Assembly: GCA_009619095.1 (NCBI GenBank) | Contig: WJOT01000033.1 | Location: 1 to 45,886, forward strand | Source of the DNA: Clostridia bacterium | GTDB taxonomy: Bacteria > UBA6262 > WVXT01 | Reading direction: 5' to 3' | DNA: 45,886 bases | In this document: positions 1 through 45,886 of the stretch, in pieces | Layout: each line of letters opens with the position of its first letter | Numbering within the stretch: position 1 is the stretch's first letter | Made by a program: the position numbers and the translations under genes | Notes under the pieces: model-generated | What the model saw: the letters and a program-made list of their open reading frames with translations, nothing else | Told to the model about the DNA's origin: nothing | Databases searched by the model: none

Positions 1-1
1 G

Positions 2-214
2 GCGGGGGGGGGATTGAGGAAGCCTGAGACTATGAGAAAAATATTGGAAGAAGGAGCAGCCGATCTCATTGGCCTTTCCAGGCCTCTTATTAGAGAACCA
101 GATTTTCCCAATAGAATCAGAGGAGGAGATTTTAGGAAAGCTGAATGTGTCTTTTGCAATAATTGTTCGGGACCTTCGGGCAGAGAGCCTACTAAATGTC
201 GGGCTAAAAAATAG
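2..214 (+). CDS. NADH:flavin oxidoreductase (old yellow enzyme family), C-terminal fragment
   Basis: Only the 3' end of the gene is present; the frame is open to the left edge, so the start lies outside the window. The visible 70 residues read G-G-L-R-K-P-E-T, then A-D-L-I-G-L-S-R-P-L-I-R-E-P. This is the usual last strand and helix of the TIM barrel in the old yellow enzyme family, where the G-L-S-R-P segment contacts the FMN phosphate. Two or more cysteines follow (VFCNNC), resembling the cysteine-bearing tail or [4Fe-4S] segment of the larger 2,4-dienoyl-CoA reductase type. The protein stops shortly after that, so this is probably a single-domain version. The family assignment is good; the substrate cannot be inferred. 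Confidence 0.75.
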   Translation, partial: AGGGLRKPETMRKILEEGAADLIGLSRPLIREPDFPNRIRGGDFRKAECVFCNNCSGPSGREPTKCRAKK

Positions 215-253
215 TACCTGTCACTTTTTAAAAAATAGTACCTGTCACTTTTT
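206..253. repeat. Tandem pair of 24-bp A-tract/T-tract repeats (CCTGTCAC core)
   Basis: Two exact 24-bp copies lie head to tail (206-229 and 230-253). Each has a run of A, the core TAGTACCTGTCAC, then a run of T. The same layout recurs elsewhere in the window, always outside the body of genes. The first copy begins inside the last codons of the old-yellow-enzyme gene, so that gene's stop lies in the repeat. A TATAAT hexamer follows at 258-263, but I see no matching -35 box. Confidence 0.85.
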
Positions 254-345
254 CGGATATAATGGTGAGAAAGGGGGTGATATTAATAAGAAGTAGTTAA
301 GTGAAATGCGCCACACCGCCTTAAAATATGAAAGGAGGGGAATAA

Positions 346-1182
346 ATGGTATTTGGTAAGTTAGATGTTTTAACTCTTAAAAACTGGCTTAGGGAAAAAG
401 GCAAAGGAAGAAGGAGGAAGGATGTGCTTACCAGCAAGAGATGGCCTGCTGTCCTCGTCGCCGGGGTGCTGTTGGTTGCTGCTGTGAGCGTGCCCGCCAT
501 AGAGGCAAAGCCACTTGTGGTACGCGCCGGTCTGGACTTCCGGTCGGTCAAAACGCATTTTTCCGACGACAGTTCCTACTATTTGACTAACTTTGGTTAT
601 TCTACCATCAACACCTGGGAGACCTTCTCGCTATTCGGCGTTAAGGGCGACTTGCTCTGGAGAGAGCGGATAGCGGATCAGCTGTGCTTGGAGTTCGGCT
701 TGGGTCTCGGGCTTTACCCTATCAGCGGATACTCCTGTGAAGTCGGCAACTACACCGGGAGAGGAGATGCAGGATTCGGCTTCGAAATCGATGTCCCTGT
801 GCGTCTTTCCTACCTGGTCACAGACCAATTCAGTGTGTTCGGCCGGCTGGGCAGTTCCATACTGTTTGTCAGTGGTTCCGTTCCCGACGACCCCCTACCC
901 GAGACTTGGGACCAGTGGTTCTACGATGGTGACTTCTGGGAAACCCTGCCGGACATCTATTTTGGTCTTGGGGCGGACTATAAATTCACGCCGGCCTGGG
1001 CTCTCTCGTTCCTGTTCCGGATCACCCTGTTCGGGCTGGGCGCCTCGACTGACTATGGCCTGCAACCGGTCAGCGAAGGGTTCAGTAATCTTGGCGTGAG
1101 TGCAAGAATCGTTTACGAATTTGGTGGCAAGAAGAAGCCTACGCCCGGCAAGAAGGGTAAGGGTAAGCCCGCGAAAAAATGA
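346..1182 (+). CDS. Predicted secreted outer-membrane beta-barrel protein with lysine-rich tail
   Basis: The 278-residue protein has an N-terminal hydrophobic signal segment (about residues 33-52, ending near A-I-E-A). Alternating polar/aromatic strands follow (for example GLGLGLYPISGY, RLSYLVTDQFSVFGRLGSS, DIYFGLGADYKF), ending in S-A-R-I-V-Y-E-F. That is the pattern of a small outer-membrane barrel of the OmpA/OprG-like fold class; no enzyme motif is visible. A 19-residue tail rich in Lys, Gly and Pro follows the terminal aromatic strand, which is unusual for a barrel. ATG 346 has AGGAGG seven bases upstream. A GTG at 424, also preceded by AGGAGG, would give a more classical signal peptide, so the mature protein is the same either way. 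The gene is much GC-richer than its neighbours. The function is unknown. Confidence 0.7.
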   Translation: MVFGKLDVLTLKNWLREKGKGRRRKDVLTSKRWPAVLVAGVLLVAAVSVPAIEAKPLVVRAGLDFRSVKTHFSDDSSYYLTNFGYSTINTWETFSLFGVKGDLLWRERIADQLCLEFGLGLGLYPISGYSCEVGNYTGRGDAGFGFEIDVPVRLSYLVTDQFSVFGRLGSSILFVSGSVPDDPLPETWDQWFYDGDFWETLPDIYFGLGADYKFTPAWALSFLFRITLFGLGASTDYGLQPVSEGFSNLGVSARIVYEFGGKKKPTPGKKGKGKPAKK

Positions 1183-1261
1183 CAGAGTTCCCGAAACTAT
1201 AGGTTATTTACAGTTCCTTTCACCTCTGAGCAATAAGAGAGAAGATTCTTAGGAAAAATAG

Positions 1262-1284
1262 AAAATAGTGCCTGTCCCTATTTT
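1262..1284. repeat. Dispersed 23-bp repeat, CCTGTCCC variant with inverted ends
   Basis: One copy of the A-tract/T-tract family sits just ahead of the nuclease gene. Its ends AAAATAG and CTATTTT are perfect 7-bp inverted repeats around TGCCTGTCC. Both the core and the arms differ from the copies at 206-253. Confidence 0.75.
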
Positions 1285-1305
1285 CATATTTTCATTGGAG
1301 GAAAT

Positions 1306-2070
1306 ATGAGGAAGAGGGTTAGCATATTATTATTGGCTCTTTCTGCAATTTTAATTCTCAGCCAGGCGGGGTTTTGTCCAACTTCTCCGGAGGTACCGCA
1401 GGTAGAAGTATTCTTCTCTCCTCAGGACAACTGCGCAAGAGAAATCATCTCTCGAATAGATGATGCAAAAAGTTCTGTTTACATTGCAATGTACTTTTTT
1501 ACTTCCCGTCCCATTGCCCAAGCACTGGTGAAGGCAAAGGATAGAGGAGTAGATGTAAAAGTTTGTCTGGATAAGGAACAACCTGCTTATGAATACTCAA
1601 AGAGTGAGTACTTGCGCAATAAAGAAATCAACACGAGATTAGTGGGTGGGTCCGGGATTATGCATCACAAGTTCTGTGTTATTGATGAGCATATAGTTAT
1701 CACTGGCTCTTATAACTGGACAGCAAGAGCCGATTTAGAGAATGATGAAAGTCTTGTAGTAATAAATTCCAGAGAAATAGTGAAGAAATTTTTAAAAGAG
1801 TTTAACCAATTGTGGCAGGGAGTAAAGATAGACACTTATAAATACAAAGACAAAACCCGTATGGAAAAAGTACCTACACAGGATGTGATTAAGTCTTTCA
1901 CTCAGGAAAGAAAAGAATCTATTTATATAGGGCATAAAGGAACAAAGAAATTTCATCGCCCCAATTGTCGGTTTGGGAAGAGAATAAGTGAAAAGAATAG
2001 AATAACTTTCAGTTCCAGAAAGGAAGCAATAAACCAGGGCTATATTCCTTGCAAGGTGTGCAAGCCTTGA
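1306..2070 (+). CDS. Secreted phospholipase D-like nuclease with C-terminal Ada-like zinc module
   Basis: The 254-residue protein starts with a signal peptide (hydrophobic core about residues 6-22). One PLD domain follows, with the catalytic motif H120-x-K122-x4-D127 and the downstream G-S-Y-N-W-T segment. A single HKD motif and this length match the Nuc/endonuclease branch, which works as a homodimer on DNA or RNA, rather than two-motif phospholipases. From about residue 207 there is a second small module: F-H-R-P-N-C221 and P-C249-K-V-C252. This resembles the N-terminal metal-binding domain of Ada and the similar tails found on some secreted nucleases. The likely role is extracellular or periplasmic nucleic-acid degradation; the C-terminal module may bind zinc and DNA. 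It is a single gene flanked by repeats. GGAGG lies close upstream of ATG. Confidence 0.85.
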   Translation: MRKRVSILLLALSAILILSQAGFCPTSPEVPQVEVFFSPQDNCAREIISRIDDAKSSVYIAMYFFTSRPIAQALVKAKDRGVDVKVCLDKEQPAYEYSKSEYLRNKEINTRLVGGSGIMHHKFCVIDEHIVITGSYNWTARADLENDESLVVINSREIVKKFLKEFNQLWQGVKIDTYKYKDKTRMEKVPTQDVIKSFTQERKESIYIGHKGTKKFHRPNCRFGKRISEKNRITFSSRKEAINQGYIPCKVCKP

Positions 2071-2099
2071 CGAAAAGAGGTCACCGCTAAGCATTTGGA

Positions 2100-2207
2100 T
2101 TCCTTCCGAAAGGAAGGGCTCTGGAGTCCTTCCAAAAGGGAAGAAAGTATTTTACGCCTGATGAAATTGGGGGTTTCATATAGACCTTGCTTTCGCAAGA
2201 ACTCCAG
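2100..2207. repeat. Short hairpin cluster downstream of the nuclease gene
   Basis: Several inverted repeats are visible: CCTTCC-GAAA-GGAAGG at 2102-2117, CTTGC-TTTC-GCAAG near 2187-2200, and a longer-range pair (CTGGAGT near 2121 with ACTCCAG near 2201). No T-run follows the first stem, so I do not call it a terminator. The arrangement resembles the hairpin mosaics elsewhere in the window. Confidence 0.55.
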
Positions 2208-2260
2208 AAAAATGTACCTGTCACTTTTTGAGGTTAAAAAATGACTCTGACCCCTTTTTT
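2208..2260. repeat. Two dispersed repeats flanking and supplying the start of the radical SAM gene
   Basis: The first copy (2208-2229) has the core TGTACCTGTCAC. The second (2236-2260) has the core TGACTCTGACCCC between A and T runs. The ATG of the next gene is part of the second copy, and a GAGG Shine-Dalgarno sits in the six bases between the copies. The reverse complement of the second copy recurs at 30635-30658 and, slightly changed, at 4653-4678. Confidence 0.8.
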
Positions 2261-3683
2261 GGTTATTAATACGAATAGGATGAAGCCGGCTATAGCTCCG
2301 CTGGGGCTGGACTATCTTGGAGAGGCACTTACTGCAAAGGGGTATATCGTCGATTTGCTTGACCTCTGTTTCTCAGAGGATTATAGAAAGGCAATAGACG
2401 ATTATTTTAGTAAGCAATCGGTTCTGGCTATAGGAATTACTATCAGGAATACAGATGACTGTTATCTTCTGAGCCAGGACTTCTTTCTCCCTGAGATAAG
2501 AGAAATAGTTAAATATCTCAAAACTAAGACAGATGTTCCCATTATTCTGGGAGGGGTCGGTTTTTCCATAATGCCAGAAAAGATTCTGGAATATTGCGAA
2601 TTGGACCTGGGAATAAGAGGGGATGGGGAAGAAGTTCTGTCTCTCCTTCTGGAGAGGATTGCCGAAGGAAGGAATTATACAGACCTTCCGGGATTAGTAT
2701 ATAGAGTTTCCGGAGGGTTTGTTGGTAATCCACCGGAATACTTCGATTTGAATAAAATATCTTCAAGGCGCAGAAAGTTCATCGATAACAGAAGATATTT
2801 TAATGAAGGGGGACAGGGGAACATTGAGACAAAACGGGGATGTAATCAGAGATGCATCTATTGTGCTGACCCTGTGGCTAAAGGAAGAAAGGTTCGTTTA
2901 AGGAGTCCAGAGAAAGTGGTGGATGAACTGGAGGCCTTGCTGGATGAAGAGGTCGATTATTTCCACTTTTGTGATAGCGAGTTTAACCTTCCGGAAGACC
3001 ATGCTAAAGCAGTCTGTCAACAGATAATTAGTCGGGGAATTAACAAGAATATAGACTGGTATGCATATTGTAGTCCCAGTCCTTTTTCTGAAGAGCTGGC
3101 AATGCTTATGAAGATAACAGGATGTAGGGGAGTTGACTTTGGCGTAGATAATGGAAATAAGGAGATATTGAAGAATTTGGGTCGTGACTTTGGAAAAGAT
3201 GAGATAAAAAATACAGCAAGACTCTGCCACAGGTATGGTATTACATTTATGTTCGACCTCCTTCTGGGAGGACCTGGAGAGACCCGGGAGACGGTTAAGG
3301 AGACGATTGAGTTGATGAGAGAAACCGAACCGGATAGAGTGGGGGTAATGGTGGGGGTGAGAATATATGAGGGAACTGAGCTGGGAAATATGGTTTTAAA
3401 AGAAGGTCAGATGGAGAAAAACAGAAACTTACAGGGTAAGGTTGAAGGGAATAATGATTTCTTTGAGCCTGTATTCTATATTTCTTCAGAACTTGGAGAA
3501 GATGTCTACTCTTATATATCTGAATTAATCGGGGGCGACAGGAGATTCTTTTTTACCACGAGGGATGACCAGGAGAAAGGATACAATTATAACCGGAATC
3601 AAGTTTTAGTGGAGGCGATCAAAAAGGGATATCGTGGAGCATACTGGGATATATTGAGGAGGTTAAGCACTGAAAATAGATAA
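2241..3683 (+). CDS. B12-binding domain radical SAM protein
   Basis: The 480-residue protein has an N-terminal cobalamin-binding-type Rossmann domain (about residues 7-135, beginning L-V-I-N-T-N-R and A-P-L-G-L-D-Y-L). A radical SAM core follows, with the [4Fe-4S] ligands C201-x3-C205-x2-C208 inside the segment KRGCNQRCIYC. This architecture is that of the large class B radical SAM family that includes BchE-like cyclases and P- or C-methylases. Specific chemistry cannot be assigned. The first five residues come from a dispersed repeat (see 2236-2260); the recognisable domain starts at residue 6 or 7, so this start is probably real but recently remodelled. The stop is followed within a few bases by the DUF1284 gene and then BioY, suggesting one transcript. 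Confidence 0.88.
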   Translation: MTLTPFLVINTNRMKPAIAPLGLDYLGEALTAKGYIVDLLDLCFSEDYRKAIDDYFSKQSVLAIGITIRNTDDCYLLSQDFFLPEIREIVKYLKTKTDVPIILGGVGFSIMPEKILEYCELDLGIRGDGEEVLSLLLERIAEGRNYTDLPGLVYRVSGGFVGNPPEYFDLNKISSRRRKFIDNRRYFNEGGQGNIETKRGCNQRCIYCADPVAKGRKVRLRSPEKVVDELEALLDEEVDYFHFCDSEFNLPEDHAKAVCQQIISRGINKNIDWYAYCSPSPFSEELAMLMKITGCRGVDFGVDNGNKEILKNLGRDFGKDEIKNTARLCHRYGITFMFDLLLGGPGETRETVKETIELMRETEPDRVGVMVGVRIYEGTELGNMVLKEGQMEKNRNLQGKVEGNNDFFEPVFYISSELGEDVYSYISELIGGDRRFFFTTRDDQEKGYNYNRNQVLVEAIKKGYRGAYWDILRRLSTENR

Positions 3684-3690
3684 CATAAAA

Positions 3691-4086
3691 TTGCGGGCGC
3701 ATCATCTTCTGTGTCTCTATGGATTTCAGGGTCTGGGCTATAGTGAGGAATTCGTGGAGAATATGCAAGGAATAGTAGATAGGATAAGAGAAAATCCGTC
3801 GATAGAGATTGAGGTGGTTGATGGTGTTGATGATATTTGCTTAAGGTGTCCCCATAATGTTGAAAATAGATGTAGTAGACCCGGAAGAAACATTGAAGAG
3901 TTTGACCAGGAAATCGTTGATAGGCTTAAGATAGATATTGGGAGAGAAATAGAATCAAAAAGTTTATTCAGTTTAGTAGAGGAAAGAATTCAGCCAGAGG
4001 AATTATCTATAATTTGTAAAGGATGCGAATGGCTGGAAATGGGATTTTGTGAGGAGGGGTTACGTAAGAAGAACTGGTGGAAATGA
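3691..4086 (+). CDS. DUF1284 family cysteine-rich (putative iron-sulfur) protein
   Basis: The 131-residue protein matches the DUF1284 pattern: the opening RAHHLLCLYGFQGLGYS, then D-I-C-L-R-C-P, a C-S-R-P-G segment, and near the end I-C-K-G-C-E-W and G-F-C. The conserved cysteines suggest an iron-sulfur or zinc site; no reaction is known for the family. The annotated start is TTG 3691, but the open frame extends upstream. A CTG at 3670 lies seven bases after GAGGAGG (3656-3662) and would add the residues K-I-D-N-I-K-L before RAHH. That start would overlap the radical SAM gene and allow translational coupling, and I consider it more likely than TTG. Confidence 0.8.
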   Translation: MRAHHLLCLYGFQGLGYSEEFVENMQGIVDRIRENPSIEIEVVDGVDDICLRCPHNVENRCSRPGRNIEEFDQEIVDRLKIDIGREIESKSLFSLVEERIQPEELSIICKGCEWLEMGFCEEGLRKKNWWK

Positions 4087-4100
4087 AAGGGGAAAGGAAG

Positions 4101-4637
4101 ATGAAGCTGAAAACGAAAGGGATGATTCTTTGTGCTCTTTTTGCAGCTTTGACTGCGGTGGGAGGATTGATTGCTGTTCCTTTACCTTTCACTCCTGTTC
4201 CTATTACTCTGCAGATATTTTTCACTTTTCTGGCAGGGGCTCTACTGGGGAGGTATCTGGGGGCTTTAAGTCAACTGATTTATCTTCTCTTGGGAGTTGT
4301 CGGGCTTCCTGTGTTTGCTAAAGGCTCAAGTGGAATTGGTATTCTTCTGGGACCTACTGGTGGGTACCTGATAGGGTTTATCCCTGCTGCTTTCCTTATT
4401 GGGTGTATATTGGAGAGAAGAGAGAAGCCTCCCTTGGAGTTAATATTTCTGGCTATGGTGGTGGGACTTCTGGCGATATATCTACCGGGAGTGGGCTGGT
4501 TGATGTGGGTGGCTAAGCTGAATCTGGTGAAGGGGCTCCTTTTGGGAGTTCTGCCCTTTTTGCCCGGGGACGCAGTTAAGATTGTGGTGGGCGCATTGAT
4601 TGTGAACAGAGCAATTAGGCTGAGGAAAGAGCTATAG
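4101..4637 (+). CDS. bioY: BioY family biotin transporter (ECF S component)
   Basis: The 178-residue integral membrane protein has about six hydrophobic segments. It carries BioY signatures: the opening ILCALFAALTAVGG, the segment P-F-T-P-V-P-I-T-L-Q, and L-L-G-P-T-G-G-Y-L-I-G-F in the middle. BioY is the substrate-binding S component that imports biotin, alone or with an EcfAT energising module; no ATPase or EcfT gene is adjacent. ATG 4101 is chosen because the family begins here and an A/G-rich ribosome-binding stretch precedes it. GTG 4077 and ATG 4083 are in frame but overlap the previous gene. The function of its partners in this operon is not obviously linked to biotin. Confidence 0.9.
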   Translation: MKLKTKGMILCALFAALTAVGGLIAVPLPFTPVPITLQIFFTFLAGALLGRYLGALSQLIYLLLGVVGLPVFAKGSSGIGILLGPTGGYLIGFIPAAFLIGCILERREKPPLELIFLAMVVGLLAIYLPGVGWLMWVAKLNLVKGLLLGVLPFLPGDAVKIVVGALIVNRAIRLRKEL

Positions 4638-4652
4638 GAAAATGAAAAAGTG

Positions 4653-4678
4653 AAAAAGGGGTCAGACTCGATTTTTTT
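4653..4678. repeat. Dispersed A/T-tract repeat, GGGGTCAGACTCG variant
   Basis: This is a member of the same family in the opposite orientation to 2236-2260: an A run, GGGGTCAGACTCG, then a T run. It lies directly between bioY and the promoter of the tungstate operon. The T run could help end transcription of bioY, but the stem is poor. Confidence 0.75.
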
Positions 4679-4690
4679 CGAAGGGAGTAC

Positions 4691-4719
4691 TTGACAGAAG
4701 GATAGAATTCTTATAAGAT
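4691..4719 (+). promoter_or_regulatory. Sigma-70-type promoter of the tup-moa operon
   Basis: A perfect TTGACA at 4691-4696 is followed after 17 bases by TAAGAT at 4714-4719 (the overlapping TATAAG gives spacing 15). Transcription should start near 4726, giving a leader of about 160 bases before tupA. That leader holds the structured element and terminator described next. Confidence 0.7.
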
Positions 4720-4730
4720 AACTTAAAAAT

Positions 4731-4833
4731 ATTCTCCGAGCCATTTTATCTAAGTCTAAAAGATATGGTAAATGGCCGATAGAGTGTGCTGAGAAATTGG
4801 TGCACTTTCCGTGCTTGAGAAGGAGAAATTAAG
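4731..4833 (+). ncRNA. Candidate molybdenum/tungsten-cofactor riboswitch (Moco-RNA-like leader)
   Basis: The leader folds into a closed multi-stem domain by inspection. P1 is TTCTCC (4732-4737) with GGAGAA (4822-4827). A long arm pairs GCCATTT (4740-4746) with AAATGGC (4770-4776), capped by TATCT/AGATA (4747-4751 with 4761-4765). A short hairpin is GCAC-TTTCC-GTGC (4802-4814). An intrinsic terminator follows immediately. The operon it heads imports tungstate and makes molybdopterin, exactly the setting of the Moco RNA motif and its proposed Tuco variant. The match to the published consensus is from memory and was not computed, so the class is an inference; the stems are seen directly. Confidence 0.6.
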
Positions 4834-4874
4834 TCCAGTATTTTGCAAGTGCGGAATGCTGGATTTTTTATTTT
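4834..4874 (+). terminator. Intrinsic terminator in the tup-moa leader (attenuator)
   Basis: TCCAGTATT (4834-4842) pairs with AATGCTGGA (4855-4863) through nine base pairs including one G-T. A run of six T, an A and four more T follow. It lies after the promoter and before the tupA ribosome-binding site, so it must be read through for expression. It fits a transcription-attenuation riboswitch. Confidence 0.8.
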
Positions 4875-4889
4875 GGAGTGGATAAGAGC

Positions 4890-5747
4890 ATGTTGCGCTG
4901 GCAAAAGACTTTGATGATAATTTTGGTGTTAATGACAATCTCCTATCTCTTCTTTTCTGGGATTGTTCTCATATTAGCCGGAAGAGGAAAGAAACCACAA
5001 TTGACTTTAGCTACTACTACCAGCGTTCAGGACTCAGGACTTTTGGATGTTTTACTTTCACCATTTGAGGCAGAAAACAGGTGCAGAGTCAAAGTTATTG
5101 GTGTGGGGACTGGGCAGGCGATTCGCCTGGCTAAAGAAGGAAATGTAGATGTGATTTTAGTCCACGACCCGCCTCAAGAGGAGATGTTCGTGGAAGAGGG
5201 TTATGGAGTGAGAAGATATAACGTTATGTATAACGATTTTGTGATTGTGGGTCCAGAAGAAGACCCTGCTGATATTAAAGGTGGCAGGGAAGGAGTTAAA
5301 GCGCTCAAGGAGATTGCAACATCAAAATCTACCTTTATTTCTCGAGGAGACGATTCGGGAACACACAGGAAGGAGAGAGAACTGTGGAAGGTAGCGGGAA
5401 TTAAGCCTTGTGGAGGCTGGTACATCGAAGCAGGCACAGGAATGGCGGGAACTTTGAGGATTGCAAATGAGAGGAGAGCATATACATTGACTGATAGAGG
5501 AACTTATCTTGCACACAGAAAGGAGCTGGATTTAACTATTTTGATAGAAGAAGATGAGAATCTCTATAGCATAATTCCTCTTTCTAAAGAGAAGTATCCA
5601 CATATAAATTACCAACTGGCAATGAAACTCATTGGGTTCATTACAGGTGTTGAGGGACAGGTTATTATCAGGACTTACGGTCAAAAGGAGTATGGGCAGC
5701 CTCTCTTTTTTCCCTTGGCAGTTTCTGGACTTATTGAGGAGAAATAA
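4890..5747 (+). CDS. tupA: Tungstate ABC transporter, substrate-binding protein
   Basis: The 285-residue protein has one N-terminal hydrophobic segment (about residues 6-30), probably a signal or membrane anchor. The TupA signature follows: L-A-T-T-T-S-V-Q-D-S-G-L-L-D, and later the oxyanion-binding segment S-R-G-D-D-S-G-T-H-R-K-E. These motifs separate TupA/WtpA-like tungstate binders from ModA and from phosphate-binding PstS. It would capture tungstate (possibly also molybdate) outside the inner membrane for TupBC. ATG 4890 has GGAGTGG at proper spacing; GTG 4878 overlaps that site and is rejected. It is the first gene of a tightly packed operon; tupB overlaps its stop codon. Confidence 0.9.
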   Translation: MLRWQKTLMIILVLMTISYLFFSGIVLILAGRGKKPQLTLATTTSVQDSGLLDVLLSPFEAENRCRVKVIGVGTGQAIRLAKEGNVDVILVHDPPQEEMFVEEGYGVRRYNVMYNDFVIVGPEEDPADIKGGREGVKALKEIATSKSTFISRGDDSGTHRKERELWKVAGIKPCGGWYIEAGTGMAGTLRIANERRAYTLTDRGTYLAHRKELDLTILIEEDENLYSIIPLSKEKYPHINYQLAMKLIGFITGVEGQVIIRTYGQKEYGQPLFFPLAVSGLIEEK

Positions 5748-6439
5748 TGCAGAATATTCTTAGTGCCTTAAATAGAGCTCTGGGTTTAATTATCTCTTTA
5801 GATAGAGAAGTCTTCAGTATTGTTTTACTCTCTTTCTCCGTCTCACTGACTGCTGTATTTTTCTCTTCCTTATTCAGTCTTCCCTTGAGCCTGTTACTTG
5901 CTCTGAAAAAATTTCCAGGGAACAGATTCATTGTGAATACTATAAATAGCTTGATGGCAGTGCCGGCAGTGGCCATTGGGCTGGTCATTTATCTTCTCAT
6001 CAGCCGGCGAGGACCCTTAGGGATTCTGGAGCTACTTTATACACCTTGGGCTATGATTATTGCCCAGGCTGTTCTGGCTATTCCGATTATCACCAGCCTT
6101 TCTCATCAAACTCTGAAAAGAGTCGGTTCTATGGTTAAGGAGACAGCGGTCAGTTTGGGTGCCAGTAGATGGCAGATGGTTGTTACTGTGGTCAAAGAAG
6201 CAAAGAGTTCCCTTATGGTTGCATTCATTATGGGTTTTGCCCGGGTGATTGGAGAGACTGGTATGACGATGATGGTGGGAGGAAATATTAAGGGAGCTAC
6301 CAGAGTGATGACTACTGCTATTGCTCTGGAGACGATGAAAGGCGATTTCGAACTGGCAGTTGCTCTGGGGATTGTTCTTTTAATTGTCGCTTTTCTGGTC
6401 AATATTATTTTGCAAGCAATACAAGGAGCTGGCAGGTGA
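5747..6439 (+). CDS. tupB: Tungstate ABC transporter, permease
   Basis: The 230-residue membrane protein has about five to six hydrophobic helices. The permease-ATPase coupling loop follows residue 120: K-E-T-A-V-S-L-G-A-S-R-W-Q-M, the EAA motif of binding-protein-dependent permeases. The segment V-I-G-E-T-G-M-T-M-M-V-G-G-N is typical of TupB. The ATG shares its first base with the tupA stop (TAATG), so the two are translationally coupled. It forms the channel for tungstate with TupC. Confidence 0.9.
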   Translation: MQNILSALNRALGLIISLDREVFSIVLLSFSVSLTAVFFSSLFSLPLSLLLALKKFPGNRFIVNTINSLMAVPAVAIGLVIYLLISRRGPLGILELLYTPWAMIIAQAVLAIPIITSLSHQTLKRVGSMVKETAVSLGASRWQMVVTVVKEAKSSLMVAFIMGFARVIGETGMTMMVGGNIKGATRVMTTAIALETMKGDFELAVALGIVLLIVAFLVNIILQAIQGAGR

Positions 6440-7545
6440 ATATTGAAGCAAAAAAAGTTTGTAAGAGTTTTAACGGCAAGGAAGTTTTAAGAAATATCGA
6501 TATGGAGATTGTGGAAAGTAAAATCAACTGCGTGATTGGACCAAATGGCGCAGGGAAGACCACACTGTTCAAGATTCTCACCCTCCTGGATAAAGCGACC
6601 TGGGGAGAGGTTTATTTTGACGGTTCTCTTTCCTGTTCACTATCTCCGGAACAGAAGCTTAAGCTCCGGAGGAAGATTGGTGTAGTAATGCAAAACCCAT
6701 TTATGTTCAATACTTCTGTGTGGGAAAATATTGCCTATGGACTGAAATTGAGAGGAGATAACGATGTAGCGGGAAAAGTTGAAGAAGGATTAAAGATTAT
6801 CGAACTTTCCTCAATCAAAGACCAATCTGGACTGACCTTGTCCAGTGGAGAGGTTCAGAGAGTGGCACTGGCAAGAGCAATGGTTCTGGAGCCAGAGGTT
6901 CTTTTTTTAGATGAGCCGATGGCTAATCTTGACCCTTTGAGCAGGAAAATTATAGAGGGTTTAATCCTCAAGATGGAGAAGGAAGACAATGTAACTATTG
7001 TTATGGCGACTCATAATTTATTACAGGCTCGAAGATTTGGAGAGAGAGTGTTTGTATTAAGGCAGGGTGAAATTATACAACAGGGAACGGCTGAAGAAGT
7101 GTTTCATTATCCTAACTCTTCTTTTGCTGCTGAGTTTGTGGAAGTGGGGAATCTGTTCAAGGGTAAGGTGATTATTGAACAAGGCACTCAAAAGTTGGAT
7201 TTAGGGAAGATAAAAGTTGAGATTGTTCCTCACTCAGGATTTAATAAAACAAGGACTTCTGTTTTTGTTACTCTCCGTCCAGAAGATATTTTGCTCTCTC
7301 TGGAACCTCTCCATTCCAGTGCCCGCAACAGTTTCTTAGGTGAAATAATCAATATACAGGATAGAGGTGGAATTATCTGGGTTACTTTGGAGCCAATTCC
7401 CAGGTTATCGGATCCCAAAACTGAATCAGTTTCTACTCCATTTGTTGCTGTTATTACCAAGAGGTCGAAAGAAGAGATGGGTTTGAAAGTGGGTATGCGT
7501 GTCTATTTTACCTTTAAGGCCTCTTGTGTTAATGTGTTTGAGTAA
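6436..7545 (+). CDS. tupC: Tungstate ABC transporter, ATP-binding protein with C-terminal TOBE-like domain
   Basis: The 369-residue ATPase has Walker A G-P-N-G-A-G-K-T-T near residue 36, the signature L-S-S-G-E-V-Q-R-V-A-L-A-R-A, Walker B V-L-F-L-D-E-P and the switch histidine in A-T-H-N-L. About 130 residues follow the nucleotide-binding domain and contain T-L-R-P-E-D-I-L-L-S, as in the molybdate/TOBE regulatory domain of ModC-type ATPases. This domain can bind oxyanions and tune transport. The start GTG overlaps the tupB stop by four bases. It is longer than short TupC versions, which lack the extra domain. Confidence 0.9.
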   Translation: MNIEAKKVCKSFNGKEVLRNIDMEIVESKINCVIGPNGAGKTTLFKILTLLDKATWGEVYFDGSLSCSLSPEQKLKLRRKIGVVMQNPFMFNTSVWENIAYGLKLRGDNDVAGKVEEGLKIIELSSIKDQSGLTLSSGEVQRVALARAMVLEPEVLFLDEPMANLDPLSRKIIEGLILKMEKEDNVTIVMATHNLLQARRFGERVFVLRQGEIIQQGTAEEVFHYPNSSFAAEFVEVGNLFKGKVIIEQGTQKLDLGKIKVEIVPHSGFNKTRTSVFVTLRPEDILLSLEPLHSSARNSFLGEIINIQDRGGIIWVTLEPIPRLSDPKTESVSTPFVAVITKRSKEEMGLKVGMRVYFTFKASCVNVFE

Positions 7546-7567
7546 TCTCCAGAGTCTTTTTGGGGTA

Positions 7568-7585
7568 GTCCCGATTCATCGGGAC
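7568..7585. repeat. Palindrome GTCCCGAT-TC-ATCGGGAC
   Basis: A perfect 8-bp-arm inverted repeat lies in the tupC-moaA gap. The identical 18-mer occurs at 24301-24318, and related CCCGAT palindromes occur at 16313, 17562, 17646 and 40351. It belongs to the hairpin-cassette family rather than being a local operator. Confidence 0.75.
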
Positions 7586-7598
7586 GTTTGGTTAACGA

Positions 7599-7637
7599 TG
7601 TGAGGAAAATCACGCTGATTCTGTGATGGAAGTCACT
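7599..7637. promoter_or_regulatory. Two CRP/FNR-family-type operator palindromes ahead of moaA
   Basis: Two sites of the form TGTGA-N6-TCAC are present: TGTGA-GGAAAA-TCAC at 7599-7613 and TGTGA-TGGAAG-TCAC at 7622-7636. Their centres are 23 bp apart, about two helical turns. The pattern is that of CRP-superfamily binding sites (CRP, HcpR and relatives). TATAAT lies at 7659-7664. If transcription starts near 7671, the nearer site is centred at about -41.5, the classic activator position. In that case the moaA message would be almost leaderless. RNA hairpins in the tup transcript are an alternative reading. Confidence 0.5.
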
Positions 7638-7668
7638 GATAGATTCTAATTTTAAGGTTATAATTAAG

Positions 7669-8619
7669 ATGGAAAATGGATTAATCGATAGATACAACCG
7701 GAAGATAGATTATTTACGAATTTCGGTTACTGATAGATGTAACCTAAGGTGCTTCTATTGTATGCCTCCGTGCGGGATTAGAAAGCTTTCTTCTCAGGAG
7801 ATTTTGAAATATGAGGAGTTAATTGAAATTATTAAATGTGCCCGTGAGTTGGGGATTGGTAAGTTCAGGATTACTGGCGGAGAGCCGTTGGTTAGGAAAG
7901 GAATTATTGGTTTTATTGAAAAGTTAGCAGGGTTGGGGATAGATTTTTCACTGACTACTAATGGAATCCTTTTAAATAGATATGGACGGGACCTGTTTAA
8001 TGCTGGGCTTTCACGAATCAATATCAGTCTGGACACTTTAAAGGAGAATAGATTTAATCGGATTACTGGCGGCGGGGATATAAGAGAGGTCTTTTCAGGA
8101 ATTGATGCGGTGAGGAAGTTAAACTTTTCTCCTATTAAGATTAATGTGGTAGTGATGAGAGGAATAAATGATGATGAAATTATTGACTTTATTGAGTGGG
8201 GGAAGAGGGAACTTTTGAATGTGCGCTTCATTGAGTTTATGCCTTTATCTAGAGAGGACTACTTTTATCCCCTTAAAGTGATTATGGATAACATTATAGA
8301 AGAGAGGAAGATGGTTTCTGTTGAGGTTCCTGGTTCTGGCCCAGCGAGGAATTTTAAGTCCACAGATGGTGATAATATTGTTGGATTCATTCTCTCTCGC
8401 TCGGAGCCTTTCTGTAACGAGTGTAATCGCTTGAGGTTGACATCTAACGGTATGCTTCTTCCCTGTCTCTTTTCCAGAGAGGGTGTCGATTTGAAAAAAG
8501 TTTTGCGAGAGGGCGGGGATATACGAGGTCCTTTTTATGAGGCGGTTTCTGGGAAGCCTGAGAAGCACAATTTGAATGGTATTGGACAGTATCAGTATAT
8601 GAATCAGATTGGAGGCTAA
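7669..8619 (+). CDS. moaA: GTP 3',8-cyclase (molybdopterin biosynthesis)
   Basis: The 316-residue radical SAM enzyme turns GTP into 3',8-cyclo-7,8-dihydro-GTP, the first step to molybdopterin. The N-terminal cluster is C24-x3-C28-x2-C31 inside V-T-D-R-C-N-L-R-C-F-Y-C. The glycine motif is T-G-G-E-P-L. The C-terminal substrate cluster is C249-x2-C252-x13-C266. The protein ends in Gly-Gly, the conserved MoaA tail needed for activity in the family. It is slightly short (325-335 is usual) but has every key residue. ATG 7669 is the only good in-frame start; its ribosome site is weak (AAGG at 7654-7657). It lies downstream of tupC in the same orientation, with operator-like sites between. Confidence 0.95.
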   Translation: MENGLIDRYNRKIDYLRISVTDRCNLRCFYCMPPCGIRKLSSQEILKYEELIEIIKCARELGIGKFRITGGEPLVRKGIIGFIEKLAGLGIDFSLTTNGILLNRYGRDLFNAGLSRINISLDTLKENRFNRITGGGDIREVFSGIDAVRKLNFSPIKINVVVMRGINDDEIIDFIEWGKRELLNVRFIEFMPLSREDYFYPLKVIMDNIIEERKMVSVEVPGSGPARNFKSTDGDNIVGFILSRSEPFCNECNRLRLTSNGMLLPCLFSREGVDLKKVLREGGDIRGPFYEAVSGKPEKHNLNGIGQYQYMNQIGG

Positions 8620-8620
8620 G

Positions 8621-9118
8621 ATGAAGGGATTTACCCATTTTGATAGTGAAGGAAGGGCTAAGATGGTTGATGTTACAGGAAAGAGAATGACCAAAAGGAG
8701 TGCCACTGCTACAGGAACAATCTTTATGAAACAGGAGACCTTGAACTTGATTGAGAAGAGGAGAATTGTTAAAGGGGACGTGGTAACCGTAGCCAAAATT
8801 GCAGGAATTATGGGAGCGAAGAGAGTTAGTGAGTTGATTCCTCTGACACACCCGATAAAAATTACTGGTTGCGATATGGATTTCCAATTTTTGAGGCGGG
8901 GCGTGTCTCGGCAGAAGGGGGAGGCTGGCGTCAAGATAACTGCCAGGGCGAAAACAAAGGATGCTACAGGATGTGAAATGGAGGCTCTATTTGCTGTGGC
9001 TTGCGCAGCTTTGACTATTTACGATATGTGTAAAGCGGTAGAGAAGGAGATGATGATTGGCGATATATGTCTATTGGAAAAGAGCGGGGGAAAGAGCGGA
9101 AGATACATTAAAAGATAG
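8621..9118 (+). CDS. moaC: Cyclic pyranopterin monophosphate synthase
   Basis: The 165-residue protein converts the MoaA product to cyclic pyranopterin monophosphate. MoaC signatures are all present: F-D-x-E-G-R-A-K-M-V-D-V-T, R-S-A-T-A-T-G, the P-L-T-H-P segment, D-A-T-G-C-E-M-E-A, and the terminal E-K-S-G-G-K-S-G. ATG 8621 follows GGAGG by five bases and lies just past the moaA stop. The last codons and stop fall in the left end of a foldback repeat that recurs after mog, so the C-terminal residues I-K-R are repeat-derived. Confidence 0.95.
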   Translation: MKGFTHFDSEGRAKMVDVTGKRMTKRSATATGTIFMKQETLNLIEKRRIVKGDVVTVAKIAGIMGAKRVSELIPLTHPIKITGCDMDFQFLRRGVSRQKGEAGVKITARAKTKDATGCEMEALFAVACAALTIYDMCKAVEKEMMIGDICLLEKSGGKSGRYIKR

Positions 9119-9205
9119 TTTGTTCATCGTTTAGGAATTTCTTAACGCCAAGAAACTTCGGACTTTGCAAAGCGCAAATCAAAACTCCTCCCTCCGATAA
9201 ATCGG
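9108..9205. mobile_element. Truncated left part of the 182-bp foldback/MITE-like element
   Basis: It starts with the 15-base end TTAAAAGATAGTTTG and matches the element at 9826-10007 over roughly its first 95 bases, with scattered substitutions and small indels. The right half is missing and is replaced by hairpin-cassette repeats. The moaC stop codon lies within this end. Confidence 0.65.
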
Positions 9206-9301
9206 GGGGTCGCCCAAAGGGAGGGACGGCATGCCGAAAAATCGGCATAAACTGCGTCCGTCCCCTACACGGAAAGCAAAGCTTACGCTTTGCTGCTACA
9301 A
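9206..9301. repeat. Hairpin-cassette cluster between moaC and mog
   Basis: The cluster contains a GTCGCCC half, then a 46-bp cassette (9223-9268) with outer arms GGGACG/CGTCCC and inner arms ATGCCGA/TCGGCAT. The hairpin GCAAAGC-TTAC-GCTTTGC (9276-9293) follows, then TGCTACA. The 46-bp cassette recurs at 28020-28065 and 40408-40453, and the GCAAAGC hairpin recurs beside each. Confidence 0.8.
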
Positions 9302-9330
9302 GGGGCGTCTTTAAATGCTTGGAGGGAAAT

Positions 9331-9825
9331 ATGCAGATATCAGTGGGTATTTTGACTATTAGCGATAAGGGCTCGAAGGGCGAGAGGATTGATGAGAGTG
9401 GCAGAGTGATTAAGGAAATTGTTGAGGAGAAGTTGGAAGCGCGGGTGAAGAAATACGAAGTTGTCCCTGATGAGAAAGGAACTATAATTGAGAAATTAAA
9501 AGAGTTGGTGAATGATGGGATAGATTTAATTTTTACCACTGGAGGCACTGGTCTATCTCCCAGGGACGTGACGCCTGAGGCAACAAGGGAAGTTATCGAT
9601 AAGGAGGTGCCGGGCATAGAAGAAGCGATGAGAATGAAGGGTTTGGAGAAGACTCCACACTCGATGCTTTCCCGGGGAGTAGCTGGAGTGAGCAAAGGGA
9701 GTCTAATTGTCAATCTACCCGGTAGCCCTAAGGCGGTAAGAGAGTCTTTGGAAGTGGTTCTCCCGGCGGTACCACACGCTCTGGATATTATATCGGGTCG
9801 TGGTGGGGAGTGTGGAAGGCAATAA
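9331..9825 (+). CDS. mog: Molybdopterin adenylyltransferase (MogA/MoaB family)
   Basis: The 164-residue MogA/MoaB/CinA-fold protein adenylates molybdopterin to prepare metal insertion. Motifs are G-I-L-T-I-S-D-K-G, the nucleotide/pterin loop F-T-T-G-G-T-G-L-S-P-R-D-V-T-P-E-A, and V-N-L-P-G-S-P-K-A. ATG 9331 has GGAGGG five bases upstream; TTG 9319 is in frame but overlaps that site. No moeA, moaD or moaE gene is near, so the rest of the pathway must lie elsewhere. The stop codon directly abuts the foldback element at 9826. Confidence 0.92.
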   Translation: MQISVGILTISDKGSKGERIDESGRVIKEIVEEKLEARVKKYEVVPDEKGTIIEKLKELVNDGIDLIFTTGGTGLSPRDVTPEATREVIDKEVPGIEEAMRMKGLEKTPHSMLSRGVAGVSKGSLIVNLPGSPKAVRESLEVVLPAVPHALDIISGRGGECGRQ

Positions 9826-10007
9826 TTAAAAGATAGTTTGCTCATCGCTTGAGGAATTTCTTAACGCCAAAAGACTTCGGACTCTGTAGGGCGCAAAAAT
9901 AAACTCCTCCGATAAATCGGAGTCGAACAAATTTTTGCTTGGAAGAGAATAGGTCGTCCTCGGTTTTTGGCTAAAATTCCAACAGCTCTTCACAAACTAT
10001 CTTTTAA
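9826..10007. mobile_element. 182-bp non-coding foldback element with 15-bp terminal inverted repeats (MITE-like)
   Basis: The ends TTAAAAGATAGTTTG (9826-9840) and CAAACTATCTTTTAA (9993-10007) are perfect inverted repeats. With the flanking bases the similarity extends to 17 of 18 and ends in TA, as expected for TA-targeting (mariner-like) elements. Further inside, GGAATTT.../...AAATTCC and a GCAAAAAT/ATTTTTGC pair around CTCCGAT-AA-ATCGGAG continue the palindrome. No ORF is supported. A truncated relative is at 9108. Confidence 0.65.
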
Positions 10008-10051
10008 CTATTGGTAATATGAGAGGGGTAGCTTGGGGGCGGGAATACTGC

Positions 10052-10080
10052 TTGACGCTGTTATTAATCTGTGGTATACT
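10052..10080 (+). promoter_or_regulatory. Sigma-70-type promoter of the pseudopilin operon
   Basis: TTGACG (10052-10057) is followed after exactly 17 bases by TATACT (10075-10080). The predicted start near 10087 leaves a leader of about 18 bases before ATG 10105. This rules out the longer upstream start at 10033. Confidence 0.75.
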
Positions 10081-10104
10081 TCATTATTGGGGTATAATAA
10101 GATT

Positions 10105-10503
10105 ATGATAAAATCCAATAATAAAGGTTTTACCTATATAGAACTGGTTTTGGCCATGGCAATTATTGCTTTTATTGTTTTGGCTTTTAGTCAACTTTTC
10201 CTGCGCACTACTATTTCCGTTAAAAGCATGGAGTTTCAGACTTTGGCTTATAATTTTGCAGGGGATAAGATGGAAGATATAAAGAATAATGTGGCTTTTG
10301 CTGGCATTGGTGGTCCCCAATGGTATCCCAACATCTGGCAGTCAGACCCTCCTCAAATCATGGCAGGAACGACTTTCACTCGTAACGTAAGGGTAAGTGC
10401 GCTGGCAAGTTCATTAAAGCGTGTAGATATTGAGGTAATCTGGACTGAAGGAGGCGGAAACAAAAGTATTGAGATTAGTACATTAATTGCTGAAAAATGG
10501 TAG
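10105..10503 (+). CDS. Type IV pilin-like protein (PilV/GspI-like pseudopilin)
   Basis: The 132-residue protein starts M-I-K-S-N-N-K-G-F-T-Y-I-E-L-V, the class III signal for prepilin peptidase (cleavage after the Gly, Glu at +5). A 20-residue hydrophobic helix follows, and then a short globular domain of about 95 residues. That is the profile of minor pseudopilins of type II secretion or type IV pili. The start at 10105 places the cleavage site close to the N-terminus and follows a clear promoter. The next gene starts 11 bases after the stop. Confidence 0.85.
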   Translation: MIKSNNKGFTYIELVLAMAIIAFIVLAFSQLFLRTTISVKSMEFQTLAYNFAGDKMEDIKNNVAFAGIGGPQWYPNIWQSDPPQIMAGTTFTRNVRVSALASSLKRVDIEVIWTEGGGNKSIEISTLIAEKW

Positions 10504-10514
10504 GAGGTAGGAAA

Positions 10515-11768
10515 ATGTCAAATATAAAAGATGAAAAAGGAATTGCGCTTGTTCTGGCGCTTATCCTAATGCTTGTCCTGTCTGTTCTGGCTGTAGCAAT
10601 GGTTTTTTTGAATACATCTGAGACGAAATTCTTGGTCAAAGAGCGGCTATCAGATTCGGCCCTGTATATTGCTGATGGTGGGGTAGAATATGCGATTTAC
10701 GAATTACAGGAAGGCCCATCAACCTATCGGGGACCAACAAGCGATTTCATCGGCAGTGTGGGTGAATTTCATGTTAGTGTTTCCACTCAGGGGCAACCTG
10801 CCAACTATTATGTTATAACTTCTACAGGTTATGTGCCCAATGCTGCCAATCCTCAGGAGACGCGGACGGTAACCTCCATAGTCAATATAGTGCCGGGCAC
10901 GCCTTCTTTTGCTGTGGGAGCAAAGGAAGGGATTACTGTTGCTGCCAACGTTACAGTTAGAGGAGACTTAAGGAGCGATGGGCAGATAGTGCTTGGCAAC
11001 AATGTGCACATTGAACCGAGTAGTGCTGGAGCCAGTGATGGCTCAATATATACGAGCACAGGTATGGCTAGTGGTGTCGATATTACGGGCAACCTGTATA
11101 TGCAGCCAGGAAGAGAAATAAAGTCCAGAGGTCCCACCAATGAAAGTATGGGTGGGGACACAGCCGACACCGGCATATACCAGGAGAGTAAGATAAAAAG
11201 CGGGAATCCATTGATTGTCGAGGGAGATACTTCTTCGGATACAAATCCACTAGGGTCGTTCTCCTCTGTCGATTTCACTGCGCTGGATAGTATGGTTGAG
11301 TCAGACTATACATATTCTGAGTTTACGGTTATTAGTGATCCAGAGTTCTATCTCCTAGGCAAGGTACACAAATTTGAACAGGGAGTCAGGTTCGACTCCA
11401 ACATTGAGTTTGTGGGAGAGGGTACAATCTGGGTAAGTGGTGGCTCTGGTACTTATGGGTTGGAACTTGCCTCCAATGTGTACGGTGAGGGCGGTGGTTA
11501 TGCAGATGCAAATCTCATTGTATCGGGAGGGACCTGGAGTGGGGCTGATATCATGATAAACTCCAACGTTAAGATTAACGGTCTTATTTCTGGCACCACA
11601 CAAATAGACGCTAATTCAAATGTGGAAATAAATGGAGTCATAGAGTCTGGTGGAACTATCAACGTAGACGCAAATGTGACCATACAATGGGGGGAATTAA
11701 GTTTTCAAGTGCCCCTAACAGGCACTATACAAGCAGCAACTGTCGTGAAATCCTGGCAAGAGTTATAA
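10515..11768 (+). CDS. PilX N-terminal-type minor pilin with predicted beta-helix domain
   Basis: The 417-residue protein has an N-terminal D-E-K-G-I-A-L-V-L-A-L-I-L-M segment and a long helix ending in Y-I-A-D-G-G-V-E-Y-A, the pattern of PilX/GspK-like minor pilins. From about residue 130 the sequence is repetitive, with short Val/Ile/Asn-rich turns such as V-R-G-D-L-R-S-D-G, L-A-S-N-V-Y-G and I-N-S-N-V-K-I-N-G-L-I-S-G. These suggest a right-handed beta-helix or bactofilin-like stack. ATG 10515 has AGGAGG seven bases upstream. It probably sits at the tip or outside of a pilus-like fibre. The function is inferred from architecture and operon only. Confidence 0.75.
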   Translation: MSNIKDEKGIALVLALILMLVLSVLAVAMVFLNTSETKFLVKERLSDSALYIADGGVEYAIYELQEGPSTYRGPTSDFIGSVGEFHVSVSTQGQPANYYVITSTGYVPNAANPQETRTVTSIVNIVPGTPSFAVGAKEGITVAANVTVRGDLRSDGQIVLGNNVHIEPSSAGASDGSIYTSTGMASGVDITGNLYMQPGREIKSRGPTNESMGGDTADTGIYQESKIKSGNPLIVEGDTSSDTNPLGSFSSVDFTALDSMVESDYTYSEFTVISDPEFYLLGKVHKFEQGVRFDSNIEFVGEGTIWVSGGSGTYGLELASNVYGEGGGYADANLIVSGGTWSGADIMINSNVKINGLISGTTQIDANSNVEINGVIESGGTINVDANVTIQWGELSFQVPLTGTIQAATVVKSWQEL

Positions 11769-11799
11769 TAGCTTAAAAATTATTTAGTCTAGATATGAA

Positions 11800-12831
11800 A
11801 TGGGAAAAAGGACTTATTTTTTTATATTTATTCTTGCCATTTTTTTCTTCTTTCGCCCCGCATTAATCTGCTTTGCTGCTGGCACAAGTGGAGCCATAAT
11901 TTTAAAGCAGACCAGTGGCGCCCGCCCTCTGGGAATTGGAGAAGCCTTTGTTGCTGTGGCTGATGATGTGAATGCTCTCCATTTTAATCCCGCCGGATTG
12001 GCCCAGATTAAAAGACATGAAATTAGTGTAATGTATCTGGATAGTTTAGTAGATACATGGTATGGATTCATCGGTTACGCATATCCGATAGGGGGAAAAG
12101 TCGAAAGGCAGAGAGGCAGGAGAAAGTTTAAATCAATAAAGGTGCGAAGAAACCGGGGAACAATTGCATTAGGCGTCTCTTCTTTACAGGCGGGAAAGAT
12201 GATTCTCCACCCGGAAGGTAACACTGTGCGTGCCGAGGAAGACTATTTAGCAAATTTAGGTTTTGGCTATATTATCTGGAGAAGCAGTGAAAAAGTTGAG
12301 AAAAGAAGGCGCAGGGCAAGGGCTACCCGTGAACTGAGAAATGAAGTATCTGTAGGAGTGGCCATTAAACTCGTCTATTCAACTTTAGTCCAGAAGTATT
12401 CGGCTATGGCCTATGCGGTTGATGTGGGAGCGCTGGGAAAGTTTATAGTAGGGAAGAACAGATTTCTTCTGGGAATTGCAGGACAGAACCTGGGGACGAA
12501 GATTAAGTTTGAAGAGGAAGGAGATTCCTTGCCTTTGACAGTGAGAGCGGGCGCTGCTTACCAGATGGACTTTAAACAGGAACATAGACTTACCATAAGC
12601 ACAGAGGCAGTAAAGCCAAATGATGGTGATTTTAGAGGGAGTGGGGGTATGGAGTACTGGTACAGGGAAGTTTTTGCCTTGAGGGCTGGCTATAAGATTG
12701 GCTACGATTTAGACTCTTTTACTTGTGGAGTAGGTTTCGTATGGAAAAATTTTCAGCTCGATTATGGCTGGGGAATGAACACTAGCAAAATGGGTGATAA
12801 CCACCGATTTTCTTTAACAACGAGGTTTTAG
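11800..12831 (+). CDS. PorV/PorQ-like outer-membrane beta-barrel protein
   Basis: The 343-residue protein has a signal peptide (hydrophobic to about residue 28). The highly typical opening follows: S-G-A-R-P-L-G-I-G-E-A-F-V-A-V-A-D-D-V-N-A and then F-N-P-A-G-L-A. This identifies the PorV/PorQ/UPF0164 branch of FadL-type barrels. Alternating strands continue to the final R-F. In Bacteroidetes PorV is the cargo shuttle of type 9 secretion; in other phyla the role of the family is unproven. Here it is directly upstream of a protein with a type-9-like/FlgD-like C-terminal domain. Two internal Lys/Arg-rich stretches (R-R-K-F-K and E-K-R-R-R-R-A-R) look like exposed loops. Confidence 0.8.
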   Translation: MGKRTYFFIFILAIFFFFRPALICFAAGTSGAIILKQTSGARPLGIGEAFVAVADDVNALHFNPAGLAQIKRHEISVMYLDSLVDTWYGFIGYAYPIGGKVERQRGRRKFKSIKVRRNRGTIALGVSSLQAGKMILHPEGNTVRAEEDYLANLGFGYIIWRSSEKVEKRRRRARATRELRNEVSVGVAIKLVYSTLVQKYSAMAYAVDVGALGKFIVGKNRFLLGIAGQNLGTKIKFEEEGDSLPLTVRAGAAYQMDFKQEHRLTISTEAVKPNDGDFRGSGGMEYWYREVFALRAGYKIGYDLDSFTCGVGFVWKNFQLDYGWGMNTSKMGDNHRFSLTTRF

Positions 12832-12833
12832 AT

Positions 12834-14960
12834 TTGAGTAGAAAAAAATTTCTTATTCTTTTTATAGTCTTGGTAGGTCTTGGTAGTATTATTAAAATTG
12901 CTGAGTCTGGCACGCTTAGTGATTCTGGAATGGGCCTGACCAATTTGTACAATAGTTCCGTGGCCTGGGGAGACATAGATAATGATGGAGACTTTGACCT
13001 GGCTATGATGGGCTGGGATGGAACAAATAAGTATTTCCAAATCTACGAGAATGGAGCAAATAATGGATTGAGTCTTTCACCACAGAGCCTGACAGCACTT
13101 AGCCACGGCTGTGTATCTTTTGGTGATTACGATAGGGATGGTGACCTCGATTTGGCAATTACGGGCAAGGACATTGAAGGGAATGGCACTACCAAAATTT
13201 ACCAGAATAATGGGAATGGAAATTTTAGCGATACTGGCATAGAAATGATAGATGTCTATGATAGTGCTCTTGCCTGGGGAGATTATGACAATGATGGTGA
13301 TTTAGACCTCGCGGTCATAGGATCTGGTATGATGGGGATAGGAAAGATTGCCAAAATATATGAGAATTATGAAAAAGAGGGCGTTATCACTTTTAAAGAC
13401 AGTGAAATAATAGATTTAACTCCTGTAGCCAGTGGCTATGTCGCTTGGGCGGACTATGATAATGATGGATGGTTAGATATAGCCATTTGTGGAGACTCGA
13501 TTGGAGGGTATGTCTCTGAAATCTGGAAGAATGACGGAGATGGAAGTTTCACTAAGACAGATGATTTGACTGGAGTTTACAACAGCTCTTTAGCCTGGGG
13601 AGACTACAATAATGATGGATGGTTAGATATAGCCATTTGTGGAGACACGATTGGAGAGTGTGTCTCTGAAATCTGGAAGAATGATGGAGGAACGTTCAGT
13701 GGGCCTCAAAGCTTGGATGGGGTGTACAACAGCTCTTTAGCCTGGGGTGACTATGATAATGATGGAGACCTTGACCTGGTAGTAACAGGATTAACGAGTG
13801 GGCCGGAGCCGGGACCGAGTTCAAAAATATATAGGAATAAAGGAGACGGCACATTTGAGGATAGTGGTATATTAGATTTAACTCCTGTAGATTTGGGAAG
13901 TGTTGCCTGGTGCGATTACGATGGAGACAAGGATATCGACCTGGCTTTGACAGGTGACTCTGGTAGTGGTGCGGTCACGAAAATTTATATGAGCGATGGA
14001 TTCCCAGAAAACAATCTTCCCAAACCTCCTGAGAGTAGCTCTCTCAAAGCAGAGTATAATTCTGCTGACGGGGAACTTACCATAAGTTGGTCTAGTGGTT
14101 CAGACACGGAAACTGATCCGGCAACTGGTCTGTATTATAATTTCCGAATTGGCTCAGAACCAGGGAAAGACGACCTTGTAGCAGCAAGATATGGGAGCCC
14201 TCTATTAGGAAATTTTATTTCTAAAAGTACTACCACAGTGCATACTCGCACTTTCACCCTTTACGCTAAGGGATACTATTGGAGTGTTCAGGTAATTGAT
14301 ACTGGTCTGGGATGTAGCTGGTCTCAGGAGGGAGAGGGGAGTGGCTGGTCCGGGGAGGACCAGTACCACGATGACACACCTCCGCCAGCACCGGAGACGC
14401 CTACCGATGAGGGGGAATATACATATAATACTACAATTCGTTTTAGCTGGACTCAGAATAATTCTGATCCCCAAACGGCAATCTATAACTATAGGTTACA
14501 GGTGGAGTCTCAAGAAGATGGGAAGATAAAATTTGATGGCAGTGTGGGTGACGTTAAGAGTTACAACGTTTCAGGATGTGAATATAATAAAACATACAAG
14601 GCGCGAGTGAAAGCACAGAGTGGAGGTGGCTATGGTGACTGGTCAGCAGACTGGAGCAATGGCATAATGGTTGTTCGGCTCCTCGACATATCTTACAACT
14701 TGATTCATCCCAGGAAAGGAGAAGAAGCGACCATTAAATACTTTATAATAAGTTCAGCCAAAGTTAATTTAAAAATCTATAACCTGATGGGTGAGCTGGT
14801 GAGAAGTTTAGTCGATAACCAATATAAGGCGGTTGACGACTACGTGGAGACTTGGTCTGGAGAGAATGAAAAGGGCTCAACCGTAGCCAGTGGAATCTAC
14901 TTAGTGCACATAGAGGTGGAAGGAGAAAGTGCAACAGAGAAAATATGTGTGGTAAAATGA
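12834..14960 (+). CDS. Secreted FG-GAP/VCBS seven-repeat protein with Fn3-like domains and FlgD-like C-terminus
   Basis: The 708-residue protein has a signal peptide followed by seven copies of a W-G-D-Y-D-N-D-G-D-L-D-L-A-like calcium-binding motif at roughly 50-60 residue spacing (residues about 40-380). Seven repeats are what a complete integrin-type beta-propeller needs. Two Ig/fibronectin-like domains follow (about 390-520 and 520-620). The last 90 residues (V-N-L-K-I-Y-N-L-M-G-E-L-V-R-S-L ending A-S-G-I-Y-L-V-H-I) match the FlgD-Ig/type A sorting domain class. It is probably exported to the cell surface. The start is TTG, three bases after the PorV-like stop. Some blades are nearly identical at DNA level. 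Confidence 0.85.
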   Translation: MSRKKFLILFIVLVGLGSIIKIAESGTLSDSGMGLTNLYNSSVAWGDIDNDGDFDLAMMGWDGTNKYFQIYENGANNGLSLSPQSLTALSHGCVSFGDYDRDGDLDLAITGKDIEGNGTTKIYQNNGNGNFSDTGIEMIDVYDSALAWGDYDNDGDLDLAVIGSGMMGIGKIAKIYENYEKEGVITFKDSEIIDLTPVASGYVAWADYDNDGWLDIAICGDSIGGYVSEIWKNDGDGSFTKTDDLTGVYNSSLAWGDYNNDGWLDIAICGDTIGECVSEIWKNDGGTFSGPQSLDGVYNSSLAWGDYDNDGDLDLVVTGLTSGPEPGPSSKIYRNKGDGTFEDSGILDLTPVDLGSVAWCDYDGDKDIDLALTGDSGSGAVTKIYMSDGFPENNLPKPPESSSLKAEYNSADGELTISWSSGSDTETDPATGLYYNFRIGSEPGKDDLVAARYGSPLLGNFISKSTTTVHTRTFTLYAKGYYWSVQVIDTGLGCSWSQEGEGSGWSGEDQYHDDTPPPAPETPTDEGEYTYNTTIRFSWTQNNSDPQTAIYNYRLQVESQEDGKIKFDGSVGDVKSYNVSGCEYNKTYKARVKAQSGGGYGDWSADWSNGIMVVRLLDISYNLIHPRKGEEATIKYFIISSAKVNLKIYNLMGELVRSLVDNQYKAVDDYVETWSGENEKGSTVASGIYLVHIEVEGESATEKICVVK
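13461..13684 (+). repeat. Near-identical 150-bp internal duplication within the FG-GAP gene
   Basis: Bases 13461-13532 and 13611-13682 match with only a handful of differences, at an offset of exactly 150 bp (50 codons). A second echo (TACAACAGCTCTTTAGCCTG) occurs near 13577 and 13725. Blades four to six therefore arose or were homogenised recently. Confidence 0.85.
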
Positions 14961-14970
14961 GGAGGGTAAA

Positions 14971-15471
14971 ATGGAAAAACAGAAAGGATTCACTCTTATA
15001 GAATTGATGATAGTTGTTGCTTTGCTCGGTATTTTAGGGTATGGGATAATGAAGTTCTTCACCAATACGTTCAGAACCTGGTGGCAGACCAGCCAGCAGA
15101 TTGACGCACAACAGAAGGCGCGTGTGGCTATGGACGAGATGACCAGGTTTATCAGGCAGGCGAGGCCGGTGGCCGATATAGTAGTTGGTGAGCAGGCTGG
15201 CGAGGATCCCAATACAATGATAACCTTCACTCATATCGATGAGAGGCAGATTAGTTACTTTCAATTTGGCGATAGTCTGAGACGGGTAGTTGATGGAGTT
15301 ACTACTGACGTAATACCAGAAGACCTTGTCTCAATCTCTTTTGTCCTCGATAACCCAATTAGTCCTACCCAGGTGGATATCTTAAATTTGACTGTGCAGA
15401 CTCCCGCAATGGGAGCCCAGCAGGGTAGCATAACCTTCCTCAGAAAGAGAGTATTTTTGCGCAATCGTTAA
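14971..15471 (+). CDS. Type IV pilin-like protein (PilW/GspJ-like pseudopilin)
   Basis: The 166-residue protein begins M-E-K-Q-K-G-F-T-L-I-E-L-M-I-V-V, a textbook prepilin peptidase site. A hydrophobic helix follows, then a coiled region (S-Q-Q-I-D-A-Q-Q-K-A-R-V-A-M-D-E-M-T-R-F-I) characteristic of PilW/GspJ proteins. AGGAGGG precedes ATG. It closes an operon that starts with another pseudopilin at 10105. No secretin, assembly ATPase or prepilin peptidase gene is in the window, so these must be encoded elsewhere. Confidence 0.85.
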   Translation: MEKQKGFTLIELMIVVALLGILGYGIMKFFTNTFRTWWQTSQQIDAQQKARVAMDEMTRFIRQARPVADIVVGEQAGEDPNTMITFTHIDERQISYFQFGDSLRRVVDGVTTDVIPEDLVSISFVLDNPISPTQVDILNLTVQTPAMGAQQGSITFLRKRVFLRNR

Positions 15472-15472
15472 T

Positions 15473-15650
15473 TAATTCCCCTCACCTTTTTCCTCTCCCC
15501 AGAGGGGTTTAGGGTGGAGGGTCAAACTTTCGTTTGACACTCCAAACGAACTCTTGGAGTGTAAAGCGAGAGCTTTACCCTGTCAAACTTTCGTTTGACA
15601 CTCCAAAAGTTTCTCTCCCTTGGGGGAGAGGGTTGGGGTGAGGGGGTAAA
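15473..15650. repeat. Composite palindromic repeat cluster upstream of tmk
   Basis: The outer arms are a CCCCTCACC...CTCTCCCC block and its inverse GGGAGAGGGTTGGGGTGAGG. Inside are GTCAAAC-TTTC-GTTTGAC twice (15521-15538 and 15582-15599), ACACTCCAA with TTGGAGTGT (15537-15562), and GTAAAGC-GAGA-GCTTTAC (15561-15578). The outer CCCTCACC block resembles a widespread bacterial intergenic repeat. Partial copies occur at 20244-20280 and 43890-43925. Confidence 0.8.
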
Positions 15651-15660
15651 AGAAAGATTT

Positions 15661-16299
15661 ATGAACAAGAGAAAGAAAAAAGGGTTTTTCATTACCTTGG
15701 AAGGACCCGATGGCTCGGGAAAGTCCACGCAGTCTCTATTGCTTGCTCGCTATTTAAAGAGGAAGGGCTATAAGGTGGTGCGCACCAGGGAGCCGGGTGG
15801 GACGTCCATTGCTGAGGCTCTGCGCAGGATAATTTTGAATCCCAAAAATAGAATTTCCAAAGTTACAGAAGTACTTCTTTACGAAGCAGGCAGGGCTCAG
15901 CATACGTCAGAACTTATTCTTCCCGCACTCCAAAAGGGTAAGACAGTGATTTGTGAACGTTATACTGACGCTACCCTTGCCTATCAAGGGTACGGACGAA
16001 AGCTGGATATTCGAATGGTTAAGGAGTTGAATCGGATTGCCTCATCTGGTTTGAAGCCCGATTTAACTATTCTTCTTGACCTCGATGTGAGAGAGGGGTT
16101 GGACAGAGCCCGAAAAGTCTCTCGGGGAAGGATGGACAGGATGGAGCGGGAGTCTATAAGGTTTCATGAGAGAGTGAGAAAAGGATATCTGGAGATTGCT
16201 TCCCGAGAGCCTGGTCGGGTTAAATTAATTAAAGTGAAGGAAACTCCTGAGAAGACACATTTAGAGGTTGTAAAAGTTATTGAAAAATTGGTAAAATAA
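15661..16299 (+). CDS. tmk: Thymidylate kinase
   Basis: The 212-residue enzyme phosphorylates dTMP to dTDP for DNA synthesis. The P-loop is G15-P-D-G-S-G-K-S-T23; the thymidine-site segment is E-R-Y-T-D-A-T-L-A-Y-Q-G. It has E-R-Y where D-R-Y is commoner. The lid region R-K-V-S-R-G-R-M-D-R-M-E is rich in Arg. Length is normal. ATG 15661 is chosen; the frame runs upstream to 15595, but that stretch is the repeat. The order tmk-holB-ricT-metG resembles the Bacillus tmk-holB-yaaT region without yaaQ and yaaR. Confidence 0.95.
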   Translation: MNKRKKKGFFITLEGPDGSGKSTQSLLLARYLKRKGYKVVRTREPGGTSIAEALRRIILNPKNRISKVTEVLLYEAGRAQHTSELILPALQKGKTVICERYTDATLAYQGYGRKLDIRMVKELNRIASSGLKPDLTILLDLDVREGLDRARKVSRGRMDRMERESIRFHERVRKGYLEIASREPGRVKLIKVKETPEKTHLEVVKVIEKLVK

Positions 16300-16346
16300 A
16301 TGGAGGGCGACCATCCCGATGTATCGGGATAAATTGCGGTCGCCCC
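16300..16346. repeat. Nested hairpin cassette between tmk and holB
   Basis: The outer arms GGGCGACC (16305-16312) and GGTCGCCC (16338-16345) enclose the palindrome ATCCCGAT-GT-ATCGGGAT (16313-16330). A close relative is at 40346-40376. CCTAC follows, the usual flank of these cassettes. The remaining bases to holB show nothing I recognise. Confidence 0.8.
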
Positions 16347-16432
16347 TACGTGACCCGAAAGGGAGGTGGGGGCGTTTCACACTCCATAAAAGTGGGAATC
16401 GAGAAACCAGTCGAAGGTTAGAAAGTTACATA

Positions 16433-17359
16433 ATGAAGTTTTCTGAAATTGTTGGCCAGGAAGTGGCTGTTAATATATTGAAGAAATCGATAGAGAACAA
16501 CAGGTCTCATCACGCCTACCTATTTATGGGACCTGACGGTGTTGGTAAACGGACGACTGCCATTGCCTTTGCTAAAGGCTTGAATTGCCGCTCCTCTTCC
16601 TCAGATGGCTGCGACCTGTGCGATTCCTGTAAAAAGATTGAAAATGGAACACATCCAGATGTGGAGTTGATTGGCCCCCGTGAGGGTGGGCTGACAATTT
16701 CCATTGACCAGATTAGAAAGCTTCAGAGAAGGGTCGCCTATAAGCCACTAGAGGGAAAATGGAAAGTATATATTATAGACGATGCTGCCAGTGCTACCGA
16801 AGAGGCTGCCAATTGTCTATTGAAGACTTTAGAGGAGCCACCTCCACAAGTAATTCTCATCCTCATAACTGAGAACATTTACCGTCTTCTTTCCACTGTT
16901 CGCTCTCGCTGCCAACTGATACTATTCAGGCAAATTCCCCGCACTCTAATAGAAAAGACACTGACAGACCAATACGAGGTAGCGCCTGAAGAGGCGCGCT
17001 CTTTGGCCAGGCTTTCTTCAGGGAGTATTGGTCGAGCGCTTTACTGTCTGGAGAAAGAGACTCCTGAGTTTGGGGAACGGTTGAGGGAGATTTTTGAAAC
17101 GGGAGGTTCTCTAATTGGAGGTTACGGTAAGCTATTTCAATTTTCGGCTGAAATTCCCCGAGATAGAGAATCTACACTGGAGTTATTGAATTTTTTATTA
17201 GGGGATTTGGGCAGGAAATTTGCGGAAAACCCATCTATACTAAAACAGAAAAAGATAGAAATCGTTATGGAAACACTCGATTTAATTAAGAGGAATGTCA
17301 ATGTGAATTTAGCAATAGATGGAATGCTGTTGAAATTGCTCGATATAGTGAATGCATGA
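16433..17359 (+). CDS. holB: DNA polymerase III delta' subunit (clamp-loader AAA+ protein)
   Basis: The 308-residue AAA+ protein has a P-loop near residues 33-41 (G-P-D-G-V-G-K-R-T). A zinc module follows (C52, C60, C63, C66). The conserved E-E-A-A-N-C-L-L-K-T-L-E-E-P-P sensor region comes next, then S-T-V-R-S-R-C, the SRC motif of clamp-loader subunits. Position after tmk and length favour delta' over DnaX, which is longer. The P-loop has R after K where ATP-hydrolysing subunits have T/S-T, so its ATPase activity is doubtful, as in many delta' subunits. ATG 16433 is chosen because M-K-F-S-E-I-V-G-Q is the standard opening; the frame upstream is repeat sequence. Confidence 0.88.
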   Translation: MKFSEIVGQEVAVNILKKSIENNRSHHAYLFMGPDGVGKRTTAIAFAKGLNCRSSSSDGCDLCDSCKKIENGTHPDVELIGPREGGLTISIDQIRKLQRRVAYKPLEGKWKVYIIDDAASATEEAANCLLKTLEEPPPQVILILITENIYRLLSTVRSRCQLILFRQIPRTLIEKTLTDQYEVAPEEARSLARLSSGSIGRALYCLEKETPEFGERLREIFETGGSLIGGYGKLFQFSAEIPRDRESTLELLNFLLGDLGRKFAENPSILKQKKIEIVMETLDLIKRNVNVNLAIDGMLLKLLDIVNA

Positions 17360-17731
17360 GGAGGGTCGCTGTTCTGATGAATGGAGTAGCGAAACTTGTT
17401 TCGCGATTAGTTAACGCAGACCAAGGCGCTCCGATGAATCGGAGCTACTCCAAAGTCTTTTGGAGTAGCGAAAGGGGCGCCGGTTGCGACGAATAAGGAG
17501 TAACGACCGAGCGAAGCGAGGGAAAGGCGCGGGCGCGAGATGGTGAGCGCCCCGGAACGCCGTCCCGATGAAATCGGGACAAGTCTGGCGACGGGTTCGA
17601 GATGGTGAGAACCCCGGTCGGATTGAGCGAAGCGAAAGGGTCGCCGTCCCGATGAAATCGGGACAAGTCTGGCGACGGGTTCGAGATGGTGAGAACCCCG
17701 GTCGGATTGAGCGAAGCGAAAGGAGAGAAAT
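17360..17731. repeat. Gene-free hairpin and tandem-repeat region between holB and ricT
   Basis: No gene is supported in these 370 bases. They hold GCGAAAC-TT-GTTTCGC (17389-17404), GCTCCGAT-GA-ATCGGAGC (17428-17445), CTACTCCAAA with TTTGGAGTAG (17445-17467), and two near-perfect 84-bp tandem units (17558-17641 and 17642-17723). Each unit carries GTCCCGAT-GA-AATCGGGAC and a stem-loop GGGTTC-GAGATGGTGA-GAACCC. A third stem-loop just upstream, GGGCGC-GAGATGGTGA-GCGCCC, keeps the loop and changes both arms. Confidence 0.8.
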
Positions 17732-18562
17732 ATGCCAATTGTTGTGGGAGTTCAGATAAGAAGGACAAAGGATGTTTTCGATTTCCTGCCAGAGGGAATA
17801 GACCTGGCTATAGGTGATAAGTGTTTGGTGGAGACAGAGAATGGGATGGAAGCGGGAGAAGTTGTCTCGCCGGAGAGAATGATTGAACACAGTAAGAAGA
17901 AGCTTTATCGGGTAATAAAAAAGATGGACTCTGGTGATTGTGAAGTGGTAAGGAGAAATGTTAGTAAGGAAAAAGAAGCATTTCAAAAGGTAATGCAGAA
18001 AGTAGAAGAACACGAATTAAAGATGAAATTGACCTGCGTGGACTATACTTTTGATTGCAACAAATTGTTTGTCTATTATACTGCAGAAGGAAGAGTGGAT
18101 TTCCGTGAACTCATTAAAGACCTGGGGTACCTGTTGAAAACTCGCATACAGATGGTTCAGATTGGAGTGCGGGACGAGGCTAAGATGCTGGGTGGATTTG
18201 GACCATGCGGACTTCCCATCTGCTGTGGCTCATTTCTGAAAAGTTTCAGGCCTGTTTCCATTGATATGGCTAAAGAGCAGGATTTATCCTTGAACCCGGC
18301 AAAGATTTCCGGAGTTTGTGGTCGATTGATGTGTTGTCTGGCATATGAGAACGATTTTTATCGTGAAGCGAGAAAGAACTTCCCTAAAATAAATTCCAAA
18401 GTGGCTACTGAGGATGGAATAGGAGTGGTTAAAGAAGTCAATATTTTACGGGAAGAAGTCACTGTTGAATATGCGGACGGAATGTCGAAGAAGTTACCTC
18501 GAAAGGAAGTATCCCCGGCAGGATTTTTTGAGAAGTTAAAATTTAGAAAATCAGAAAGTTAA
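17732..18562 (+). CDS. ricT: PSP1-domain protein RicT (YaaT)
   Basis: The 276-residue protein is of the PSP1/YaaT family. The core shows G-G-F-G-P-C-G-L-P-I-C-C and V-C-G-R-L-M-C-C-L-A-Y-E, the cysteine pairs that bind iron-sulfur clusters in the RicAFT complex. In Bacillus, RicT acts with RicA and RicF in RNA maturation and phosphorelay control. RicA and RicF are not encoded here, and in most phyla only RicT is present, so the local role is open. GGAGAG precedes ATG. It stands between holB and metG as in many genomes. Confidence 0.92.
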   Translation: MPIVVGVQIRRTKDVFDFLPEGIDLAIGDKCLVETENGMEAGEVVSPERMIEHSKKKLYRVIKKMDSGDCEVVRRNVSKEKEAFQKVMQKVEEHELKMKLTCVDYTFDCNKLFVYYTAEGRVDFRELIKDLGYLLKTRIQMVQIGVRDEAKMLGGFGPCGLPICCGSFLKSFRPVSIDMAKEQDLSLNPAKISGVCGRLMCCLAYENDFYREARKNFPKINSKVATEDGIGVVKEVNILREEVTVEYADGMSKKLPRKEVSPAGFFEKLKFRKSES

Positions 18563-18570
18563 AAATTTCT

Positions 18571-20100
18571 ATGGCTAAGAAATTTTATATTACTACTCCC
18601 ATATTTTATGTGAATGACCTGCTGCACATCGGACACGCCTACTGCACTATAGCTTGTGATGTGGTGGCCCGCTTCAAGCGCTGGCTGGGGGATGAAGTTC
18701 TGTTTCTTACTGGTACTGATGAACATGGACAGAAAATAGCCCAGGCAGCCAGTTTGAAAGGAAAGACGCCTTTAGAATGGGCAGATTATATCGTTTCCGA
18801 GGACAAAAAACTCTGGGAGAAGCTGAACATTTCTCACGATGATTTTATCAGAACAACAGAAGAGCGGCACAAAAGGACAGTGCAGGAAATTTTTACAAAA
18901 CTTTACCAGAAGGGTGATATCTATAAAGGAGAGTATGAGGGATGGTATTGTACTTCCTGTGAGACTTTCTACCTGGAGTCACAGCTTGAGGGAGGCAGGT
19001 GCCCTGAGTGTGGGAAAGTGGCAGAGAAACTAAAAGAAGAGAGTTACTTCTTCAAGTTATCTAAATATCAGAAGAGGCTTCTCAATTATTTTGCGGAGAA
19101 CCCTGAGTTCATGCAACCTTCCTTCCGCAAAGCAGAAATGGTAAATTTTGTTAAGGGAGGACTGAGGGATTTGAGCGTAAGCCGCACGGCTGTGAAGTGG
19201 GGAATACCAGTTCCTTTTGATGAGAAACATACTGTTTATGTCTGGCTTGATGCTCTGATAAATTACCTCACTGCCTGTGGATATTTAGAGGATAAAGTAA
19301 AGTTTGAGAAGTTCTGGCCTGCTGATGTTCATCTGGTGGGTAAGGAGATTTTCAAGTTCCACACTATCATCTGGCCGGCAATGTTGATGGCCCTGGAGAT
19401 ACCTCTTCCCAAAAAGGTTTTTGGGCATGGCTGGTGGACTGTGGAGGGAGAGAAGATGTCCAAATCTCGAGGGAATGTGGTTGATCCGGTTAAAGTTTCT
19501 GAGGAGTTTGGGGTGGACGCATTCCGTTACTTCCTGATGAGAGAGGTGCCCTTTGGTCAGGATGGCGATTTTTCCAAAAAAGCACTTATCAGACGCTATA
19601 ACGCTGATTTGGCGAATAATTTAGGTAACCTTCTGAGTCGTAGCTTGACAATGGTGGAAAAGTATGTTGAGGGCAGGGTGCCTGAACCGGGTGGAGAGGA
19701 GAAAGAGGATAAAGAGTTAATTCAAAAAGTGAAGGGACTTTTTGAAAGAGTCATCAAATATTACGATAAGCTGGAATTGAACAGTGTCCTGGGAGCCATT
19801 TGGGAAGTTATCGACTATGCTAATAGATACATTGAAAGGACAGCTCCCTGGAAGTTGGAAAAGACTGATAGAAAGAGACTGGAAACTGTGTTATATAATC
19901 TTTTAGAGACTTTGAGAGTAATCACTTTCTATATTCTTCCTTTTATGCCCCAGACAGCTGAAAAAATCTGGGAGCGATTGGGGATGGAAGAGAAAATCTA
20001 TAATCAGAAAATTGAAGAAGCACAGTGGGGAAGGCTCAAGTCAGGGACAAAGATTAAAGCAGGCAAGCCTTTATTTCCCAGGATAAAAGATGATTTGTGA
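18571..20100 (+). CDS. metG: Methionyl-tRNA synthetase
   Basis: The 509-residue class I synthetase charges tRNA-Met. It has H-I-G-H at residues 19-22 and K-M-S-K-S at 295-299. A single zinc knuckle is visible: C127-x2-C130 and C144-x2-C147. It ends after the anticodon-binding helical domain and lacks the C-terminal tRNA-binding (Trbp111-like) domain found in longer forms. It starts nine bases after the ricT stop and is likely cotranscribed. Confidence 0.96.
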   Translation: MAKKFYITTPIFYVNDLLHIGHAYCTIACDVVARFKRWLGDEVLFLTGTDEHGQKIAQAASLKGKTPLEWADYIVSEDKKLWEKLNISHDDFIRTTEERHKRTVQEIFTKLYQKGDIYKGEYEGWYCTSCETFYLESQLEGGRCPECGKVAEKLKEESYFFKLSKYQKRLLNYFAENPEFMQPSFRKAEMVNFVKGGLRDLSVSRTAVKWGIPVPFDEKHTVYVWLDALINYLTACGYLEDKVKFEKFWPADVHLVGKEIFKFHTIIWPAMLMALEIPLPKKVFGHGWWTVEGEKMSKSRGNVVDPVKVSEEFGVDAFRYFLMREVPFGQDGDFSKKALIRRYNADLANNLGNLLSRSLTMVEKYVEGRVPEPGGEEKEDKELIQKVKGLFERVIKYYDKLELNSVLGAIWEVIDYANRYIERTAPWKLEKTDRKRLETVLYNLLETLRVITFYILPFMPQTAEKIWERLGMEEKIYNQKIEEAQWGRLKSGTKIKAGKPLFPRIKDDL

Positions 20101-20280
20101 AAAGGAGTGTCGATCTCTTTCTCCCAAACGGCACTCTAAAGAGTGCCCCCGATACATCGGGGTCGCCCTTTCCCGATCCCGTCCCGGTCTCGGGACGGGG
20201 CAGGGTGATGAGGGACGGCACCGTAAACGGTGCCCGACCAAAACGGCTCCCCGGGGGAGAGGATTGAGGTGAGGGAGAGT
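20101..20280. repeat. Hairpin-cassette cluster between metG and the sugar-acid kinase gene
   Basis: Hairpins in order are GGCACTCT-AA-AGAGTGCC (20130-20147), CCCCGAT-AC-ATCGGGG, a CCGTCCCG...CGGGACGG stem near 20179-20198, and GGCACCGT-AA-ACGGTGCC (20217-20234). A GGGGGAGAGGATTGAGGTGA block follows, which is the CTCTCCCC/CCCTCACC repeat in reverse. That last block supplies the G-rich Shine-Dalgarno of the next gene. Confidence 0.78.
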
Positions 20281-20284
20281 GTCA

Positions 20285-21418
20285 ATGATTGGGGTAATCT
20301 CTGATGACTTGACTGGGTGTGGCGATGTGGGATTACATTTTGCAGATTATGGTTTGAGAACAATTGTCCATGCTTCTAACTCAGAGCGCCTCTGCAAAAA
20401 TCTGAAGCCCGATGTTGACTGGGACGTTCTTGTGGTGAATACTGAAAGCAGGTTCGATGAATCTCAAACAGCCTATGAGAAGGTTAAATGTGTCTTGAGA
20501 TTCTTCAGGAAATTAAACATAAAACAGATTTATAAAAAAATAGATTCTACCTTGCGGGGAAATATCGGTTCGGAGATTGACGCACTTTTTGATGAGTTGA
20601 ACATAGAAGAACTTCCCTTTTGTGCTGCCTTTCCCCGGACAGGAAGGACTACAATAGAGGGTTACCACTATGTTTGGGGAGAGTTGGTTACCAGAACAGA
20701 GTTTGCTGGGGATCCCAGAAATCGAGTGAGCGAAGCTCATATACCCACTTTACTGAAAGGGATGTCGAAATACTATGATAGAATTAAAGTATACGATGCA
20801 AGAACTCAAAGAGATTTAAAAAATATCGCCAGAGAAATCCCGGATTACACGACTGTATGTGGAGCAAGTGCTCTGGCTGGGGAGTTGGTCAAATTCTGGG
20901 GGAAGGCAAGATTAAGCAGAGATGTTGAATCTAAGACCGTAACCGGTGGTTCAAAACCTGTGTTGATTATTTCCGGGAGTAGACAATCGGTTACCTACGA
21001 ACAGATTGGAGAGTTGAAGAGAAAGAAAAGTTTATTAGCTGTGCCTATAGACTTCGAGCGAAATCGAGTGGAAATACCGGATGCGAAAAATGCTAAACAC
21101 ATATTAATCTATCCTCAAAAGAGTAACCACAAACTCGATGCAGAGAAGATTATTAGAACGATTGTCTATTTGACCACAGGACTTTGCAAAGGAGGGTTCT
21201 TTCGTAATCTAATTCTTATTGGTGGAGAGACTGCTTTCAATATCTGTCGAGCATTAAAAATAGAGACCTTTCAAATTATTTCGTCTGTATCACCGGGGAT
21301 TGCTTTCTGTCGGACTTTAGATGGGAAGTACAACTTCATTCTGAAGCCGGGAGGGTTTGGGGACAAGGAAACATTGATTAGATGTGTGCAATTTTTTGGC
21401 CATAGTAGGTCTTCGTAG
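20285..21418 (+). CDS. Four-carbon acid sugar kinase family protein (DUF1537; threonate/erythronate kinase-like)
   Basis: The 377-residue protein carries the N-terminal signature I-S-D-D-L-T-G-C-G-D-V-G (normally A-D-D-L-T-G-A-x-D-x-G), a K-K-I-D-S-T-L-R-G-N segment that binds the sugar acid, and the C-terminal nucleotide motif L-I-G-G-E-T-A. Family members phosphorylate C4 acid sugars such as D-threonate, D-erythronate or related lactate derivatives at O4. The usual partner genes (PdxA2 dehydrogenase, aldolase, isomerase) are not adjacent, so the substrate is unknown. ATG 20285 follows GAGGGAGAG derived from a repeat; GTG 20279 lies inside that site. Confidence 0.85.
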   Translation: MIGVISDDLTGCGDVGLHFADYGLRTIVHASNSERLCKNLKPDVDWDVLVVNTESRFDESQTAYEKVKCVLRFFRKLNIKQIYKKIDSTLRGNIGSEIDALFDELNIEELPFCAAFPRTGRTTIEGYHYVWGELVTRTEFAGDPRNRVSEAHIPTLLKGMSKYYDRIKVYDARTQRDLKNIAREIPDYTTVCGASALAGELVKFWGKARLSRDVESKTVTGGSKPVLIISGSRQSVTYEQIGELKRKKSLLAVPIDFERNRVEIPDAKNAKHILIYPQKSNHKLDAEKIIRTIVYLTTGLCKGGFFRNLILIGGETAFNICRALKIETFQIISSVSPGIAFCRTLDGKYNFILKPGGFGDKETLIRCVQFFGHSRSS

Positions 21419-21518
21419 TTATTTGGCTTACTCCTGGCAGAGCCCATCTCACAACTTTCCAGATAGGTATTCCCTCCAGCATTTTCAGCCACCCTTTTCC
21501 CTTGGACGAGAGAGGGAG

Positions 21519-21541
21519 AAAAAGTAGCCTGTCCCCTTTTT
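21519..21541. repeat. Dispersed A/T-tract repeat, TAGCCTGTCCCC variant
   Basis: One copy of the family: A run, GTAGCCTGTCCCC, T run. It lies 26 bases upstream of the promoter of the GH57 gene. The rest of the gap (21419-21567) shows no other clear feature. Confidence 0.75.
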
Positions 21542-21567
21542 CGCAGGAATTTCCCTCTTTCTTGTAC

Positions 21568-21597
21568 TTTACAATTCAAAATAATATTTAGTATAAT
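21568..21597 (+). promoter_or_regulatory. Sigma-70-type promoter of the GH57 gene
   Basis: TTTACA (21568-21573) is followed after 18 bases by a perfect TATAAT (21592-21597). A start near 21604 coincides with the alternative TTG codon, so translation from ATG 21637 with a leader of about 30 bases is more likely. Confidence 0.65.
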
Positions 21598-21636
21598 AAA
21601 AGATTGTCTATCACAAAAGGCGAGTTTTTAGAGAAA

Positions 21637-24288
21637 ATGAGAAAGATTTTAAGTTTACTTACCATATACTTCCTATTGATTCTTCTTCTTTTCCTTTTGG
21701 GCTGTGCGGGGATGCCGCCAGCGGAAAGAGAAGTGAGGAGAGTTCCTCTGAAGCCTCCAGAAGTTCCCAAGCAGATTCTCTACCTTGCTCTTGTCTGGAA
21801 TGGAGAAATACCCCGCGCCGGGGAGGCTAATTCCCAAACAATAATGAATCTTTTAGCTTTGTTAGAACGTTATCCCCAGATAAAGATGACTTTCAATTTG
21901 TCTCCTGAAATGATTGAATATATGAATTCTGGAGCTGTAGATATTTGTAGGCGACTTCAAGGTCTGGGTCGGATTGTAGTGGCAATGGTGCCTCCCGGCC
22001 GTCCCATTCTTCCGCTTCTTTACGATATAGATTTAGCCAGTGTGTCGATGCCAGAGGCTTCATTACCTACCGAGAAATATAGACATCCTGAAGATGTTAG
22101 AGCCAGAATAATGAAGGGGGTAAGTTTTTATCGGAAATGTTTTGGTGAGTTTCCTCGAGGGATCTGGCTTCCTGAAGGTGCGGTGGCTCAGGAAGTATTA
22201 GAGGTGGTTGGTGATTGTCGATTGCAGTGGATGGCTTCTGGTGAGGAAGTGCTGGAAGATTCGTTGAACATTGAATTGACCAGGAATGACCAGGGTCGGC
22301 TTCTGAATCCTAAGTTCTTATATCGGCCTTACCTTGTGTCTGGAAAAAAAAGAAAGGTAACAATGATTTTCCGCGACAGGATACTTAGCGATAGAATTAA
22401 TCTTGTCTATCCATTAGTGAGTGGAGAGGAAGCGGTGGGGGATTTTATGGAACGTCTCTATTTTATTCAACAGAAATGGAAAGAGAAATCCCCTTCTCTG
22501 GTGACCATAATTATAGATAATGATGAGAGCATATATTTTTTAAGTCAGCTTTTTAATCAACTTGAGGAAAGCACCTCAATCAAAACTGTTACTCTACAAG
22601 AGTATCTGGAAGACTATCCTGCGGTAGTGAGCATAAAAAAACTATGGCCAGGTTCTCTGGTCAATGCAAATTTTGATAGCTGGATTGGCGAAGAAGAAGA
22701 AAATATAGCCTGGGAACTTTTAGCTAAAGCCAGATTAGAGTTAGAAAATTATAAAAATAGTGGCCGAGCGAAAATTGAGAAACTGGACCAGGCGTTTGCA
22801 ACAATTTTAAAAGCCTCCGATAGTAAGTGGTTCTGGTGGTATGGTGAAGACCAGAATTCCGGTAGGGATGAGATTTTTGACCAGGAATACAGGAGCTTGT
22901 TGATTAAAGTCTATCAGACTATTGGTAGCGAACCGCCCGGGAGACTGTTCCAGCCAATTGTTGCTCAGAAAGAGTTTATCCCTGAGAGGGAAATTGTAGA
23001 CTTAGTTACTCCCCAGATTGATGGTATAATTGATGAGGGAGAATGGGATAATGCCGGCTACTATCGGGCTGAGGGGGGCGAGATATTCGATAAAATCTAT
23101 TACGGATACAATAGATTTAATCTCTATCTCAGGGTGGATACGAAAGATTTGCTCGCTGAAAGAAAGGGGACGGAATTCTTCATTGGATTCTATATAGGGA
23201 CACCCGGGGCGGGTAAGTATAATCTGTCTACTCGCTACGTAGAGCCTGGTACAGGGAGAACATTGGGATTTGGACTATCTAACGAAGTAGCAATTTGGTT
23301 TAACCAGTTTACTCTGGATTATGAAACTAGGAGAGGAAGGGCAGTCCTTTCCAGTGCAACAGGGAAAGATACCTGGCAACCTATCACTGATATCTATTCT
23401 ATGGCAGTGGGAGCCTATTCATTAGAAATTGGGATACCTCTTAAATACTTTAATGTTTCAGGGGGAGAAGCATTGAGAATGATTGCTGTGGTAGTAGAGG
23501 ATGGCGTGGAATTAGAGAGTATGCCACCTTTTGGACCTATTAGTATAATTCTTCCCGAGCTGTTTCATAAGGGGGCCATTATTTCAAGAATTATCGACCC
23601 TGTTGGTGATGATTACGGACCGGGCACCTATACTTATCCTGCCGATGCGGTGTTTAAACCTGGCTCATTCGATATTCGTGAGTTTTCTGTAAGTGAAGGG
23701 CCGGATTATGTGATTTTTAAGGTTAAATTGGGGATAATTGAAAATCCCTGGAATTCTCCTTCTGGTATCAGTTTACAGATTATTGATGTTTACATTGACC
23801 TGAATAACAGGATAGGAGCTGGCTCTATGCAACTTCTTCCCGGAAGGAATGCTTATACCAGGGCTGAAGATGCCTGGGAATATGCAATCACTGTGGATGG
23901 CTGGCAACAGACGATGTATAAGATAGATTCAGCTGGCAAGCCGGTTAAATTGACAGACCTGGAAGTGAGGGTCAATTCTACCAGGGGAGAAGTTACCATT
24001 TATGTTCCCCGAAAGCTAATCCGTGGAGATCCTCGAAATTGGGGATATTTGCCGATGGTCTTAGCTTACGATGGAGAGGCCCCACCACGAAATTGGAAGG
24101 TGAGAGATGTTAAGCAAACAAACGATGAATTCTACTTTGGTGGTGCCTACTTGTCCTTAAATAATAGCGCAAGGAGTAGCCCAAATATTATCGACCTCGT
24201 TCTGCCTCGAGGAGAAAATCAGAAAAATTTACTCGGTGTTTACAGAAAAAGTAAGGCAGTGGAAATCCCTGCAATAAGAGCAAGATAA
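21637..24288 (+). CDS. Lipoprotein glycoside hydrolase family 57 with C-terminal DOMON/glucodextranase-C-like domain
   Basis: The 883-residue protein has a lipoprotein signal peptide (L20-L-G-C23). The GH57 catalytic domain follows: an N-terminal L-A-L-V-W-N motif, R-G-I-W-L-P-E180-G-A-V (the glutamate at the nucleophile position), and F-R-D247-R-I-L-S-D252 (the acid/base region). The linked helical segment F-W-W-Y-G-E-D-Q-N-S-G is typical of the family. The C-terminal 300 residues contain the sugar-binding-like segment D-P-V-G-D-D-Y-G-P-G-T-Y-T-Y-P, known from glucodextranase and amylopullulanase C-terminal domains. It is probably tethered to the outer membrane and cleaves alpha-glucans. The WN dyad replaces the usual W-x-H-Q-P-Y, so activity or substrate may be altered. 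Start 21637 gives the lipobox and fits the promoter. Confidence 0.8.
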   Translation: MRKILSLLTIYFLLILLLFLLGCAGMPPAEREVRRVPLKPPEVPKQILYLALVWNGEIPRAGEANSQTIMNLLALLERYPQIKMTFNLSPEMIEYMNSGAVDICRRLQGLGRIVVAMVPPGRPILPLLYDIDLASVSMPEASLPTEKYRHPEDVRARIMKGVSFYRKCFGEFPRGIWLPEGAVAQEVLEVVGDCRLQWMASGEEVLEDSLNIELTRNDQGRLLNPKFLYRPYLVSGKKRKVTMIFRDRILSDRINLVYPLVSGEEAVGDFMERLYFIQQKWKEKSPSLVTIIIDNDESIYFLSQLFNQLEESTSIKTVTLQEYLEDYPAVVSIKKLWPGSLVNANFDSWIGEEEENIAWELLAKARLELENYKNSGRAKIEKLDQAFATILKASDSKWFWWYGEDQNSGRDEIFDQEYRSLLIKVYQTIGSEPPGRLFQPIVAQKEFIPEREIVDLVTPQIDGIIDEGEWDNAGYYRAEGGEIFDKIYYGYNRFNLYLRVDTKDLLAERKGTEFFIGFYIGTPGAGKYNLSTRYVEPGTGRTLGFGLSNEVAIWFNQFTLDYETRRGRAVLSSATGKDTWQPITDIYSMAVGAYSLEIGIPLKYFNVSGGEALRMIAVVVEDGVELESMPPFGPISIILPELFHKGAIISRIIDPVGDDYGPGTYTYPADAVFKPGSFDIREFSVSEGPDYVIFKVKLGIIENPWNSPSGISLQIIDVYIDLNNRIGAGSMQLLPGRNAYTRAEDAWEYAITVDGWQQTMYKIDSAGKPVKLTDLEVRVNSTRGEVTIYVPRKLIRGDPRNWGYLPMVLAYDGEAPPRNWKVRDVKQTNDEFYFGGAYLSLNNSARSSPNIIDLVLPRGENQKNLLGVYRKSKAVEIPAIRAR

Positions 24289-24291
24289 CGT

Positions 24292-24370
24292 AGATTGTAG
24301 GTCCCGATTCATCGGGACAAAAATAGGTTATGCATCCCGATTTTCAATCGGGAAATTTGTGCCTACAATA
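24292..24370. repeat. Inverted-repeat cluster upstream of the HtrA gene
   Basis: ATTGTAGG near 24294 and CCTACAAT at 24362-24369 form outer arms around GTCCCGAT-TC-ATCGGGAC (24301-24318) and TCCCGATT-TTC-AATCGGGA (24335-24353). It is a hairpin-cassette assembly with the conserved TGTAGG/CCTACA flank. Confidence 0.78.
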
Positions 24371-24402
24371 TGAAGGAATTAATTTAAAGGAGGTTGAGGA
24401 GA

Positions 24403-25956
24403 ATGAAGGAAATGATAAGGTCTAAAATCTGGATTTTGATATTGGCGCTGGTTTTGTCTCTTTCATTATTTTTGGGATTTACCTGTAAAGGAAAAACGAA
24501 AGGAGAGGAAATACTCCCAACCAAGAAGGAGACGTCTTCTGAAGAAACTGTATCCGTCCCTAATGGAGTGATTGAGCTTCAGGAAGCTTTCGCTAATGTG
24601 GCTCAGGTGGTAAAGCCTGCGGTGGTAAATATCTCTGCAGTGCACATTCTGAAGATGGAAGTTCCTTATTATCAATTCTACTTTGGTGACCCTTTCGAAG
24701 ATTTTTTTGATGAATTTTTTGGAAGACCGAGAGAAAGGAAACGGGAGCCCAAGAAGAGAGAGTTTAAGCGAAGGCTGGAAGGAACTGGTTCGGGGGTGAT
24801 TATTGATCCCAAAGGTTATATATTGACGAATTACCACGTGATTGCTGGAGCAGAGGAGATTAAGGTCACATTATCTAATGGTAAGGAGAGGAAATATGAT
24901 GGTAAGGTAATTGGTAAGGACCCCAGAACCGACTTAGCTATAATCAAAATAAAATCGAAGGAGAAATTTCCTGCAGCTAAACTTGGCGATTCGGATAAGA
25001 TAAGGATTGGAGATTGGGCAATAGCTATTGGCTCTCCATTTGGATTAAAGCAGACCTTAACTGTGGGTGTGATTAGTGCTAAGAGGCAATCGCTATACGT
25101 TGAAGGTAAACAGTATAGAGAGATGATTCAGACTGATGCTTCCATTAACCGGGGCAATAGTGGTGGTCCGCTGGTCAATATTAAAGGAGAGGTTATCGGG
25201 ATTAACACAGCAATTTATGCTCCCACGGGAGTTTTTGCTGGCGTAGGGTTTGCTATCCCTATTAATAATGCTAAAGAGATTATTGATGAGTTAATCGAAA
25301 AGGGGAGAGTTGTGCGTGGCTGGTTGGGGATAGAAATAAGGGAAGTGGACGAAGTTATAGCCAAGCAATTTAACCTTCCCAACACAAAAGGGGTTCTAGT
25401 TAATAGAGTAATAGAAGACTCGGCTGCAGAGAAGGGGGGAATGAAGAGGGGTGATATAATTATAAAAATTGGAGGCCATAAAGTTGAAGACGTGAGAGAC
25501 CTCCAGAAAGTAGTCACCAAAACAAAACCGGGAAAGAAAGTAAAAGTAATGGTAATTAGAGAAAAAAAGGAGGTCACTCTGAGCATAAAATTGGGAGAAA
25601 TGCCAGAACCGACGGAGGAGGCAAGAGTAAGGGAAAAAGAAAAAGAAGAAATAGGGGAAGGAGAAGTTGAACAATGGTTGGGTATGAAGGTAGAGACATT
25701 AACCACTGCTTTAGTTAAAAGGTATGGTATTGATGATGGAGAAGGAGTGGTAATTGTGGAAATTGAAATTGGCAGTAAGGCTGAAGAGATGGGTTTAGTG
25801 GAAGGTGACTTGATAAGAAGTGTAAATAGGCAATCCACGGGAAATTGTAAAGAGTTTAAGAAAGTGGTTAAGAAAGCAGACCTTTCCGAGGGAGTAATTT
25901 TTGATATTGTGCGTCGGGGTCGTCCGGTATACATAACTTATATGGAGCGAGGGTGA
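24403..25956 (+). CDS. HtrA/Deg-family serine protease with two PDZ domains
   Basis: The 517-residue envelope protease has an N-terminal hydrophobic segment (residues 8-26) ending near a cysteine; the lipobox is poor, so a signal anchor is also possible. The catalytic triad is H145 (T-N-Y-H-V), D177 (R-T-D-L-A) and S253 (R-G-N-S-G-G-P-L). PDZ1 starts about residue 300 and PDZ2 about 420, separated by a Glu-rich linker (A-R-V-R-E-K-E-K-E-E). It degrades or refolds damaged exported proteins. AAAGGAGG precedes ATG 24403 by nine bases; TTG 24394 abuts that site and is rejected. The following gene overlaps its stop by four bases. Confidence 0.93.
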   Translation: MKEMIRSKIWILILALVLSLSLFLGFTCKGKTKGEEILPTKKETSSEETVSVPNGVIELQEAFANVAQVVKPAVVNISAVHILKMEVPYYQFYFGDPFEDFFDEFFGRPRERKREPKKREFKRRLEGTGSGVIIDPKGYILTNYHVIAGAEEIKVTLSNGKERKYDGKVIGKDPRTDLAIIKIKSKEKFPAAKLGDSDKIRIGDWAIAIGSPFGLKQTLTVGVISAKRQSLYVEGKQYREMIQTDASINRGNSGGPLVNIKGEVIGINTAIYAPTGVFAGVGFAIPINNAKEIIDELIEKGRVVRGWLGIEIREVDEVIAKQFNLPNTKGVLVNRVIEDSAAEKGGMKRGDIIIKIGGHKVEDVRDLQKVVTKTKPGKKVKVMVIREKKEVTLSIKLGEMPEPTEEARVREKEKEEIGEGEVEQWLGMKVETLTTALVKRYGIDDGEGVVIVEIEIGSKAEEMGLVEGDLIRSVNRQSTGNCKEFKKVVKKADLSEGVIFDIVRRGRPVYITYMERG

Positions 25957-27938
25957 GAAAGCATAGCTTGTCTATTGACAGAGTCGGGACTGAGAGGCAA
26001 TCGAGTCTTTCGCCATCATTAACGGGTTATTTAGAGAAAATTATCCTGGGAATATTTATATTTTTTGTACTCTTCTCTGCCTTGGCAATTGACGTCAAAC
26101 TTACCCGCTACAAGCTCTTTGCGATGCAACTATCTGTTATCCTGCTTCTGGTCTTCTGGATAGTAAGGATGATGCTTGAGGGGCGGCTCGTTCTCAAAAG
26201 TAACCTTCTGAATTTACCCATCCTCTTCTATGGCTTGGCCATTTCTCTCTATTACATATTTTCCACAGATAAAGTGGTAGCCAGGAATGAATTTCAAAGA
26301 ATGCTAATTTGTGTGTTCGTTTTCTTTGTTGTTGCCAACAACATTCGTGATAGAAGAAACTTGAATTACATACTTTCTGCCTGGCTTTTGGGAAGTATCT
26401 TTGTCTCGCTGAATGGAATTAGCTCCTTCTGGGCAGTTAAGAATCCTGCAAATGTTTTGACTTCACTCTTTTCCTGGCTGGCTGGAATTTTTTCAAGCAT
26501 CGATAAGTGGCTTCACCTTCCACTGAGGGAATTCTTTGGTATCGCTCATTATGGACCTAACCAGCGTCCTTTTGCCACTTTTGGCAATCCCAATTTCTTT
26601 GCAGGCTACATAATAGTTTGTTTACCAATATTTTTCTCTATGTTTTTAACTGAAAGGAAGAGATGGAAACTACTATTTGGTCTTAGTACTTTGCTTTTGC
26701 TTCTCAATTTATACTTTACAGCCACACGGGGGGCATGGGGTGGCTTTATAATTTCCTTTCTGATTTTTGTAATACTTTACAGCAAACAGGTGGGAGGGGA
26801 GCGGTGGCAGAAGTTCTGGAAGGGAAAGTTAAAATTTCTTATTCCTTTGCTTCTTATTTTTCTTTTACATTTTGGATTAATGTCCACCAGTCAAAAATAT
26901 AAGAAGACGATTGAAGCAGGAACTGACAAAATTCACCAGATACTTACCCGGCGCACTGAGCGTTTACTGATCTGGAGAGATACATTGGTAATGGGGCTCA
27001 ATAACCCTGTGGGAGTAGGGATTGGAGCATTTCACATATATTTTCCCCGCTATGCCTCAGAGGAACTTCTGAAAATTCTGCCGCAGGATAGGTTTATTGT
27101 CAATTATGCTCACAACGAGTTTTTGGAAATCTGGTCGGAAACAGGTCTTATTGGAATTGGTATCTTTATCTGGACAATTTTTGCCTTCTTTGCTCAAGGG
27201 AGGCTACTGTTGAAGGAAGATTCGAGTCTTAAGTCCCGGAAAATTTTAACTCTGGGGTGGCTTGCCTCAAGCGCTGGAATTCTTGCACATAGCTTTGTTT
27301 CAGTTAATATGCGGTTTATAGTAACCGCAGTCTATTTCTATTTTGTACTCGGGCTGTTGGCTTCCCAGTGTAAGAGAGAGATAATGGTGCCCATAGATTG
27401 GCCAAGAGCTTTAAAGCTAACTATAATTGGTCTTGTCTTCTGTATGGGAATATTCTCTATAAAGGGAATAGTTAAACCCTTTCGTGCCCACAAGTTATTG
27501 ACAGAAGAGGTCAGTTTCTTTGAGCAGAAAGAAGTTGACCCCCAGAAGACAATCGCAGCACTTGAGGAAACTGTTAAAACTGATCCCTATAATGCTTTGG
27601 CTTATTACAGGCTGGGATGGGTTTACGCAAAGGAGAAGAACTGGAGACAAGCTGTCAAGAATTTTGAGCTCGCCTGTAGATTGAACCCTGAACTTCCAGG
27701 AGCAAGGAATAATTTGGGAAATATCTACTTTACTTTAGGAAATAAACAGAAGGCGATTGAGAATTATCAGAAGGCAATCGCCATCAATCCCGATATGATT
27801 GATGCCCATTTCAATTTAGGATATTGTTATTATACTGTGGGAAAACTTAAAGAAGCTGCTGATGAATTCAAAAAGGTTCTGGAGCTTGACCCCGATAATT
27901 ATAAAGCCACGATAATGATTGAGAAAATGGTGCAATAA
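25953..27938 (+). CDS. O-antigen ligase-like (Wzy_C) membrane protein with C-terminal TPR repeats
   Basis: The 661-residue protein has about eleven or twelve hydrophobic helices to residue 500. Wzy/O-antigen-ligase landmarks are visible: F-G-N-P-N-F-F-A-G-Y near 210, T258-R259-G-A-W, and A-H387-N-E-F-L-E-I-W-S-E-T-G in the large periplasmic loop. The last 150 residues form about three TPR units (A-L-A-Y-Y-R-L-G-W-V-Y, A-R-N-N-L-G-N-I-Y-F-T-L-G, A-H-F-N-L-G-Y-C-Y). Such proteins transfer or polymerise surface glycans, or glycosylate proteins (PglL-like); the TPRs suggest protein partners. GTG overlaps the htrA stop by four bases, linking a glycan enzyme to the protease transcript. Confidence 0.85.
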   Translation: MRKHSLSIDRVGTERQSSLSPSLTGYLEKIILGIFIFFVLFSALAIDVKLTRYKLFAMQLSVILLLVFWIVRMMLEGRLVLKSNLLNLPILFYGLAISLYYIFSTDKVVARNEFQRMLICVFVFFVVANNIRDRRNLNYILSAWLLGSIFVSLNGISSFWAVKNPANVLTSLFSWLAGIFSSIDKWLHLPLREFFGIAHYGPNQRPFATFGNPNFFAGYIIVCLPIFFSMFLTERKRWKLLFGLSTLLLLLNLYFTATRGAWGGFIISFLIFVILYSKQVGGERWQKFWKGKLKFLIPLLLIFLLHFGLMSTSQKYKKTIEAGTDKIHQILTRRTERLLIWRDTLVMGLNNPVGVGIGAFHIYFPRYASEELLKILPQDRFIVNYAHNEFLEIWSETGLIGIGIFIWTIFAFFAQGRLLLKEDSSLKSRKILTLGWLASSAGILAHSFVSVNMRFIVTAVYFYFVLGLLASQCKREIMVPIDWPRALKLTIIGLVFCMGIFSIKGIVKPFRAHKLLTEEVSFFEQKEVDPQKTIAALEETVKTDPYNALAYYRLGWVYAKEKNWRQAVKNFELACRLNPELPGARNNLGNIYFTLGNKQKAIENYQKAIAINPDMIDAHFNLGYCYYTVGKLKEAADEFKKVLELDPDNYKATIMIEKMVQ

Positions 27939-28097
27939 ATGTAGCGGCAGAGCGAAGCTCTGCATTGTAGGGGCGACACGCAGTTTACCCCGATAAAGCG
28001 GGGTGGTCGCCCAAAGGAAGGGACGGCACGCCGAAAAATCGGCATAAACTGCGTCCGTCCCCTACAGGGGAGTAAAGCTTACGCTTTGCTGCTACAA
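27939..28097. repeat. Hairpin-cassette cluster upstream of the UvrD-like helicase gene
   Basis: It contains GCAGAGC/GCTCTGC, TGTAGGGGCGAC, CCCCG-ATAAAG-CGGGG, GGTCGCCC, the 46-bp GGGACGG cassette (28020-28065) and the AAAGC-TTAC-GCTTT hairpin with TGCTGCTACA (28072-28096). The module order parallels 9206-9301 and, in reverse groups, 40216-40453. Confidence 0.8.
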
Positions 28098-28141
28098 ATC
28101 TTGCTGATGCGGGTAGTTACGAAAAAAGGAGTTCTGGTTTT

Positions 28142-30325
28142 ATGGAGGAGAGAACGAAAGGCTATAATTTATTGAATGACCTCAATCCTCCACAGAGAGA
28201 AGCGGTTGAACATATTCAAGGTCCTCTTCTTATTTTGGCCGGAGCGGGCTCGGGGAAGACCAGAGTAATTACTTATCGCATAGCCTATCTAATTAAGAGG
28301 GGTATCTCTCCCTGGAATATCCTGGCGGTTACTTTTACTAACAAAGCTGCAGGAGAGATGCGGGAAAGAATGGACCGCTTGGTAGGAAGTAAGGGGGGGA
28401 GTGTCTGGATTTCTACTTTCCATTCATTTGCGGCACGCCTTCTGCGTGAAGAAATTGATAAGATTGGCGGGAGTAGACACTTTATCATTTACGATGAGGC
28501 GGACCAGTTGAACTTAATCAAAGAGTGTATGAAAGAATTAGATATTGATGAGAAAAAATTTAAGATAACAGTAACTCAAGCACTCATAAATAGAGCTAAA
28601 GATAATCTGGTCGATGCCGATTCCTTTACTATTTATGCTCAAGCTTCTGGTGACTACTACCGTAGAGTTGTAGCTGATATTTATCAACTTTACCAGAGGA
28701 AGATTAAGGGGAGTTCTGCTTTAGATTTCGCTGACCTTTTGATGGAGGTGGTTAGACTTTTTAAACAGAAAAAAGAGATATTGGAGAAATACCAGGAGCG
28801 GTTCCAATATGTTATGGTTGACGAGTATCAAGATACTAATCACGCTCAGTATCTATTGACTAAACTTTTAGCTTCAAAACATAAGAATATATGTGTTGTT
28901 GGTGACGATGACCAATCTATCTATTCATTCAGGGGGGCAGACCTGCGCAATATCTTGCATTTTGAAAAGGACTATAATGATGTTAAAGTTATGAAATTGG
29001 AGCAGAATTATCGTTCCACAAAAAATATCCTCAATACGGCTTGGAAAGTGGTCAAGAATAACAGATATCGGAAGGAGAAGAAACTGTGGACAAATCGGGA
29101 AGAGGGAATGCCTGTGGAATATGCCCAAGTGGATAACGAAATTGATGAGGCTAATCTCGTGGCAGAAGAAATAATTAGATTGATGGAAGAAGAGCACATT
29201 CTTAGAGACTTTGCTGTGTTCTATCGGACGAATGCACAGTCGAGGGTTGTGGAAGATGCTTTCAGGAAAGCTAAAATAAATTATACCATTGTGGGAGGTA
29301 TGAGGTTCTATGAGCGAAAGGAGATAAAAGATATTCTGGCATACTTAAGGATTATAGTCAATCCCTTGGATTCTCTTAATCTGAAAAGGATACTTAATGT
29401 CCCCCGTCGTGGCATAGGCAAGAAAACTTTGAACTATTTAGAACAATATGCTCATAGATACCAGAAATCGCTCTTTGAAACTCTCACGAAAGTTCGCGAG
29501 ATTAAGACAGTTCCTGTGCGTATCTCTTCTCGTCTTGAAGATTTCATAAACCTGATTGGGGAGTTACGAGAGAAGAGTAGAAACTTAACGGCGAAAGAGT
29601 TAACGCGCTTGGTAATAGAGACGACAGGTTACTTAAACGAACTTGCCAGTGAAGATACTATTGAGGCTCAGAGCAGAATTGGGAATGTAAAAGAATTGGT
29701 CTCTGCAGTGGGAGAATTTGAAGAGCAGTCAGAAAATAAGACTATAGAGGTTTTTCTGGAGCAGGTGTCTTTAATTACTGATATAGATACCTGGGATGAG
29801 GAAAATGATATGGTGACTCTGATGACTTTCCATTTAGCTAAAGGTCTGGAATTTCCTGTGGTCTTCGTTACCGGTTTGGAAGAGGGGCTCTTTCCTTATG
29901 CCGATGCCCTTTATGACCAGGCAGAGATGGAAGAGGAGAGGAGACTATGTTATGTGGGAATGACCAGAGCCAAGGAGAGGCTTTATCTGACTTCAGCAAG
30001 CCAGAGGCGACTTTATGGACAGTGGAGGTGGAATGAGCCTTCTCGTTTTGTGGTAGAAGCTGGTCTCATAAAAGAGGAGGCAGGTCTCTTAGAGGGAGAA
30101 ATTTCTCCTGATGAGGCTAAAGGCAAAAATATTTGTTCCTCTCTGTTCAGCCAGGCTCAAGCTGATGAGTGGCAGGTTGGTGCTCGAGTGAGGCATGAGG
30201 AGTTCGGTATGGGCAAAATATTGGAACGGAGTGGTTCTGGTGATGATACAAAGATTATTGTTCTTTTCGGAAATGGTCAGTGGAAAAAATTTTTAGTAAA
30301 ATATGCACCGATAGAGAAAATATAA
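28142..30325 (+). CDS. UvrD/PcrA-type superfamily 1 DNA helicase
   Basis: The 727-residue helicase begins L-L-N-D-L-N-P-P-Q-R-E-A-V (Q motif). Walker A is A-G-A-G-S-G-K-T (33-40). Motif II V-D-E-Y-Q-D-T, motif III G-D-D-D-Q-S-I-Y-S-F-R-G, motif IV Q-N-Y-R-S-T and motif V/VI T-F-H-L-A-K-G-L-E-F and Y-V-G-M-T-R-A-K follow. Motif V has L-A-K where H-A/S-A/S-K is usual. It acts in nucleotide excision and mismatch repair and clears replication obstacles. The C-terminal 60 residues include V-R-H-E-E-F-G-M-G-K-I-L, the PcrA/UvrD Tudor-like domain that contacts RNA polymerase. PcrA and UvrD cannot be told apart here. Confidence 0.93.
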   Translation: MEERTKGYNLLNDLNPPQREAVEHIQGPLLILAGAGSGKTRVITYRIAYLIKRGISPWNILAVTFTNKAAGEMRERMDRLVGSKGGSVWISTFHSFAARLLREEIDKIGGSRHFIIYDEADQLNLIKECMKELDIDEKKFKITVTQALINRAKDNLVDADSFTIYAQASGDYYRRVVADIYQLYQRKIKGSSALDFADLLMEVVRLFKQKKEILEKYQERFQYVMVDEYQDTNHAQYLLTKLLASKHKNICVVGDDDQSIYSFRGADLRNILHFEKDYNDVKVMKLEQNYRSTKNILNTAWKVVKNNRYRKEKKLWTNREEGMPVEYAQVDNEIDEANLVAEEIIRLMEEEHILRDFAVFYRTNAQSRVVEDAFRKAKINYTIVGGMRFYERKEIKDILAYLRIIVNPLDSLNLKRILNVPRRGIGKKTLNYLEQYAHRYQKSLFETLTKVREIKTVPVRISSRLEDFINLIGELREKSRNLTAKELTRLVIETTGYLNELASEDTIEAQSRIGNVKELVSAVGEFEEQSENKTIEVFLEQVSLITDIDTWDEENDMVTLMTFHLAKGLEFPVVFVTGLEEGLFPYADALYDQAEMEEERRLCYVGMTRAKERLYLTSASQRRLYGQWRWNEPSRFVVEAGLIKEEAGLLEGEISPDEAKGKNICSSLFSQAQADEWQVGARVRHEEFGMGKILERSGSGDDTKIIVLFGNGQWKKFLVKYAPIEKI

Positions 30326-30342
30326 AAGAATGGGGAAAGGAA

Positions 30343-30627
30343 ATGATTACTAAAAAGGAAGTTGAATATGTTGCCAGGTTAGCGAGATTAAAACTGAGCG
30401 AAGAGGAAAAAGAAAAGTATACAAAGCAACTGGCAGATATTTTGAAATATATTAATAAACTTAATGAGCTCGATACAGAAAAAGTAGAACCCACTTCCCA
30501 TGTGCTGCGTTTATCGAATGTTTTCCGCGAGGACAAGGTAAGACCGTCTTTGAAGCAGGAAGAGATTTTAGCCAATGCTCCGGAAGTGGAATCTAATCAC
30601 TTTAAGGTAAAAAAAATAATAGAATAA
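30343..30627 (+). CDS. gatC: Asp-tRNA(Asn)/Glu-tRNA(Gln) amidotransferase subunit C
   Basis: The 94-residue protein has the GatC pattern: V-E-Y-V-A-R-L-A-R-L-K-L-S-E-E-E near the start, the middle N-E-L-D-T-E-K-V-E-P-T-S-H-V, and the end L-A-N-A-P-E-V-E-S-N-H-F-K-V. It wraps around GatA and stabilises the GatCAB complex. ATG 30343 has GGAAAGGAA just upstream; the longer frame from 30280 overlaps the helicase gene and is not family-like. It is separated from gatA by a repeat cluster and a cyclophilin-like gene. Confidence 0.93.
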   Translation: MITKKEVEYVARLARLKLSEEEKEKYTKQLADILKYINKLNELDTEKVEPTSHVLRLSNVFREDKVRPSLKQEEILANAPEVESNHFKVKKIIE

Positions 30628-30634
30628 AATTAAG

Positions 30635-30740
30635 AAAAAGGGGTCAGAGTCATTTTTTGGTAGTTGCAGAGCGATAACTCTGCCTTATAAATCGGCACCG
30701 TAAACAGTGCCCCCGATACATCGGGATCGCCCTTTAGGGT
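30635..30740. repeat. Dispersed A/T-tract repeat plus hairpin cassettes between gatC and the cyclophilin-like gene
   Basis: The A/T-tract copy (30635-30658, core GGGGTCAGAGTCA) is the reverse complement of the copy that starts the radical SAM gene. Hairpin GCAGAG-CGATAA-CTCTGC follows, then GGCACCGT-AA-ACAGTGCC and CCCGAT-AC-ATCGGG. The gene that follows begins right after a CGCCCTTTAGGGTGA segment. Confidence 0.78.
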
Positions 30741-30756
30741 GACAGAAGGGGAAAGA

Positions 30757-31131
30757 ATGGCAAAGAAAATCAACATAAAGACAGAAAAAGTTACTATGGA
30801 AGCAGAACTCTTGGAGACAAAAACGGCAAAGGCTATCTGGGATTCTCTTCCTATTGAGGCAAAGGTTAATACCTGGGGAGAGGAAATATATTTTGCTATT
30901 CCAGTGAACATGGGTCCGGAAGAAGCTGTGGATGTTGTCCAGGAAGGAGACCTGGGTTACTGGCCTCAAGGAAATGGTTTCTGTATTTTCTTTGGAAAGA
31001 CTCCTGTTTCTACAAAGTCTGAAATAAGGCCAGCCAGCCCGGTGAATATTATTGGTAAACTTCTGGGAAATCCAAAGGATTGGAAAAAAGTAAAAGATGG
31101 CGAGAAGATAACCCTTGACAGGAGAACTTAA
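30757..31131 (+). CDS. Cyclophilin-like fold protein (TM1367-like, Cyclophil_like family)
   Basis: The 124-residue protein resembles the small cyclophilin-like family typified by Thermotoga TM1367: an [15 protein letters not shown] segment, [27 protein letters not shown] and N-I-I-G-K-L. The family has the cyclophilin barrel but lacks proven peptidyl-prolyl isomerase activity; its role is unknown. ATG 30757 has AAGGGGAAAG upstream. Its stop overlaps the gatA start (TAATG), so it is translationally coupled to gatA, hinting at a link with the amidotransferase. Confidence 0.82.
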
Positions 31132-32591
31132 TGGAACTATATGAACTGAGTGCGCACGAATTATCGGAAAAGATGGAGAAAAAAGAGATTTCTTCCGAAG
31201 AGATTGTAAGGTCCATTTATAATAGAATTAATCAGGTAGAAAAGAAACTTCATAGTTTCGTTACCTTAACTGAGAAAGAGGCTTTACTCCAGGCAAGAAA
31301 CATTGATGAGAAGATGAGAAAAGGTGAATTCCCAGGTCGAGTGGCAGGCATTCCTGTTGCCATCAAGGACAATATGTGTATCAAGAACGTGAGAACGACT
31401 TGCTCTTCTCACATACTGGGGAATTTCATCTCCCCTTATGAGGCTACAGTGGTTAAGAGATTGAGAGACGAAGGAGCAGTGTTTATAGGCAAAACAAATA
31501 TGGACGAATTTGCCATGGGTTCCTCAACCGAGAATTCCTATTTTGGAGTAACTCGCAACCCCTGGGATATGGACTATATTCCTGGCGGATCTTCCGGTGG
31601 CTCGGCAACAGCAGTAGCTTCCGATGAAACAATTCTGGCGATAGGTTCTGATACAGGAGGTTCTATTCGCCAGCCAGCAGCCTGCTGCGGGGTAGTGGGA
31701 TTAAAACCTACTTATGGCAGGGTCTCCCGTTATGGATTGGTTGCCTTTGCCTCTTCACTGGACCAGATAGGTCCCTTTGGCAAAGATGTGGAAGATGCGG
31801 CACTTCTGATGAATGTTCTTTCTGGCTATGATGAAAACGATTCCACTTCAGTTAATCTGGATGTACCCGATTTCACCAAATCCTTAATAGAAAATGTTAA
31901 AGGTATTAAGATAGGAGTTCCCAAAGAATATTTCGTTAAAGGCTTGGATGGGGAAGTAGAAAGGGCAGTGAAACAGGCGATAGAGCTTCTGAAAAATCTG
32001 GGAGCAAAAATTTTCGAGATATCTCTTCCTCATACCGAGTATGGAGTGGCGGTCTACTATCTGATTGCTCCCTCCGAGGCCAGCGCTAACCTGGCCAGGT
32101 ATGATGGAGTCAGGTATGGTTACCGCTCTCCAGAAACAGAGGACTTATTGGAAGAGTATGAGAAGACAAGGGGTGAAGGATTTGGTGCAGAAGTTAAAAG
32201 GAGGATAATGCTGGGCACTTACGCTTTATCTAGTGGCTATTATGACGCCTACTATTTGAAAGCCCAGAAGGTGCGTACTCTGATTAAAAAAGATTTTGAT
32301 GAGGCTTTCGAAAAAGTAGATGCCATTGTGACGCCAACAGCTCCCACTCCAGCATTTAAGATTGGCGAGAAGGTTGATGACCCCTTGCAGATGTATTTAT
32401 CAGATATATTTACCATTTCTGCAAATTTGGCTGGCATTCCTGGAATTTCTCAGCCTTGTGGATTTAGCAAGAAAGGACTTCCCATTGGGTTACAACTTTT
32501 GGCGAAGCCTTTTGATGAGGAGGTCCTGCTTCGCATAGCCTATACATATGAAAAGAATACAGAGTGGCACAAGAGAAAACCGAAACTGTAA
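31131..32591 (+). CDS. gatA: Asp-tRNA(Asn)/Glu-tRNA(Gln) amidotransferase subunit A
   Basis: The 486-residue amidase-signature enzyme releases ammonia from glutamine for GatB. The catalytic triad is K79 (P-V-A-I-K-D-N), S154 (P-G-G-S-S-G-G-S) and S178 (S-D-T-G-G-S-I-R). The length is normal and it has the glutamine-site segment P-T-A-P-T-P-A-F near residue 400. ATG overlaps the stop of the cyclophilin-like gene; gatB follows after a palindromic repeat. Confidence 0.97.
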
Positions 32592-32593
32592 GG

Positions 32594-32616
32594 AAAAAGG
32601 TGACTGTCACCTTTTT
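32594..32616. repeat. Perfectly palindromic A/T-tract repeat between gatA and gatB
   Basis: The arms AAAAAGGTGAC and GTCACCTTTTT are perfect inverted repeats of 11 bp around a single T. Of all family members this is the most symmetrical, suggesting the ancestral form. GGAG, the gatB ribosome-binding site, follows immediately. In RNA it could form a stem ending in a U run. Confidence 0.8.
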
Positions 32617-32627
32617 GGAGTGGATGA

Positions 32628-34073
32628 ATGGTAGAGTATGAAACTATAATTGGCTTGGAAGTCCATGTCCATCTGAAGACAGAGTCTAAGTTGTTTTGTG
32701 GGTGCTCAACTGAATTTGGTGCAGCGCCAAACACCCATGCCTGTCCTGTCTGCACGGGGATGCCGGGGATACTACCTGTGGTTAATAAGAAGGCGGTGGA
32801 ATATACAATTAAGAGTGCTTTGGCATTAAACTGCAAAGTTGCTTCACGCTCAATATTTGCGCGCAAAAACTATTTTTATCCTGATTTGCCTAAGAACTAC
32901 CAGATTTCCCAATACGATGAGCCTCTGGCTCAAAATGGCTATCTTGAAATTGGTACTGATAGTGGGAGGAGGAGAGTGGGTATAACCAGAATTCATTTAG
33001 AAGAGGATGCGGGAAAACTTCTCCACTGTATTGGTTCCCGGGAAATTGATGGAAGCCTCGTCGATTTTAATCGCTGTGGCGTTCCCCTTCTGGAGATAGT
33101 TTCTTCTCCTGATATCACTAGCCCCGAAGAAGCTTATACTTATCTTACTACTTTGAAGAATATTATCAGGTATCTGGAAGTATCAGACTGCGATATGGAG
33201 AAGGGTTCGCTCCGCTGTGATGCGAATGTTTCTGTGCGCTTGGTGGGGAAGAAAGAACTGGGAGTGAAAGCAGAAGTTAAGAATATGAATTCCTTCAGAG
33301 CTATCCAGAAAGCCCTGGAATACGAAGTTAAAAGACAGATTAAGGCATTGGAGAGTGAAGAGAGGATTATTCAGGAGACAAGACTGTGGGATGAGAAAAA
33401 GGAAAGGACATACCCTATGAGGAGCAAAGAAGAAGCTCATGACTATCGTTATTTTCCTGAACCAGACCTGGTGCCTTTAATAGTGGAGAAAGAATGGATA
33501 GAGAATATCAGAAAGACTATTTCCGAACTTCCCGATGAACGCCGGGAACGGTTTATAAGAGAATATAAGCTTTCAGAATACAATGCAGGGGTGCTTACTG
33601 CTGAGAAGGCACTGGCTAACTATTTTGAAAAAGTAGTTAAACTGTATAATAATCCGAAGGTGGTTACCAATTGGGTAATGGTTGAGCTTCTGGGAAGATT
33701 GAATGCAGTGAATAAAGAGGTGGAGGAATCCCCGATCTCTCCTGGGCAGTTGGCAGAACTTTTGAAATTAATGGAGAAAGGAACAATTTCTGGGAAGATT
33801 GCCAAAACAGTATTTGAGGAGATGTTTAATAGTGGAAAGAATCCTCAAGTAATTGTGGAAGAGAAGAAATTAGTGCAGATTACCGATGAGAAAGAGATTG
33901 GCAAGATAGTGGAAGAGGTATTAAAGGAAAATCCAGATGCTGTAGAAGAGTATGGAAAAGGTAAACAGAAGGCTATAGGACATCTGGTTGGTCAGGTAAT
34001 GAGAAAGACCCAGGGCAAAGCCAATCCCCAGTTGGTCAATAAAATCCTTAAGGAAAAATTACTAAAGAAGTAA
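32628..34073 (+). CDS. gatB: Asp-tRNA(Asn)/Glu-tRNA(Gln) amidotransferase subunit B
   Basis: The 481-residue kinase-amidotransferase subunit binds the misacylated tRNA and activates it with ATP. Landmarks are [35 protein letters not shown] and the [10 protein letters not shown] segment, plus the C-terminal Yqey-like helical tail [13 protein letters not shown]. Two zinc cysteine pairs are possible (C-G-C near residue 25, C-P-V-C near 39). GGAG precedes ATG 32628 by seven bases. Confidence 0.97.
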
Positions 34074-34219
34074 CGACTTCCAGTTGTTTCATCCACTAAA
34101 GCACACAGATTCTGGTGAATGTAACAGGGACTATTTATAGCTTTCCAGAACTCCTTTCTAATCTCCTGCCAAACTTTTAACGACCTTCACTACATTACAG
34201 AATTACGTAGATTGCCTGC

Positions 34220-34248
34220 TTGATTTTCCAGAGTTTTTTTGATAATAT
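34220..34248 (+). promoter_or_regulatory. Possible sigma-70-type promoter of mfd
   Basis: TTGATT (34220-34225) lies 17 bases from TAATAT (34243-34248); GATAAT overlaps at spacing 15. A start near 34255 would exclude TTG 34252 and fit ATG 34267. The preceding 150 bases after gatB show no repeat or gene. Confidence 0.4.
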
Positions 34249-34266
34249 TCTTTGGGGAATAGACTT

Positions 34267-37200
34267 ATGAAAGATGAATTACTTCAATTTTGGGAAAAGG
34301 ATCGAAGCTTAAAAGAAATTTCTGAAAAGATAGTTAACAGAGAAGGAAAGATAAGAGTCTCGGGGCTTTGGGGTGGTTCCAAAGCTTTTTTTATTTTGGC
34401 TCTAAAGGAGAGAATTTCTCAAGCCCTATTAGTAATTACGGAAAGAGAGGATGACTTAGAAAGGTTAAGGGAAGACCTTAAAGCTTTTCGAGGAGAGAGT
34501 AGCCTTTTTTCTCAAGAGAATAGAGAAGATTCGCTTGTTTCCCTTTATCATCTCTCGCTGGAGAAGAATCCTCTTCTGGTAACAACTCTGGATAGTATAA
34601 AGAAGAAAATTATTTCTCCCTCCCAATTTTCCCTCCTTACCTTAACTCTCTCCCAGGGCGGAAAGATTAAATATCAGAAGATAACCGAAAAACTAACTGA
34701 TGCTGGTTATGAAAGGGTTGATATTGTAGAGGGAGTGGGAGAGTTCCGCCTGCGGGGCGAGATTTTGGATGTGTGGTCTCCTAATTTCGACCGTCCTCTC
34801 AGGGTGGTATTCTTTGAGGACCATATTGAGGAGATGCGCTGGTTCGATCCCCTGACGCAGAGGTCGATAAGCACTGTAGGGGAGGCTAAGGTGATTCCGG
34901 CAAAATTATCGGATGAGAAAAGTTCTCATACTATTTTTGATTATTTCCCGGAGGAGGGAGTGGTGTTAAAGGATAATGTAGAGTTGTCATCGTCCGCTGG
35001 GAGGCGGCTTGTGGAGGTTTATTTGTCCATTTTGCCTCAAAGGAGTGCGCTTAATTTTTCCACTAAGTCACCACCCTCGTTCTATGGTAAAATTGGTTTC
35101 TTCTGCCAGGAAGTTGCAAATTGGCGAAAGGAAGGATGGCAGACCTATGTCTTCTGTAATAATGAGGGAGAAAAATCAAGGTTGGAAGAGCTGTTGCGAG
35201 AACAGGAAGAGGAAATATTTCCCCACTTCAGGATAGGAAATCTGAATTCTGGGTTTATTTTTCCTGCCTTGAAACTTGTGGTGATTTCTGAAAAGGAAAT
35301 CTTCGGTCGCTACAAGATAAGACATCGTTACCCTAAACTCAAGTATCCTGCGAGAAGACTCAGTGATTTGATTGAACTCAATACTGGCGACTACGTGGTG
35401 CATGAGAGGTATGGCATTGGAAAATATTTAGGGCTTAAGCAAATAGAGATAGAAAGTAGATTCACAGATTATATCGCAATCGAGTATGCTAAGGGCGATA
35501 AATTGTATGTGCCCATTGAGGATTTTAATCTGGTGGAGAAATATGTTGGCACTGAAGGTTACAAGCCAAAATTATATTCTCTGGATAGCACTGCCTGGCG
35601 CCAGGTAACAGCTAAAGTGAAAAAGTCTGTTCAGCGGATTGCCCGGGGGCTTCTGGAGATATATGCTGCCCGCCAGAAATTACCGGGATATGCTTTCCCT
35701 CGGGATAGCCATTACGAAAAAGAGTTTGCTGATGCTTTCATTTATGAGACGACCCTGGATCAGGAAAGGGCAATCGAAGAAGTTAAGCAGGATATGATAA
35801 GCCAAAAACCGATGGATAGAATCGTTTGCGGGGATGTTGGTTACGGTAAGACAGAGGTAGCTATGAGGGCCGGCCTTAAGGCTGTATTTGACAGTAAGCA
35901 GGTAGCAGTGCTTGCTCCCACAACAATTTTGGTTGAACAACACTACCACACTTTTTCTGAGAGATTCGCTGACTATCCTGTAGTGATTGAGATGCTCTCC
36001 AGATTCAAAAGCAAAAAGGAACAGAAAGAAATTGTTGAAAAATTAAAGCAGGGTTTAGTAGATATCGTTATTGGCACTCACAGGCTTCTCCAGAAGGATA
36101 TTCAGTTTTTTGATTTGGGGTTAGTGGTGATTGATGAAGAGCAAAGGTTCGGTGTCCGTCACAAGGAGAAGTTGAAGCAACTTCAAAAGACGGTGGATGT
36201 GTTGACCTTGACTGCTACACCTATTCCCAGAACTCTTTCTATGGCTCTGGGGGGAGTCCGGGATATGTCAGTTATAGATACCCCGCCACAAGGACGTATC
36301 CCTATTGAAACCTATTTAGGAGAATACAATGAGGAAATTGTGGAAGTGGCTATAAGGAATGAAATTGGACGGGGAGGTCAGGTCTTTTATGTGCATAATC
36401 GGGTGGAAACAATCGAGACAGTTGCCAGCTATCTAAAAAAGATGATGCCTGATGTGAGGATGGGAGTTGTCCATGGCAAGATGACAGCTTCAGAACTGGA
36501 AGAGGTAATGGTTAAATTTATAAATAAAGAGTATGACCTTCTAGTCGCCACCACTATAGTCGAGGCAGGACTGGATATTCCCAATGTCAATACTATGATA
36601 ATTACCAATGGGCAGGAGTTGGGTCTGGCACAACTTTATCAATTGCGAGGAAGGATTGGCAGAGATAAATATAAAGCTTACTGCTACATTTTTTATCCAC
36701 GCCGATTGCCCCTCAGTGACATTGCTGAAAAGAGGCTGCAAACTATTGCCCAGTGCACCGAGTTGGGTTCGGGCTTTAAGATTGCACTCAGGGATCTCGA
36801 ACTTCGCGGAGCGGGTAATATTATCGGGCCAGAACAGCACGGACATATCCTGGAAGTGGGATTCGATTTCTATTGTAAACTCTTGGAAGAGGCAGTTAAC
36901 AGCGAGAAAGGCATCAAGATAGAACGGGAGCGACCTGTGGAAATAGATTTACAGGCAGATGCTTACATTCCTACGGACTATATTCCCGATCCAGCTCAGA
37001 GAATTAATATCTACAGGAAATTTGCCTCCTCTGATGACTCCCAGAGTCTAAAGAATTTAAGAGAGGAGCTGGAAGACCGTTACGGTGATATTCCACTGTC
37101 CTGTTTGACCCTGTTTGAATTGGTAGAGCTTCGCCAACTGGCTAAAAGATTGGGAATTGAGAAGATTGGTGAAAGAGATGGCGAGGTGGAAGTTGAATTC

Positions 37201-37410
37201 AGTCCACAAACTCAGGTACCACCGGATAAATTTATAGAGTTAGCTAAGGGCTTGAGAGAGAAAATTAAGTTTAAGCAGACGGAAAAATTTAAAATTTCAA
37301 TTAGTCCCTGGGATTACGTTTCCAAGGTCAAAGGGGATTTAAAAGAGAAATTTGAAGGCGAACGGTTAAAAGTGAGGAAGTTGAAGGGTTTCTTGCAAAA
37401 ATTAATATAA
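34267..37410 (+). CDS. mfd: Transcription-repair coupling factor
   Basis: The 1047-residue protein removes stalled RNA polymerase and recruits UvrA. The N-terminal UvrB-like part has G-V-G-E-F-R-L-R-G-E-I-L-D-V-W-S. The RNA-polymerase-interacting domain starts with T-G-D-Y-V-V-H-E-R-Y-G-I-G-K-Y near residue 380. The translocase follows with G-D-V-G-Y-G-K-T-E-V-A and the D-E-E-Q box (V-V-I-D-E-E-Q-R-F-G). Motif VI is Q-L-R-G-R-I-G-R. The TRCF C-terminal domain is present (D-A-Y-I-P-T-D-Y-I-P). It is about 100 residues shorter than the E. coli protein, through a shorter N-terminus. Confidence 0.97.
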   Translation: MKDELLQFWEKDRSLKEISEKIVNREGKIRVSGLWGGSKAFFILALKERISQALLVITEREDDLERLREDLKAFRGESSLFSQENREDSLVSLYHLSLEKNPLLVTTLDSIKKKIISPSQFSLLTLTLSQGGKIKYQKITEKLTDAGYERVDIVEGVGEFRLRGEILDVWSPNFDRPLRVVFFEDHIEEMRWFDPLTQRSISTVGEAKVIPAKLSDEKSSHTIFDYFPEEGVVLKDNVELSSSAGRRLVEVYLSILPQRSALNFSTKSPPSFYGKIGFFCQEVANWRKEGWQTYVFCNNEGEKSRLEELLREQEEEIFPHFRIGNLNSGFIFPALKLVVISEKEIFGRYKIRHRYPKLKYPARRLSDLIELNTGDYVVHERYGIGKYLGLKQIEIESRFTDYIAIEYAKGDKLYVPIEDFNLVEKYVGTEGYKPKLYSLDSTAWRQVTAKVKKSVQRIARGLLEIYAARQKLPGYAFPRDSHYEKEFADAFIYETTLDQERAIEEVKQDMISQKPMDRIVCGDVGYGKTEVAMRAGLKAVFDSKQVAVLAPTTILVEQHYHTFSERFADYPVVIEMLSRFKSKKEQKEIVEKLKQGLVDIVIGTHRLLQKDIQFFDLGLVVIDEEQRFGVRHKEKLKQLQKTVDVLTLTATPIPRTLSMALGGVRDMSVIDTPPQGRIPIETYLGEYNEEIVEVAIRNEIGRGGQVFYVHNRVETIETVASYLKKMMPDVRMGVVHGKMTASELEEVMVKFINKEYDLLVATTIVEAGLDIPNVNTMIITNGQELGLAQLYQLRGRIGRDKYKAYCYIFYPRRLPLSDIAEKRLQTIAQCTELGSGFKIALRDLELRGAGNIIGPEQHGHILEVGFDFYCKLLEEAVNSEKGIKIERERPVEIDLQADAYIPTDYIPDPAQRINIYRKFASSDDSQSLKNLREELEDRYGDIPLSCLTLFELVELRQLAKRLGIEKIGERDGEVEVEFSPQTQVPPDKFIELAKGLREKIKFKQTEKFKISISPWDYVSKVKGDLKEKFEGERLKVRKLKGFLQKLI

Positions 37411-37442
37411 TCTGATATAATTAATTGTTTAGCACTTTGTAG

Positions 37443-37460
37443 GCACGGTTTCAACCGTGC
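37443..37460. repeat. Short hairpin GCACGGTT-TC-AACCGTGC
   Basis: A perfect 8-bp stem, preceded by TGTAG as in other cassettes, sits two bases from the AAGGAG of the next gene. It could also limit ribosome access, but its cassette-like flank suggests repeat origin. Confidence 0.7.
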
Positions 37461-37473
37461 AGAAGGAGATGTG

Positions 37474-38379
37474 ATGAAAAGAAAAATTTTATTTTTGGTA
37501 CTGGGTAGTCTGGTTATTGGATTGGGCGCACTTATTTTTTTTAAAACTAAGGATAATGGGAATACCCTGGTCCGGATTAAGGGAAGAAAGATTACACTTG
37601 AGGAGTTTCAAGTAAGAATTACCGAGATTCCCGCTTATTATCAAGGATTCTTAGCTACGCATAACGGCAAAATAGAGCTTCTGAACGGTATGATTGCTGA
37701 GGCTGTGCTTATTCAAAAGGCAAAAGAAGAGGGGTTACATAGGAAGGAAGAGATCAGAAGGATGTTGAAGAATGTAGAAGATCGCATCCTCCTGGAGGCG
37801 ATAGTTCAGGAGTTACAGAAAGACCGCATTGCCGTCTCAGACGAAGAAGTTAAAGAGTATTTAGAGAAAAATGAGGAGAAATTTGCAAATCCCGAACAGG
37901 TGAGAATAAGCCACATTTTGCTAAAGAGAAAATCAGAGGCCAAGAAGATTTTAAACGAACTGAGGGAAGGGGCTAATTTCGAAAAGTTAGCTCGAAAGTA
38001 TTCAATTGATTCGATTACAGCTCCCCGGGGAGGTGATTTAGGCTATATTTTTCGGGGAGAAATGATTCCTGCATTCGAAGAGGCTGCATTTGCTCTGGAA
38101 AATAGGAATGATATTAGCCCAATTATAGAGACTCCATTTGGATACCATCTGGTTAAGTTAACAGGCAGAAAGAAAATGAGAAAGAAGACTCCAGAGGAGA
38201 TAGATTCTGAGATAAGGACGAGAATCCAAAACGAGAAACTCGACAGATTAATGGAGAAGTATAAGAAGGAATCAATGGTTTCAGTTAATTATGACCTTTT
38301 AGACAAAGTTTCAGTAGGGATTCAATCAGAAAGTAAAGGAGAGACTAAAAATGAAGAAGGAAAATCAAAGAAGCCCTGA
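37474..38379 (+). CDS. Membrane-anchored parvulin-type peptidyl-prolyl isomerase (PrsA/SurA-like)
   Basis: The 301-residue protein has an N-terminal transmembrane or signal segment (residues 5-23). A SurA-N-like helical region follows, then one rotamase domain with V-R-I-S-H-I-L-L-K, G-A-N-F-E-K-L-A-R-K-Y-S, G-G-D-L-G-Y-I-F-R-G-E-M and P-F-G-Y-H-L-V-K-L. It helps fold exported proteins in the periplasm. ATG 37474 is six bases after AAGGAG; GTG 37471 is too close to it. It overlaps a second parvulin gene by 29 bases. Confidence 0.9.
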   Translation: MKRKILFLVLGSLVIGLGALIFFKTKDNGNTLVRIKGRKITLEEFQVRITEIPAYYQGFLATHNGKIELLNGMIAEAVLIQKAKEEGLHRKEEIRRMLKNVEDRILLEAIVQELQKDRIAVSDEEVKEYLEKNEEKFANPEQVRISHILLKRKSEAKKILNELREGANFEKLARKYSIDSITAPRGGDLGYIFRGEMIPAFEEAAFALENRNDISPIIETPFGYHLVKLTGRKKMRKKTPEEIDSEIRTRIQNEKLDRLMEKYKKESMVSVNYDLLDKVSVGIQSESKGETKNEEGKSKKP

Positions 38380-39370
38380 AGGCAAAATGGTAAGAAAAGA
38401 AATCATTAACATCATCACCGTTTCTCTATTTACTATTCTTTGTCTTTTCATAGTCAGTTCCCTTGGGGCAAAAGTCGTCAACAGGACTGTGGCTACAGTA
38501 GATGGTGATGTTATACTTATGAGCGAATACGAAAGAAGAGCCAAACCTGTAATAGAAGAGTATGAGAAGTTTCTAACGAGTCCAGATAAGGAAATAAGAA
38601 TTAAAGAGCTCAAAGGGAAAATTCTCGAGCAGATGATCGATGAGAAGATTTTGATTCACGAGACTAAGAGAAAGAAGGTCAGGGTGAACAGGAAAGAGAT
38701 TCAGGATGGAATAGGAGAGATTAGGAAGAGGTTTGGCACAGAAGAAGAATATAATCAAGAACTTGCCAGGCAGGGATTATCGGAAGAAGAATTTAGGGGA
38801 CAGGTGAAGGAACAATTAATGGTAATGAAATTGATTGATCAGGAAGTTAAAGCGAAGGTTGTTCCACCCACAGATAGTGAAATTGAAGACTTTTATAAAC
38901 AGAATGAATCGGAAATGACGGAACCCGAGCAGATGCGTGCGCGCCACATATTGATTAAGGTTGATGAAAATACTGATAAGAAGAAAGCTCTAAAGAGAAG
39001 TAAAGATATTTTAAAAGAGGTTAAAAAAGGGAAGACCAGCTTTGCGGAATTGGCGAAAAAGTATTCAGAAGGCCCCACTGCTCCCAGGGGTGGTGATCTT
39101 GGGTTCTTCATAAGGGGTCAGATGGTGCGAAAATTTGAGGAGGCAGCTTTTGCTCTTAAGGTAGGGGAAATTAGCAATGTGGTGGAAACAGAATATGGTT
39201 ACCATATTATTCAATGTATAGAGAAGAAAGCCTCAGAAAAGAAAAGTTTAGAAGAAGTTCGAGAGTACCTGCGGAATTTTATTTTTCAGAAGAGAATGGA
39301 AGAGCGTTATGTGGAATGGTTGAGGAAATTGAGAGATAAGGCAAGTATTACCAGGAGTGATATTGATTAA
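38351..39370 (+). CDS. Periplasmic parvulin-type peptidyl-prolyl isomerase (SurA-like)
   Basis: The 339-residue protein has a signal peptide ending near V-S-S-L-G-A. The SurA N-terminal domain (V-A-T-V-D-G-D-V-I-L-M-S-E-Y) and one parvulin domain follow (R-A-R-H-I-L-I-K, S-F-A-E-L-A-K-K-Y-S-E-G-P, G-G-D-L-G-F-F-I-R-G-Q-M-V, Y-G-Y-H-I-I-Q). It is the clearer SurA counterpart, an outer-membrane protein chaperone. ATG 38351 has AAAGGAG nine bases upstream; ATG 38387 is also in frame and gives a shorter signal. The pair of paralogues lies next to the Mla genes, consistent with an envelope-assembly block. Confidence 0.9.
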   Translation: MKKENQRSPEGKMVRKEIINIITVSLFTILCLFIVSSLGAKVVNRTVATVDGDVILMSEYERRAKPVIEEYEKFLTSPDKEIRIKELKGKILEQMIDEKILIHETKRKKVRVNRKEIQDGIGEIRKRFGTEEEYNQELARQGLSEEEFRGQVKEQLMVMKLIDQEVKAKVVPPTDSEIEDFYKQNESEMTEPEQMRARHILIKVDENTDKKKALKRSKDILKEVKKGKTSFAELAKKYSEGPTAPRGGDLGFFIRGQMVRKFEEAAFALKVGEISNVVETEYGYHIIQCIEKKASEKKSLEEVREYLRNFIFQKRMEERYVEWLRKLRDKASITRSDID

Positions 39371-39384
39371 GGTTAGGTGAGAAA

Positions 39385-40188
39385 GTGGAGAGTAGATTGT
39401 TGAGATACGTAGGTAAGGGAATTTTAGATGCAACCAGTGGCTTGGGCCGGATAACAGTATTATTCCGCCAGATAATCTACTGGACTGGTCGTCGCCCGCT
39501 GAGGAGTAAGGACATTGTAAGTCAGATGATGGAGATTGGAGTAAGGTCCTTTCCAGTAGTTGGACTTACTGCTCTGTTTACGGGTATGGTTTTAGCTTTA
39601 CAGACTGGCTATGCTTTCAGCAATTTTTTTGGTGAGCCTGTGTATGTGGGAATGGCTGTTGGATTTTCTATGGTTAAGGAATTGGGTCCAGTCATGTGCT
39701 CTGTGGTTTTAGCTGGTAGAGTTGGTGCAGCGATAGCGGCTGAGATTGGGACAATGAAGGTTACAGAGCAGATAGATGCTCTCTATACTCTGGGCACAAA
39801 TCCTGTAAAGTATTTAGCAGTCCCCAAGTTTTTGGCCTGTCTGATTATAGTTCCCATCCTTACCCTGTTAGCAGATATTATTGGTGTTTTAGGCGGACTC
39901 TTGGTTAGCGTCTATTCGTTTAATATTCCAGCAGCCGTTTATCGAGATGAGATTCTGAATTTTATGCGGATTGATGATGTGTACCATGGTCTAATAAAAT
40001 CTCTCTTTTTTGCCGTAATAATTATTATGGTCTGTTGTTATAAGGGATTCACCTGCGAAGGTGGAGCGCAAGGTGTGGGGAGAGCAACTACTTCGGCGGT
40101 AGTAACTTCTTTGGTCTTGATTTTAATTTCAGACTACTTCTTGACAGCCTTTCTGGTCTCCATTGGAATTGGCGCCACCCATTTTTAA
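39385..40188 (+). CDS. mlaE: MlaE-type ABC transporter permease (phospholipid transport)
   Basis: The 267-residue membrane protein matches MlaE: G-L-T-A-L-F-T-G-M-V-L-A-L-Q, V-K-E-L-G-P-V-M-C-S-V-V-L-A-G-R-V-G-A-A-I-A-A-E-I-G-T-M, and L-Y-T-L-G-T-N-P-V-K-Y-L-A-V-P, with five or six helices. It forms the inner-membrane core that moves lipids between the inner and outer membranes. The start is GTG. Its partners follow after a 280-bp repeat cluster, an unusual gap for a three-gene transporter. Confidence 0.95.
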   Translation: MESRLLRYVGKGILDATSGLGRITVLFRQIIYWTGRRPLRSKDIVSQMMEIGVRSFPVVGLTALFTGMVLALQTGYAFSNFFGEPVYVGMAVGFSMVKELGPVMCSVVLAGRVGAAIAAEIGTMKVTEQIDALYTLGTNPVKYLAVPKFLACLIIVPILTLLADIIGVLGGLLVSVYSFNIPAAVYRDEILNFMRIDDVYHGLIKSLFFAVIIIMVCCYKGFTCEGGAQGVGRATTSAVVTSLVLILISDYFLTAFLVSIGIGATHF

Positions 40189-40197
40189 AATTTGGTC

Positions 40198-40456
40198 GCG
40201 TAGGGATACAGAGAAGCAAAACTTACGCTTTGCTGCTACAGAAAATAAATGTAGCTGCAGAGCGATAGCTCTGCAATGTAGGGGTGGCACTCCGTGGCCA
40301 CCCGAAGCAAGGGGCTTTATGCCCGTAGTGTTTTTGGTAGTGTAAGGGCGATCCCGATGTATCGGGATGGTCGCCCAGTAGGGGTGGCACTCCGTGGCCA
40401 CCCAGTAGGGACGGCATGCCGAAAGGTCGGCATAAACTGCGTCCGTCCCCTACAGG
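40198..40456. repeat. Large hairpin-cassette cluster splitting mlaE and mlaF
   Basis: Modules in order are GCAAAACTTACGCTTTGC with TGCTACA (40216-40240), GCAGAGC-GATA-GCTCTGC (40257-40274), and a GTAGGGGTGGCAC...GGCCACCC unit present twice as an exact 26-bp copy (40278-40303 and 40378-40403). GGGCG-ATCCCGAT-GT-ATCGGGAT-GGTCGCCC lies at 40346-40376, and the 46-bp GGGACGG cassette at 40408-40453. No gene is supported. Confidence 0.85.
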
Positions 40457-40468
40457 GAAGTTCGAAAT

Positions 40469-41224
40469 ATGATAAGGATTAATAATCTTCATAAGAGCTT
40501 TGTGGGTAATAGAGTTCTACGGGGAGTGAACCTGGAAATAAAAGAGGGAGAGACAATTACCATAATAGGTGGAAGTGGCTGTGGGAAGAGTGTGCTTTTA
40601 AAACATATTGTGGGGCTGTTGAGACCAGAAGTTGGTGAAATCGAAATAGATAGTCAAGAAATCACCAGATTGGGAATGGAGGAATTGGCTGAGGTTCAAA
40701 AGAAATTTGGTATGCTCTTTCAGGGAGCTGCTCTATTCGATTCTTTAACAGTAGGAGAAAACATATCTTTTGGTTTGCGTATGTTAACCGATTTGGATGA
40801 GAGAGAAATAAGAAGGATAGTTTCCGAAAAGCTCTCCCTGGTCGGCCTGGAGGGGATTGAACAGCTAATGCCTGCTGAACTTTCTGGAGGAATGAAGAAG
40901 AGAGTGGCGCTTGCCCGGGCAATTGCTACGAACCCTAAGTATATTCTTTACGATGAACCCTCAACTGGTCTTGACCCAATTATGGCCGATGTAATTAACA
41001 ATTTAATTTTAGATTTACAAGAGAAACTAAACATAACTTCTATTGTTGTGACTCACGATATGGTCACTGCCTATAAGGTTTCCGATCGGATTGCCATGCT
41101 TTACCAGGGTCGGATAGAAGAGATAAGAACGCCGGAAGAAATAAAAGAGACGAAAAATTCTGTGGTGAGACAGTTTATTACTGGCTCAAGTGAGGGGCCT
41201 ATAAAGATGAAGTTAAAGGAGTAG
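40469..41224 (+). CDS. mlaF: MlaF-type ABC transporter ATPase
   Basis: The 251-residue ATPase has Walker A G-G-S-G-C-G-K-S-V near residue 38, signature L-S-G-G-M-K-K-R-V-A-L-A-R-A, Walker B Y-I-L-Y-D-E-P-S-T-G-L-D-P and switch V-T-H-D-M. The M-K-K-R in the signature and S-V after Walker A are typical of the MlaF/Mkl branch. It energises MlaE with MlaD. Its stop is four bases before the MCE gene. Its ribosome-binding site is weak (GGGAAG) and lies at the edge of the repeat cluster. Confidence 0.95.
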   Translation: MIRINNLHKSFVGNRVLRGVNLEIKEGETITIIGGSGCGKSVLLKHIVGLLRPEVGEIEIDSQEITRLGMEELAEVQKKFGMLFQGAALFDSLTVGENISFGLRMLTDLDEREIRRIVSEKLSLVGLEGIEQLMPAELSGGMKKRVALARAIATNPKYILYDEPSTGLDPIMADVINNLILDLQEKLNITSIVVTHDMVTAYKVSDRIAMLYQGRIEEIRTPEEIKETKNSVVRQFITGSSEGPIKMKLKE

Positions 41225-41228
41225 ATTG

Positions 41229-42494
41229 ATGTTAACTCAGGAAACAAAAGTAGGGCTTTTTGTTCTGTGTGGTCTTGTAGCTTTGGTAATAGTGACTGTT
41301 CTTCTTGGCGATATCCATTTGGGAAAGCGGTATAAAATAAAAATCATTTTCAACGATGTTAGTGGGCTTCCAGAAAAAGCCCAGGTAAGAAGAGCAGGAG
41401 TGGTCGTAGGAAAAGTTACAGATATCAGACTGGTTGGGGATAAAGCTCAGGTGGTTGCTTTCATAAAAAAGGATGTGAGAATCCGTAAGGACGCACGGGC
41501 GAGAATTGTCTCTTTCGGGATTGTGGGCACGAAGTATCTGGAAATTACTTCTGGTTCAGAAGAAGAGCCACTCCTCGAGGACGGGGATACTATTATAGGT
41601 ATTGACCCTGTTAGTATTGAGAGGGCTGTGGAAAAAGTCTTACTTGGTGTGGGAGGTCTGGTGGAGGAGATAAAAGGGGTTGGCAAAGAAGAGGAATTGG
41701 GCAAATCTCTGAGAGTATTTCTGGATAATATGGGAGAGGTCACCCGGAAATTGAATAGAGCTCTGGGCACTGAAGGACAGGAGTTAGAGGAGACAATTAA
41801 GAATTTTAACCAACTCTCAGCTAATATAAGGGAAATAACCGATAGTCTAAATCAGAAAAGTATCATCAGTTCCCTGCAAAAGCTTGACAAGACGCTGGAT
41901 GAAATCGCCAAAGTTGCAGAAAAGCTCAATAGAGGAGAGGGAGCAATGGGAAGGCTGTTGACCGATGAAAAGATGGCTGAACAAATTGAAGAAATGGTAT
42001 ATAGTCTCCAAGAGAGTTCTGAACAGGCTAAGAAGATTTTGCAGAAAACCTCTGGTTTGAGAACGGCATGGGAATACCAGTTAAATTATAATGTAAATGA
42101 GGAGAAACTCAGAAGTGACTTTGGTCTCTCCTTGATTCCTGGCAAGGAGAGATTCTACTACTTTTCAGTAAACAATATTGGAGAAAGTAGCAATGACACT
42201 GATTCGGGTGAACAGAAAATAAATAGTATAACTGTGAAGGTGGGAAAAAATTTGGGACTGTTCTCTCTATATGGTGGGGTTATTCGTTCCAGTGGTGGTT
42301 TTGGTGGAGCTTTCTGGCCAATTAAAGACAGAATAGAAATTGATGCAGAAGTTTTCCGCTTTTCCAGAGAAAGAGCCTGGCTCAATGCCGGAACGAGGTT
42401 CAGGATAAACGATTGGTGCTATCTGAGAATAAATGGTGAGGATATATTGAATCAGGGCACGGTCAATAGCAGTATAGGTATTGTTTTAAAGTGA
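41229..42494 (+). CDS. mlaD: MCE-domain protein (MlaD-like) with coiled coil and apparent C-terminal beta-barrel
   Basis: The 421-residue protein has an N-terminal transmembrane helix (residues 8-26). The MCE domain follows: V-S-G-L-P-E-K-A-Q-V-R-R-A-G-V-V-V-G-K-V, and G-I-V-G-T-K-Y-L-E-I near 105. A helical/coiled-coil stretch (about 130-275) comes next. The last 140 residues alternate polar and hydrophobic or aromatic positions (F-Y-Y-F-S-V-N-N-I-G; L-F-S-L-Y-G-G-V-I-R-S-S-G-G-F-G-G-A-F-W; R-I-E-I-D-A-E-V-F-R-F), which looks like an outer-membrane barrel. E. coli MlaD has 183 residues and no such domain. ATG 41229 is seven bases after AAGGAG. Confidence 0.88.
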   Translation: MLTQETKVGLFVLCGLVALVIVTVLLGDIHLGKRYKIKIIFNDVSGLPEKAQVRRAGVVVGKVTDIRLVGDKAQVVAFIKKDVRIRKDARARIVSFGIVGTKYLEITSGSEEEPLLEDGDTIIGIDPVSIERAVEKVLLGVGGLVEEIKGVGKEEELGKSLRVFLDNMGEVTRKLNRALGTEGQELEETIKNFNQLSANIREITDSLNQKSIISSLQKLDKTLDEIAKVAEKLNRGEGAMGRLLTDEKMAEQIEEMVYSLQESSEQAKKILQKTSGLRTAWEYQLNYNVNEEKLRSDFGLSLIPGKERFYYFSVNNIGESSNDTDSGEQKINSITVKVGKNLGLFSLYGGVIRSSGGFGGAFWPIKDRIEIDAEVFRFSRERAWLNAGTRFRINDWCYLRINGEDILNQGTVNSSIGIVLK

Positions 42495-42501
42495 GGTAAC
42501 A

Positions 42502-43869
42502 TTGGCAAAAGTAAAGACAGCCTTTATTTGTCAGGAATGCGGATATCAATCTGCCCGCTGGCTGGGCAAGTGTCCTACCTGTGGGAAGTGGAATAGTTTA
42601 ATTGAGGAGAGATTAGATATAGATATTAGCTTGGGGGAAGAACGCAGGCTTTCCACAGCAAAGCCGAGTCCAATCAGTTCTATCAAACCTCAGCCTGAGG
42701 AGAGGTTTCTCACAGGAATATCAGAGTTCGATCATGTTTTAGGTGGAGGAGTTGTGGCTGGCTCGCTTGTCCTGTTAGCTGGTTCTCCTGGTATAGGCAA
42801 ATCGACTCTGCTTTTACAGGTGGCGGGAAGTCTGGCGGTTTCAGGAAAAAAATGCTTATACATCTCTGGAGAGGAGTCTTTGGAACAGGTAAAGTTGCGA
42901 GCTGACAGGTTGAGGATAGATTCTCCGGAATTGATAATATTCTCTGAGACAAATATTAAAGAGATAATTAACCAGATTAAAGAGATTGAACCGAAATTTG
43001 CAATTATCGATTCAATTCAAACGGTTTACCATGATGGTTTTAGTGGTTCACCAGGAAGCGTGGGCCAGGTTAAACAGTGCACTGATGAACTCTTTTATTT
43101 AGCCAAGTCCAAAAGGATTCCCGTATTCATTTCGGGACAGATTACTAAAGAGGGAGCAATTGCTGGCCCAAAAGTTTTAGAGCATATTGTGGATACAGTT
43201 CTTTACTTTGAAGGGTCCAGGGATCACTTATATAGGATTTTGAGGGTGGAGAAAAATCGGTATGGTACCACCTCGGAAATTAGCATCTTTGAGATGAAGA
43301 GCGATGGATTGCAACAGGTATTAAATCCCTCACAGATTTTTCTGGAGGGACGCATTCCCACTGCGGGGACAGTTGTCGTAGCACCTTTAGAGGGAACTAG
43401 ACCCCTTTTAGTTGAACTGCAGGCTTTAGTCACAAGAGCAAATTTTAACCTGCCCAGGCGACAAGCCAGTGGTTTGGACTACAATAGGATACTTCTCTTG
43501 GTAGCAGTACTGGAGAAAAATTTTAATCTCCATCTGGAAAATTGTGATATCTTCTTGAATATCGCTGGAGGCGTGAAAATTTACGAACCTGCCTGTGACC
43601 TGGGCGTTATAGCGGCTATCTATTCAGGAGTGAAGAATAGACCTATTGGTGAGGAGGTAATGGTTATTGGTGAAGTTGGTTTGGTAGGTGAGGTGCGGGG
43701 AGTGACTTTTGTTGAAAAAAGGGTAAGCGAGGCGGAAAAGTTGGGCTTTAAAACCTGCATACTACCCAGTCATAACCTGAAAGAATTCCATAAGGAGAGA
43801 AAAATAGATTTAATTGGTGTGTCTACAGTTAATGAAGCTATTGAAAAACTGCATCTCGGGCGGGCTTGA
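42502..43869 (+). CDS. radA: DNA repair protein RadA (Sms)
   Basis: The 455-residue RecA-like protein drives branch migration in recombination. It has an N-terminal zinc finger (C-Q-E-C and C-P-T-C), Walker A G-S-P-G-I-G-K-S-T-L near residue 93, and the RadA-specific K-N-R-Y-G motif. The C-terminal Lon-protease-like domain is present (L-P-R-R-Q-A-S-G-L-D-Y-N-R; G-E-V-G-L-V-G-E-V-R). The TTG start is used, with GAGGTAAC upstream. It starts eight bases after the MCE gene. Confidence 0.97.
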   Translation: MAKVKTAFICQECGYQSARWLGKCPTCGKWNSLIEERLDIDISLGEERRLSTAKPSPISSIKPQPEERFLTGISEFDHVLGGGVVAGSLVLLAGSPGIGKSTLLLQVAGSLAVSGKKCLYISGEESLEQVKLRADRLRIDSPELIIFSETNIKEIINQIKEIEPKFAIIDSIQTVYHDGFSGSPGSVGQVKQCTDELFYLAKSKRIPVFISGQITKEGAIAGPKVLEHIVDTVLYFEGSRDHLYRILRVEKNRYGTTSEISIFEMKSDGLQQVLNPSQIFLEGRIPTAGTVVVAPLEGTRPLLVELQALVTRANFNLPRRQASGLDYNRILLLVAVLEKNFNLHLENCDIFLNIAGGVKIYEPACDLGVIAAIYSGVKNRPIGEEVMVIGEVGLVGEVRGVTFVEKRVSEAEKLGFKTCILPSHNLKEFHKERKIDLIGVSTVNEAIEKLHLGRA

Positions 43870-43883
43870 GGGTCTTTTTGGCA

Positions 43884-43952
43884 ATGATTCCCTCTCATCC
43901 CAACCCTCTCTCCCAAGGGGAGAGGAGGGAAAAAAGGTGCCTGTCACCTTTT
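43884..43952. repeat. CTCTCCC block followed by an A/T-tract repeat downstream of radA
   Basis: A CCCTCTC...CCAACCCTCTCTCCC and GGGGAGAGG palindrome (about 43891-43925) leads directly into the A/T-tract repeat at 43930-43952 (core GGTGCCTGTCACC). The latter's arms AAAAGGTG/CACCTTTT are perfect. Stem plus T run could also act as the radA terminator. Confidence 0.75.
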
Positions 43953-44038
43953 CTTTGAGGTAGTCGACGGCTTTAGCCGGCGTATGGAGAGTAGAATATT
44001 TAATTATAGAGAAGCAAAAGACGAGGAGGTGAAAATTA

Positions 44039-45022
44039 TTGTTTATCTGGATTGTTCGCTTATTAGTGATTATTGCTGGGCCAATCATTGGTTATTTTCA
44101 GATTTCTCCAGGGGCTAAGGGTATTCTAATCGGAACGGGTGCTGCAATTTTGGTTATCCTTGTAGAGATACTTATTGAAAAAGTTGCCCTGGATACAATG
44201 GTAGCTGGTGGTATTGGAATAATCCTGGGATTAATTGCTGCCAAACTCATTGACTATTCGGTAGCATTGATGGGGAATCCATCTGTGGATACATTCTTTA
44301 GATCGTATTCTCTGTTAACAAAAGTTGTGCTTGCTTATATCGGAATGCTCCTGGCTATTAAAAAGAAAGAGGAATTAGAACTTCTGGATAAGAACATCAC
44401 CCTTTCCAGTAAGCGAAAAGGTGGTGCGATGATGAAGGTCATCGACACCAGCGCCTTAATTGATGGTAGGATTATTGATATCTGCGAGACCAAATTTTTA
44501 GAAGGAACTCTGGTAATCCCCAATTTCGTTTTGAAAGAACTGCAAGAAGTTTCTGATTCACCAGACTCTTCAAAGAGAAACCTGGGTAGGAGGGGACTCG
44601 ACGTTTTAAAGAGACTCCAGGAGACTAAACAGGTCACAGTAAAGATTTTTGAGAAAGATTATCCTAAAATTGAAGAAGTAGATGCAAAGATAATAAAATT
44701 GGCTGATGAATTGGATGCCAGGATTATGACTGCCGACTTCAACTTAAACAAAGTTGCAGCGGTGCAGGGAATTGCTGTTTTGAATGTCAACGAACTGTCC
44801 AACGCAATTAAACCGCCAGTTCTGCCTGGCGAGGCAATGAAGGTCTTCGTTTTAAAAGAGGGAAAAGAGCCTAAACAGGGAGTGGCTTATCTTGATGATG
44901 GAACGATGGTGGTAATTGAAGGTGGAAGGAAATATATCGGCAGAAAAGTTGACGTAATGGTAAACAGCATTTTACAAACTGCCGCCGGACGGATGATATT
45001 TGCCCGCCTTGTGGAAGAATGA
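44039..45022 (+). CDS. Membrane-anchored PIN-TRAM domain protein (YacL-like)
   Basis: The 327-residue protein has four N-terminal hydrophobic segments (to about residue 110). A PIN ribonuclease-fold domain follows (V-I-D-T-S-A-L-I-D-G-R-I at about 138, E-L-Q-E-V-S-D-S, and A-R-I-M-T-A-D-F-N-L-N). A C-terminal TRAM domain binds RNA (G-V-A-Y-L-D-D-G-T-M-V-V-I-E-G). This is the YacL family, found between radA/disA and ispD in Firmicutes and others. The acidic residues of the PIN site are all present, so nuclease activity is plausible but unproven. The start is TTG with GAGGAGGTGA upstream. Confidence 0.93.
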   Translation: MFIWIVRLLVIIAGPIIGYFQISPGAKGILIGTGAAILVILVEILIEKVALDTMVAGGIGIILGLIAAKLIDYSVALMGNPSVDTFFRSYSLLTKVVLAYIGMLLAIKKKEELELLDKNITLSSKRKGGAMMKVIDTSALIDGRIIDICETKFLEGTLVIPNFVLKELQEVSDSPDSSKRNLGRRGLDVLKRLQETKQVTVKIFEKDYPKIEEVDAKIIKLADELDARIMTADFNLNKVAAVQGIAVLNVNELSNAIKPPVLPGEAMKVFVLKEGKEPKQGVAYLDDGTMVVIEGGRKYIGRKVDVMVNSILQTAAGRMIFARLVEE

Positions 45023-45052
45023 ACAGACGATTTATGAGAGGAGAGGTAACCT

Positions 45053-45748
45053 TTGAAAGTAGTAGCAATTATTGTTGCTGCTGGCAGTGGAAAAAGGATG
45101 GGACGTTCAACAAAGAAACAGTTCCTCTCTATCGGCTCTAAACCAATTCTGGCATATACTCTCGATGTATTTGACTCAATAAATAGAGTTGACAGGATAA
45201 TTTTGGTTATCCCCAGAGGTTGGAAAAGGTATTGTCAGAAGGAAATTATAGAGAAGTATAGATATAGAAAAGAGATAGAAATAATTAGCGGGGGAGCACG
45301 ACGACAGGACTCGGTGGCTTGTGGACTTGCCCTTGTGTCTTCGGATTATGAGATAGTAATTATTCACGATGGAGTGAGGCCGTTTGTCACCAGAAGGATG
45401 GTAATTGAATCTATTGCTAGAGCAAGGAAATTTGGAGCCTGCGTTGTGGCCGTTCCTGTGAGTGATACTGTCAAAATGGTAAACAGTAGAGGCGTTATAG
45501 AAAGAACGCTTCCTCGTGAATGTCTCTGGAGAGTTCAGACACCACAAACGTTCCGGTTCAGTTTGATTAAGAAAGCTTATGCTAAAGCTTTGAAAGATAA
45601 ATTTTATGGCACTGACGATGCTCAGTTAGTGGAAAGGATGAATAAACCAGTAAAAGTTATCTCAGGTGACTATCGCAATATAAAAATTACTACTAAAGAA
45701 GATTTAATCCTTGCCGAAACACTATTATCAGGAGTAGCGGAGCGATAG
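45053..45748 (+). CDS. ispD: 2-C-methyl-D-erythritol 4-phosphate cytidylyltransferase
   Basis: The 231-residue enzyme of the MEP isoprenoid pathway couples CTP to methylerythritol phosphate. The CTP-binding loop is A-A-G-S-G-K-R-M-G; I-I-H-D-G-V-R-P-F-V and Y-G-T-D-D-A-Q-L-V-E are also typical. The TTG start has GAGGAGAGG upstream. The final residues V-A-E-R and the stop are encoded by a GTAGCGGAGCGATAG hairpin repeat (see 45734-45811). ispF follows. Confidence 0.96.
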   Translation: MKVVAIIVAAGSGKRMGRSTKKQFLSIGSKPILAYTLDVFDSINRVDRIILVIPRGWKRYCQKEIIEKYRYRKEIEIISGGARRQDSVACGLALVSSDYEIVIIHDGVRPFVTRRMVIESIARARKFGACVVAVPVSDTVKMVNSRGVIERTLPRECLWRVQTPQTFRFSLIKKAYAKALKDKFYGTDDAQLVERMNKPVKVISGDYRNIKITTKEDLILAETLLSGVAER

Positions 45749-45811
45749 CTCCGCGCAATGTAGGGGTTCGATTCATCGAACCCGCAGAAACGGGCTCAAT
45801 AAATTGAGCCC
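45734..45811. repeat. Hairpin cassettes between ispD and ispF
   Basis: GCGGAGC-GATA-GCTCCGC (45737-45754) holds the ispD stop codon in its loop. TGTAG with GGGTTCGAT-TC-ATCGAACCC (45764-45783) and GGGCTCAAT-AA-ATTGAGCCC (45792-45811) with CCTACA follow. The last two share GGG/CCC ends and TGTAGG/CCTACA flanks but have different, perfectly paired cores. Confidence 0.82.
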
Positions 45812-45831
45812 CTACATAATAGGGAGTTATT

Positions 45832-45886
45832 ATGAAAGTAGGTATTGGCTACGACATCCATCGGCTGGTTACAGGCAGAAAATTTG
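45832..45886 (+). CDS. ispF: 2-C-methyl-D-erythritol 2,4-cyclodiphosphate synthase, N-terminal fragment
   Basis: Only 18 codons are present before the window ends. They read M-K-V-G-I-G-Y-D-I-H-R-L, the standard start of IspF with the zinc-binding D-x-H motif. AGGGAG lies upstream of ATG. Position directly after ispD agrees, since the two are often adjacent or fused. Confidence 0.9.
   Translation, partial: MKVGIGYDIHRLVTGRKF

Follow-up and report, generated by a model that had tools for sequence, protein, structure and literature searches.

Moco RNAs and the leader upstream of the tup genes

The closest described system is the Moco RNA motif (Rfam RF01055), for which Regulski et al. 2008 (PMC2408646) reported that 58 of 176 RNAs lack stem P3 and proposed that these variants sense the tungsten cofactor (Tuco); 17 of the 19 organisms with P3-lacking RNAs carry tungsten genes. 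Elements in P2 act as a receptor for the GAAA tetraloop (PMC2408646). The tungsten proposal has stood since 2008, the instability of the cofactor having kept the source paper from demonstrating direct ligand binding by any Moco RNA, and later reviews that name the tungsten cofactor as a riboswitch ligand cite that same paper. In E. coli, the P3-containing RNA is reportedly unresponsive to tungstate, and E. coli genetics indicate that the response requires the metal as well as biosynthetic genes (PMC2408646). For the transport protein, the reference is D. alaskensis TupA, whose oxyanion site is formed by TTTS, H59, R118, T124 and D170; TupA proteins bind molybdate too, more weakly (PMC5517513).

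Within the window, the whole 45,886-nt stretch of DNA that was analysed, RF01055 matched at 4722-4841 of the forward strand with 74.5 bits (E 2.6e-16) over model positions 1-135, its full length. The gathering score of the family is 36 bits, and no other Rfam match in the window exceeded its threshold; the guess of the first-pass annotation that this was a Moco RNA, offered with a covariance-model search as its check, proved right. The window copy is also the single Moco RNA returned by an RF01055 search of its own genome, and the leader folds with a z of -3.67 against dinucleotide shuffles, 0 of 200 of which were equally stable. The promoter and the parts of the aptamer are as follows.

4691-4719, + strand: sigma-70-type promoter (TTGACA 4691-4696, 17-nt spacer, TAAGAT 4714-4719; 10 of 12 consensus matches)
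4722-4841, + strand: Moco/Tuco RNA aptamer of the P3-lacking form (RF01055; covariance-model match and covariation)
4732-4737 and 4822-4827, + strand: P1, 5' strand TTCTCC and 3' strand GGAGAA (model match, folding and covariation)
4740-4776, + strand: P2, strands 4740-4750 and 4767-4776 (model match and covariation)
4750-4754 and 4764-4768, + strand: tetraloop receptor elements CTAAG and TATGG in P2 (role from Regulski 2008)
4777-4781, + strand: J2/4 linker CGATA, 5 nt, where P3 would be (model match and helix scoring)
4782-4807, + strand: P4, strands 4782-4792 and 4797-4807, with GAAA tetraloop 4793-4796 (alignment and covariation)
4808-4818, + strand: P5 (TC/GA) and its loop, strands 4808-4809 and 4817-4818 (alignment and covariation)

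The TTGACA and TATAAGAT elements are present in every genus copy read. As the promoter ends at 4719, transcription probably starts close to position 4726, shortly upstream of P1, which would move the 5' boundary of the aptamer from 4722 to about 4726.

Pairing was evaluated in an alignment of 40 P3-lacking RNAs that took the window's own fold as its structure. Standard pairs occupied 90.3% of pair cells, a fraction that leans towards the window because the structure came from its fold; double-sided changes, which are less affected by this bias, occurred at 27 of 33 pairs, and the covariation score was 0.65 versus 0.21 for shuffles and at most 0.17 with partners slid by one column. Compensatory changes in relatives, which the first-pass annotation had suggested looking for, are thereby plentiful, and neither outcome that it named as counting against the leader (no covariance hit, or conservation in the terminator alone) was found.

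Most of what had been noticed at first pass was borne out, including the TTGACA promoter, the P1 strands, and an arm GCCATTT (4740-4746)/AAATGGC (4770-4776) that is the consensus P2, together with the terminator and operon described below. The exception is a hairpin read as GCAC (4802-4805)-TTTCC-GTGC (4811-4814), which lies outside the consensus fold and competes with P4, since its 5' arm sits in the P4 3' strand (4797-4807); its GTGC is part of the P5 loop and of the antiterminator strand. Compared with RF01055, the window RNA shares P1, P2 with its receptor, P4 with its GAAA loop, P5, compensated pairing in all four stems, a position before molybdopterin (MPT) synthesis and oxyanion-transport genes, and a terminator-type expression platform. 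It differs in having just CGATA in place of P3, an A-U as P4 pair 2 (G-C in 37 of the 40 RNAs, the A-U being confined to three genus copies), and a U-A as P5 pair 1 in its genus where most relatives have C-G; both pairs are otherwise nearly constant. Compared with the Tuco variant (PMC2408646), no defining difference was seen: both lack P3 and head a TupABC-type transporter and MPT genes in a host with AOR genes, and in both the ligand is a proposal. The leader clearly belongs, with good support, to the P3-lacking form of the known riboswitch family for molybdenum and tungsten cofactors, and is a good test case and not a new kind of switch.

Elsewhere in the family, L147, L148, L149, L150, L153 and L154 have a P4 loop of GCAA and not GAAA, together with a short P2 without the usual receptor, in agreement with the loop-receptor correlation of the 2008 paper (PMC2408646); several of them precede formate dehydrogenase or AOR genes.

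The operon and its host

Like other family members, the RNA precedes genes for Moco/Tuco synthesis and transport.

4875-4878, + strand: GGAG, a possible tupA ribosome-binding site judged by its sequence
4890-5747, + strand: tupA-like tungstate-binding protein (NF041772 197.3 bits, cut-off 400; alternative start GTG 4878)
5747-6439, + strand: tupB-like permease (NF041773 172.7 bits, cut-off 320)
6436-7545, + strand: tupC-like ATPase with TOBE domain (best match WtpC 262 bits, cut-off 440)
7669-8619, + strand: moaA, GTP 3',8-cyclase (TIGR02666 324.7 bits, cut-off 284)
8609-9118, + strand: moaC (TIGR00581 188.2 bits, cut-off 141.5)
9319-9825, + strand: mog/moaB-type molybdopterin adenylyltransferase-like (PRK09417 153.7 bits, cut-off 158; PF00994)

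Profiles support the gene order tupABC-moaA-moaC-mog read at first pass. The scores of MoaA and MoaC exceed the cut-offs; those of TupA, TupB and the ATPase fall short of the NCBIfam equivalog cut-offs, as did every TupA match seen in our genome searches against NF041772. We call the window protein TupA-like for this reason (197 versus 400 bits), the one point in which it differs from the described TupABC transporter. Its best PDB match is the tungstate-binding protein 3lr1 (E 2e-77), with 5my5 also among the best, and in alignment to these two structures all of the oxyanion-site residues are kept, with equivalents of TTTS, the histidine (H59), Arg118, Thr124 and Asp170 of D. alaskensis TupA (PMC5517513). 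The 123-nt gap between tupC and moaA (7546-7668) contains a 7-bp hairpin (7568-7585) and the promoter-like CTGATA-17-TATAAT, both at chance frequency, and moaA could have a promoter of its own there; given this gap and its contents, the moa genes are presumed to be co-transcribed with tup.

The same genome carries two AFOR (AOR) genes, one MoeA and one formate dehydrogenase alpha gene, and a profile search of it gave no match for ModA, which falls short of proof of absence because the assembly is 86% complete. The formate dehydrogenase alpha gene lies on another contig (L158, C82) next to genes for acetyl-CoA synthase (acsD) and corrinoid activation in a Wood-Ljungdahl-type cluster, in the same genome as the PorV and type IX secretion-signal genes at 11800-14960 of the window; this lone enzyme could take molybdenum. 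Three other genomes of the genus have the same RNA and tup genes, one of them (L018) with the complete order tupABC-moaA-moaC-mog. A sister family in the same taxonomic order is represented by two available genomes, and in these the RNA, TupA and MoeA were all unmatched. A public contig titled Clostridia bacterium (L017) encodes a TupA 94% identical to that of the window; given the PorV and type IX genes of the window genome, the title may be a misassignment.

The host carries tungsten genes of the kind associated with P3-lacking RNAs, namely two for AFOR and one for the TupA-like protein, and ModA was unmatched in it. The first-pass annotation had pointed to this leader as a place to look for a Tuco-type sensor, and the tungsten setting it supposed is there; for the ligand itself, we infer that the tungsten form is the most likely, because operon and genome serve tungsten.

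Terminator, antiterminator and the predicted switch

An intrinsic terminator follows the aptamer, as had been noticed at first pass, and transcript folding yields a competing antiterminator.

4834-4869, + strand: intrinsic terminator (TCCAGTATTTTGC-AAGT-GCGGAATGCTGGA, hairpin 4834-4863, T6 4864-4869; -19.5 kcal/mol)
4807-4817, + strand: antiterminator 5' strand TTCCGTGCTTG, in the aptamer core (transcript folding)
4846-4856, + strand: antiterminator 3' strand CAAGTGCGGAA, running from the final base of the terminator's 5' arm through the loop into the start of the 3' arm

The two antiterminator strands can form 11 bp that exclude the terminator (ViennaRNA). For a transcript of 131 nt (end 4856), the optimum contains the antiterminator, at -40.7 versus -34.3 kcal/mol for the P1-closed aptamer, and at 139 nt (end 4864) the aptamer with the terminator, at -48.3, beats -40.1. 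This crossover was repeated in the three other genus copies, and the antiterminator is kept in all four copies examined; in one relative from the genus (G002), the terminator loop has C in place of U, so that an antiterminator G-U pair becomes G-C. The attenuator reading given at first pass was thus right in form, with an aptamer followed by mutually exclusive antiterminator and terminator. A different antiterminator candidate, AAAATATT (4726-4733) with AGTATTTT (4837-4844), was rejected for the stronger 4807-4817/4846-4856 pairing, having reached just -29.5 versus -29.2 before the terminator. Sequestration of the ribosome-binding site, by pairing of TTCTCC with GGAG 4875-4878, was considered and set aside in favour of termination.

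On the model that these folds suggest, the P5/J strand 4807-4817 would, in the absence of ligand, pair with 4846-4856 in the loop and 3' arm of the terminator, so that the antiterminator blocks the terminator and tupABC-moaA-moaC-mog is transcribed. Binding of the cofactor, most likely its tungsten form, would hold P1, P4 and P5 together and leave the antiterminator unable to form, and RNA polymerase would stop in the T-run 4864-4869. As the antiterminator uses P5 and its loop, a ligand-held aptamer should free the terminator, and we regard it as fairly probable that this P3-lacking Moco-family riboswitch is a transcriptional OFF switch on tungstate uptake and molybdopterin synthesis that most likely answers to the tungsten cofactor. 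The sign of regulation is a prediction, since the folding energies leave out ligand, Mg2+ and transcription speed; it also depends on kinetics, because the aptamer can coexist with the terminator and both are in the final equilibrium state (ViennaRNA). That compatibility would also suit an ON switch, with ligand favouring readthrough of the terminator, which we nevertheless consider very improbable: the antiterminator takes strands of the aptamer core, so that ligand binding ought to promote termination, and feedback repression is what would be expected of uptake and synthesis genes.

The generality of the predicted pairing was examined in 114 Moco RNAs, in each of which the corresponding core strand was paired with the next 85 nt downstream. 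For the 46 RNAs with a terminator-like hairpin, which include the window and its three genus mates, the mean z was -1.67 versus shuffled cores and -1.28 versus shuffled downstream sequence, compared with -0.39 and -0.29 for the 68 RNAs without one and about 0 for a control strand from P2. The difference between RNAs with and without a terminator is significant by a Mann-Whitney test that leaves relatedness uncorrected (p 2.6e-5).

Stem P3, transporters and enzymes across the family

Our survey covered 386 genomes plus added relatives; a phylum search around G366 yielded just four genomes. The presence of P3 was judged in 115 Moco RNAs from helix scores and from reading by eye. P3 was present in 14 and absent in 101. 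AFOR genes were found in 47 of 64 RNA-bearing genomes versus 7 of 42 lacking the RNA (Fisher p 1e-8), and all AOR operons found have P3-lacking RNAs. A separation within single genomes is seen in one genus (G116, G247, G366 and the added G391), where P3-containing RNAs stand at modABC and, in the same genomes, P3-lacking RNAs at wtpABC and NAD aldehyde dehydrogenase genes. Other cases run counter to this split: one family (G132, G263, G382) carries P3 at its tup operons and another (G035, G179, G305) at its wtp-type operons, modA lies downstream of P3-lacking RNAs in G160 and G189, and the family-level association of P3 with transporter type was not significant (Fisher p 0.12). Among genomes with P3-lacking RNAs, 14 gave no AFOR match, which is still compatible with a tungsten formate dehydrogenase, and 13 of these had no TupA match either; in 5 of the 14, the operon holds a cluster-mate of a MOT1-type molybdate permease (one representative was profiled). 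The equation of missing P3 with tungsten is supported within one genus and is not clean as a general rule, and on the strength of the 13 genomes without AFOR or TupA matches we reject the idea that absence of P3 alone proves a tungsten ligand. For this reason, the tungsten assignment of the window leader draws on gene context and not on its missing stem.

These exceptions give weight to a reading in which the RNA and its terminator switch are the same, and the aptamer senses the molybdenum cofactor or both metals alike, with the imported oxyanion setting the link to tungsten. It would account for the 101 P3-lacking RNAs reaching genomes short of AFOR and TupA, for those preceding modA and for the non-significant family-level test, yet it sits poorly with the division of P3 between modABC and wtpABC/NAD aldehyde dehydrogenase genes within one genus, with the reported indifference of the P3-containing E. 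coli RNA to tungstate, and with the published correlation in 17 of 19 organisms; we judge it unlikely, though a serious competitor. Considerably less probable is that the RNA, instead of sensing the finished metal cofactor, answers to molybdopterin without metal or to another molybdopterin species, or depends on a protein partner. The source paper (PMC2408646) gives the class no protein-free binding, which would fit, whereas its E. coli genetics indicate a response that requires the metal as well as biosynthetic genes. We suggest tentatively, at somewhat less than even confidence, that the missing P3 is an ordinary, widespread form and not a tungsten determinant, that metal choice would be made elsewhere in the core or not by the RNA, and that terminator-type Moco/Tuco switches share one platform with the P5/J strand as antiterminator.

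L127, L130, L140, L146 and L151 lack P3, have an enlarged P5 hairpin and precede moa/moe genes, and none of their genomes gave a match for AFOR or TupA; a molybdenum-type group may be marked by P5 and not by P3. Moco RNAs lie directly before NAD-type aldehyde dehydrogenase genes in the genus with both RNA forms (L086, L092, L118 and L161, in G116, G247, G366 and G391) and also at L066, L133, L120 and L048, of which L048 alone has P3; the G116, G247 and G366 genomes hold AFOR genes besides. The NAD enzyme looks like a metal-free isozyme that would be turned off when the tungsten cofactor is plentiful. B12 riboswitches control metE in a comparable isozyme manner. The operons of other P3-lacking RNAs include TonB-dependent receptors (L056, L061, L065, L083, L090, L094, L126, L132) or O/P-type porins (L060, L131, L139, L145), in some cases adjacent to tupA; tungstate, or a carrier of it, may thus be imported across the outer membrane. 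At L043 and L063, P3-lacking RNAs lie upstream of a gene for a DUF364 protein, described in Pfam as a putative heavy-metal chelation domain, followed by ABC transporter genes at L043, and closely spaced pairs of Moco RNAs occur upstream of tup-type operons at L132 (about 154 nt apart) and in G302 (C20, 147005 and 147661).

In assigning the antiterminator and testing the P3 rule, the analysis goes further than the statements in the Moco RNA literature that we found, in an incomplete search on which we base no claim of priority; pairing between core and downstream sequence is also enriched in other terminator-bearing Moco RNAs. According to the survey, the P3 criterion alone is unfit for assigning ligands. 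The window leader offers a clean case: each genome has a single RNA, the transporter is of tungstate type, ModA is unmatched, the terminator is compact and the antiterminator is precisely predicted. In the genus of G116, G247, G366 and G391, P3-containing and P3-lacking RNAs stand at the molybdate and tungstate transporters of one cell, which would make the question of metal choice directly testable.
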